Shown here: positions 1 to 64,000 of the stretch, piece by piece
Position numbering within the stretch: the first letter of the stretch is position 1
How the letters are laid out: every line of letters starts with the position of its first letter
Source of the DNA: Liolophura sinensis
Taxonomy: Eukaryota > Mollusca > Polyplacophora > Chitonida > Chitonidae
Direction: 5' to 3'
Assembly (NCBI RefSeq): GCF_032854445.1
Contig: NC_088296.1
Span: 26,924,667-26,988,666 of the forward strand
DNA length: 64,000 bases
Position numbers and translations under genes: made by a program
Notes under the pieces: generated by a model
Database searches by the model: none
Seen by the model: the letters and a program-made list of their open reading frames with translations, nothing else
Told to the model about the DNA's origin: nothing

Positions 1-1353
1 GATTTCTGGGGCACTGAAGTCTTGCGCGAAGATGATACTGTCAGGAGGTCGCTTTGTGACTGTCAAGTCGTGGTGATGAAGACTCAGTGTCCTATCTTCG
101 TACGACACGTAGTGCTCTCTGTTCTTCAGGGATTCGTACAGGTCCCTTTCTCCGATCTTCCCGATGATGAAGAACCTCTCCGGATGTTCTATACCCATGT
201 ATGGGTTTGCGCCCATGTCGTACCTCTTCAGTACGACCTCTGACCCATGTACTGCCAGGTAATCACCAGGCCTCTTTATCAGTTCTAGAGTTACCACAAA
301 CACTGGTTTCTTAGCCCTGGTATCATATCCCACGTACGTGGTTCTATTAAACGCGTCCTTTCTCCGCCTTTTCGGAGTGGGAGTCAGTTTGTCTTGAGCA
401 CGACTGTTGAAGCTGATGTAAACGTTGTGATATTTCGGCTTCAGGTGTATTTGCACAATATCGTGGACTGTTCCTACGACACGAGACTGGAACAACACTC
501 CGCCATATCCGCTGATGTGTGAGCGTTGTCGAGAGGCGTATACTCTGGCAGTTTCCATTCTTATAATATTGACTCGAACAGTGAGTTCAATTTTGAGGAA
601 TTCCTGATATCCGCTGGAGTAGTCTCCCTTGTTCTGACGACGCACAGTGAGCGTGAAGACCAGGGTTTCCTGGTGAGATGTTCGTATTACATCTCTTAGC
701 GCCTTCTGGACGTCGCTTGGCTTCTGGCCGTAAAGACGAAGGTCGTTTACTCTTAGTATCTCATGTTTTTGTTTTAACTCAGCTGCTGAGAAGGCAGAAT
801 TCTCTGTTATGTCAACCACAGTATGCCGATGTGTGTTTTGGGAATCCCGATGTGAAGCTATAAATAGACCAGTGTGAATTTTCTCTGGTAGCCCGTCCAG
901 TTTAACCATGAGCTCTTCAGCCTCTCGTGTTTGGCCGGGCCACGAATCGTCATGTGGACCAGGGCTGTCCTCCGAGTCACCCCCTGTCGGTGGATCGAAG
1001 AGAGTTGCTGGACACTCTAAACAAGCAATGTGAAAATACTGTGAGTGTCACACGTCACAAAAACTTTTTTTAACATTTAGAACTAGAAACTCAGTACATA
1101 GGCGGACAACACTTGATGTTAATGTCAACAAGTGTTAATGTGACAGTAATGCTAGACTGGGCTAAAACATTTTAGTACCATTTTTTTTACCAAATCCTAT
1201 ATGTTGGATTTAACATTAAGTACAATATTTAACATCCCAGTGTTAGGATCTTAGGATTATACCTGTGTCTATCAGTCCACAAATCTCCTCCATATCCAGC
1301 GCCGTTATGTTGGTTGCGTTTACCACAAACGAAGCGTTACGCCTTGATGCCAT
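1..1353 (-). CDS. PDZ-like plus beta-trefoil (IL-1/FGF-like) protein, cut by the window edge
   Basis: Two coding exons are visible: 1353-1263 (ATG at 1353, donor GTATAA) and 1016 to beyond position 1 (acceptor TTGTTTAG). The phase-1 junction joins correctly and gives at least 369 residues. There is no signal peptide or membrane segment. Residues 38-65 are acidic and Ser/Pro-rich. Residues about 75-157 fit a PDZ domain: VVDITENSAF, then KHEILRVNDLRL in place of the usual GDxILxVNG, ending in FTLTVRR. Residues about 185-365 have the size and C-terminal pattern of an IL-1/FGF beta-trefoil: RFFIIGKI, DLYESLKNREHYVSY, LSLH and FAQDF line up with the IL-1 pattern FxFxKI...FES...P.WYIS...F.F. A basic run, PKRRRK, lies at 245-250. 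IL-1 proteins also lack leaders, so this may be an unconventionally secreted cytokine-like protein. That role is inference; the family match is by eye. The C-terminus lies outside the window. Confidence 0.72.
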
Positions 1354-1370
1354 GATGATTTTTTTGTGTC

Positions 1371-1402
1371 TGAATACTGCAAGCGGAGCGAGAATTTATA
1401 TA
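1371..1402 (-). promoter_or_regulatory. TATA box and initiator of the PDZ/beta-trefoil gene
   Basis: On the minus strand TATATAAA occupies 1402-1395. An initiator-like TCAGAC has its A at 1371, exactly 31 bases downstream of the first T of the TATA box. The ATG follows 18 bases later at 1353, giving a very short 5' UTR. The spacing is that of a focused core promoter. Confidence 0.75.
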
Positions 1403-1422
1403 CGCAGGCTTATCTGGAGCTC

Positions 1423-1441
1423 GGAAATCCCCCTGACGTAA
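1423..1441 (-). promoter_or_regulatory. Proximal NF-kappaB site next to a CRE/ATF-like site
   Basis: The minus strand reads GGGGATTTCC at 1432-1423, a perfect match to the kappaB consensus GGGRNWYYCC, about 52-61 bases upstream of the predicted start. Directly beyond it, at 1434-1441 on the plus strand, is TGACGTAA, a CRE/ATF or C/EBP-like octamer. Adjacent kappaB and ATF-type sites are a common arrangement in inducible immune promoters. Binding is not shown here. Confidence 0.65.
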
Positions 1442-1571
1442 AACCCCGGCTATGTTTAGCACCACATCTGCTCATAACGGTCACGCGAACGCTTATTATT
1501 CAGACCGGCTATAACCATGGTATTTTATACCTATAGTGAAATTTGTGTGGACAACCGCGATGTAACACAGC

Positions 1572-1583
1572 GGGGGAATCCCC
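1572..1583. promoter_or_regulatory. Distal palindromic NF-kappaB site
   Basis: GGGGGAATCCCC is palindromic and contains GGGGAATCCC, a perfect GGGRNWYYCC match. It lies about 201-212 bases upstream of the predicted start of the PDZ/beta-trefoil gene. A weaker IRF-like element (AAACGAAA, 1634-1641) lies further upstream. Confidence 0.6.
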
Positions 1584-1904
1584 TCATACACCGCTGTACA
1601 TCCAGGCTATATGACCACATAACCTATACATAAAAACGAAAACTGTAAACAAAATACTCACAGCTGACACAAGTAAAGTGGGGGTTTTCCGATTACAAAT
1701 CCACCGCAGCACATGGTCAGCAAGCTTATCGGTTGAACCCAACTCTCGTTACTTCTTCTACGGCTTTACGTCAGATTTTGTTGTTGCTTTGGGGGACATG
1801 TGCTGGTGGTTTTCCTCACTCATAAGACCGGACTGTCGTCATAAAAGTGCTACACGTGTAGTAAAATACTACTGTACTTGTGATGCACTAATTTATTTAT
1901 TTAT

Positions 1905-2155
1905 TTACTTGACTGACCGATGTCTCACTTCACAGAGCGTCCGCTTCGAGGGCAGTAGATCCAGGTTCAATCCTGCGTCGTGTCACACCCCATTGAGGCG
2001 CATTAGTTGCCTTCGGTAAGTCGTCCCAGTGAAGCAGCACTAGATAAAAGAGCGGTGGAAATCAGTCGTGCAACACATTACATGCAGTCATATGACTGAA
2101 AAATTGTTAAGTACAGAGCTAAACCACAAGCACTCACTCACTCACCCACTCCCTT
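1905..2155 (+). mobile_element. tRNA-derived SINE, family B
   Basis: This copy shares with those at 38560-38832 and 54340-54675 the block GTGAAGCAGCACTAGAT, a GGAAATC...CGT.CAACA segment, GTTAAGTAC and a CACTCACTCACTC tail. The tRNA-like head is decayed here, but a B-box-like GGTTCAATCC survives near 1964-1973. It is about 250 bases long, non-coding and dependent on LINE machinery. Confidence 0.7.
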
Positions 2156-2219
2156 GACTGATGAATATTTTACATATCGGCAACGGTGGTCATTATTATG
2201 GTTAGAATAAACCCGATGG

Positions 2220-2408
2220 AGAATACACTTGTTACACATATTGTTTTCCTCTCCGGCCGTAATTGGGAAGGTCTGGCAGCTACCTGCGGATGGTCGTGGG
2301 GTTCCCCCGGGCTCTGCCCGGTTTCCTCCCACCATAATGGTGGCCGCCGTCGTAGAAGTGAAATATTTTTGAGTATGGCGTAAAACACCAATCAAATAAA
2401 TACATAAA
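2220..2408 (+). mobile_element. SINE, family A (3' body)
   Basis: The body matches the family found throughout the window: TCTCCGGCCGT, GGATGGTCGTGGG, CCGGGCTCTGCCCGGTTTCC, CACCATAATG, then GGCGTAAAACACCAATCAAA and an A/T-rich (AAAT)n tail. The tRNA-like head is missing or decayed. Confidence 0.85.
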
Positions 2409-5345
2409 TTAATACATATTGTTTAAGAGTAGTGGCATTAACTGGGACATACGGTAGTTGGCAAATGATCAAACGTATCTCATGAAGTCCGACTTCTTGC
2501 ATGTCCATTTTTAGCGTATAGTGTTTTATTTTAATTGTATATTTTTGTGTGTTTATTTTTCTGGCATAAATGGAAATGCTGTACTTTCTGGTAAAGCGAC
2601 GTAGAGATAACATCGGTTACACAGAAGTTCAAGAAGTGTACACAAAATGATACCACGCATAGGATGAAATCCGACTAGTTGTCAGTTTATCTCACATAGG
2701 TCTTTATTCTAACATTTTTGTTGTTGAGAAGTTTCCTTGATAAAATTAAAAACACTACTTTCTGGTAAAATGACTATGAGGTAACGTCACTTACATGACA
2801 GTACGAGAACCGTCTATTCGCGAGTGAGTTTTACCTACACGTCATCCTTCCCCAAATAGGCAATGATTTCATGGTGGTATTTATTTACATCTGTCCTACA
2901 ACGGTGATACGCTTGAGAGAATCGCTCTGCACAATGTGTACCATACAAACTGGCACACCGATATATGACAACGATATATCAGAGCATCCACAAGATCTGA
3001 CGTCGAAGTGAACGATGTGGTTGATTTGCTGTCACCTGCCAAAAGCCGTTGGCTTACCCCCGCTTATTACCTATAGTGCTGAAAATAGTCATTAGGCTAC
3101 TGCATGTACATTTCAGTCACGCCTTATGCATGTGTCAGCTCAGACCGTGAGCATCGACAGCATCCTGACGCGCAGCCCCTAGGCTCGAAGGACTGAAGGC
3201 CTGACTTTGTGCTGTCCAGACAAAACGCTTTTTGAGAAATTTTTCTAGCGTATTCATTCTTTATATCCACTTGTTTCGTGTGTAAATTATGACCCATTGA
3301 TGAATTACTTGGAAATACAGCCACACTATGAACTTTTATAATCTCATTACGTATACATATGTATAATCTTATGAAAAGTAATAACCCCGAAGCATGGAGT
3401 ACCTCATTTACAGAAGCGTAACGGACCGTGTTCTGTTTAGGACATTCCAAATTCTGTTGATTTACGATGATTCTTCGATCTTCCTAGTGGAAACATATCA
3501 TTCAGAATAAAGAATGTAAAGTACATCCACAGAAATAAACTGACAAAATTCATAAATTCGGCAATAAACTTTGAAAGAAATGGATTTCTACTCAGTTGAA
3601 ACGTTTTCTGCGTGGTGAAAGCGCTTTCCTCGCGGTGTAAATATCTTCTTGGCGGAGAAAAGGTTTACTCCTCGCGGAAAAGGTTTAGACCTACATTACG
3701 GACAAAAGGGTCACATCGCTGTTATGTGCACGACTGCCGTCAGTTTCTAAATTTAGCTTGCCACTGTTTACATTCGCTGAGTTCGGCGCCTGCTGTCTGC
3801 CTCTGCCTTAGAGTGTTCCAGAATGCGCGCAGTTCGGTGCCTGTTTGTTTACATCAAGTGTTCAGGATTTTTCTTATTCTAGACAATTCCACCAGGTTAT
3901 ATAAGACCTATGAAAGCAGGTCAAACGGAGAGAACAGAGAACGGAGAAAGGAGAATTACTGAGAGCTTGGATACTTTTGCTGTGTATTACTTTAGCAGGC
4001 CTTTTGTGCTGAATTTTGGTGTCTTTTAAAGCCTCTGGCTTTGTTATATCCTATCTCCACCGAGAACTTGTTCAGTCTGAACTTGTATGTTTAATTTGTG
4101 CTCTTGTATACACTGTGCCTATTAGTACACGGACCCTGTCTGACGTGACAAACCTGTGTAATGTGATTCAATCAACAAATTGGGTCAAGATTACTGTGTA
4201 TTTTACTACCTCGAACTTCTGAAATGAATGAATGATTATGACTTTACGCCACATCGGCAATATTTCAGCCATATCGTGGCGATGAACTTCTGAAATAAGT
4301 TTAGTAAACTTGCGTGGAAGGTAATTCAGAATTAAACATTACTATGTGCGCACTCTTTAGAAAAGTCTTCACTGTTTCTGAATTCTACTAGGGTACATTT
4401 TAGCATCACTCGCACAACAGATTTTCTATTAAACTTGAGAGATTTATTGTTTTAGTACAGTTTCCTTTAAGGTACGCCCTATGCTTTTTTCTGATAAAAA
4501 AATAAATCAATAAATAAATAAAGAAATAAGATGACATATATGCAATTTGTGTGAGCTTACAGATTTACGGTGTAGCTTTATCACACTAAATCGTTAGGAA
4601 TGGGCCCGTAATCGTCAATGCTGTTTCGATTTGCCTTTATATTTGTACATATCTATGTAAACAGTATATTATAGTCCGTCATGCCAAATAACACACCTCA
4701 CCCACACTGGACGTAAACCAGATTGGCTGACCTGTTCATCGTTACATAATTATACATGCTGTGAAATCATGTATGTATCAACTATTGTTGTGATTCCGGT
4801 GATAACCTACACAGATTTGTGCGGCTCAGAAAAACAACATCGTGTATACTGTTGTTAGAAGGCTCATAAAGCTATGTATATTAGTCCCTCTAAACCAGAC
4901 CATCCTAACCTGCTTTTTTCTTAGGGCCACGGTCCTCTGCATAAGGAGAGTACATGTATATCAACCAATGGAATATCACTACAGTAGTCATGGTATACAC
5001 ACAGCACGAGCCAGAGCAAACAAATGAAGAGAACTTTGCTATACCTGCTTATTGGCTAACAATATGACCTGGTTTATCGACACATCATTTTTTAGAATTC
5101 CCCAGAGAGGTGGACGAGATTTGGCAGTAGTTCATTACCTGGTTGGCCTTAGGCCCGTTGGCCATGTGCAAGCCAGGTGTATATGTCTTTTTTTTGTCCC
5201 TTGGCACGCGACGTCCGTATCAAAAGAATCGCAGCATAACGGGCACAATCCGTGTAGAGTGTACTGAGTAGGTATTACAAGTATTAATACTGGTCAGTAA
5301 GTTTCATAAAATTTGTTAAAGATAGGTAGTTTATTCCCCGTACTC
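2409..5345. other. No gene seen
   Basis: A/T-rich DNA with short ORFs lacking protein-like composition or splice context. A short element around 4222-4292 (ACTTTACGCCACATCGGCAA..., ATATCGTGGCGA) resembles the 3' end of another repeat family common in gastropods. GCGGxGAAA-type short repeats lie near 3610-3690. Confidence 0.5.
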
Positions 5346-5490
5346 CGGTTGTTTATTTATTTGATTGGTGTTTTACGCCGCACTTCAGAGAATATTTCCC
5401 TTTTACGACGTCGTTCAGCATTTTGGTGGGAGGAAGCCAGGTAAAGGCCAAGGGAAACTCATGACCATCCACAGGAGCTTCACATAAGCG
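5346..5490 (-). mobile_element. SINE, family A, decayed
   Basis: Read on the minus strand, the 3' tail (GGTGTTTTACGCCGCACTTC on plus) and the CAGCATTTTGGTGGGAGGAA segment match family A. The internal body is shortened and divergent. Confidence 0.7.
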
Positions 5491-6779
5491 GAAAATGGTA
5501 CAAACCTCAAGAACCATCTAACAAATAAATAAATGTTAGCATCTATACATAGAGGATATGAAATGAGTAACCCGAAGATGTCAAATTTATTAAACTAGAG
5601 TAGTAGTTAATGAAAACTAATACGAGTTTAATAGATTTGATATTGAGGGTCACGAATTTCATATCCTATTTATCCCATAAATGCCTTATTTTGAATTTAT
5701 AGCGGAAAAATCATCACAGTTAAAAGGTTTCGGAAACCGCACCCACGTCTTATCGCGTAGTGATATCACATATATGTATATATATAGGTCAAGTGAAGCG
5801 TCATCAGTAAGTTACAAGTACATGGCGGAGTATAATATAGTACAAACAAAATTTGTTTACATAACGACCTTTTTTCATACCATAGACGTGTCAAAAGTTT
5901 GTTTTGTACAATATAACAATACGTTCATATTATAACAAGAATATTACATTTTACCACAGAAAGAATTACTGTCTAAAAATATACAAATTTCCCGTTCGCA
6001 GAGTTCTCGCCGTGCAACATTCAAAAGACAACTAACAGATTAATCTAAGGAAGGTTAAACAAGGGAAACAGTATACAGAGTTGTAACGGTTAATTGGAAT
6101 TTAGACATCAGCTAATTTTTTTGTGAAGATTCGGATGACATTTAAATTGGTTTTAGTTTCCCGGATAATGTCAAAATTAGAAAAGCACAAAGTTTTAGGC
6201 CTATAGAATAATGTTAATAAAAATAATGGCCTACCCGATGTTTCCGTTCTGGGGATTTTACTTAGCCTTCGTGGCGATAGCTCTATGTCATAGTCAATGC
6301 CGAGTATTTCCACATTTATTCGATTATCTCTTGTCACATTTATAACCCTGGCGCCTCTTTTTTTTTTTTTTTTGGCACATTTTACGATATCCCCTAATCA
6401 AAAGTCGGCCATGCTGACATTTGCAGACGACAAGAAAACGTTGGAGAAAAAGTTGTAAGAAATGTAGTCCCTGTCCAACCGAGTTGTAACTTTTGATTGG
6501 TCGATTTGATGAATGAAAAGATACACGGACCAGTCAAAATGTCGGAATTTATATTACACGTGGTGCATATCAAAACGATGTCATGCCTTTATTGCTCGAA
6601 AAAAAAACATTTATGGGATAAAAATATATACATATATAATATCTTATGTGATTGACTTGAAGAAGGTCGTCATTTCATAGGATAAAGTTGAAGTCGATGG
6701 CAACGGGTTTTTAAAAAATGGCAACTGCCTGAAAAACCTTATTGTGGTTGTTGATGGAACATAAACTGGATCTTTTATT
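5491..6779. other. No gene seen
   Basis: A/T-rich unassigned sequence. It holds a T(17) run near 6358 and short A runs near 6600. None of the ORFs shows a recognisable domain. Confidence 0.5.
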
Positions 6780-9000
6780 GATCCTCAAAATATCGAAGAC
6801 ACGTAATTATGTGTAAAGTCAACTTCGAGCATAAGTATGACTGTGACAATGGAACAGTAAATGGTCAATACTATCCTCCACAACACATTCCTCACAGAGG
6901 CCTGTATCATGGAGGGCAAAACGAAATAAATACAAATGTGTTGGTATATGACCAGATAATAATCTAACAACAAGGATTTCATCATGGCAGCAGCGAAAAA
7001 TTATAATTGAGAGACATTCTACCCTTTCAGAGTTGTCCCAGTCTCGTTGCCAAATTTCAATAAACTTAGGGGTAATAGAACTTGTAAACATAACGGAACA
7101 TGAATGGCTAAACTGTCGGCCAGCTCGTTGCCAGCTGTGCCGACATGAGCCGGTACCCACTCGAACGATACTGAAATACCAACAGAATAAAGATCAGTAC
7201 ATAAATACAATAGTTGGTATACAATTTTAGAAGATGTTTTCCAAGTATATTTGGTGATGGTCTGTGAAGAAGATGATGAATCTGTAAAAATAACAGCTGA
7301 GGTCGGTTTTAAATCTAACAGAAAATTTAAAGCACAATCAAATCAGATAATCTAAACGATTTATTATACTTTAAATGTGGTATGGTGAAGAATGCACCCA
7401 CTAATTTGGTATCGAACCATTTTAAGCGTCTGTAAATACATGAGGATGTCGTGACCAATTACAATGGAATTGAACCTTGGCACATAACAGATACACTGCT
7501 GAATTGTCACATTTACTGATCTTTGAGTCTAGTTCAGCGGATGTATATGGTATGTACCATTTAAATCCTTACACTGTAATAAAGAAGACATTTGTTTGGA
7601 TGTATAACTGAAAGGCACTGCGTGTGAATCCTGTAAATCATACAAACACTCATAAAATGGAGGTTGAAGAACAGTAGAGGCAGAGTTTTTAACAGGCAAC
7701 TTAAGGATGAGAGAGAAGCTACGAGAGCTCAGACACCGGCGGATGTACAAGGGGCACTCCATACAGAAAACCTGCAGGACGTTTAGTGGCGTCATTTGTA
7801 TACCCACGGTACAAATCCGCAGCGCAGCGCACTGAATCGAATCCAGTCGAATCTATCTCCCAGGATTTCCCAGATACACTTCTCATGATATTTAATACTT
7901 TATGACATTCATTAATTATTAATTATTTGTTCTATGAGGGCATTCCAAGTTAAATGCTTATCGAGCATTGCCTCAAGACACCGGAAAGAATTTGATATTT
8001 TAATGGGAAAATTGTTAACTTTGACAGACCCATCTAAAAATAACACCTTCAGTCTTAGCGAACGACAATTTAAACCCCCATTTATTACTCCATACCATGA
8101 TGACATCTACTCTTTGCTGAATATGTCTCCTCCAAACGTTGGTATTTCGAGAGCAAGTCCATAAAGCTCTATCATCAACAAGCAATGAACATTTAAGGCT
8201 AGGAGGGATAGATTCCGGGATATCATTAATATCTATAGTAAAAAGAATGGGTGACAAAACACTCCCCTGTGGCACCCCATTCTCTACAGGGTGAAGATGA
8301 GAGAAATGCCGACTGACACAAACTTGAATAATATGGTTTTTTCACGAACATTTCCTCACTTCTGCCAATATTCTTCTGTTTCATCAACACACCAGTCCTC
8401 CTGACAACCGTCCTTTTTGTCACCATGGCACCGGCATCTTGGGATGAACTAGTACGGATGATGTTGGACTGGAATTATCGGCCGCAGTGGACATAGCTTT
8501 AGGTGTATTGTTAGTAAATATATCAATATCTTCAATAAACGTATCACCTGAAAAGGACTTTATCCATTCCTATCTATATAGATCCCAATCAGCTTTATGT
8601 ACTCTCCATCTTGGGAGTTCACCCAGGCTATTAACATGTGGAGAAAAATTGTACATAGCATACATTGTGCAATGGTCATTCCCAAAAGGAGAGGACCAAC
8701 TGTAATTAAGACTAATATCAGATGTACATATTGTAAGGTCTAATGCCGATGTATTGCGTATACAAGGGTCTATACGAGTTCATGTGCTATCATTTAAAAT
8801 AACTCAATTTTTTTCTTGGATACAATCTACAACTGTTCTTCAATTAGTGTCTGTTTTTACCCACCCTACAAAGGACTATGAGCATTGAAATCTCCACAAA
8901 TGACATAAGGATTTTTGCAAAACGATAAAAGCAAAATTAAAGTGGTCAGCATCTTACAAGGATTATACAAGTTACCTAAAGTAACAGATATACCATTTAA
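6780..9000 (-). mobile_element. Decayed non-LTR retrotransposon (LINE) with endonuclease, RT and RNase H remnants
   Basis: Reading downwards, the endonuclease is recognised at about 8970-8540 by VICGDFNAHS and the SSPFGNDH motif, then WRVHKADWDLY. Reverse transcriptase follows at 8275-7900 (MPQGSVLSPILFTIDINDIP, with LVDD in the place of the YADD-type catalytic motif). Then come a thumb region near 7807-7530 (PLYIRR), RNase H at about 7210-7100 (SFEWVPAHVGTAGNELAD) and a Cys/His C-terminal segment near 6895-6830. RNase H places it near the I-type and related RNase H-bearing clades. Frameshifts, stops and a large deletion between endonuclease and mid-RT show that it is dead. Confidence 0.85.
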
Positions 9001-9216
9001 GGTAGAAACACAGAGTCATGGTTGTGTTCTTGTTGGTGACATATGAACGGATGTTGTCTGTTGTACACGAACTTGCACGACATCCGGCACTTGAACATTT
9101 CCATGCTGTCCAATTTTCTCTCTTTCGTGTGACCCGGTATTTGTAGCCGCCATACATAACAGCCTGTCCGCTCTCCGTGTTGGAACAAACTCAAGTCGTG
9201 TCTGTGAAGATGCCAT
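8990..9216 (-). pseudogene. FLYWCH zinc-finger remnant with frameshifts
   Basis: Starting at a possible ATG (9216), LEFVPTRR is followed, after a frame change, by YGGYKYRVTRKRENWTAWKC, then CRAS..TTDNIRS, and after a second frame change by EHNHDS. This is the order of a FLYWCH finger: GYxY, W.C, CxA, T, HxH. FLYWCH fingers bind DNA and are often found in mobile elements. This copy is broken in at least two places and sits between a LINE ORF1 remnant and the LINE endonuclease. Confidence 0.6.
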
Positions 9217-9286
9217 TGTTTGGAATGGCCATGTTGATTGCTAGCTACTTTTATTTGGCAAGAGTGAGTGAGTTTCCTTCAGTAAA

Positions 9287-9562
9287 TTAAAGTTTAGACA
9301 AAACTGTGCTGGATTTATACCACCCGTGGATAAACCTTTTGCTACATGTTGACTCTACACAGTGGGTAATCTGACCTATCGCCACTGGGTGCCAGGGGTC
9401 ACCCCTGGCATCTCTGGCGCCCCACACAGTTAATAGAAATATGGCCTTACAACTGGCATTTACAGCACCGTACAACGGTGGAAAGTAAGTTTTAACTTGA
9501 TACACTTCGTATCCTAAATGTACTTCATCAGGTAAGTTTTCTAAGTCGAAAAAGAGTAACAA
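9287..9562 (-). mobile_element. LINE ORF1 remnant with a degenerate CCHC zinc knuckle
   Basis: LPDEVHLGYEVYQVKTYFPP matches the segment that precedes zinc knuckles in ORF1 of I/Jockey-type LINEs (LP..I.LGY..Y.VRPY.P.P.RC). A frame change leads to CCKCQ..GHISINC, a CX2CX4HX4C knuckle with a stop inside, then GRQRCQG. It lies directly upstream of the endonuclease/RT remnant on the same strand and is probably part of the same element. Confidence 0.6.
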
Positions 9563-9944
9563 ACATTTTATCGGAACTTTGTTTTTCCCTATAATAATCG
9601 CTGTGCATAAGTCACTTTACTTTTCTTTTTTTGAGGCCACAAGAACTTTCTCTTCCGTTATATCCTCACCTAAAAGGTAAGTTACCCCAGGAGTAGAATC
9701 AGTCGATGTCTGTGCTCTGCATACTGTATCCTGCCCTATCAATCCAGTTAATGCCAAAGCTCAGGCGAGTACTGCAGAGAAGACAGTGTTATTACAAAGA
9801 GAAGGCTACGATACAATACCACACTCCATACCTAAAGTATAGAGTAATTTATGGCCCTAAACTATGCTTAACTAACCTGAAAAAAAATTGTTTATTATTT
9901 AACTATATATTTATTTATCTATCTATATATTTATATATCTACAT

Positions 9945-10083
9945 ACGTATGTTTGTATGTTTGTATGTATGTATGTATGTATGTATGTATGTATGTATGG
10001 ATGGATGGATGGATGGATGCATGTATGCATGCAAGTATGCATGCATGTATGTATGTATGTATGTATGTATGTATGTATGTATG
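9945..10083. repeat. Tetranucleotide microsatellite (GTAT/GGAT)n
   Basis: Runs of GTAT, GGAT and CATG/GTAT tetranucleotides. Because 4 and 3 are coprime, reading frames stay open on both strands as MYVC-type repeats. These are not genes. Confidence 0.95.
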
Positions 10084-10175
10084 TCCGAGTTCTGGCCTGT
10101 TCCTCCCCACCATAATGCTGGTCGCCGTCGTATAAGTGAAATATTCTTGAGAGCGACGTAAAACAGCCAATATGC
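10084..10175 (+). mobile_element. SINE, family A (3' end)
   Basis: Starts abruptly after the microsatellite in the middle of the family A body (CTGGCCTGTTCC, CCACCATAATGCTGG, CGTCGTATAAGTGAAATATT) and ends at GACGTAAAACAGCCAAT. Confidence 0.85.
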
Positions 10176-10194
10176 CATGTCAATATGGCGTCGT

Positions 10195-10912
10195 TTCTCG
10201 TGAATGCTGTACACAGTTTTAATCATTGTCCTACCGATGGTAAATTAAAACAGGTCCGTTAGAGCCAAAACCTTACCGATTACTTAAGCCCAAGAGACGC
10301 TCTTACTGACAGAACGTTGTTTCAGACCGTAGTTGACTCTCTGTGACGGGTGAGAAACAGGGCGCTATGAATTCTTGTATTTGCTTGTAACGTCGTCTTC
10401 CAATTCTCATTCTTCTACTTTTTCTGATGTACCTACAACTAATGGTGCCTCACTCTCAGCCTACATCTTCTCTTGATGTTAAGAGAAAAATAAATGAAGC
10501 TCTGTTGGAGCTTCGGCCTGCTTTCTTGATTCTCACGACGAAAAACAGAGAAACACCGGCGTCTAAAAATGTCTTTGCTAAAGACAAATGTACTGAGGGT
10601 TGAGCTGAACGAAGAAGGCAGGTTACAGATTTCAGATCCAGATATATTTTGACTGTTCTTCGTTAATATTGAATGAACTTATTTCAACAGCAGCGGAAAG
10701 AACTACTCATAAGATGTTGACAAATCTAAAAATCCAAATATATACCCTGGCATGACAATGACTGCCGTGAAGCCACAAAGGACGGTAAATGCTGCACGCA
10801 GTTTAATTCATTTGTCCTACTAATGATAATTTAAAACAGATCCGCCTTATTAAACCTAAAAGCTTGCCGATTACCAGGGGACAATCTTACTGACAGAACG
10901 TTGTTTCAGACA
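10195..10912. repeat. Pair of diverged direct repeats about 590 bp apart
   Basis: Copy 1 (10195-10330) and copy 2 (10790-10912) share ACTGACAGAACGTTGTTTCA, a diverged GTCCTAC.(G/A)ATG...AAAACAG(G/A)TCCG block and TGCTG(T/C)AC(A/G)CAGTTT. The interval between them shows no gene. Possible fragments of an unnamed interspersed repeat. Confidence 0.7.
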
Positions 10913-11929
10913 TGACGTTAAACGGTCTGGAACATGGTCATCACATAGAATACACAAGGACAATATTAAAGGCTTTCGATATTAAGGGATCTGATTTTTT
11001 TACTAACATTATATCGATCTTTGGTGAAGTCTAAACTGGGAGCCACCGTCTATTTCGTGATATGTTTGTTGTAAACATTGTCACTCCAGGCAATTGGCAG
11101 CGAAATCGGAGGTTTAGCCTAGCACACGGACGACATAGGCTTCGTGTCACAGACTCGAATCTCGTCAGATTCCTCCTCCAGGCTGAGTTGACTTTAAACA
11201 TAAATGAAACTTGTGTTGTGTTCGTATCACGAAACTGTGTAAAATTTGTGTGAGAGACATTTATTGATGAGAGCCGTACATGCTGCTGTTGAAATCGAAA
11301 TTGACTGTGTTCTAGTCTAATTTGTTATTTGGTTTTCTCCGTAATATGCACCAGTTTACCTAAATAACGTTTTAAGGCGTGTGTAATTGTAATCTGTATA
11401 CATCTGATCATGATATATCAGGGTATTTTGCTAAGTTAGATAAAAATCGCATGAGTTCCATAAACACTTGTTTCGTCATCCACCTTCCTTAATTATTACC
11501 TCCGCCGGCACGCGGTAATACACTACTGTCCAGCTATTGTTAGCAGGCGGCTACATGACTGGAGGATACAAAGTTGTCCGCCATTTCATGTCAACGATAA
11601 TTTTGTTAATTCTTAATGCTGTTAAAATTGATCAAACTTCGAATGTGATAATTTTCACGAGCTATTTTGATGTGTTTTTATACACATACATCTACCGCCA
11701 GGCGCGATATATTTATTTGACGTCATGCTTTAATTCTTAATATCTTGATGCATGACTTCTAAATGTGTAACATAAATACTTATCGAGCTTTCTTCTTGCT
11801 AATTTTGTAGCCGTTACGTCAACATCTCGCGCTCATCATGTGGCTTCACAGCTTCATTCCAGCAATAAATCATATCATCATTCACAAGGCACAAGGCGCG
11901 GCTAAACTACACAAGAAGCTGATAGGGTG
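10913..11929. other. No gene seen
   Basis: Unassigned A/T-rich sequence. A 63-codon ORF at 11062-11253 has no recognisable domain and no splice context. Confidence 0.5.
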
Positions 11930-13370
11930 ACCAGGAATTAGACAGAGAAAAAGTACACCCGAGAAGATACAACCCATGTGACATGAGGGCCCGGAATCAG
12001 AAAGAAACAAAACTGTCAACACCTGAGGAAATACAAATCAGGTTGCCTAACATCTTGACCAGGTGTCAGACAGAGAGGAAACGCACCATAGCACAGAAGA
12101 TGGACACATGTGTCATGTAATGTGTGAATCAGGTGTCAGAGGAAACCCAGCACACATGTGAGGACCCAGTATTACATGTAGAAAGAGAGGAAAATCATCT
12201 CTTCTGAGAAGTTACACATCAGGTAATGTGTGGACCCGGTATTAGAGAGAGAGGAAAACCAGCCCTCTCGAGAAGTTGCGCATCATGTAATGTGTGGACC
12301 CCGTATAATAGCGAAAAGGGAAACCAGCTCTCCTGAAAAGTTACACATTATGTATTAAGTGTGGATCCCGTATTAGACAGAGGGGAAAACCAGCTCTCCT
12401 GAGAAGTTACTCATCAGGTACTGTCTGGAACCGGTATTAGAGAGAGAGGAAAACTATCTCTTCTGAGAAGTTACACATCATGTAATGTGTGGACCCAGTA
12501 TAAAAGAGAGGGGAAAACCAGCCCTCCTGAGAAGTTACACATCATGTAATGTGTAGACTCGGTATTAGAGATATTGGAAGACATGCCCTCCTGAGAAGTT
12601 ATACATCAGGTAATGTGTATTAGAGAGAGGGGAAAACCAGCTCTCCTAAGAAGTTACACATCATGTTATGTTATTAGAGAGAGAGGAAAACCAGCTCTTC
12701 TGAGAAGTTACACATTATGTATAAGGCGTGGACCCGTTATTAGAGAGGAAAACCAGCTCTTCTGAGAAGTTACACATCATGTATAATGTGTGCACCCTTT
12801 TTACAGAGAGAGGAAAACCAGCTATCCTGGGAAGTTACACATCAGGTAATGTGTGGACCCGTTATTCGAGAGAGAGGAAACCAGGACTCCTGAGAAGATA
12901 CACATCAGGTAACGTGTGGACCCGTTATTCGGGAGAGAGGAAACCAAGCACTAATGAGAGGAAACCAGGACTCCCGAGAAGATACGCATCAGGTAATGTG
13001 TGGACCCGTTATTAGAGACAAAACCCAGCACTAATGAGAGGAAACCAGCCCTCCTGAGAAGATACACATCAGGTAATGTGTGGACCCGTTATTAGAGACG
13101 AAACCCAGCACTAATGATAGGAAACCAGTCCTCCTGAGAAGATACACATCAGGTAACGTGTGGACCCGTTATTAGAGAGAGAGGAAAACCAGCTCTCATG
13201 AGAAGTTACACATCAGGTAATGTGTGGACCCGTTATTAGAGAGAGAGGAAACCAGCCCTCCTGAGAAGATACACCTCAGGTAACGTGTGGACCCCATATT
13301 AGAGACGAAACCCAGCACTAATGAGAGGAAACCAGCACTACTGATAAGATACACATCAGGTAACTTGAGA
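11930..13370. repeat. Minisatellite of about 62-65 bp units
   Basis: More than 20 units built around GAGAAGTTACACATCAGG, TAATGTGTGGACCCGTTATT and AGAGAGAGGAAAACCAGC. Units are strongly diverged at the left edge (11930-12200) and more uniform at the right, where a variant with AACCCAGCACTAATGAGAGG appears. The 95-codon ORF at 12728-13015 comes from the repeat and is not a gene. Confidence 0.95.
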
Positions 13371-15464
13371 ATGTTGAACATGAAGTTCGTATACGTAAAA
13401 ATTGTGTAACCTTACTACATATGGTTCATAATTTTAAGTGTGTATTCCTACATTTCAGTAGCTCAATCATTCAAACTAGAATTACATAATTCACTATCAT
13501 TCATTTTTATTTCCAATATTTCTCAGTATTTGAAACACAAAGGACAGACAATGCCAAAATATCACTAAATCATACATATAGATGAATATAAATACAACTG
13601 ACATCAAAATAACAGCACGCAGTTGAAATGGCACAATGCGCTAATAGATGACCTCATAATCTTGCCCACAGGTTGTCATAGCCACAGTACTAGTGATGAC
13701 GGCGCTTCTTAAAGTACATCAGGTACAATATAATTAAAAGACGGACAGCACAGAGAGTGAAAAGCAGAGCAGCGACAACCGTGTGATGGCTGGCAAATGG
13801 TCACAGGTAACTGGCCAAATACGGCCTCTGGTCAATTCACCTCCTTCGGGGTTTTATTCTAACTCTTCATGTAAATGCATAAACAGTAGCAATTTACACA
13901 TCCCCTAGCACCATGGCCTTAGCAATTTACGTGAAAAAAAAAAATCCAGTGATGTTAACTGCAATTCATTAGACGTCACTGGTCTAGAATAACTCAAAGT
14001 CAGACTTTCACATTTGGAAATCAAAGATGATTTTCCAGCTGATTTTAGATGGACACTTTGTTGTGTGTTTAAACATACATGTATGGAGATTTTGAAGCAA
14101 AAACAATCTGACAAAGTCACACCTGGCAACATATTAAGCGGTTGGATACATGAGCTACACATCAAGTTGGAGACGAATCGTAGTCTTTGAGGTTAAACTT
14201 AAAATGTAACTATCTACCCATTCTGTAGAACACACATAGTGATAAGTGGCATTACAAGCTGGCTGTGAGTCTCTTACATACAGATAATGTCAGGGTGTAT
14301 GTTATACATGTCAATTTACTTTAAGCACATGTAGGCCTACAGATCTGGGTGAAGTTAATTTAACATAAGAAAAAGACAACCCATGTTGTTCTTATTCATA
14401 CATGTATGCAATAAAAGAGAATTAGCGCTCAGCTGATGTACAACTAAAACTGATCAGGTTTTTGAAAGAAAAATTGTGGACAGGATTGTTTACATCAAAT
14501 TTGAAAAAGAAAATCAAAGAGAAACGGTGCAACAGCTATACACCTATGAGTTCACTGGACTAAGCACATCCAAGCCAAACACTATCTATATTCTGAACAA
14601 AATCCATGAACAACTGACACACACCATACATATAATCAAGGTATACACGTGTATTAAGACAACCATATAATACAGCCAAAACATAGGATTTCCACAGGGT
14701 GAAATTATCACAATGTCATCATATATAATCACCAGATATGGTGTAATACGTACAGGATAGGGATCTACCTGGACAGTGAATACAATGTCCAGTAATGCAT
14801 ATTATTTAACATCACAGCAATTACATGGAAATCTCGTTTAAAGGAAACGACGTAGCACCTCAGCCACTTTTTTAAAGTTTTAAAAAAAGAGATCAGATTC
14901 AGCCATTTAACTTCAAACAAAATGATGACTACAAAATAACAAATGTTTTGTCCCACAAAAATGTTTACAAAATAAATATAAGCCTTTGTCTCACCCAGTA
15001 CACACTTGCATAAAGAGAAGCACTAAATTTTGTTCAAGCACCTCATGTAAATGTAAATCACTTTTGTTGTTGTAAATCAGCTGCAAATTACAGATACTGT
15101 AAACAAAGAACTACATGCACTTACAAACTTACAACTTAACTTTATCTATAATTTATACAGCCATTTGCTTAGTGTTTTGAGATTGTTTTCTGCTAAAATA
15201 AAAATGAAAACAGTGTGCTAAATGTTACACTCAGGTACATCCACCTTGCCAATAGCATATACCTGAGCTATACCTCCACCTATACCTCAGATACACCTCA
15301 GGCATCATCTTTTTACCAACCACAGTACCTCAGATTCACCTTCAATAAACCTCATATACATGTAGGCCTACATCCCCAAGTACATGTATACCTCAGACAC
15401 ACCATCAGATATATGCTACACCGCAGATGTACCTCAAGTATACCTCCAGGACACCTTATTGGTT
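13371..15464. other. No gene seen
   Basis: A/T-rich sequence downstream of the TRIM gene. A region of loosely repeated TACCTCAG/ATACACCTCA words lies at about 15228-15460. No ORF here has protein-like features. Confidence 0.5.
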
Positions 15465-17135
15465 ACACATGCCCGATACGGGCAATTGGGTCCAAGATTT
15501 CTTCCGAACTGAAGTGTAAATGAGCACTCAAAAACACTGGATAAAGCTACCACAAAGACACACTATAAATTTCTGCCCTGCTATTCTGGACCCAGTTAAA
15601 GTATGTCAGAGTTTTATTTGTTTTGCATAGAACTAAAAACCTTCTACCCAGTATTAGTACCTACCCCATGAAGGTTACTGAGGTAACAACATGTTATGAC
15701 TTCACTTCCAGCAACCACAGCTCAAACAAATGGCTGTAATGCTAGGTTGATTTTTTCATATGTTGTAGAGAAAAGTGCAAACTGCATATACAGGTATGGT
15801 ATGGTACCAAATGAAAGTTTAGTAGGAGATTTTAATTTTTGAGGTTGAATCTGACAAATTTCCTGCATAAATAGTAAAGGAAAATCAAAGAAAAAAAATC
15901 AAAAAACCCAATTTTGCCTCATCACCTTTATTGTGATAAGGTCAAGTTGTGAGTGTCTTAACTTAACTGGACTACATTTTGGGTATTTTCCATGGGTTAT
16001 GCCCAACCCTTACAACCCCAAACCTGTTTACATGTACGTACCTCACACCCTATCCCCCTTCCTGCTATTTAAGCAAAATTTCTCCCTCACACTTATAAGG
16101 CTTGTATTTCCAAATTTCTCTTACACAGGTGAGTGTAAGATTGCATTTATTTGACCAGAACTGTTTCAGCATGAATATATTTAGATGTAGCAAATTATTT
16201 TCATCACATATTCTGAAACACCTACATACATGTATGACACTTAGTATAGCAATGCACAATTATGTATTACAATTTTGTTGTATGCAAAGTGACTTTACAA
16301 CATTAAATATGCTAATGTTGTGTTTCAAAATAGGTCTGAAAGTTGATATGCTTCTTATTATTGATGAAATCTGGTTAAATGTGCTGTCGGTGCAACAATA
16401 ATTATAAAAATTTGTTTAGTTTTGTAACTCATTTTTACAGGTACAAGTGGGGATAGGCTTAGCAATTTTTACAGAACTTCTGCACAGCCAAGAAAAAGTG
16501 GTAAAATTTTAGTATCTAAAGACAGTAAGTGTTGCATTTTAAGGAAATACAGGGTAAATGTTCATTTCTGCACATTTTCTTTATGGAACAGAAATTTAAA
16601 CCCAATTCCCCACAAAACATCCTATCCCAAACACTTACATGTAGAGTATCAACCCAGGTGGGCCACTTCCCACAGCCCTGAATTCATATAAAGATATCAC
16701 TAACAAGAAATCTTAAAACTTTGTCCTGTTTATAGGTTAAACATGCGCAATTTAGGAAATTGTGTCGAAGATTTTACTCCAAACTGAAGTGGGACTGAAT
16801 GGAGAAACCTGACACAGACGCATTTAAGTTGTATTTAAGTCTACTTTGCAGCTAACATGTCTAAACAAAATACATCAGAATTTTATTTGTTTTGGATAGA
16901 ACTGAAAACTTTCTCCCCATTGGTAGTACTCACCTCTCTAGAGGTTACCAAGGTAAGAAAATGTTTTGACTTCAGTTTCAATCACAGCAGCGAAAAAAAA
17001 AATTGTAGGTTAGACTGTTGTAAACAAAAGTGCAAGTTGCATGTGGAGATATGACAAATTACCAGGCGAAAGTTAGGGTATATATATTTTTCACGTTGAA
17101 GATTTACTACATAGATATTAAGGAAAATCAATGCT
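15465..17135 (+). repeat. Two diverged copies of a dispersed repeat, about 1,265 bp apart
   Basis: Copy 1 spans about 15465-15890 and copy 2 about 16738-17135. Shared blocks include TTTTATTTGTTTTG(C/G)ATAGA, a GAGGTTAC...AGGTAA palindrome, TTTTGACTTCA-type words and AGGAAAATCAA. A third copy lies on the minus strand at 38085-38215. Each copy holds an imperfect palindrome (15673-15687 and 16943-16957). Confidence 0.75.
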
Positions 17136-17533
17136 CTGGCCTAACCTAAAATATTTTATATAAAGATACTTCTCCCATTTAGTTTTTTTCTTAGGACCTA
17201 AAGTTACATAACACAACAAGAGTTACTCCATGCACCATGTTGACTATATCATGTATTGTCATGTATAAACTGTGACCTGTTTTGCTCAGTGACACTCTTG
17301 ATTATGTTGATTTACAAGTCTCCATTACTAAAAATAAAACTACCCAGTCATTATCTACATGTATTTTGTCTGAAAGAAAACTGACATTGATGTTCAGGAC
17401 AAGTCAGACAGACTGTGTATAACTACACCAAGTTGTAAGCTTGTGACAGATCACTGACCACTTTGCAGAAGAAGCTATACATACTGAATTAGCCACACTG
17501 CTGACATTAACTAAAACATCTACAAACTGGTCA

Positions 17534-17539
17534 TTTATT
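17534..17539 (-). terminator. Polyadenylation signal of the TRIM gene
   Basis: AATAAA on the minus strand, 71 bases past the TGA at 17610-17612. A plausible 3' end for the TRIM transcript. Confidence 0.6.
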
Positions 17540-17609
17540 TTTTTAAAAAAGAGTCTATTCAACAACATGTAATACTATGGAAAAGATGTACTGAATAATT
17601 ACCCGATGG

Positions 17610-20600
17610 TCAGGAAGTGCTTATCATATCACGGAGAACTTGAGGCAGAGTTGCACAGTCACCCGTTACCAGACGAGCAGACACAGATCCAGACGCGACA
17701 CCAAACTCAACCCATGGCACGAGAGGCTCTGTGACGATAACACCACTGACTGTGCCTATTACCTGGTTGTTGTCACAGCCCAGGACTGTCAGTGTGTGTT
17801 CATCACAGTCCAGGTACACACCCAGGTGATGAGGTCGTGTGTAACGTCTGCACTGTCGATAGCCAGGTTTGATCTCACCACCACTGTGACTATAACACTC
17901 GACCTCATCACCACGGTACATCATCCCAATGTACCAGGTGTTACGGCCACCGTCTGTCTCCTCACTCACACCACGGCTCTCCTGTGTCACTCCTACACCA
18001 CAGTAACAGTCATGTGAACAGGTGATGTGTATCTCCCAGTAGTACCTGCCCGTGTGGTGACGCCCGTCTGTCACAGCTCTCCACCACCACTCGGACAAGC
18101 CCTTACCCTTTATCACACAGCCGCTGTCAGTGATTCTCAGCTTCCTGTCGTCTGTCTCTGTGAATCTCAGCGTCGGCTCTGCAAAAACACAACAGAAGCA
18201 GCATGAACAACAGAAAATCATCAACACACGCTGTGAGACTGAGGTGTAAATACCTGTACACATACCGTAGTTTTACCTTCTCAACACAATCTCTTGGACT
18301 AAAATGACACATATCGCTGGTATGAATGTAATTTATACACGGATCTCTGTCATTTTCAGCCAGTTTAAGAGTTGAGTTTCGACAAGAACTGGATCCATCA
18401 CTAAATGACGGGTACGACACAGACCAAGTACTGGGTTAAAATACAGACTTTTAACGCTCTAATTTGTTTGAAGCTTATCACTTACAACAAGAACAATACC
18501 TTCCTCTATCCGACACAGGGTTTTAGTTGTCAGTTATAGCACATATGAGCACACAATTCACTATGAAGCTGTAGTAGGCCTGTTGGTGTAACGAGCTACC
18601 GAAGCCGTCCGTGTAGTAGGGGAGGTAACTCGCCACACATAACCTCCCAAGTAACATTGCCCCAAAGACTATTTAATCCATCAGAATAATTAGTAGTAAA
18701 AAAGTATTGCATTCAGTTTTCGTCAATAGATTTTTTAAAAGAGAGTTAATATATTTAAATATTAAAAACAAACTTTTATCAAGCGAGGAAATACATCTAG
18801 GTCAACAATTTTTTCTATATACATAATGGAATCTTTTACCCTTTATTATTGATAATGAAACAAATATGAGGGTTGTTTTCTCTCTGAAATAAGTGTTTGA
18901 CTACATTTGAATCTAGCAAATAATGGTGAGTTTTTACTTGGATACTTGTTTAATAATTAAGAGACATGACATATATTCTGTTATCAGATATATGTGTTAA
19001 ATATTCCAGGTCTAGACACTGAGGGATTGGTTACAATACGTTATCTGTTCTGTACACCTGGTAGTTTGTCCATATGGTTTAAATATCACTCAGACACTCA
19101 GGGGTACAATATGTTACCTGTTCTGTTCTAACAGTACATCTACTGGTTTGTCCACATAGGGTAAATATCACTCAGACACTCAGGGGTACAATATGTTACC
19201 TGTTCTGTTCTAACAGTACATCTACTGGTTTGTCTACATGGGGTAAATATCACTCAGACACTCAGGGGTACAGTATCTTATTTATTCTGTCCTAACAGTA
19301 CACCTGCTGGTTTGTACACCTGGAAGGCATGCTGGCTTCCTCTCCGGCCGTAAGTAGGAAGGTTATCTTTCTTGCCAACCATTTGCTTGCCTGACATTAG
19401 TTTGTATCTTTCTTGCTCATCATTTGCATGCCTGACATTAGTTTGTATCTGCTTTTGCCCACACTATTGCATGCCTCACATTAGTTTGTATCTTTCTTGC
19501 CCTCCATTTGCATGCCTCACATTAGTTTGTATCTTTCTTGCCTATCATTTGCATGCCTCACATTAGTTTGTATCTGTTTTTGCCCACACTAATGCATGCC
19601 TCACATTAGTTTGTATCTGTTTTTGGCAAACACTATTGCATGCCTCACATTAGTTTGTATCTGTTTTTGCCAACACTAATGCATGCCTCACATTAGTTTG
19701 TATCTGTTTTTGCCCACACTATTGCATGCCTCACATTAGTTTGTATCTGTTTTTGCCCACACTATTGCATGCCTCACATTAGTTTGTATCTGTTTTTGCC
19801 CACACTATTGCATGCCTCACATTAGTTTGTATCTGTTTTGCCCACATTATTGCATGCCTCACATTAGTTTGTATCTGTTTTTGCCCACACTATTGCATGC
19901 CTCACATTAGTTTGTGTCTTTCTTACCCTCCATTTGCATGCCTCACATTAGTTTGTATCTTTCTTGCCCTCCATTTGCATGCCTCACATTAGGTTGTATC
20001 TTTTTTGGCCACCTTATTGCATGCCTCACATTAGTTTGTGTCTTCCTTGCCCAATATTTGCATGCCTCACATTAGTTTGTATCTTTTTCACCACACTATT
20101 ACATGTCACACATTAGTTTGTATATTTGTTGCCCACCCTATTGCATGCCTCACATTAGTTTGTATCTGTTTTGCCCACCTTATTGCTTGCATCACATTAG
20201 TTTGTATCATTTTTGCCCACACTATTGCATGCCTCACATTAGTTTGTATCTGTTTTGCCCACCTTATTGCTTGCATCACATTAGTTTGTATCTGTTTTGC
20301 CCACCTTATTGCTTGCATCACATTAGTTTGTATCATTTTTGCACACGCTATTGCATGCATCACATTAGTTTGTATCTGTTTTTGCCCACCCTGTTGCATG
20401 CCTCACACTAGTTTGTATCATTTTGCCCACGCTACTGCATGTCTCTCATGAGTTAGTATCTGTTTTGCCCACCTTATTGCATGCCTCACATTAGTTTGTA
20501 TCGGGTTTGCCCACCTCATTGCATGCCTCACATTAGTTTGTATCGGGTTTGCCCACCTCATTGCATGCCTCACATTAGTTTGTATCGGGTTTGCCCACCT

Positions 20601-23600
20601 CATTGCATGCCTCACATTAGTTTGTGTCTGTCTTGCCTGATATTTGCATGCCTCACATTAATTTGTATGATTTTGCCCACACTATCGCATGCCACACATT
20701 AGTTTGTATCTGTTTTGCCCACCCTTTTGCATGCCTCACATTAGTTTATATCTATTTTTGCCTACCCTATTGCATGCCACACCTTAGTTTGTATCTGTTT
20801 TGCTCACGCTGTTGCATGCCTCACATTAGTTTGTATCTGTTTTGCCCACTCTATTGCATGCCTCACAGTAGTTTGTATCTGTTTTGCCCACCCTTTTGCA
20901 CGCCTCACATTTTAGTTTATATCTGTTTTTGCCCACCTTATTGCATGCTACACGTTAGTTTGTATCTGTTTTGCCCACCATTTTGCATACCTCACATTAT
21001 TTTGTATCTGTTTTGCCCACCCTATTGCATGCCTCACATTAGTTTGTATCTTTTTTTGCCCACCTTATTGCATGCCACACGTTAGTGTGCACTTTTTTTC
21101 CCTACCCTAATGCATGATTCATATCATTTTGTATCTTTTGTGAACACCCTAATACATGCCTCATCTTAGTTTGTATCTGTTGTGGACACCTCAATGGATG
21201 ACTGACATCAGTTTATATTTTGTACACACTCTAATACATGCCTCATCTTAGTTTGTATCTGTTGTGGACACCTCAATGGATGACTGACATCAGTTTATAT
21301 TTTGTACACACTCTAATACATGCCTTACCTTAGTTTGTGTGTTCTGTGCACACCCTACAGTATAACTCAAATTTGTTTGTGTCTTCTAGGCACATCCTAC
21401 TGTATACCTCACATGAGTTCGTGTCTTCTGGTCACTGTGAGATATACAGTAGGGTGCACTGTACACCTTGTATTACCCTGTGTCTTTTGCTTCTCTTCTC
21501 ACTTTCGTGTCTCTTTGAATACTGTTCATTTTCTTGGTGCACCCTGCTGTATTACAGCTCATATGGGTTTGTTTCCTTAACACAATGTATCGTGTGTTTT
21601 TCGCACACACACAGCTGTGCGCCTTGTCCATTTTATGTTTGTGTCTTTGATGAACATACTAATGTAAACCCTACAGTCGTTTATGTCCTCTGAGCACACT
21701 CTACTGTATACCTTTTATACATATAAGAACCTACTTGTGACACGTAGGCGTGACATTTGTCCACCGACTGCTGCTTTTAAGTCCTGACTTCCTTGCATTG
21801 TCTCTTTGACTGTCACGTGTCTAGGGAAGACAATGTCACGTTGTACAAAATCTAGAAGTTTCTGTTGGTTGACTTCATGTTTCTCCAGATCAGCTCTTAT
21901 CTCATTCAGCTGGTCATCGATTCTGTCAGAAGAGGAGAGAAAACAAGAAGACTCAGTCGTGTGGTAATCTTGTGTACCACGCAGTTATGAGAATGTCATG
22001 ATGTACTCTTCCCAGTAGATTAGATCTGATTTGCCTGGACAAACGTATGTTTGAAAATGATATATATTTTAAACTTGGATCATGTTTTGGACAACTACAG
22101 TGCTGGTAGTGAGTGTTACAGAAACATATCTGCCGGCAATGGTCACGTGCACATGTATAACAAACCTAGCGAGATACAACTCATATATACATACGTTTTG
22201 GTGAAGCCCGTAGAACCCTGTCAAAAAACAGAATTGAAAACACATATACAATGATGTAGAGATGATTACCGAAACGGAGATACTGTAACCATACTTTGAC
22301 CTCAACACGTAACAATAACACGGTTGGAACTGAAATGTCTTACCTGTCAAAGTACACAGGTACCTCAACTTGAGGCTTTTACCTCAAACATTTAGACCAT
22401 TCCCTGATCTATTACACAGTCCACATCAGCTCTCAATTCCGCTTAATAAATTCCATGGTGTTTCATACAAAGCAATTTTTCCGCAAAGATCTGTTTACAT
22501 ACAAACCTTGTTAATGAAAAACATTATAGTTTGACATTACATACAACTACTTTACTGCTTTAATGGGACAGTGACTCTGTTGTGGGTAGAAAAGTGGACA
22601 GCAGCCGGAGGGTAACACTGAGAAAAATAAAGCTTTAATAGATCTGGCAGCATGAAATCCATTTGAACACATGATAACAGTATCTAAAGGTGACTGGATC
22701 ATCTGGAGTTGAGGCAGCTGAACCAGTACTAGAGATTGTGCAGGTCTGACTTACCTTTAAAAACTCGACGTCCATTGACGCTAATAAATCTTTGGAATCT
22801 TGTACCATCCTCTCAATTTCCTGGGCCTGTAGCTGGAAATGTTTGAGTATAGCACTACACTCCACACTCCACTGTGAATAGCGGGTTTTTATGCCATCTA
22901 AAGAGTGCTGTCTCCAGGCTTGTAAAGATTCCAAGGCTGCACAATAAGCCTTTTCTACCGCCTGAGTGTGAAGTTCCTGGTTTTCCTGCCAGACAGAAAT
23001 TCGTTTATTCCAACATCCGGACCTTCTTGTGTTCAATAAGTTATATATGTAAGCGTGACAGGGTGAAGTATAAGCGCTACTCAACTGTGTCTACAATGCA
23101 CCTCCGGGATAGAGGGGATTTCCCTTTAGACCAGTGATGTACATGCAAGTGTCGAATCAAAACCCAAAGGTACGTGGTTCAATCGTGCGATCACAACTGA
23201 TGCTCCGAGCAGGGCGAGATGGTGAAGCCTTAGATCCTTCGGACAGTATCTCAGATACCTGGGACTGGTTCAAACCCGGAGGTTGTTGCCCCACTACATC
23301 TATATATATTATAGATTTTATTATGACAGTGTATGATAGGCGATGATATATCAAATGCAGCCTTTGGTCTTAGGTGGGCATATCGCGTGTGTGGGCATAT
23401 CGCGTGTGTGTCAATGAGAAGAAAGTCATATTAATAATACGGTAGTCTGATTGGATAAACCAGAAATGGGTAAAATAGACTCGTCCTTCACGCAAATAAA
23501 TCCCCGCCTCAGTCCATGCATTACCCTGTTCACGTCCTTATAAAAAGTCGTAACGGTTATGGTTTAACTCTTTGATTGTAATTGACATATATATCATATG

Positions 23601-24910
23601 ACAGAAGACAGCTTTATCAAGATGATTGACAGCTGTATGTTACCTAGATTTGTGAATGATAGCAATACTCTACATAGTCCAAATTTATTCACCAGGGTGT
23701 GCGGTACAATGCAGGCTGAAGAAGTGCCCTGAAAAATACTAACCTGTATCTTCTTGCGCAGCCTCATAACTCCTGACAGTGATTCTTTAGATTCTTGTAA
23801 GACTTTCTCCAGTTCACTAGTCTTGTGTAAAACAGCTGACTGTAATGGGAAAAACGCTACAGTAACAAATCCGCCTTTCAAACGACAAACTAGAGTGCAG
23901 GACAAAAACTCCATTCTTCTCTAAATATCACAAACTTTGGGTGAATATATAGTTCCAAATCATGCCATACCTATTTTGAGTATCGACATATATACTAGCA
24001 TGGTACACGATTTAGACAGTGGTTTAAGTTATTCTACTGGAACATTCCTTGCGTCTTTTTAACATCATTGAAAACTGTTTACTACTTTTCTTAGCATAGT
24101 TCCAAAGTAATTTTGAACTGACGCAGTTTCTTAATTTTTTTCCGTGGTTCGTGTTAATCGTTGCTTTGGGAATTGACGTTGCAGTTATTGACTCTGAACA
24201 TCTATTTTGGTTGATGGCTGATATACGAATGTCTTTTTCCCCATTACCTTGTCATTCGCAACTGCAGATGGTATATCCCGCATAGCATGTTCCGGGTGGT
24301 CAACCACACACCCCATACAGATCACCATCCGACACGGTACACAGTACAAGCCGAAAGGCTGACCGTGCCTAACACAGGACGGCTGCTGAGTTGATTGGTG
24401 GTCCCTGCTAACTTGACCCTGTGAGGTTTCCTGGGAGAGGTATTTCAGGGAGGAAATCAGCCGATGCCGTTTTAGAGGACCCCTCGTTGGATGGTAATTT
24501 GTAAGACATTCCTGACAGTACAACACATTGCAGTTGGTACAAAACTTGACAGCTTTAGCATGGTTGTCCTCACACATAGAACAATACGGGATGTCATCCT
24601 TAGCCTTTACAGCAGAGAACTTCTCCACAATTTCCGCCAGGTGAAAGTTGGGAGGCAGACCAGCCACACCTTTTCTCCCCAGACTAGTCGGTGCCCGACA
24701 CACAGGGCATGCTATCTGCTGATCAACGTTCTCATTCCCCGTGCTGCCGGAGGTCTTATCTGTCTGTACAGGTTTGGACTTGTCAACATACAAACCAATG
24801 CATTCTCTACAAAAACTGTGCTGACAGGGTAGCATTACTGGTTCCCGGAATGTTGCCATACATATCGAACATGTGAGAACATCATCTCGATTCTGCTTGC
24901 TTTCGGCCAT
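17610..24910 (-). CDS. TRIM family RING-type E3 ubiquitin ligase with a B30.2/SPRY domain
   Basis: Six coding exons: 24910-24248 (663 nt), 23839-23744 (96), 22985-22755 (231), 22375-22344 (32, least certain), 21922-21735 (188) and 18178-17610 (569, TGA). All phases agree and give about 592 residues. RING: C14-C17, C29, H31, C34-C37, C68-C71. B-box 1 spans about 110-150 and B-box 2 is C179VRH182 to H205/H208. Coiled coil spans about 222-400. B30.2/SPRY starts at about 405 (PTLRFTETDDRKL, TGRYYWEIHI, WYIGMM, LGVYLDCDEHTLTVLGCDNN). TRIM proteins are cytosolic or nuclear ubiquitin ligases whose SPRY domain selects the target; many act in antiviral defence. The 96- and 231-nt coiled-coil exons are the lengths typical of vertebrate TRIM genes. 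The member and target cannot be named. An acceptor-like TTTGATTTCAG just upstream of the ATG suggests an intron in the 5' UTR. Confidence 0.92.
19375..21150. repeat. VNTR of about 43-bp units in the last TRIM intron
   Basis: About 40 head-to-tail units of GCATGCCTCACATTAGTTTG plus TATCTGTTTTGCCCACxxTATT. The left edge follows a family A SINE fragment (19329-19362, GCTGGCTTCCTCTCCGGCCG). Long ORFs in both directions through the array are repeat artefacts. A diverged zone continues to about 21700. Confidence 0.97.
21151..21314. repeat. Two identical-looking 82-bp units at the VNTR edge
   Basis: A higher-order unit, made of two diverged 43-bp-type monomers, repeats at 21151 and 21233, with the start of a third at 21315. 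It contains CACCTCAATGGATGACTGAC in each copy. Confidence 0.85.
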
Positions 24911-25639
24911 TATTCTCTTGGGGTATTTTTTCTGAAATCAAAACGGCAAATCGCTCAGACTGGCAGCTATGAGGTTGTCCCTACTTACAAAAGTATTAAC
25001 GTTCAAGACAGCACACTGCCTCCGTCTGTTCTCGTGGTCCAACAACATATTGGGTACGGTAGTGTTAGTCGTTATTTCCCAATTCTCATTTAAGAAGCAT
25101 TAAAGCGCATATACATGTTCGAGGAGGGTATGTGCATGTCGCTTTCCCGGAAAGGAATTCATTCTGGTCAGTTAGAAAATTAGCTATTCTACCTTTCATT
25201 ACGCACGAGAGACTTTTTTTACAAAGGTATGGTCAAGACGGTTTGGGCAGATGTGTTCGATAGTATATAGCTTCCACCCAGAATTAGCAGATTTGTGTGG
25301 TTACGAAGGTAACTTGACCCTAAATACTGTACGATAATAGGCCCAAACCTTTGGAACATCTCTATCTGCCGAATTTTAGAAATATAATAAATATCACATT
25401 ACTAATAGTGACCAGTAACACGAACATTTCTTACTGAGATTTAAACGTATATAAATTTAGGTCAAAGTCTTCCAGCTCCCAGTGTTTTATTATGTTATTG
25501 TCAGAAACCACAAAAGTACAGACTACAACAGAGCTGCTATACCCTCCAATCAACACTGATCAAACAAAATGTTTAAAGCGTAAATGCTGACTTCGCTCCA
25601 CCCTAAAAGTGTGAAGTATATGTCCAATTAGATACAGTA

Positions 25640-27160
25640 TTATGACAGGGACAGTTTAAAGGGAACCCAAAAGCCTGGATTGAAGATATGTAACCTCAGG
25701 TAGACTGCAGAAGTAGGTCAGCGTCTGTTATATCTCCATACACTGTGTCAGGCTACACACCCCATTATTGGTGATCAGCGGGCTAGGTTGTTATGTCTGC
25801 TGAGTTAATAATGCATGTACCCTTTTAGTTCTGTAACGCGGAAAATCCTGCGTGCAATTCAGTACATAATTTTAAGAATCGATTTACTTATACAGTGTAA
25901 TACGTTCCTTATGTTGGAGTCCGCATCGAAGTCGGGAGACCAGAGATCAAACTCGAGTCGGGTCAAACCAAAAACTTTCTAAATGGTGTTTGTTTCTGCC
26001 TCGCTTGATATATGAGAACATCCATATGCTAACTAAACAATTTTTGACTATGACAGTTTTTATATGTGGAGCAGAGCGGCGAACAATGTAAGTAAACAAA
26101 CGGCGATCCTTACATGCCGGTTGTTCTGGTTGTTTACGTGTATTTAGGCCTAATCCCACACAACACGTCACCGGCAACCAACAACCTTCAGCAAAACCAT
26201 ACATTATGCCTTTCAAGGTCAAAGCTTCAGACAAATACATTAATAACGTACTATCGTCCTGGATATAGTGAGAAGATCGACATAATTAGACAGTGTGAAC
26301 TTCACCCCAATTAAACCAGTCGTTTTTGTTGAGACGAACATATTCCGTCTGTTTATAGACAGTGTCAGAGGCTCACACACAAACTGAGAGCGGATTCTAT
26401 ACAAAGAGACACCCCCACTCGTACGTCCACTTCGTGTCCATTTAAGGACGACCAGACCAATTAAGTACTGTCTGAGAGTCGGTCACACGACCCCGAAGTG
26501 AAGACAACTCACACTTTAATATTTGGACCACATGGGCGAACGTTGTAAGTAAACAAAAATAGGCAAGATATTCGGACTTTGTGTGCCATAGGCGGCACGT
26601 CACCGTCGGTAATCGACCTTCAGCATAACTGCATAATGCCTTTCAAGGTCAAAGCTTCAGGACCTCGCATTAATAACGTACTATCGCCCTGTATGTATAA
26701 TGACAAGATTGACATAGTTAAACAGTATGAACTTGAACAAAAATCAGTCGTTTTCCTTAATACGCAAATATCTACTGTTAGAGGTTCACACACAGGCTGA
26801 CATGGCAAAGGTTAAAGTTTCTAGAAGGTAACGCCCCATTCGTACATCTACGTTGTTTCGATTTGAGGACGACCAGACCAATTAAGCTGTGTCTGACAGT
26901 CAGTGATACGATCAAGTAAAGACAACTCCTTAATCTGAGTGATCGTTTTCCAGCCAAACTACATATAACCATCTTACAGTACTTACCTGTCGACACAAAG
27001 CCCACTTCTCAACTTGGTGAAACTTAGCAGAGTGAAATAGAACATGCGTAGTTCAGAGAAATGCACGTGATCTGTGCAGGGGAGGTAAATCCCTCAGTAT
27101 GCTTGTACACATTTATACTCTGTGTCATCTCAACAATGGTTTCCGCAGTTTGCTATAGCG
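25640..27160. repeat. Segmental duplication, copy 1
   Basis: Pairs with 31095-32600 at a nearly constant offset of about 5,450 bases. Shared blocks include TAACCTCAGGTAG, GCCTTTCAAG(G/T)TCAAAGCTTC, CACACAGGCTGA, GATCAAGTAAAGACAACTCC, GTCGACACAAA and TGCAGGGGAGGTAAATC. An internal partial copy of the middle block (TGCCTTTCAAGGTCAAAGCT, ATTAATAACGTACTATCG) occurs at about 26160-26500. Confidence 0.8.
26987..27117 (-). promoter_or_regulatory. Probable promoter and non-coding first exon of the TRIM gene
   Basis: On the minus strand TATAAAT lies at 27117-27111. About 100 bases downstream of the expected start is a strong donor, GTCGACAG|GTAAGTA, with the exon end at 26987. The TRIM start codon lies 2.1 kb further on and is preceded by an acceptor. 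This fits a non-coding first exon, but transcription is inferred. An E-box (CACGTG) lies at about 27064-27069. Confidence 0.4.
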
Positions 27161-27489
27161 CGTTTAGGCTATAACTACAATAGGTGAAAAGAATAGAATG
27201 TCAGTCTACTTGGCAAGCTTATCGTACCCTAGAGCTCTGCCGTGTGCCCTCGGTTAAACATAATGGACTCACATCTCCGATATTTGTATGAGAGGCCGTA
27301 GAGAAGTAGGTCTATTTGTGTTTGCCCTGGTTTGCGACCCTTCATTAAAGAGAACGGTCTTTTTGAGATGTTCAAGCCCAACACCACACTTCAGCTCTTA
27401 CTTATTTAGAGACTAAATATCGGATTGGCCCAGTTTGACCAATCGGTTGGAGCAGATATGCTCCGAACTAAAATCGCAAGGAGTTGTAA

Positions 27490-29830
27490 ATGTAAAGCGA
27501 TTCACAACATAAAAGTGACAGTGACAGCAAACTCAATACGTACTTATCGACATTTAATAACCTCTCGTTTCCTCAGTCGATCTCAATTTGCCGGTATTGT
27601 GACCAAGTAGACCTATACATATCTAATCCGTCCAGGTGCTTTACATGCCAAAAGTCGGGCATGGTTATGCCCAAGGTAGAAATAAATTGTTTCGCGTCCG
27701 ATGTGCAGGAGAAGTCCACGGGGGTTTGCTTCAACCTAGACAATGATGTTAAAATTGCGACGGAGCCTTCACCTGGAAAGCTGAGAGCCATACAACTTTT
27801 CCAGAAGCACATTGCCTCTCCTCGAGCACTGTCCTGAAAACTTCATTCACCAATGTAGTCAAGAGAGTATCAACATTTAATGACACTCAAATATCACTGA
27901 CCTGTCGATGACTGGTGACGGTAAACCTAAAACAATATCTGTGAAGGAATTAACTAACCTGTCAATAAAGCTACGTTTTCATCTGGCTCGGCGCTGATTG
28001 AAGGCATCACTGGACCTAAGTTTCTTAACATCTCGGGGCGTCCGTGGCCGAGGTGTTAATGTGCCAGCACGACGCAATATCACAATGCGGTTTCTGTGAA
28101 TTCAAGTCCAGCCCATGCTGTCTTCCTCTTGTACGTAGGGAGGTCTTCCAGCAGTCTGCGGATGGTCATGGGTTCTCCGGGCTTTGCCTGGTTTCCTTTC
28201 ACTACAATGTTGTCCGCCCTCGTATAAATCAAATATCCTTCTGTACGGTGTCAAAACGCTGATCAAATAAATAAATACATTAAATCAACAGATTTGCCTA
28301 GAGCAATAGCATTGTTTTGCTGCAGGACGTCCTGAATCTTTAGTTGTCAGCACTAAAAATGGTGATCTGTGGTCTTAACAACTTACAGTACTTGTAGTCA
28401 TAGTAACATTTTTTGTAAGTTTCTCATCACATTTGTCATCTGAGCCGCTGGAGACTCTCTTAGGCTTGTTTAATCATGATATTTAGATTACTGGTCATTT
28501 TTCCATCGTCGTGGAGGGAGGTGTGTATTATCCTGGTTCCAAAACCGGGCAAAGATCATTCTGATCCACTAATTATCGTCACATAGCTCTTACCAACGTT
28601 GTCAAGAGTGTGGAACGAAAAAAAAATGATAGACTTGTTTGGTATTTAGAAACCAATAATTTACTGTCTAATATTAAATGTGGTTTTTCTCAAAGTTGAT
28701 TTAATGTTTGTCGTATTGAAACTTTTATTCGTAATGATATAATAAATAATGAACATGTGGTGTCAATATTGTTCGACCTTGAAAAGTCCACGGACCTACG
28801 ACACCGCATGCAAATACGGTGTTTTAAAAGACCTCTCAGATATGGGACTTATCGCTTATCGTTATTTATGCATGTAGCAGAACTTTTATCTGATCGTCAG
28901 TTTAGGGTACGAGTAGAGACAATCTTTCTGACTCTTATGCGCAAAAGTGAGTGTACTCCAGGGCAGTATACTATCACAAACACTGTTTAGCTTCAAACTT
29001 AATAGCTTGTCAAAAACTGAAACGTCTGGTACAGAGGGTTTTTCATATGTTGATGATTTCCTAATAGACTACCGTGCTAAAATGTGAATAACATCGAAAG
29101 GCAGCTGCGGTTTTGTCCCAGTAAGACCAAGAAATTGGCAGTTGAAAATGGTTTTACATTTTCTTCATCTAAAACGATACATATTTTGTTGTAAAGGGAA
29201 CTTCATCTCCACACTAAGTTTTATGGTGAAGCAGTAAGAATTGAGAACTGAAAACAGATTTTCAGGAGTCACACTTAATAGCAAATTACGCTTTTTGACC
29301 CGTGTTAAGAATCTTAAAGCTAAATGTACAAATTTTGGCGTCCAAACAGACATTCGTATACCAGCCGTCAACTAAGATGGACGTTCGAGGTCAACAATTG
29401 CAATGCCAATTCCCAAAACGACGCTTAAGTAAGGATCTCGATATAATAAAGATCGTATATAGCACAGCCCAGCACTGACTCGGGATCGGAGCGGTCAATT
29501 TTATTCAGTTTATATATCGATCTTCTGTCAGGTGTGAATTGGACCTCGGGTTCATCAGTTACAATTCCGCCAGGAAACCCTATCTAAACATGGTTTGTCC
29601 TGCCTACGATTTGAGGCTCAGCCTTGATGCCTTTAGAACTTCGCCTGTGGGGAGTTTATGCGTTGTGGCTAACCAATCTTTAGTGTACAACAGGTGTATA
29701 TCGCATACAGTCAATATGCTACTAAGCTTAAAGCACATGCAACATGGCTTGCCTACGACTGTGATGTGTAAGATATATGTAGAGAGATGGTTTGATATTC
29801 GTGTTCAGTAATTTATTTTGGAGCTAACGT
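27490..29830 (+). mobile_element. Second decayed LINE (ORF1 knuckle, RT, C-terminal segment)
   Basis: ORF1 traces lie at about 27490-27850 (KVTVTANSIRTYRHL; NPSRCFTCQKSG then HG in another frame). RT lies at 28500-29110 (ALTNVVKSVERK, NNLLSNIKCGFSQS, SILFDLEKS, LSDRQFRVRVE, YVDDFLI). The C-terminal RT part lies at about 29530-29810 (LGFISYNSARKPYLNM, AFRTSPVGSL). Multiple stops and frameshifts are present, and a SINE sits inside it. It is related to the minus-strand LINE at 6.8-9.6 kb. Confidence 0.8.
28036..28283 (+). mobile_element. SINE, family A, near full length, nested in the LINE
   Basis: Has the tRNA-like head (GGGGCGTCCGTGGCCGAGGT), a B-box-like GAATTCAAGTCC, the family body and the tail GATCAAATAAATAAATAC. 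It sits between the ORF1 and RT remnants of the plus-strand LINE, so it inserted later. Confidence 0.85.
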
Positions 29831-31094
29831 CAAACAAGAGGTCATGGCTCGTGTGTATTTTTTTACGGAGTTTCCTCTCTAGCTTCTTCCAGATCCTAAA
29901 TATGTATGTGTTTCTCTTCGAGTTATACTTATTCTAGGCAGTTTGGTGATAAATTTCATGAGAAAATGTGAAATGATTCATCCACGAAACTTCAGTATCT
30001 TTTAGGAATGTATCTGAAGTTAAGCCTTTTGGCTTTTGGTGACATTTGGTGGCCATAAAGGATTTATGCCAAGCTAAACAAATCTTCTTCTCCAGAGCTG
30101 CTGATGCGATTGAGCTAAAAAAAGAAAACTACATTTGCACAAAGCCTAGTACATTAATGGTGATAACGAAAACTTTCTACTTTGAAACGTGTACAAACTC
30201 GCTATTGAGTGAAAATGTCATATGACCCAAAAACCAAAGAGAACGCAAACTGAATCAGACGTTCAGGAAACCCACAAAGATCTCAAAAATATATTAGATG
30301 TATGCACAAGAAACTAACAGCGAACACAAAATACATCCGACACATATGTACAAGAAACTCAACGGCAATATAAGATGAATGCCATTGTTTCTTGTTTTAC
30401 TGCTTACTAATATTGTAACAAACAAAAGAGGCACATAGTCAGTTGTGTTGAAGTGATCATGATATATCTGTAACAACTTAAGAGCTTTACTTGTTCAGTA
30501 ACTCTCTTTCTCCAGAACAGGTTTCAACCCGTCGTCGTAATTTAGTACTCAGTATTATGAGGTAATCACCAAAAGTCCTCAAATATGAAGTAGCAATCAC
30601 TGGCTAACCAGAAAAGATGTATTCCTTTCTAAAGTTCATGTGTTTTGTTCACCCATATAATGCACGATTCGTGTGATGTTAGTTTGTAGGCCTAGGAGGT
30701 TAAATATAAAATCATTAACTCTCAGTTACTTAATGACATTTTCCAAATTATGCATGTTCTACCAACGACATACATTCTTTAGCAATCCGTTAAAGGTAGT
30801 GCCAATTTTTCAAAGTGAGTTATCTACCAATTTTCCAACCATAGATGGGGGGTAACATATAATACTTGTCACTATTGCAATTTTCATTCAAAAAGCATTG
30901 TAAGACCTATATCTTTATGTGCGCCTCGCTTGCCTTGGAGGTCATCTCTTCTGCTCAGTTAGAAATATGGCCAGTCTCGGATATAAAAGTGTCGAAGGTG
31001 AGAGGGGGGGATGATGAGGAGTGGCGGCGTCCAGAAGCAGTGTTGGAACTTGGCCATTTTGATAATAGAGTCAAACATATGGTCTATAGAGTTG
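29831..31094. other. No gene seen
   Basis: Unassigned sequence, possibly with unrecognisable 3' LINE remains at its left. No ORF has a recognisable domain. Confidence 0.45.
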
Positions 31095-32600
31095 TTACGG
31101 TGACATTTTAAAGACACCCCAAAATCCTGCTTTGAGATGTATAACCTCAGGTAGGCTGTAGAACTAGGTCAGCGTTCGTTATATCTTCACAAAGATAACC
31201 CTAGGTAATCTATAAGCAAGCCTACATGGAGATATTTGGCTGCTCTGATTGGCTGAGCTGTGTCAGCAGACATTATCACCTGACCCAGTGCTCACGGATA
31301 ATGGAGGGTGTAGCAGGTTGGACAGTCAGGACGACAGTATACATACATGTAGGCCTTCCTATAGATGAGCTAGAGTTGTCTGTGTGAAGAGTGGGGAGCT
31401 AATAATACATGTAGCCTCTTAGTTGTGGATACATATACATCTGAGTCTTAAAATTGTAAAACAGACAGCCTAACCGGGACGGTATCTGTATACATTATAG
31501 TAAAATAGCTGATCTGTGCAAATATGTACATACTTTTAAGATTCGATTTACTTTTAGCACCATTTACGTATACAAACATTTCTTAGCTTTGACGTCATGA
31601 GCAATTGATATAGGCTATCATATAACACATGGGCTGGCGTACATGGAAAAGGGGAACTGTATACCCTAATCATCAATGTTTGACTACCACAGATTTATAT
31701 TTGGAGCGGACAGCCGAGCGTTGTTAATACAATAAACAGCGATACATGATCAAGGCAATACGTGCGGGCTTTGTGCACCACCGGTGACAGGTCAGCGCTA
31801 GTAATAGACCTTTAGCATACCTCTGCATAAGGCCTTTCAAGTTCAAAGCTTCAGACGCTCAATAACGTAGAGGTCTCCCATCGCCCTGTATACATACATG
31901 TAGTGACAAGATCGGCATAGTTAAACAGCATGAACCTGAACCCAATCCAGGCGTTTTCTTTGACGTAAATATTCAGACTGGTTATAGACAGTGTTACACG
32001 TTTACACACAGGCTGAAGGTAGCCTATACAAAGACATGTCCCAATCGTCAATCTGCAAGTAACATCACTGACCTTTTTAGCTAATTCTGTTTAAACCATG
32101 GCGCTAGGGGGCGTGTGAGTTGCTACTACACGCGCATTCACATGAACAGTTAGAAGGAAACCTTGACTGAGGTAAATGGACAGGGTGTGGTATTTCACAG
32201 GTTACCTGTGACCACTTGTCAGCTATCACACTGTCCTCGCTGTTCTATTTTGTTTCTCTCTATAGTGTACGTCTTATTTATATCATGAAGATGTAAGGAC
32301 GACTCGACCAACTAAGCAGTACCTGACAGTGGATAACGCGATCAAGTAAAGACAACTCCCTATCTTGACAAATATTTTCACATCAGATACACTAACTCCG
32401 ACTTAAATGACTTAACTGTCGACACAAATACCACCGTGCTTCACACGTTGATAAAACTGATCAGATTGAAATAGAAAATACTTAGTTCTGAGAACTGGAC
32501 GTGATCTATGCAGGGGAGGTAAATCACTCATGGAGTTTGTACACATTTATCCTTTGTGACAGCTCAACAGTGGCTTGCACAGCTGGTCTTCAACATTATA
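31095..32600. repeat. Segmental duplication, copy 2 (promoter features lost)
   Basis: Direct duplicate of 25640-27160. At the places matching the TRIM promoter features, the TATA box reads GATAAAT (near 32546-32552) and the splice donor reads GTCGACAG|TTAAGT (near 32415). Both are disabled. It also carries extra sequence not in copy 1. Confidence 0.75.
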
Positions 32601-33257
32601 TGCGAATGTCAAATTTCAACAAACAATCAATTTTCTACACATTTACCTCAGCAGATGTTATCACTTTCGGTTCCAAACACAATATGTTGAAAATATAGAT
32701 GAGAACTGTCGAATGGATTTTCTGAAAGCAGTATAATGATATTAGGCCACAGCTAAAACACTTGCTCGTGGAATTCAAGCGGCATTACTCCCGTGGAGTC
32801 TCCGGGGTAAAATGAGGCCCCTGGACAACCATGTCGTACAAGGCGACTAACCTAGATCTCAACCTATTGCTCAACCCGCGACAGACCATTCGAACATATC
32901 AATCATATGACCTGTCGAAAAACACCGTAGCCCGTATCAGTCAATGGGCGATCAAAGCGAGAAGAATGGCCTAAAGTATTTTTCCTAACTGGAAGGCGAG
33001 CACAAATTTCCATTGGGCGAAGCAGAGGCGTGGTCTTCATTAATATTCACATAGCTTACACAGAGGCAGCGTGTCAGCTATACGGAGTCTCGCATTCCCA
33101 ACCAAATACAAACTATACCTGAGCGACATACCGGCGGCACCGATCGCTCAGAAGTGAGCCATAAATAGTCTCCATACATAAAACCCAATCTCCATCAACG
33201 ATTTTGATCATATTTGGCGGTTGATCATATTAACCACCCTGCTTCGTTTAAATCACA
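32601..33257. other. No gene seen
   Basis: Unassigned sequence with no repeat match within the window and no convincing ORF. Confidence 0.45.
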
Positions 33258-33450
33258 GTATTTATTTATTTGAATGGTGTTTTACGCCGTATTTAGATTA
33301 CTTCACTTATACCACAGCGGCCAGCATTATGGTGCCTGGGAGAAAAGCGAGCAGAGGCAGGGGGAAATCCACGAACTTGAACTCACAGCGATCGCATTGA
33401 CAAAAGGCTCCTGGGTAATTCCACTGCGCTAGTACAGTAATCAGCCGGCC
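33258..33450 (-). mobile_element. SINE, family A
   Basis: The tail begins with TTTATTTATTTGAATGGTGT (the (AAAT)n end on minus), then TTTTACGCCGTATT and GCGGCCAGCATTATGGTG. It extends into the head region (GAACTCACAGCGATCGCATT). Confidence 0.8.
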
Positions 33451-36093
33451 ACACAGGCTCTGCTTAGTTACAGTAGGCCAAACTTTTTTCAACAATATGT
33501 TACGGCTTACAATGATAGGGTCGTTTACACGGGTCATTCTCGATTATGTAAATGAACCATTATCTGTATTAGATTTCTGAACTCTGTCAACAGAGACACG
33601 TGTATAGTACTAGTGACCTCTGCTTGAGGGCAGTATCTATAACTGTAAGCCGGCTACACATACACGCCTTACACTCTTTATTCTCAGATTTTTAAATAGA
33701 GCTATGGAGATAAACAGTAATAAGTACAATTTAACACTTAACAGTTGTTCAGTGATATAACGACGAGGACTCAAACACTAACATGAAACAAAATATAAAC
33801 AAACGGATGATACCAAGTTTTACGTTTGAATGTCATCGTTCTGCAGTGATACAACAGTAACGTCCTACTCCGAACTGGGAAGTTTGTCTTCACCGCGAGA
33901 CATGTCTGGGAAAAGGCCTGGCTTATACTGGCCGGGATTTCCAGGCAGAGCTGTTTACGCTTCATACGTTCATGTTGGGTTTATCATCCCAAAACGGGGG
34001 AGAACATTTAATAGGCCAAGATTTCTACATAGCTGAATTACCCTTACCAGATCATATACGTGAGCACAGTCATCCTACCCCCTACACCCCCCCCCCCCCC
34101 ACACACACACAGTTAGTTTCAGTTTCTTTTGAAATCACTCATGCGTTCGCCTAGCAATCTAACAGTCGTTTAACTTATGCGTTAGCCTGCCCGTCTAACA
34201 GTTGTTTAACGAAACCAAGAATTCGAATCAGGCACTTGCTTCCATTCTTGCAGTTTAAAAAGCAAAGCAAACGCTAAAACGAACTAAATATCAGATTGAA
34301 GACCACTAAAAACTGTCCTAGCTTTTAGTTCGTATTCCAATTTATTGGAATTTTTCAACCGGGTAAAGTGGTTTAAAAACATTAGAATCTTCGGTGGTTA
34401 GAAGCGAACAAGAAGGTGACGTCACACCCATGTTTTTTGCTTCAAATAGCTCGTTTCAATGTCTTTTCGGCAAATGTAATCATAAATATACACGTGTATG
34501 GATTATTACTGTTGGAATCTAGAAGTCTGTGTTTGTGGCAAAATCCTGACGTGACATCAACTGGTCCCAATACTGTCAGAAAAGCCCAGCGTAGAATCTT
34601 AACTTTCAAATGTTTTGAGACAATTCTAAAAAAAAAAAGAGGAAAAAAAAAATTCAAAGTATTTTGGTGCACATTGTGTACTGGTCCTTCATTTGGTAGA
34701 TAGTTCACGTTAGTCTTTGCCTTTAATTTAGGAGTTTTGTCAGATATATGTACCTGGCTACTTTCCTCTATCACCTTTGTAAATGACCATCAAGTGTGGA
34801 AAGTGCTGCTTAGTGCGCAGTGAAACACCAACACACCCAGGTGATCACATGTTCACGTTGGTTACTTCCCTTTCAATAGAATCGCCCACACGCGCCCTAT
34901 ATTATATTATATGTTGATATTAAGTAAGAAGGTTCGAACAGTCAGGGGCTGTTTTTTCTTCTTTTTGGGTTTGTTTTTTTTTTTTTTTTCGTTTTTTCTC
35001 CGCCACGTATCACGGCATCATATAAATGGAAAATGGTATTTAATACACCAATCAAATAAACAAATCATTACAGAAATTACATTAATATTATAGCTAAGAA
35101 TCACACTGGCTCATTCGTTTGAATCACTACCCATCAGCTAGAAGTCGCCAGGTCGAATCAAGCTGATGCAGGTTCTGTTATCTATGAAAGCTGGATGAGG
35201 ACATCTCGACCCGCGGCCTGCGAGTCGCAGCCACCGACTCTTGGACGGCGCAAATCGCCTGCCGTTCGCGGGCGATTTGCTCCGTTCTCATGACGCTTCC
35301 ACAGTTATGTCTTAAGTCATGCGATTTGTCAACGAACTCGTTAAAGAAGGTGCCTATCCCGAGCACTGTTTATCTACTTGTATCCACCAATGTAGGTCCA
35401 CGACACACTCACAAACCTGTAAAGGGAAACAGGGGAATTTTGAGTTTAGTCGTTAAGGTGAAAAACAGCCATAAGGCATGATGTGACTTGTGAAAAACGT
35501 CAGTCAACCCCTGTTGACGTTAAGTGATCACATTTCTCGCCGTGTTCCAGAGGTACAAAGGATATCTCTTTCCTCAAGGAATTTCTCAAGTTCACAAACG
35601 TTCAGCTTCTCGATTTTCTCCATCGTTCGTCTACTTTACATTAGCCCTTGTTAAACCTTTTTCACATCCCTATGTGATCAGAAATAGTTCCGTAACATTT
35701 TTGACACGTAACATGATACATTACAGGAATTAAGCGATACGCATGCTCGAACTCGAAACTACCCTAATAAAAAATCGTCAAGTACAAATCGTCAAATAGC
35801 AGTACGAAGCTGATAAGTAAATACATTAATGTTACCATGTATGTGCACGTATACACAGGAGCTGGCCATGGTCTTGCCTTTTCATTGGCCCTGTCACACG
35901 AAATGGGTGACCTTATGCCCAATCTTACGTTACACTTTGACCATTTTTCCTCATACCAAAATGGTGTGCATATGTGTGCCTCTAAAGTTGGAATGATTGT
36001 GAGGTATTTCGGGTACACTCGTTCTCTCCGCCCATTGTACTGTTTGCTATCATATAACTCAATGTTCCTGTGTTTGGTTTTAAACAATAATAA
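33451..36093. other. No clear gene; simple repeats and a hairpin
   Basis: Holds a poly-C run near 34089, a poly-T run near 34975, a family A SINE tail fragment at about 34997-35062, and a perfect 10-bp-stem hairpin at 35249-35279. The minus ORF overlapping the hairpin (35366-35178) has a protein-like composition but no supported start or splice site. I do not call it a gene. Confidence 0.5.
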
Positions 36094-36185
36094 CATTTAC
36101 TTATTTGACTGGTGTTTTACGCCGTACTCAAGAATATTTCACTTATTAGTATACGGCGGCGGCCAGCATTATGGTGGGGGGAATA
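36094..36185 (-). mobile_element. SINE, family A (3' end)
   Basis: TTTGACTGGTGTTTTACGCC, GTACTCAAGAATATTTCACT and CGGCGGCCAGCATTATGGTG are diagnostic of the family A 3' end on the minus strand. The 5' part is missing. Confidence 0.85.
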
Positions 36186-36971
36186 ATAAAATAAATAGCA
36201 AAGATTGGTAAAGTGTGTGTCTTTGCGTAATATCGACCTCCTGCCGTGTTTCGGTACTAACGTTCTGGTCGGAACACGGAAGTGATTTTATTTCCCCACC
36301 AAGAAATCCCTGTTTTACTGCCGGGATTTCCATGCTGCGCTGACCTACATAGCTCGCATATGATACGGCAATGTTTGCTTTACTGACTCTGAACAATCCC
36401 AGAACAATATTAGGCCCCATAATATGTTTGTCTACATTGTAGAACTATATAAGCCAGCAAACTGTTTACATGCTGATAATTTGGATAGCCTGGTAGATAA
36501 CTTCCTGTTTCCCACACACGACATTTCATTCTGTTTTAAGTGAACATTTTGTCGGGATTTTACTTCGGTGAGAACAGTTACCATCTGCTCTCAGTATGTG
36601 GAAACTCGCGTACAACATATGAAACGCCAAACTCGTATTTTGTCTTGGCGAGTAAGTGGCAAAGAAAGGCATTTAACATCAAGCTAAAGCCGTTACACAA
36701 ACGTTTGGAAGGCATGAGTATGGAAATGAAAATCTTACCACCAGACTTACGTGTACATGTACACGTACCTAATCAGTTGTGGACTTTTTCGAACCAAAAA
36801 AGACCATTTGTAATTCGTTCATTTCCACCTGAGTAACCTTTGCACTGCTGTCAGAACGTTTTAACACATGGGAAAACCATTTCGCCCTGTTGAGAATTGT
36901 TTCTACGTGGGTGAGAAAAGTTTACAAAGAGAAAGGAATGAAAAATAATCAAACTTTAAAGAGCTACGTTA

Positions 36972-37207
36972 AAATGCGGAGCGATGATGACCCAGAAGCC
37001 TCACGCCATAGTGGTTCCTGTAAGTTAAGTCCAGCTCATGCTGGCTTCCTATGCGTACATTGGAAAGGTTTTGCAGCAACTTGAAGATGGTCGTGAGTTC
37101 CCGCCGGGATCTGTCCGGTTTCCTCGCACCATAATGCTGGCCGTCGTCGTATAAATGAAATACTCTTAAATACAGAGTAAAACACCAACCAAATAAATAA
37201 ATAAACA
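36972..37207 (+). mobile_element. SINE, family A
   Basis: From GATGATGACCCAGAAGCC through CAGCTCATGCTGGCTTCC, ACCATAATGCTGGCCGTCGT and the tail AACCAAATAAATAAATAAAC. Confidence 0.85.
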
Positions 37208-37394
37208 AATAAACTTCGGTTCCAGTTGAGTTACGTCGTTATTTCTGGTACACAAGGACTTATAACCCAAAACAGCGATCAGGTCAAGTGGAATTCCGTC
37301 TTAAGTTCCTGTGTATACCACTCTTAAAGGTGATCATGACCTTACAAAACGACGCTACCGCCGGATTGTGATTAGTTTTGTCTTAATATCTCGT

Positions 37395-37580
37395 GTACCA
37401 GCTCATGCTGGCTTCCTCTTCGGTCGTCAGTAGGAAGGTCTTTCAGCAACCTGCGGATGGTCGTGGGTTTCCCCCGGGCTCTGCCCGGTTTCCTCCCGCC
37501 ATAATGCTGGCCGTCGTTGTATAAGTGAAATATTCTTGAGTACGGCGTCAAACACCAATCAAATAAATAAATAAATAAGG
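37395..37580 (+). mobile_element. SINE, family A (head missing)
   Basis: Starts at GTACCAGCTCATGCTGGCTT and keeps a well-preserved body and tail (GAGTACGGCGTCAAACACCA, then (AATA)n). It is only about 190 bases from the copy upstream. Confidence 0.9.
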
Positions 37581-38084
37581 AAATAAGTAATACCTCGTGT
37601 AATACCGCGATCAACGAGAAAACTTATCCCTATGTTAAGTCACCATTCTCATTTGTGACTGGTCTCTTGAACTGATCAAAACTGCAATTTGCATGCATTG
37701 CTGCCAGCTCTAATCATATATCAAGTAGGGTATAACACAAGATTGCAGGTATTAGTAATTTAGAGAACTTTTGTGGTCTTCAAAAGGTAAAGGGGACTAA
37801 CATTTCCGTCTGCATGAGAATAATTGTTTGAGTTATCTCCCTTGATATTTAGGCCGTGCATCTTTGTTGACATCACCATGGAGTTGTTCATTTCGGCTTT
37901 TTACACGTTACACGGGCGTTTTGGTTTCACTTACTATTTATGCTGTAAATTTGTCAACTTCATCCTCAGAAATATACGCCCCTATCTTTCGCCTGGTACA
38001 ATATACGCACACGCTGCTTACACGTTTGCCCACAACACATCAAAAAATCAAGTTGAACCTAGCATGACCACTATTTTTTGAGCT
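37581..38084. other. No gene seen
   Basis: Unassigned. The overlapping plus-strand ORFs at 37824-38081 have no domain match. Confidence 0.45.
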
Positions 38085-38215
38085 GTGGTTGCTGGAAGTG
38101 AAGTCATAGCATTTTGTTACCTTGGTAACCTTCAGGCGGGAGCACTGTCAAAAGTTTTTCAGCCCTATCCAGAACAAACGAAATTCTAATATATTTTAAC
38201 TAGGTGCAAACTAAC
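38085..38215 (-). repeat. Third copy of the dispersed repeat
   Basis: Read on the minus strand it matches 15590-15720 closely: TATGACTTCACTTCCAGCAA, CCACAGCT and the palindrome GGTTACCAAGGTAAC (38130-38116 on minus). Confidence 0.75.
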
Positions 38216-38559
38216 AGTGTAGAAATTTATCAACAACATAAAATGTCGCCAAGTGTCAGTATCAACCAATCAGTGGTCCTTCCCTCCTCGGTCTGGAGGC
38301 AATTCGTCCACCCAATTTCCTCAATGGTGCGTATGTAACCTATAGTGGCTACATGTCGTGACAGGATACCGCTGTTTGATAACGGTGTATGCTCATTTGG
38401 CTCACTGTTATAACTGTTCACCCAGAGTTCAAATCCCGATGCGTCCTCTTCCATTCCGAGCTATCTTAACACTTTGCGAAACAGCGCTGTACAAATCTTC
38501 ACATCCACAATTCCGTTTTTCAGCGTCTCATTTACATACGTGTTATTTTGGATGTGTTA

Positions 38560-38832
38560 CGCAAGGTCTTGGTATCATAAAGGGGATATAGTGCAACGAC
38601 TGGTTGACCCTCATCAGTACAATTGCTCGGGGAAGGGAGGGGGCGTGGTTGTTACTTAGCCATCTCAGTGAAGCAGCACTAGATGAAACAGCGTTTGAAA
38701 TCCGTCCTGCAACAAGGAGGCACACCACACGTACATGTGCTCTAAGGACTCCTTTGTCGTCATATGGCTTAAAGTTGTTAAGTACGATGTTAATCCCCAA
38801 GCACTCACTCACTCAATCACTCACTCATAAGC
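38560..38832 (+). mobile_element. SINE, family B
   Basis: Contains CAACGACTGGTTGACC, GTGAAGCAGCACTAGATGAA, CTAAGGACTCCTTTGTCGTC, GTTGTTAAGTACGATGTTAA and a CACTCACTCACTC tail, in the same order as the minus-strand copy at 54340-54675. Confidence 0.8.
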
Positions 38833-39258
38833 TCTTGGTACACAAACATTATGTGGAATCCTATCAGGAAATGTATACAAAATCACAAAAGAAAAATAAA
38901 CTTAAGAGTTTAACTTTTATAAAATTTTATTGATACAAAAAATCTCTAAAACAGAATATTCAATTTTAAAATCGTATCGAAAACATTTAAGTCTATATTA
39001 AAAAGAAGCAAAACGTTAATAATAAATATCATCTCATGAAGGTACGGTAACAGGATTTCGCTTGGATAAACATTAATATCAATATTTGTGGACAAGTTCC
39101 AAAATATTTGTGTTTATGGTCAAGCTCTGCACATATCAGCACTCTAAAACTGATGTGTTCAATTCAGCCTAATGACCTGTTTTCTGAGTGATACTATAAT
39201 AGGTCATGTTACTGTAACATCATATTGTAAATGTCATGGGAAACACAACACCCTGTAA

Positions 39259-39615
39259 CACGAACTGAAGTTTTCTGTTGGAATAACTGGGGACGAACTG
39301 AAGTTTTCTGTTGGAATAACAGGGGACGAACTGAAGTTTTCTGTTGGAATAACTGGGGACGAACTGAAGTTTTCTGTTGGAATAACTGGGGACGAACTGA
39401 AGTTTTCTGTTGGAATAAAAGTTGACGAACTGAAGATTTCTGTTGGAGCAACAGGGGACGAACTGAAGTTTTCTGTTGGAATAACAGGGGACGAACTGAA
39501 GTTTTCTGTTGGAATAACAATGGACGAACTGAAGCTTTCTGTGTAGTAACTGGAGACGAACTGAAGTTTTCTGTTAGAATAACAGGGGACGAACTGAAGT
39601 TTTCTGTTTGAATAA
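39259..39615. repeat. 33-bp minisatellite, about 11 units
   Basis: Units of GACGAACTGAAGTTTTCTGT plus TGGAATAACNGGG. The period is a multiple of three, so several frames stay open on both strands (11-residue repeats such as PTENFSSSPVI). There is no start, splice or flanking coding evidence. Confidence 0.97.
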
Positions 39616-40936
39616 CAGTACAAAACAAGTCCTACAGAACATATGGGTGTGTCGCAGTAAGAGAATCTATTCGCTATCCCTCAGAAAATATACGAAGTAG
39701 TTTTAAATCAGTTTAAGGGATTAGTACATCTACAGTGAAGTTTCCAAAATAGAAATAGAAAGCTGGCATAGCTTCATTACAAACAAGGGGTGTTTAACAG
39801 TAAACTTCTGTAAAATACATACATACATGCATATATGTATACAAGATCGGTTAATAAGCTGACTTGGACTCCGGACAAATGATCAAATTACTCGATAACG
39901 CCCCCCCGATTCCCTGATTTGCACCTTCCTTCACGTTAGTCCTCGTCAGTCACTCGTCTGGTAATTCCAATACCAGGCATATGACGCAGCCATTAACATG
40001 GACACAGAAGGGAGCAATGATATAAAAGTATAATGTATAAATTTACACATATGTGTTATTTAGTTGAATATGTAACATAGTATAATACAATGTAGAAATA
40101 TAAATATAGAACATAAATATATAATGGTAGCTACCAACCCAACACCCAGATATATCAGTGGATCCTAAAAACAGGAATTGTGAACACGACCGAAAACACC
40201 CGCTTTTTCTCCTGATCATCAGAAGTCGGAGATTCTACAAAATGAAGCACCGACGACAGCAGAAAATAACCCAAAGACCGAATAAATTGTCATACTTTTC
40301 ACATATTCAAAGTCTGGATGTGTAAGGCCGTTAATTAACACTGGACTGAGAAAGGAAATTTGTTTTTGTCAATAGTAGAGTCAATATTACTGTCAATTTT
40401 AGTTTCAATGATACAAGAAATGCTTTGATTTTAATTATATGGGCCATTCATGAGTGACTAAAACTTTCAAAACGTCCGATTGTCTCCATGGTGCAATGCA
40501 CAAAAACTTCCAAATTTAAAAAGATCACACGGCTCTTGTATATACTAATATTTGGGGTACAAAAATAATATATCTCAGACGGACAAAAACAATGTGGATC
40601 AAACAATATACATTTTTTTTCTTTTCTTTTTATATAGTCGTGTGTCAGCATTCTTGTGATGGAGGTAAAATGCTGTTTGTAGTAATAAACAAATAAGGGT
40701 AAAGTCACGTGAATCACGTGGCCGACGTGTTCAGACAGCCCAAAACTATAATTGTTTTTCCAAAACGAGGCTGCATGTTAAATGGTGGCTCTTACCACAT
40801 GCTCACGGTGGTCAAGAGCTTAGATGTACACAAACACAGTAAGGCTAACTTAGACAGGTACACGTTTATGTTATGTAAACGTATGTTCCGCTCATAGTTT
40901 TTGATGCCATCAACAAAATGGTGACGCCTTAAAATT
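39616..40936. other. Region downstream of the GRDP-like gene; no gene seen
   Basis: A/T-rich. It should contain the 3' UTR of the GRDP-like gene at its right end, but I see no clear AATAAA within 200 bases of its stop. Confidence 0.45.
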
Positions 40937-49183
<8,247 letters not shown>

Positions 49184-50278
49184 TTTAAAATTTCACTGTG
49201 TCTGTAACATTAGAAGTAAATAAAATTACGTCAAATAAGTATTTTATCCAAGTCCATAACTTTGCACTATCTCTGATCGTTTGAATGGAACTAAAGGGTA
49301 CAGAGATTCCTTTCTTGTACCATTGATAAAACGTGTATACACATGTAAACATTTTTTGTGGATGGAACACTTCATGTGAATGGAACGTTATACACGTGTA
49401 AACACTTCATGTAGATGGCACGTGCAAACACTTTCACTTTTGGTATCACGGGCAGGAAAAGGGTTAGCATTTGATGATCGTATTTACAACACACCAACAT
49501 TTAACGGCGGTGTCTACCTATAGACATGGGAATCCATTTTCCCTAGGTCCACCGTTCTGACTAACAGAGAGAATACACAAGAGCTGAGGAACCCACAAAT
49601 TCCATGCTCAACAGTGGACCAGCACCTCTTGTGTCCTCTTGTCAAAGACAAGCGTCCTGACCCCTCCGCCATGTCCCGGATATTTCCATATACATATGGA
49701 ACAAGCCTAAATAGGACTAGTACTTGCTTCCCACGCACTGTCCTTACCAATATCACACCGGCACAACATTCAAACGTCAAATTTTCAATTTATGTTGATG
49801 AAATCCGTTAGACCATTCCAGTCGAGTATATCAATAAAAATTTCTAATTCAATATGATCCAAATGATTTGAAAACTAAACCTTACAAGATTCAAAAAACA
49901 CACACAATCAACATCGTCCTCCCCCTAGTTCATCGAGGATCTTGAAACTTAAGTCCTCTAGACCCAAATCACAGACACTGCCACCATGACACACATTCAG
50001 ATTCAAATCATAGACAACCGTAAGAAGGACATAGAAAGATACAGCAGTAATTCGTACTGACCTGCCATTTAAACCACACAGTCCACAAGGCTTTCCGCAA
50101 AATGTACGGCTTTAGGCCCTTCTTTTGTACACGGTATAGGGAATATAACCTGACAGGTCAGGTACGAGGAAGGCTCGTTGTTACATGCTCCAATAAATCA
50201 CAACGGACCACATGTTCAAACTCCTATCAATTAGTTTTGGTCATCATTAAAAAATTCGTTGCTGGTCGTAAGACGACC
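49184..50278. other. Upstream region of the GRDP-like gene; no coding sequence seen
   Basis: A probable acceptor lies just before the start codon. A short repeated word, ACACATGTAAACA / ACACGTGTAAACACTTCATG (49339-49415), occurs upstream. No confident promoter was found. Confidence 0.45.
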
Positions 50279-50695
50279 ACGTTACAGACAATGTTACAGA
50301 CCAGGTTACAGACCGCGTTACAGACCACGTAACAGACTATGTTACAGACCACGTTACAGACCATGTTACAGACCGCGTTACAAACCACGTTACAGACTAC
50401 GTTACAAACCACGTTACAGATTATGTTACAGACAATGTTACAGACCGCGTTACAGACCACGTAACAGACCATGTTACAGACCACGTTACAGACCATGTTA
50501 CAGACCGCGTTACAAACCACGTTATAGACCACGTTACAAACCACGTTACCGACAATGTTACAGACAATGTTACAGACAATGTTACAGACAAGGTTACAGA
50601 CCGCGTTACAGACCACGTTGCAGACCATGTTGCAGACTATGTTCCAGACTATGTTAAAGATCACGTTACAGACCACGTTACAGACCATGTCAAAA
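50279..50695. repeat. 12-bp minisatellite
   Basis: About 35 units of GTTACAGACCAC with CAC/ATG/CGC variation at the last triplet. The period of 12 keeps all frames open, which explains the 171-codon minus ORF (CNVVCNMV repeats) and the plus ORFs. Confidence 0.97.
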
Positions 50696-51494
50696 TCTGA
50701 TATAGGTCGGCAAAGAGCTCGTTTTTCTGTCTTTCTTTTCAACTTCGCTAACGCAAAAAGATAAGGATTTTACACAAATTATCATTAAGAGGAAAACTCA
50801 AATATATAAATATCTCAAAAAAAAAGAAAAAACTCAGATCATATAGCTCATTTTTTGCTGCCTTGTCGATGGGGTTACGTCAAAAGGACATATTGTTAGT
50901 AAAAGTCTTGTAGGTGGTTTTAACCGCGCCATCAATGACCGGCATTTAACCATGAACCACGCTGACCGGAAGTTGCCCCCTCTTCGGTCACTCGACAGAG
51001 CGGCCACAGGTTGATGACCTAGAGCGCTGACAATAACTAGGGCGAGTAAGACTAGATCTGTATTATCGGCCCACGCTGTGAATAAAATTTATGGTTGAGC
51101 CAGTTTTAAAGGTGACCACTGAACTATATATACTTATATTCTTCGGGCAGCTCCCACAAATAAAACATGACCCAAATACGTCCATATCCCGGGCTTCTAC
51201 ACATACTTTGTGTCAATCTTTTCCCCTGTTCGGATATATAGTACGGTAGTTCATGCTTACCACTGGTTTATGTATTCCAGACAAATTTCTTGTTGATACA
51301 AACGGTTTTAACAAACATTTTATCATTTATTTATTTATCTCTGCATTTTACACATCTTTCAAAATGCTATACACAGACAAAAATGTACACTGTAGCGTAT
51401 ATGCCTCAGCGATGAAACAAACATCCTGCAGAAAACTTAACCTTTTCCAAGCTGAAATTCATATGTGCAAGAGCAGATATGAGCAGACGTCGTT
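50696..51494. other. No gene seen
   Basis: Unassigned sequence between two tandem arrays. Confidence 0.45.
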
Positions 51495-51705
51495 ATACAG
51501 GCCGTATATAGGCCGTACACAGGCCGTATACAGGCCGTAAATAAACCGTATACAGGCCGTATATAGCACGTACACAGGCCGTATACAGGCCGTAAATAAA
51601 CCGTATACAGGCCGTGTATACAGACAGTATACAGGCCTTAAACAAGCCATGTACAGGACATATACAGGCCATACACAGGACGTATACAGGCCGTACACAG
51701 GCTTA
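51495..51705. repeat. Short tandem array of about 10-11-bp units
   Basis: Words of CGTATACAGGC and CGTACACAGGC, with a higher-order repeat of about 63 bp marked by GTAAATAAACCGTATACAGG (51536 and 51592). Open frames on the minus strand (YGLYTACVRP) are artefacts. Confidence 0.93.
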
Positions 51706-53692
51706 TTTCGGACATATCTAGCATGTATTTGAAGAAAATAAACTGCCATTATCTTCATAGTCGGATCCCGCTCCACGTCGTGACCACTTTTTTACTTTGG
51801 TTCAAACCTACCTCCATACTACATGAGCGTGGGCAGCAAAGTGTGTATGTTGGTATATGTACGGACAGTACTCGTATGTACACGCACAAAATGCCTAACA
51901 TAACTCCTTCCCGGATACTATCGTCTCCCCACACCAGTTCATGTGTCCTCGATTAAAAACGTCAAACAGTATAGAGACGTACAACTTTTGTAGAAACACA
52001 GATCCGTAATGAGTGTTCCAGGTCAGTCATCGCAAGATCAATTTCCAAACGCAAAGTAACAATGAACAAAGAAAAGATGTGAAGTCAGAAATTAGGACGG
52101 AGTATACGTCTCCACGATTTGTATGAGTATATATTGTTGGTATTTTGGAAAACAACTGAAACTTGGTTTTCAGCATCTACGCTGAACTATGGGTACCGGG
52201 TACTATATTCACCTACATATTTTACGTACATTAATAGGTAAGGTGTATGTGGTAGAGAACATCTGGTACATGGTAAATATACGCAGATACATGCACATGT
52301 CGAACTGACCTTCCCACCATAAGGCTGGCCTATATTTGTAATACCGTTAATGATGATATTTGCCTGAAAAAATATACGTTTGGAGCTATCAAAGGAACAC
52401 ATTGAGTACGGCGTAAAACATCAATCAAATAAATAAATAAACCATGATAGTCCCAGGTTGAAATCATTCCGGGTTCTGTCCTTAATGTGCCTATTTACAA
52501 ATGCTGAAGTAGCAGGAAAGTCGGCCCTCCCCTCACCCACCATGGTTAGCTCAGAATTAGATGTCCATGTAGGTAAAAGGAAATGCGTTTGTTTTTTTGT
52601 TTTGTTTTTGTTTTTTTTTTCTTTTTGGCGAGATTATAAGCCTACTGTAACTAGCATAGTCTACATTATGAAAAGTCTGGCAGACTTATAAAAAAAAACT
52701 GTTGATATTAATATACTCCTGTCCGGTCTAAGACAAGTACAAGTTGTATGACATATCAACACACGCTGTGCTCACACACACTCGGAGTACTAGGCAGTAT
52801 GCAAGTGGGCGTCAGCCGAGGGTGAATTTAACACATACAACCTTAACTGCGCGGAGAATGACAGTCTATGTGAAGACGACTACCAGCGTAAACAACTTTC
52901 ATCACGGAGTAATAATAGATTTACTATACAACTTGTACAGGTATTATACAACCCCGTGAATTGAACTCTACTTACTTCTCTCGTTCTCCAGGTAATTCAT
53001 TCTACAAACAGCGGCTGGTCCATATGATCTCGGGAACGTAGGCCCGTCTCACCTATTTCGTAACGACAGTGATTCCGCGGTCAACCGATAGGGAGCGCTG
53101 GCGATGCAGCTAGAAAATAAACTCTGCCGCCCCGCTGTGCCAGTGTATGTAATGCGTTGACGCGGTAATTGTCGAGGTGGCATACAGGCTTACTGGTGCG
53201 GGACTGCGTGTTGTCCTGACTCGATCGACCTTACATATACAACATGTGATGGTGTATGTAGGATACATTATAGAATATGACATAATGGAAAATTTTTTCT
53301 CTTCAATAATCAATTCTGTTAAGCAATATCCTCATGCACCTCTACATGAATACACGCCGAGGGGGATTGTGAAATATCAACAATTTGGAAAACTACCGTG
53401 ACACATCCCAGCTACACCTGCACGCACGCGCGTGCGAACTCTTATATGCGACAGTCGAAAGTGCGAACTTTACCAACCTGGATAAACAAAGGTGTGATCG
53501 TGCTGTCTACGTGAGTAATGTGCATGTAGGTCAATTGTAATCCTGGTGGACAAGATAACAGAGGTCATTCTGAAGTGATCATCGGTTGGTGTCAAATCAA
53601 TATTTCCATATTTACAGGTGAGTATTCTGTTTAGTTCCAATGTCTATCTCACACTTAATATCTTCCGTTGTCCCATATAATGGGACGTACGA
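51706..53692. other. No gene seen; one SINE tail
   Basis: Contains a family A tail (GAGTACGGCGTAAAACATCA, 52404-52440) and a remnant of its body near 52310-52330. There are T runs near 52590-52625. No ORF has a domain. Confidence 0.5.
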
Positions 53693-53815
53693 GGGATGGT
53701 CGTGGATTTTCCCCGGGCTCTGTCCGGTTTCCTCCCACCATAATGCTGGTTGCCCTCGTACAAGTGAAATGTTCTTCAGTTCGGCATAAAACATCAACCA
53801 AAAAATAAATAAATC
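53693..53815 (+). mobile_element. SINE, family A (3' end)
   Basis: GATGGTCGTGGATTTTCCCC, CGGGCTCTGTCCGGTTTCCT, CCACCATAATGCTGGTTGCC and the tail AACATCAACCAAAAAATAAA. Confidence 0.9.
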
Positions 53816-53929
53816 AAAAAGCACCTGTATATTTCATATTCATGTCTGACACAATCAGTTGAATTAGACCATACAATAATGTATAAACAGATGACGCTTT
53901 GTCAGTCGGCATATTTATTGAGATTCTTC

Positions 53930-53990
53930 ATCTGATTGCCGTTTAACGCCACAAGCCAGGAATTTATCACTTGTATGATGGCGGTAAAGT
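53930..53990 (-). mobile_element. SINE 3' fragment
   Basis: TCTGATTGCCGTTTAACGCC followed by ACTTGTATGATGGCGG resembles the reverse of a family A 3' end. It is short and divergent. Confidence 0.45.
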
Positions 53991-54339
53991 AGCTAAAACT
54001 CTTTGTAACTAGATGGGAAATCGTCCCGTGTCGCTCAGGTCGGTTGCCAACCTGCTCATGGTGAGAGATCGTCTACGAAATGACACAAAGGCTTCCTCGG
54101 GATGCGGTTTAAATTGTAATGTAACAGGTGTAGCCAATTTAATTGCCAAGTTAAAATATTCGTTGTTAACCACCAGCCGACTTTATGCCGTTAAATTAAT
54201 GAGATAATGTCTTTTTCCGACTAATTTTGGCACTTGAAACAAGTTTTGTCTTACGAATTATATTATTACGAAGCTAAACCGATAAAGAGGTGCTCCGCCC
54301 GTTTCTCAATGTTACCGTACGACATACTGTTAGCTGAAG

Positions 54340-54675
54340 TAAATAGTGAGTACTGAAGGTTTAACGTCGTACAATTTTCAAGACATATGACAACGAAGGA
54401 GTCCTTAGAGTGCATGTAATGTGCCTCCTTGTTTCAGTACGGATTTCCACCGCTCTTTTATCTAGTGCTGCCTCACTGGTACGACTTACCGAAGGCAAGT
54501 AATCTGCCCCACCCGAGCCATTATACTGATACGTGTCAACCAGTCGTTGGACTGCCACCAAGCCAAGAAGCTGCAATTTCCTCTTTTCCGATCTTAGGTG
54601 TGACACGACCCAGGATTGACCCTGGGTCTAGCGTCCCTGAATAGGACGCTCTACCAACTGAGCCATCCGGCCGGT
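54340..54675 (-). mobile_element. SINE, family B, full length with a clear tRNA-like head
   Basis: On the minus strand the head reads GGCCGGATGGCTCAGTTGGT then AGAGCGTCC, with an A-box (TGGCTCAGTTGG) and a B-box (GGGTCAATCCT). The body follows with CAACGACTGGTTGACACG, GTGAGGCAGCACTAGATAAA and CTAAGGACTCCTTCGTTGTC. This copy defines the promoter end of the family. Confidence 0.88.
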
Positions 54676-55552
54676 CTGAAATAAAAATTGTTGGGTTGAT
54701 AGATTTACAATGATATATTTAAACTCTTGTGACATGTGCAAATAAAAACAAAAATGAATTCGTTGAGTGGTTCAAATTACCCCCACCAATATCTCACTTT
54801 GTTAAACATTAAGAAAATCATGTAATTATATGAATCGAACTGGATGTCCCATTGGGCACAACGGTTTCAAGGTACGCATGTTGCCAGTGGACCAATGCAT
54901 TAGAAGCCATGAAATATTATAGTCAATGTAGAGTTCCTCTGAACTCCCAAATTATTTCTTTCTTTTTTATTTTTTCCATTTATTAAAATATGATGGCGTG
55001 GACCAACACGATGTTTCGTCATTCTCCGTATTAAGCAAGACACCAGATGTGTGGATTTGATTCACGTAATCATATTTTTATTTTGAAGGGAATTCTCACA
55101 GGAAACGCCTTAAAATAGCGAAATCTGCTATAACTGTTCCTTAGTAACAGTACTTCAGGTTGAAGCAGGTTTTACTTGTTTTTCTGCATAAGAAGTGGGA
55201 CGATTTCCTATCTAGTTACAATGGGTCCTTTCATGGGTTGAGAAAGACGATCTTTGGTAGGGATAAACCACAGACCTTCGGTGATCAAGGTATAGGCTTA
55301 AACGAGGCCAAAGAAAAGACCTCCTTGAGACCTTGGCGACAAGAAGTTGTCGACGAGGCTCCTTTGTCCGTTTGCACAGTCTAAGGTTCACCGAAGATTA
55401 CTGGTGTTCACATGTGCGAAACTTCGTTAGTAACTTGTCCAAGGTCGGAGCCTTTATGTACCTGCATGTACATGTGTACTGATTACAGCTGGCTATTACA
55501 TGGTACTACCACATATACCCTGACAGAAAACGCCTTTATATTTCATGGAGGG
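54676..55552. other. No gene seen
   Basis: Unassigned. The 74-codon ORF at 55160-55384 has no recognisable domain. Confidence 0.45.
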
Positions 55553-55790
55553 GGTCCAGTGGCCCAGTTAGCATACTAGCACAGTATATTGACCAAAAAG
55601 CCTTTCACCTCTGCGGTCCATGTACGTTCACATCAGGCTCACACTGGCTCCCTCTCCGCTCGTACATAAAGAATGCTTGCCGGAAATCTGACAATGCTGG
55701 TCTGTTTCCCCCTCCCTCTGTTCGGTGTAACCTCACCGTAATGCTTGCCATCGTCTTATAGGTAAAAAAACCCTAGCCATGAAACAACAC
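55553..55790 (+). mobile_element. SINE, family A, divergent full-length copy
   Basis: Head GTCCAGTGGCCCAGTTAGCA then TACTAGCACAG, then CTCACACTGGCTCCCTCTCC, CACCGTAATGCTTGCCATCG. The tail is lost in an A-rich stretch. Confidence 0.75.
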
Positions 55791-55852
55791 ATAGAGTTTA
55801 CGCGAGCTGCACTGTATTGAGAATTACAGGGGCTATCTGTAAATTTACACGC

Positions 55853-56253
55853 AGATGGAGCAGATGTAGCAGATGTAGCTGATGGAGCAGATGTAGCAGA
55901 TGTAGCTGAGGGAGAAGATGGAGCTGATGAAGCAGATGGAGCAATGTAGCAGATAGAGCTGACGTAGCAGATGGAGCTGATGAAGCAGATGTAGCAGATG
56001 TAGCAGATGTAGCTAATGGAGCAGATGGAGCTGATGGAACAGATGTAGCAGATGGAGTTGATGAAGCAGATGGAGCAATGTAGCAGATGGAGCTGATGTA
56101 GCAGATGGAGCTGATGAAGCAGATGTAGCTGATGGAGCAGATGTAGCAGATGGAGCAGATGTAGCAGATGAAACAGATGTAGCAGATGGAGCTGATGGAG
56201 CAGATGTAGCAGATGGAGCTGATGGGACAGATGGAGCTGATGGAGCAGATGTA
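55853..56253. repeat. Triplet-phased minisatellite (GATGGAGCA / GATGTAGCA)n
   Basis: Units of 9 and 12 bases built from GAT, GGA, GTA, GCA and GCT triplets. The minus frame reads SAPSATSAPSAT. There is no coding context. Confidence 0.95.
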
Positions 56254-56389
56254 GTTGAAATCACCACAGTTTCTGATCTACCATGTCGTAAGCCGATATC
56301 ACTAACTTGATGTAAGACTCATTAAGAAATTGCTATTTTCATCATTAACGTTAATGTTTGCCATGCTGCAGATATACCAGTGTTGTAAC

Positions 56390-56845
56390 ATGGTAGAAAG
56401 TAAAAGATAACCGTATTCGGACAGAAATTTAAACTTTTTATTGATCTGGAGGAGTCATCAGTATTCCAGCTGGAATTCTTGGAAAATATTTCCACAAAAA
56501 CCGATCTGTCCTCTGCGGATGTGCTAGAAAAAGCAATATGGCGGTAAGAACACTAACCCCCTGTCGGCTGAATTACAAGATGCTATGGGAATGCAACCAT
56601 CCCCGTTAGACGTGGAATATGTGTGACATTGTCATTTGCTGTCTCCCTACATAAAATACTTTCATAATTTTCCTTTTGAATTCCCGTTCTCCAGACTGGT
56701 GAATCACGTGGATAAGGCAGAGTGTACTTGTCGAGTCATACACAGCCTGCCCCAAATGATGTCCGCCATACAGGCGTTCTGTCACGACAAGATGGCCGCT
56801 GTGGCTCACGTGATCGGTACAGATCAACTCCCTCTCCTGACTCAG
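56390..56845 (+). pseudogene. Broken inverted copy of the GRDP-like gene
   Basis: The ATG at 56390 begins a decayed copy of GRDP exon 1: MVESKR then a stop, a frameshift, then FIDLEESSVFQLEFLENIST and VLEKAIWR. Further on, LDVEYV is followed by TGA in the place of the Trp of the WHCHLLSP motif. Nearly all exon 1 sequence after this motif is deleted. An acceptor (TTCTCCAG) then leads into 56695-56845, an intact 151-nt equivalent of exon 2 with the same length, phase and donor, coding for HVDKAECTCRVIHSLPQMMS and AVAHVIGTDQLPL. Exons 3 and 4 are not seen. It keeps intron borders, so it is a genomic duplicate, not a retrocopy. Confidence 0.88.
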
Positions 56846-59640
56846 GTATTACATCCCTTTTGAACAGTTCCGATGTCAGGGTTCAAATTAGGGATTCAGG
56901 CCGTTCTTCGGGTAAAGTATCTCCAAACGTTCAAAAAAAAAACCTATGTCATTACTAAATATAGCTGAGAAAACAGCGTTGCCGGGGTTCAAGCCAGTGT
57001 TTCCGACCTATGCGGCGACACTTCCGTTTATGAATGGGGATAAAAACAGCTTTGTTAGAAAGCCTGCATTCTTCTTACGCATCCATACATTGTGTGTACC
57101 ATATAGCATGTACATGTGTATGTGCCATCATAGCCAACATGGCCGCCAGGTCATGTGATTGAGCGCACCCAAGTATCTGCTCGCTAAAGTTTATCTCCCG
57201 GTCTACTGCATACTAATGTTTGCACATTTCTGCCTTGCCATTTTAACTTTAGCTAACATATTTTTACCAAATAGCGAGTTTCTACAGTTTTCAACTCAGA
57301 TAATTCTCACGAACAAATCGATCTTACCTAGGCTTTGTGCAACTACAGTTTTAATTCCAGCTCAATCGCATCAGCCGTTCTGCAGAGCAACCGAACATGG
57401 CCGCTGAATGACGTCATCAAAACTTCATGTCTTTGCGTGAAACATTCTGACGTTTCATAGATGTCTCAAAATAAAACTCCACAATTTTACTGAGAATGAT
57501 AATATTCCGAGCAGATACAATAGGGATATAAACATGTATATGTGTGTGTCTTAATAGAACACTCGATGATTTTCTACGATATATACATGTACGTACTTAT
57601 TAACAGAAACGCATGGTGAGGTTGGGCGATGTTCTGAGTACGTGTATCTCCGTATACAATGGTCGGTGAAGTTGTAAGAATTGCATGCCCTGTAAGCAGA
57701 ATGTTGGGTGGGATAAAATTTTCTCGGCTCTTCATCCTGGCCGAGGTTAAAAAAAATTCCAAACATGGGAGACGTTGATTTGAGTTGTCCAGTTCGAAAG
57801 TTGAAACGGCTGAATCACTCTTGAAAGATGGTTTATCAATGCTGGATTTGACATATTATATTTGGGGGGTTTAGGGAATGGGTGGTTAGCAAAAGTAGAG
57901 TAAGGATCGAGCCGTTTTTTTTTGTTGTGTTTTTATGTGACCAAAGCTGATCGTTACGGTAGGAACGCTAAGCTTTGGGCTACTGTACGACAGTAGTCAG
58001 CATCGTTGTGGAAGGTTATGGTATCTTTTTCTTTTCTGGAAAAAAGGCTCTAATATTAAGGTACATATTTTACTATTTTTAAGGATCATTGATATGAACA
58101 ATTCGCGAACACTTTCTGCTGTCCAAATCTTTTTCTCGGCATTTTCATATGCATTAATGTACATGTACTTCCATATCCAGCCCCCAAAATGACACGTGAC
58201 TCCGGGTGCAAAACCAGCGAGCTAATGTAAGTTTGGTGTCCAAAAACATGAAAAAAAAAAAAAAAAATGTAAGAAGGAAATAATTTACACCCTAAACAGA
58301 AGTGTACAACAGCCTTGCTCTTGAAAATTTCCACATACTGGCGGTCCATCCCGTGTATAGAGCTTATGACAGAGAATCTACTGTTGACGGCGTCTTACAG
58401 CATTATGAATAATACACGTTTCCGGAACAAACAGGTTTGTTTGTTTTTTTCTTTTTTTCGTGTAGGCCTGGGGCCGGTTTCATGAAGCACACTTAGCCTA
58501 GTAAACCCTCAACTACCATGACAACGTATAGAGGGCACTTTGCTGAGGGGTTCAGGTCATGCTAAGATAGGCCACTTCGGTGTTCTAAAGCTTAGCGCAT
58601 CCGCCTGGAGAAACACTGAGAGAGAGAGACACTAAAATCAGGTATAACACAACTAGATGTCCAAGATTCCGTTATACTTTGGGACTGTCTTAGTGTGAGC
58701 ATACCCCTAACAAATTTTGTTACATGCAGATGGCATGTTAGATTTGAACTTAGAGATTGCATTAATGAAAGGCTCTGGGTCATTGTGCGGCGATGGTGCG
58801 CTAACCACCTCCGTCACCTAAATTTCCCTTGACTTTGGGACTGCTTTACATTAAACATACCTTTAACAAATTTTGTTACCTGCGGATGGCATGAGCTGGA
58901 CTTGAGACCGCATTGGTGAAAGGCTTGTGGGCCATTGAACTGCCCTGGTGCGCTAACCACCTTGGCGACCCAGACTTCTACAGACTTGACAGAAAACTTA
59001 TAAGTGGCCCCATAACGTGGATGGATAAATCAAACCAAATGCGTCACTTAAAACAGACACTAAACTTTACGTGAAATGCTGTACGTAAAGCCTCACCAAG
59101 ATAATGATCAACAACAAAAACCTGTATATAATAAAACTTTTGTTTATAACATTATAATTTCTGAACACTATGGGGTAAGACAGCACTTACAGTGTGGCTT
59201 AAAATAGTTTGCCACAGTCCTGTCATTTACCACGCGACTAAAAATCATCTTTGTTTTTTTTCATATACATACATTTACATATGTACAAACACAATCACAT
59301 ACGTAAGGTAAAATACGGGAGGCTGGGTTTTCTAAAAGACCACACGTAAGCTGACGACCAAGACACTGGCTGTGAAATGTTATGTGTCATTATCTGCTAC
59401 CGTATTTCCCCTAAAGTTTAGCATGTTAAAATGCACTTTCAGAAGCATCTGATGGCCTTAAGTGCTTTTACATAAGATTTTCTGATAACAAAAGAATCGA
59501 AACTTCACACAAAATCTTAAGTGACTCTATACGGTAAATGAACACACCAGGATCAAGCAAAATGTGTTATCTTAAAATGCCAAACTCTAGGGAAAATACG
59601 GCATCACACGTACTTAGGTCACTACTGTCATTTCACAGGG
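56846..59640. other. No gene seen; scattered repeat fragments
   Basis: A GGGGCCGGTTTCATGAAGCA element lies at about 58470-58590; this word is common in invertebrate interspersed repeats. Two minus-strand SINE-head-like fragments lie at 58735-58840 and 58880-58975 (both with GGTGCGCTAACCACCT). No exon-like continuation of the GRDP pseudogene was found. Confidence 0.5.
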
Positions 59641-59810
59641 TAGTATCAAGCGTAACAAGTGTTCACCCTATACTCAATTCACTGACCAAATTTCACCCAG
59701 TAGTACCAAGCGTAATAACCGTTCACCCTATACTTAATTCACTGACCAAATTTCACCCAGTAGTATCAAGCGTAATAAGCGTTCACCCTATACTCAATTC
59801 ACTGACCAAT
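59641..59810. repeat. 60-bp tandem repeat, nearly three units
   Basis: Period of exactly 60 with few differences: TAGTATCAAGCGTAA, GTTCACCCTATACTCAATTC, ACTGACCAAATTTCACCCAG. The third unit is cut short. Confidence 0.97.
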
Positions 59811-60364
59811 CTTTCAATATTTACCATGTTGTCCTAATAAGCCAAACGGCAGTTTCAGTTTATGCATCAGTGCACATGACAAAAATGGGTCATACGTGGG
59901 ATAAACAAGGGTCATTCATGCTTTTTTTCCCCAGCATTCCAGACTTGGACAAATGCCAAATATTCAGCCCACGCCTAATTTGTATGTGTATTTTTGTCTG
60001 ATTTCAACTTGAAAATATGTTTGAGCCCATTTAAAGTCTCGGGGCTCCCATAAAACGCACAAAGCTTGCTGAAATGTGTGACTGATGATGGTTAAAATGC
60101 TTTAACCTAGCAACGTGGACTTGTTTGTCCCACAGAGAAGATATCTCAGTCATGCGCTCTGAAAACAGCTATCTAGCTTATACTTCGCATTAAAACTCCT
60201 GCAGGACGAATGGGTCAATCCCCCTAATACTGGCTAGGCCTGCTAATATCAACATGTACAGTACAAGAAAAATGTGGAATTTGATTTTCAACTCCTCGTT
60301 TAAACACAACTGAACACTGTGTTCACAAGGAAACATCTTAAGAGCTGCACTGGGTAAAAGAGAA
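59811..60364. other. No gene seen
   Basis: Unassigned sequence. Confidence 0.45.
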
Positions 60365-60478
60365 CATTCCATGTGGGTGTGTGTGACACACACCGGAGGT
60401 AGCATACCTACGACCTTTAACCATTCCATGTGGGTGTGTGTGACACACACCGGAGGTAGCATACCTACGACCTTTAAC
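60365..60478. repeat. Perfect 57-bp tandem duplication
   Basis: Two copies (60365-60421 and 60422-60478) identical at every base. Each holds the short palindrome GTGTGTGTGACACACAC. Very recent, or an assembly effect. Confidence 0.97.
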
Positions 60479-60907
60479 CTGAAAGGCACTGGCCACGACA
60501 TTTGTACTGTTATGTACACGTGTGTGGAAATGGTATAGAAATGGCTGACAGGAATCTGGGTTGATATTTGGTGAAAATTTCCCAGGTATCATAGACATAT
60601 GGTGGGGCAGGGTGGAGTTTCTCCAACACTTACCATTGAACATTCACGAAAAGATATGGCCCTTTTCATGAAAAAAATCTTACACGCAAATTAATTTTGG
60701 TTTTTAAATATGTCCAGTTACTTGTGCAATGCAGGCTGTATATCTTATTTATAAAATGTATTTAATTTCTCTGGAAATCACTTGTGGGTTCAAGAGGTTA
60801 GGCTCCTGGGAGCATATTTTACAAAGCCAGAGTGGACAAAAGTCAAAATTTGAAATCTGATTTATACACTTATTTTTGGAACCCATACGTTAAAATTTGT
60901 TGTTTTT

Positions 60908-61120
60908 TTTTTTTCCATTTTATTGTGAGTTTTATGCCGTACTCAAGAATATTCCAGCGGCAGCCAGCATTATGGCAGAAGGAGGCCCATCACCCTCCAC
61001 AGGTTGCTGTCAGACCTTCCCACGTACAACCGGAAAGGAATCCAACATGAGCAATCGCACGGGTGTTGGGTGACTATGCTGCGCTAGAATGCTAACCACT
61101 AGGCCACGGAGGTCTTATAA
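60908..61120 (-). mobile_element. SINE, family A, near full length
   Basis: On plus: TTTTATGCCGTACTCAAGAA, CAGCCAGCATTATGGCAG, CCACAGGTTGCTGTCAGACC, ending in the head AATGCTAACCACTAGGCCAC. It lies just downstream of the CARNMT1 3' end. Confidence 0.85.
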
Positions 61121-61371
61121 GTTAAAACATACTGGAGGTTTAAAGTTTTGACTCATTTCAAAACTGGTTTGAGTAATTGGCCCCTAAATCCTCTCTTATG
61201 CTGGGATATCCGAAACTGCAACACACCACCCTGCCCTGCCCTGCCCCGCCCCCCTGGGCCCGGACTCAATTTATAAAACTTGATTCACTACAAAATAGAT
61301 TTCTCCCACATTAGTTCATTAGTTGACAGAGGTAAGACGGCTGTCTTCAGGCTTCAAATCCGTGAATACAT

Positions 61372-61377
61372 TTTATT
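61372..61377 (-). terminator. CARNMT1: Polyadenylation signal of CARNMT1
   Basis: AATAAA on the minus strand, 74 bases past the TGA at 61451-61453. Confidence 0.6.
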
Positions 61378-61450
61378 TTCTTTCACCCTGCAGAGGGGAG
61401 ATAATTCCAGGGGCAGATAACTCCACACAGCCTCACCATCGTATGTCTCT

Positions 61451-63776
61451 TCACAAGGGTTTGCGCACAACAAAGAATACGGAGTTGTACTGATAGGTCA
61501 GCATGGAGTGAACGTTCTGAGTGTAGGTGGACTTGACAGACAGCTCCTCTTTCTGAAAACAAACATTTAATCATTTATCTGACGGCTGTTTACGCCAAAT
61601 TTAAGAAATCTTCACCTGATGCAAGATGGTTTGAACCCGTACTCATAGTACATATGCCCCCCTTTATGCCCCCCTTTAACCCCCCCCCCCATTTACGCCC
61701 CCTTCACGCCACTGCCACCACACTAGACAGGCATGAAACACGTAGGCCTGTTTAGATTTACTCGCATCACTGTAGTTCAATTAAATTAAAATGTTGAGGT
61801 CTATTTTCAACGATTTCTAATTTTCTACTTGCCTCATAGGCAGGTAAATATTAAAAATTGTTGAAAATAGACCTAAACATTTAATTTAATTGAATGAACA
61901 TCACTGGTGTCCTTGTCCAGAACTATCTGATCAGCATTCATCAATAAATTGGTTCCAGAGATTGGACAGAATCACCCCGTGCATACATTACATGTACTTT
62001 AGGTAAAATCAATGCATTTCTATAGGCCTACAGTATCAATAGAACCAAAGGTTGAGGTAGATTTTTCTGTTGCCTTAAATCACTTCCTGCCTCATCGCCA
62101 TGACACCAGTGACCTTGGCATAGTTCCAAATTTCTGTACAAAATTTGCTAGAGATGGCAGTGATGTAAAACGAACATAGAAAGAGGCGCATGCGCCTTAT
62201 TGGGTATGGTGTGAACCACCGACCTTTGACCTTATCATCGAACGGTGATGAGGTTTGTAGGTAATGTATGATCAAGTAACCAATAGAGAGTGCGGAGGAA
62301 TCTAAAATTTCTCTGTTCAAAACAAAACAAAACAAAATAATAACAATATCATATCATAAAAAATGAAGAGAAATCCGGCAAAACTGTTTCAATCTTCACT
62401 ATCAGTGTTACAATAAGGGCATATCAAGGGAAAACTTGCCGGGGAAGACAGTAACCAGTTATTTTACATCAAAATCGGAGGCACACCAAGAGCAAGTAAG
62501 AAGATGGAGATATAATTCAACAAAAATACAATTAGAGAAATTAATCAGATAGTATTGCTAGTCAAATAAGGAAAGTACTACCATTTGTCTATTTACAGGC
62601 AAATTTACCATATAAACAATACAGCCAAACCAGCATGACCACATGATGAAGTCTACCTCTTCAAACACGTCCTACACATTACGATTATTAGAGATTATTC
62701 ATTGGTAACGAGTTTTTCTTGAGTATTTAGGGGTTCTATTTTTCAATACTACTAGTTTTTTGCAATCAGTATTTATATTACCATAAGCATATCCAAATGT
62801 CATTTTTATTCATTTTTTATTTATCCGACTGTTTGTTAAATCTTTACTCAACAATTTTCCATTTACACACTTGTCAAGGGCCTGACAGTGGCCACTTGAC
62901 AAGAGCCTGACAGTGGCCACTTGTCAAGGACCTGACAGTGGCCGCTTTCCAAGGGCCTGACAGTGGCCGCTTGTCAAGGGCCTGACTGGCCGCCTGTCAA
63001 GGGCCTGACAGTGGCCGCCTGTCAAGGGCCTGGCAGTGGCCGCCTGTCAAGGGCCTGGCACTGGACGCCTGTCAAGGGCCTGGCACTGGCCGCCTGTCAA
63101 GGGCCTGGCAGTGGCCGCCTGTCAAGGGCCTGGCAATGGCTGCTTGTCAGCGCTTTATTAAACAAAACAACAACACCAGATTAAATGAATAAATGCATCA
63201 ATAAATGACGCCATACAAAGTTTAAAAAGCACAATTTTTGTTTTCGTAACATGGCATGAAAGAGATATGGCAGTACGCAAAATCACACATGCTGAGAAAG
63301 TTGAAAGCCATTTTGATTAAAGACGCATGAGTTATTTCTATAACCTGAGAACACACCTGTTTCAGCTAATACACACTGTACATATAACACCCGACCCCAT
63401 ATGCCTTTTACAAAACTTATGTACCTGGGGTACGAGTGGCACGACATCATGTCTCTGATTGTTTTAAGATGGCACATCCCATGGCCTCATGAGAATTTCA
63501 GGCTGAACTTTTTTAACTGAGTTAGATGTCAGATAAAAATCACTATAGCTGTTTAGGCCCTGTTCCAGCCCTCTTCCTCATAACTCAGGCTATGATTGTT
63601 TATTGTCTTTTCTGTTAGACCGTCTGAACCAGCCACTTTCCAATCAGCATCTTAAAAACAGATTATACTCACCTCAAACTCGAAACCAAACTTAAGGATA
63701 ATAGACCGGACTTCCTCGTAACTCAGTTCTATAGAGTGCTCATTTGGCACTTCTGCAAAATGGTACAACAGAGGAC
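61451..63776 (-). CDS. CARNMT1: Carnosine N-methyltransferase, last two coding exons
   Basis: Exons 63776-63673 and 61552-61451 (TGA) have consensus acceptors (TTCTCTCCAG, TTGTTTTCAG) and a GTGAGT donor, and join in phase 0. They encode the C-terminal 68 residues: [57 protein letters not shown]. This matches the conserved end of CARNMT1 (GPLLYHF, ELSYE, a FVVRKP terminus), an S-adenosylmethionine-dependent enzyme that methylates carnosine to anserine. The SAM-binding core lies beyond the right edge. The intron between the two exons carries a foldback and a 25-bp minisatellite. Confidence 0.9.
61775..61896. repeat. Foldback (inverted repeat) element in the last CARNMT1 intron
   Basis: Two arms of about 46 bp flank a loop of about 28 bp. 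The left arm has TTAGGTCTATT-like sequence (ATGTTGAGGTCTATTTTCAA); the right arm is its near-perfect reverse complement (TTGAAAATAGACCTAAACAT). Arms are A/T-rich at the tips. MITE-like, with no evident target-site duplication. Confidence 0.85.
61897..62871. other. CARNMT1 intron sequence without features
   Basis: A/T-rich intronic sequence with an AACAAAACAAAACAAAATAA run near 62320. No other feature seen. Confidence 0.5.
62872..63152. repeat. 25-bp minisatellite in the last CARNMT1 intron
   Basis: About 11 units of GTCAAGGGCCTGACAGTGGC plus CGCTT or CGCCT. The left half has GACAGTGG, the right half GGCAGTGG, showing a gradient of variants. GC-rich against A/T-rich surroundings. Confidence 0.96.
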
Positions 63777-63887
63777 CTGGAGAGAAAACAGAAACTGTAT
63801 TCAATTAAACCATCTGAGACATTGCTTTTCCTGTCTCCTGCCAACTCAACTTTACCCCCTTCTGCTTACATTTTAAAACCCAGGGGG

Positions 63888-64000
63888 CTTCCATGGCTCA
63901 GTTGGTTAGCATGCTAGCGCAGAGTGATGACCCAGGAGTCTCTCACCAATGCGGTCGCTGTGAGTTCAAGTTCAGCTCATACTGGCTTCCTCTTTGGCTA
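63888..64000 (+). mobile_element. SINE, family A, 5' half, cut by the window edge
   Basis: Clear tRNA-like head: CCATGGCTCAGTTGGTTAGC (A-box) and GTGAGTTCAAGTTC (B-box), then CAGCTCATACTGGCTTCCTC. It lies in CARNMT1, upstream of the penultimate exon on the gene strand. Confidence 0.88.

Follow-up and report, generated by a model that had tools for sequence, protein, structure and literature searches.

A leaderless two-exon gene of Liolophura sinensis with a probable PDZ-like domain and an orphan beta-rich C-terminal region

Does a gene at the left end of a 64,000-nt stretch of the Liolophura sinensis genome encode a protein that joins a PDZ-like domain to a beta-trefoil of the IL-1/FGF type, and would such a protein be a cytokine or an intracellular scaffold? 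The stretch, hereafter the window (assembly GCF_032854445.1, contig NC_088296.1, positions 26,924,667 to 26,988,666), had been read before from its letters alone, and that sequence-only reading had proposed the pairing. The features at issue are given here in window positions.

1263..1353, minus strand: exon 1, opening with the ATG at 1353 and comprising 30 codons and one further base, beginning MASRRNASFVVNATNITALDMEEICGLIDT.
1017..1262, minus strand: intron with GT...TTTAG ends, phase 1.
1..1016, minus strand: exon 2, an open frame that passes the left edge of the window without a stop.
637..894, minus strand: PDZ-like domain, residues ~72-157, recognised by sub-cut-off Pfam PDZ_2 matches and weak PDB sequence matches.
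1..636, minus strand: beta-rich C-terminal region, residues 158-369, a proposed and unproven beta-trefoil.
358..375, minus strand: basic stretch PKRRRK, where K[KR]x[KR] occurs once in the protein, a possible nuclear localisation signal.
16..177, minus strand: stretch from RFFIIGKI to FAQDF, compared with IL-1 in the sequence-only reading and assessed here by motif scores.

Joining both exons in matching phase gave 369 residues without a stop between window positions 1353 and 1 on the minus strand. The open stretch comprises 349 codons in the window and 375 codons in a second copy, which is 98% identical, lies 45.6 kb leftward on the same contig and keeps both exons, the splice sites and the frame. 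Since no frame longer than 216 codons arose in 60 random 64-kb windows with matching dinucleotide composition, the frame of the gene exceeds all of them. The two-exon gene is thus real, and its length, splice sites and second copy confirm the exon structure, phase match and 369 residues first proposed. The C-terminal end of the window's own copy is unreadable because ~5,000 N bases lie directly to the left of the window. In the second copy, the exon 2 frame meets a stop 26 codons beyond the edge of the window copy and ends ...FAQDFSAPEISSGSSIFSGLLALIGATIEAVRRTAK, so that the whole protein there has 395 residues.

The surrounding genome assembly amounts to 609 Mb in 632 contigs. On the minus strand of the window we also observed a 220-codon open frame that carries a SPRY domain (17610-18272, Pfam E = 1.3e-06), a TRIM-like protein with a RING finger and a B-box (24185-24937; zf-RING_UBOX E = 1.5e-10, zf-B_box E = 6.3e-10) and a GRDP-like protein (47711-49192; Pfam PF07173, E = 1.4e-44). 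A glycine-rich frame at 40937-41983, also on the minus strand, matched no Pfam family at E up to 0.01 and may be the tail of the GRDP-like protein.

Comparison of the two copies showed 1 mismatch in the 91 bases of exon 1, 17 mismatches in the 1016 bases of exon 2, and 12 mismatches plus 3 gap columns in the intron, where 245 bases were aligned. Taking sites as independent, divergence was lower in coding sequence (18/1107) than in the intron (12/245; Fisher P = 0.006) and in the 5′ flank (51/1473; P = 0.004). The dN/dS ratio between the copies was 0.60; the 6 synonymous changes and 12 others behind it are too few to prove constraint. The 5′ flank was duplicated with the gene (window 1354-2853 against 2855-4354 of the second-copy stretch), and its copies are separated by indels of 2 to ~25 bases, including a 12-base indel within an AAAT repeat.

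Searching the genome with the protein returned the two copies, one chance match in a serine-/arginine-rich frame (E = 1.77) and nothing else, and the C-terminal 204 residues alone returned the same two copies only. Inside the window, tblastn found, apart from the gene, a single chance match of 14 residues, and a search of viral contigs for relatives gave 9 pattern matches with 0 confirmed. The gene may stem from a local duplication of recent date, or both haplotypes of one locus may have entered the assembly. An explanation built on the second possibility is that one locus was assembled twice and that the gene encodes a lineage-specific protein, quick to evolve and unremarkable in its architecture. 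It would account for the 95-99% identity, not counting gaps, at which both exons, the intron and 1.5 kb of flanking sequence on the 5′ side are duplicated, and also for a genome search that yielded no third copy and no diverged paralogue. We nevertheless consider it unlikely, given two copies that stand 45.6 kb apart on one contig and differ in 11 of 369 residues; moreover, it concerns copy number and not the domain question.

Several searches pointed to a PDZ domain in the first half of the protein. PDZ_2 was the top Pfam family for both copies, with E values of 0.025 and 0.028 for their long frames and of 0.0021 to 0.0027 for sub-pieces; the corresponding 15.1-18.7 bits fall short of the curated 27-bit cut-off, and the 12.8 bits of the Pfam PDZ profile fall short of its cut-off of 23.2. 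When the 349 residues were compared with the PDB by phmmer at E up to 10, all 6 chains matched were PDZ by name, the class of PDB chains being taken from their names throughout. The PDZ piece alone matched 7 chains at E up to 1, six of them PDZ by name (the matched PDZ chains were from Whirlin, KIAA1526, Bazooka and C60-1) and one a designed protein. A profile made from the two copies gave a mixed result, with 10 chains of which 4 were PDZ by name and 5 were UvrB, and a designed protein ranked first.

Modelling added little to this signal. AlphaFold2 without an alignment gave the PDZ piece a pLDDT of 46.5, and the order of strands and helices in that model follows that of a PDZ, which is weak evidence. 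Foldseek returned 96 matches for the model, with 0 at E up to 0.001 and a best E of 0.61; none was PDZ by name among the 50 of 96 matches listed, which has little meaning at such model confidence. Taken together, the sequence matches indicate that a PDZ domain is probably present, and we hold this with considerable confidence. The placement of a PDZ-like domain at residues ~75-157 in the sequence-only reading thus stands as regards the top Pfam family and most PDB matches, with the qualification that all scores fall under the cut-offs and that the two-copy profile is mixed.

The C-terminal region behaved differently in the same kinds of search. The motifs RFFIIGKI, LYESLKNREHYVSY, LSLH and FAQDF are present in the sequence exactly as they had been quoted, but in the unbiased tests they were not significantly similar to IL-1. 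At E up to 10, Pfam assigned no family to seven pieces of the C-terminal half (five from the window and two from the second copy), a PDB sequence search found no chain for the last 212 or the last 140 residues of the window frame, and the two-copy profile of the region matched no PDB chain. The last 101 residues matched G-protein-signaling modulator 2, a helical-repeat protein (4 chains, E 1.2-1.5); this match was regarded as chance. AlphaFold2 without an alignment modelled residues 158-369 at a mean pLDDT of 35.0, with mostly strands in the second half of the model.

A beta-trefoil in the C-terminal half is a hypothesis that we regard as possible but not probable. Joined to a role inside the cell, it gives an explanation that we find doubtful, namely that the C-terminal domain folds as a beta-trefoil, in the broad class that includes IL-1, FGF and fascin, and that the protein is an intracellular scaffold and no cytokine. 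Its appeal is that the strand-like spacing of the last ~100 residues fits IL-1 beta by eye and that a semi-global alignment to IL-1 beta takes the register of the sequence-only reading, at an ordinary score (z 0.1 to 2.9, depending on the scoring scheme). This agreement did not extend to other family members, as the register of IL-1 alpha was rotated and the alignments of IL-18 and IL-36 gamma lay elsewhere. Among 14 proteins compared by pairwise alignment, IL-1 alpha had the top z in all four scorings (2.8 to 4.8). We dropped these values as support for a trefoil because of the wrong register, the number of proteins compared, the z of 4.0 that FGF7 reached in one scoring scheme and the z of 3.6 that FGF2 reached against the PDZ half. 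A self-repeat test also counted against the trefoil scaffold, since no internal threefold repeat rose above shuffles.

The FES-PG-WF motif has been reported for the IL-1 family (PMC12108812). Our strict IL-1 signature, built around FES..P..WF, was found at 5 of 9 positions, a count reached by 1084 of 2000 shuffles and thus at chance level; in the human IL-1 family, IL-33 has 5 and the other nine members have 6 to 9. A loosened motif scored 9 of 11 at YESLKNREHYVSY, which only 3 of 2000 shuffles reached, and which speaks for the trefoil scaffold and for an IL-1-type cytokine alike. The motif was loosened after the match had been seen, however, and is biased toward a trefoil. On the same scale the ten IL-1 members score 7 to 11 (IL-33, 7) and four FGFs score 5 to 7.

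Profile comparisons were negative. With hhalign, the C-terminal half obtained 0.2% with the IL-1 alignment and 0.2% with the FGF alignment, against the trefoil scaffold; the best IL-1 alignment spanned 18 columns and lay elsewhere than first placed, and the PDZ half obtained 0.4% against IL-1, so that the C-terminal half did no better. As a yardstick, run in local mode (global mode gives a like ranking), each of ten human IL-1 proteins was left out and compared with the other nine, and nine of the ten returned 69-99.9% but IL-33 only 3.6%, while each of four FGFs left out returned 99.9%. A typical IL-1 relative would therefore have been visible, and one like IL-33 perhaps not. Across families, FGF2 reached 48.8% against the IL-1 profile, whereas FGF1, FGF7 and FGF9 stayed at 0.2 to 1.3%; comparing the IL-1 profile with the FGF profile, which share the fold, gave 3.7%. 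Sequence alone is therefore insufficient evidence against a very divergent trefoil.

In HMM comparisons, the score with the IL-1 profile was -1.2; of 2000 shuffles, 1224 were reported and 300 scored at least as high, and the reversed sequence surpassed it at 0.6. The score with the FGF profile was reached by 390 of 2000 shuffles (1499 reported). Searched against the genome at E up to 10, the IL-1 family PF00340 gave no match, a result of little weight because the controls went undetected too. At the same threshold, the FGF family PF00167 matched 8 stretches on two contigs (best E = 2.5e-11), none of them at the gene; that this model detects FGF exons at other places in the genome but not the gene is a further point against the trefoil scaffold. 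Of the profiles whose use had been advised, the PDZ profile thus returned its family on top, under the cut-off, and the IL-1 and FGF profiles returned no significant match. Overall, the IL-1/FGF-like beta-trefoil has been neither established nor disproved; save for the loosened motif, the results from sequence were negative or inconsistent.

Could the protein be a cytokine all the same? As that explanation would have it, the gene encodes an invertebrate IL-1-type cytokine with a PDZ pro-region, which would be released without a leader, have its trefoil freed by cleavage and act through an Ig-TIR receptor. We judge this very unlikely. In its favour, besides the loosened motif, the start of the protein does not resemble a signal peptide: in the first 15 windows of 17 residues the Kyte-Doolittle mean is at most 0.77, computed on the second copy, whose exon 1 encodes the same residues. 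The protein had been called leaderless, and this hydropathy bears the description out, although the trait is not specific to the IL-1 family. The KRRR stretch would also suit a cytokine, as nuclear action is described for IL-1 alpha and IL-33 in a 2022 review (PMC9020223). In the genome, the TIR domain (PF01582) was found in 103 stretches at E up to 0.001. That domain is common to IL-1 receptors and Toll-like receptors.

Against a cytokine stand the negative outcome of the unbiased family tests and the lack of an evident cleavage site, the sole aspartate in residues 142-190 lying in NKGD|Y. The same review states that IL-1-receptor-like genes exist in invertebrates and that no IL-1 orthologue or ligand gene was known outside vertebrates (PMC9020223), and the abstract of another 2022 article describes IL-1 as a vertebrate innovation (PMC9382457). 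In the second copy, the most hydrophobic window of 17 residues is the tail SIFSGLLALIGATIEAV, with a mean Kyte-Doolittle value of 1.81, followed by RRTAK; it includes an acidic residue and may form an amphipathic helix instead of anchoring the protein. The second copy contains two cysteines only, at residues 25 and 32. A hydrophobic and basic tail together with the absence of cysteine after residue 32 fits an intracellular protein at least as well as a cytokine.

We therefore favour, as the most likely explanation and with about an even chance, an intracellular adaptor that pairs a PDZ domain with a beta-rich orphan domain. It starts from direct observations: the gene structure, two copies that are open over the compared part, the weak PDZ signal, the leaderless start and the composition of the tail. 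In such an adaptor, the probable variant PDZ domain would bind the C-terminal tail of one partner and the beta-rich C-terminal domain would bind a second one, while the hydrophobic C-terminal stretch and the basic residues might hold the protein at a membrane inside the cell. If an IL-1-type trefoil were real, it would put the ligand side of IL-1 outside vertebrates, beside a domain not known there; without proof of the trefoil, the gene is one more lineage-specific PDZ-like protein.

In the literature, none of the titles listed by our search names a protein with a PDZ domain and a beta-trefoil, preprints and most subscription journals lying outside its range. An article on LIMLE and C15orf26 (PMC3976354) surfaced for trefoil, PDZ and IL-16 and was set aside as unrelated, the sole mention of PDZ in its retrieved text being a reference title.

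Among known systems, the FGFs share with the gene the proposed fold class only; they differ in hhalign, where left-out FGFs reach 99.9% and the gene 0.2%, and in that the FGF model matches other loci. The IL-1 family also lacks a signal-peptide-like start, and YESLKNREHYVSY resembles FES-PG-WF, but the strict signature at chance level, the equally low hhalign value and the PDZ-like domain in front set the gene apart. Pro-interleukin-16 is both a PDZ protein and a cytokine; the difference is that there the PDZ domain itself acts as the cytokine. With respect to known PDZ proteins, the exons seen here carry one PDZ domain and then a region matching no known domain. The matches to the PDZ chains of Whirlin and Bazooka/Par-3 are weak (E 0.037 or worse); ENSAFSAAELKQKHEILRVNDLRLYG in the gene aligned with GGSAHNCGQLKVGHVILEVNGLTLRG in the PDZ chains of Whirlin and KIAA1526.
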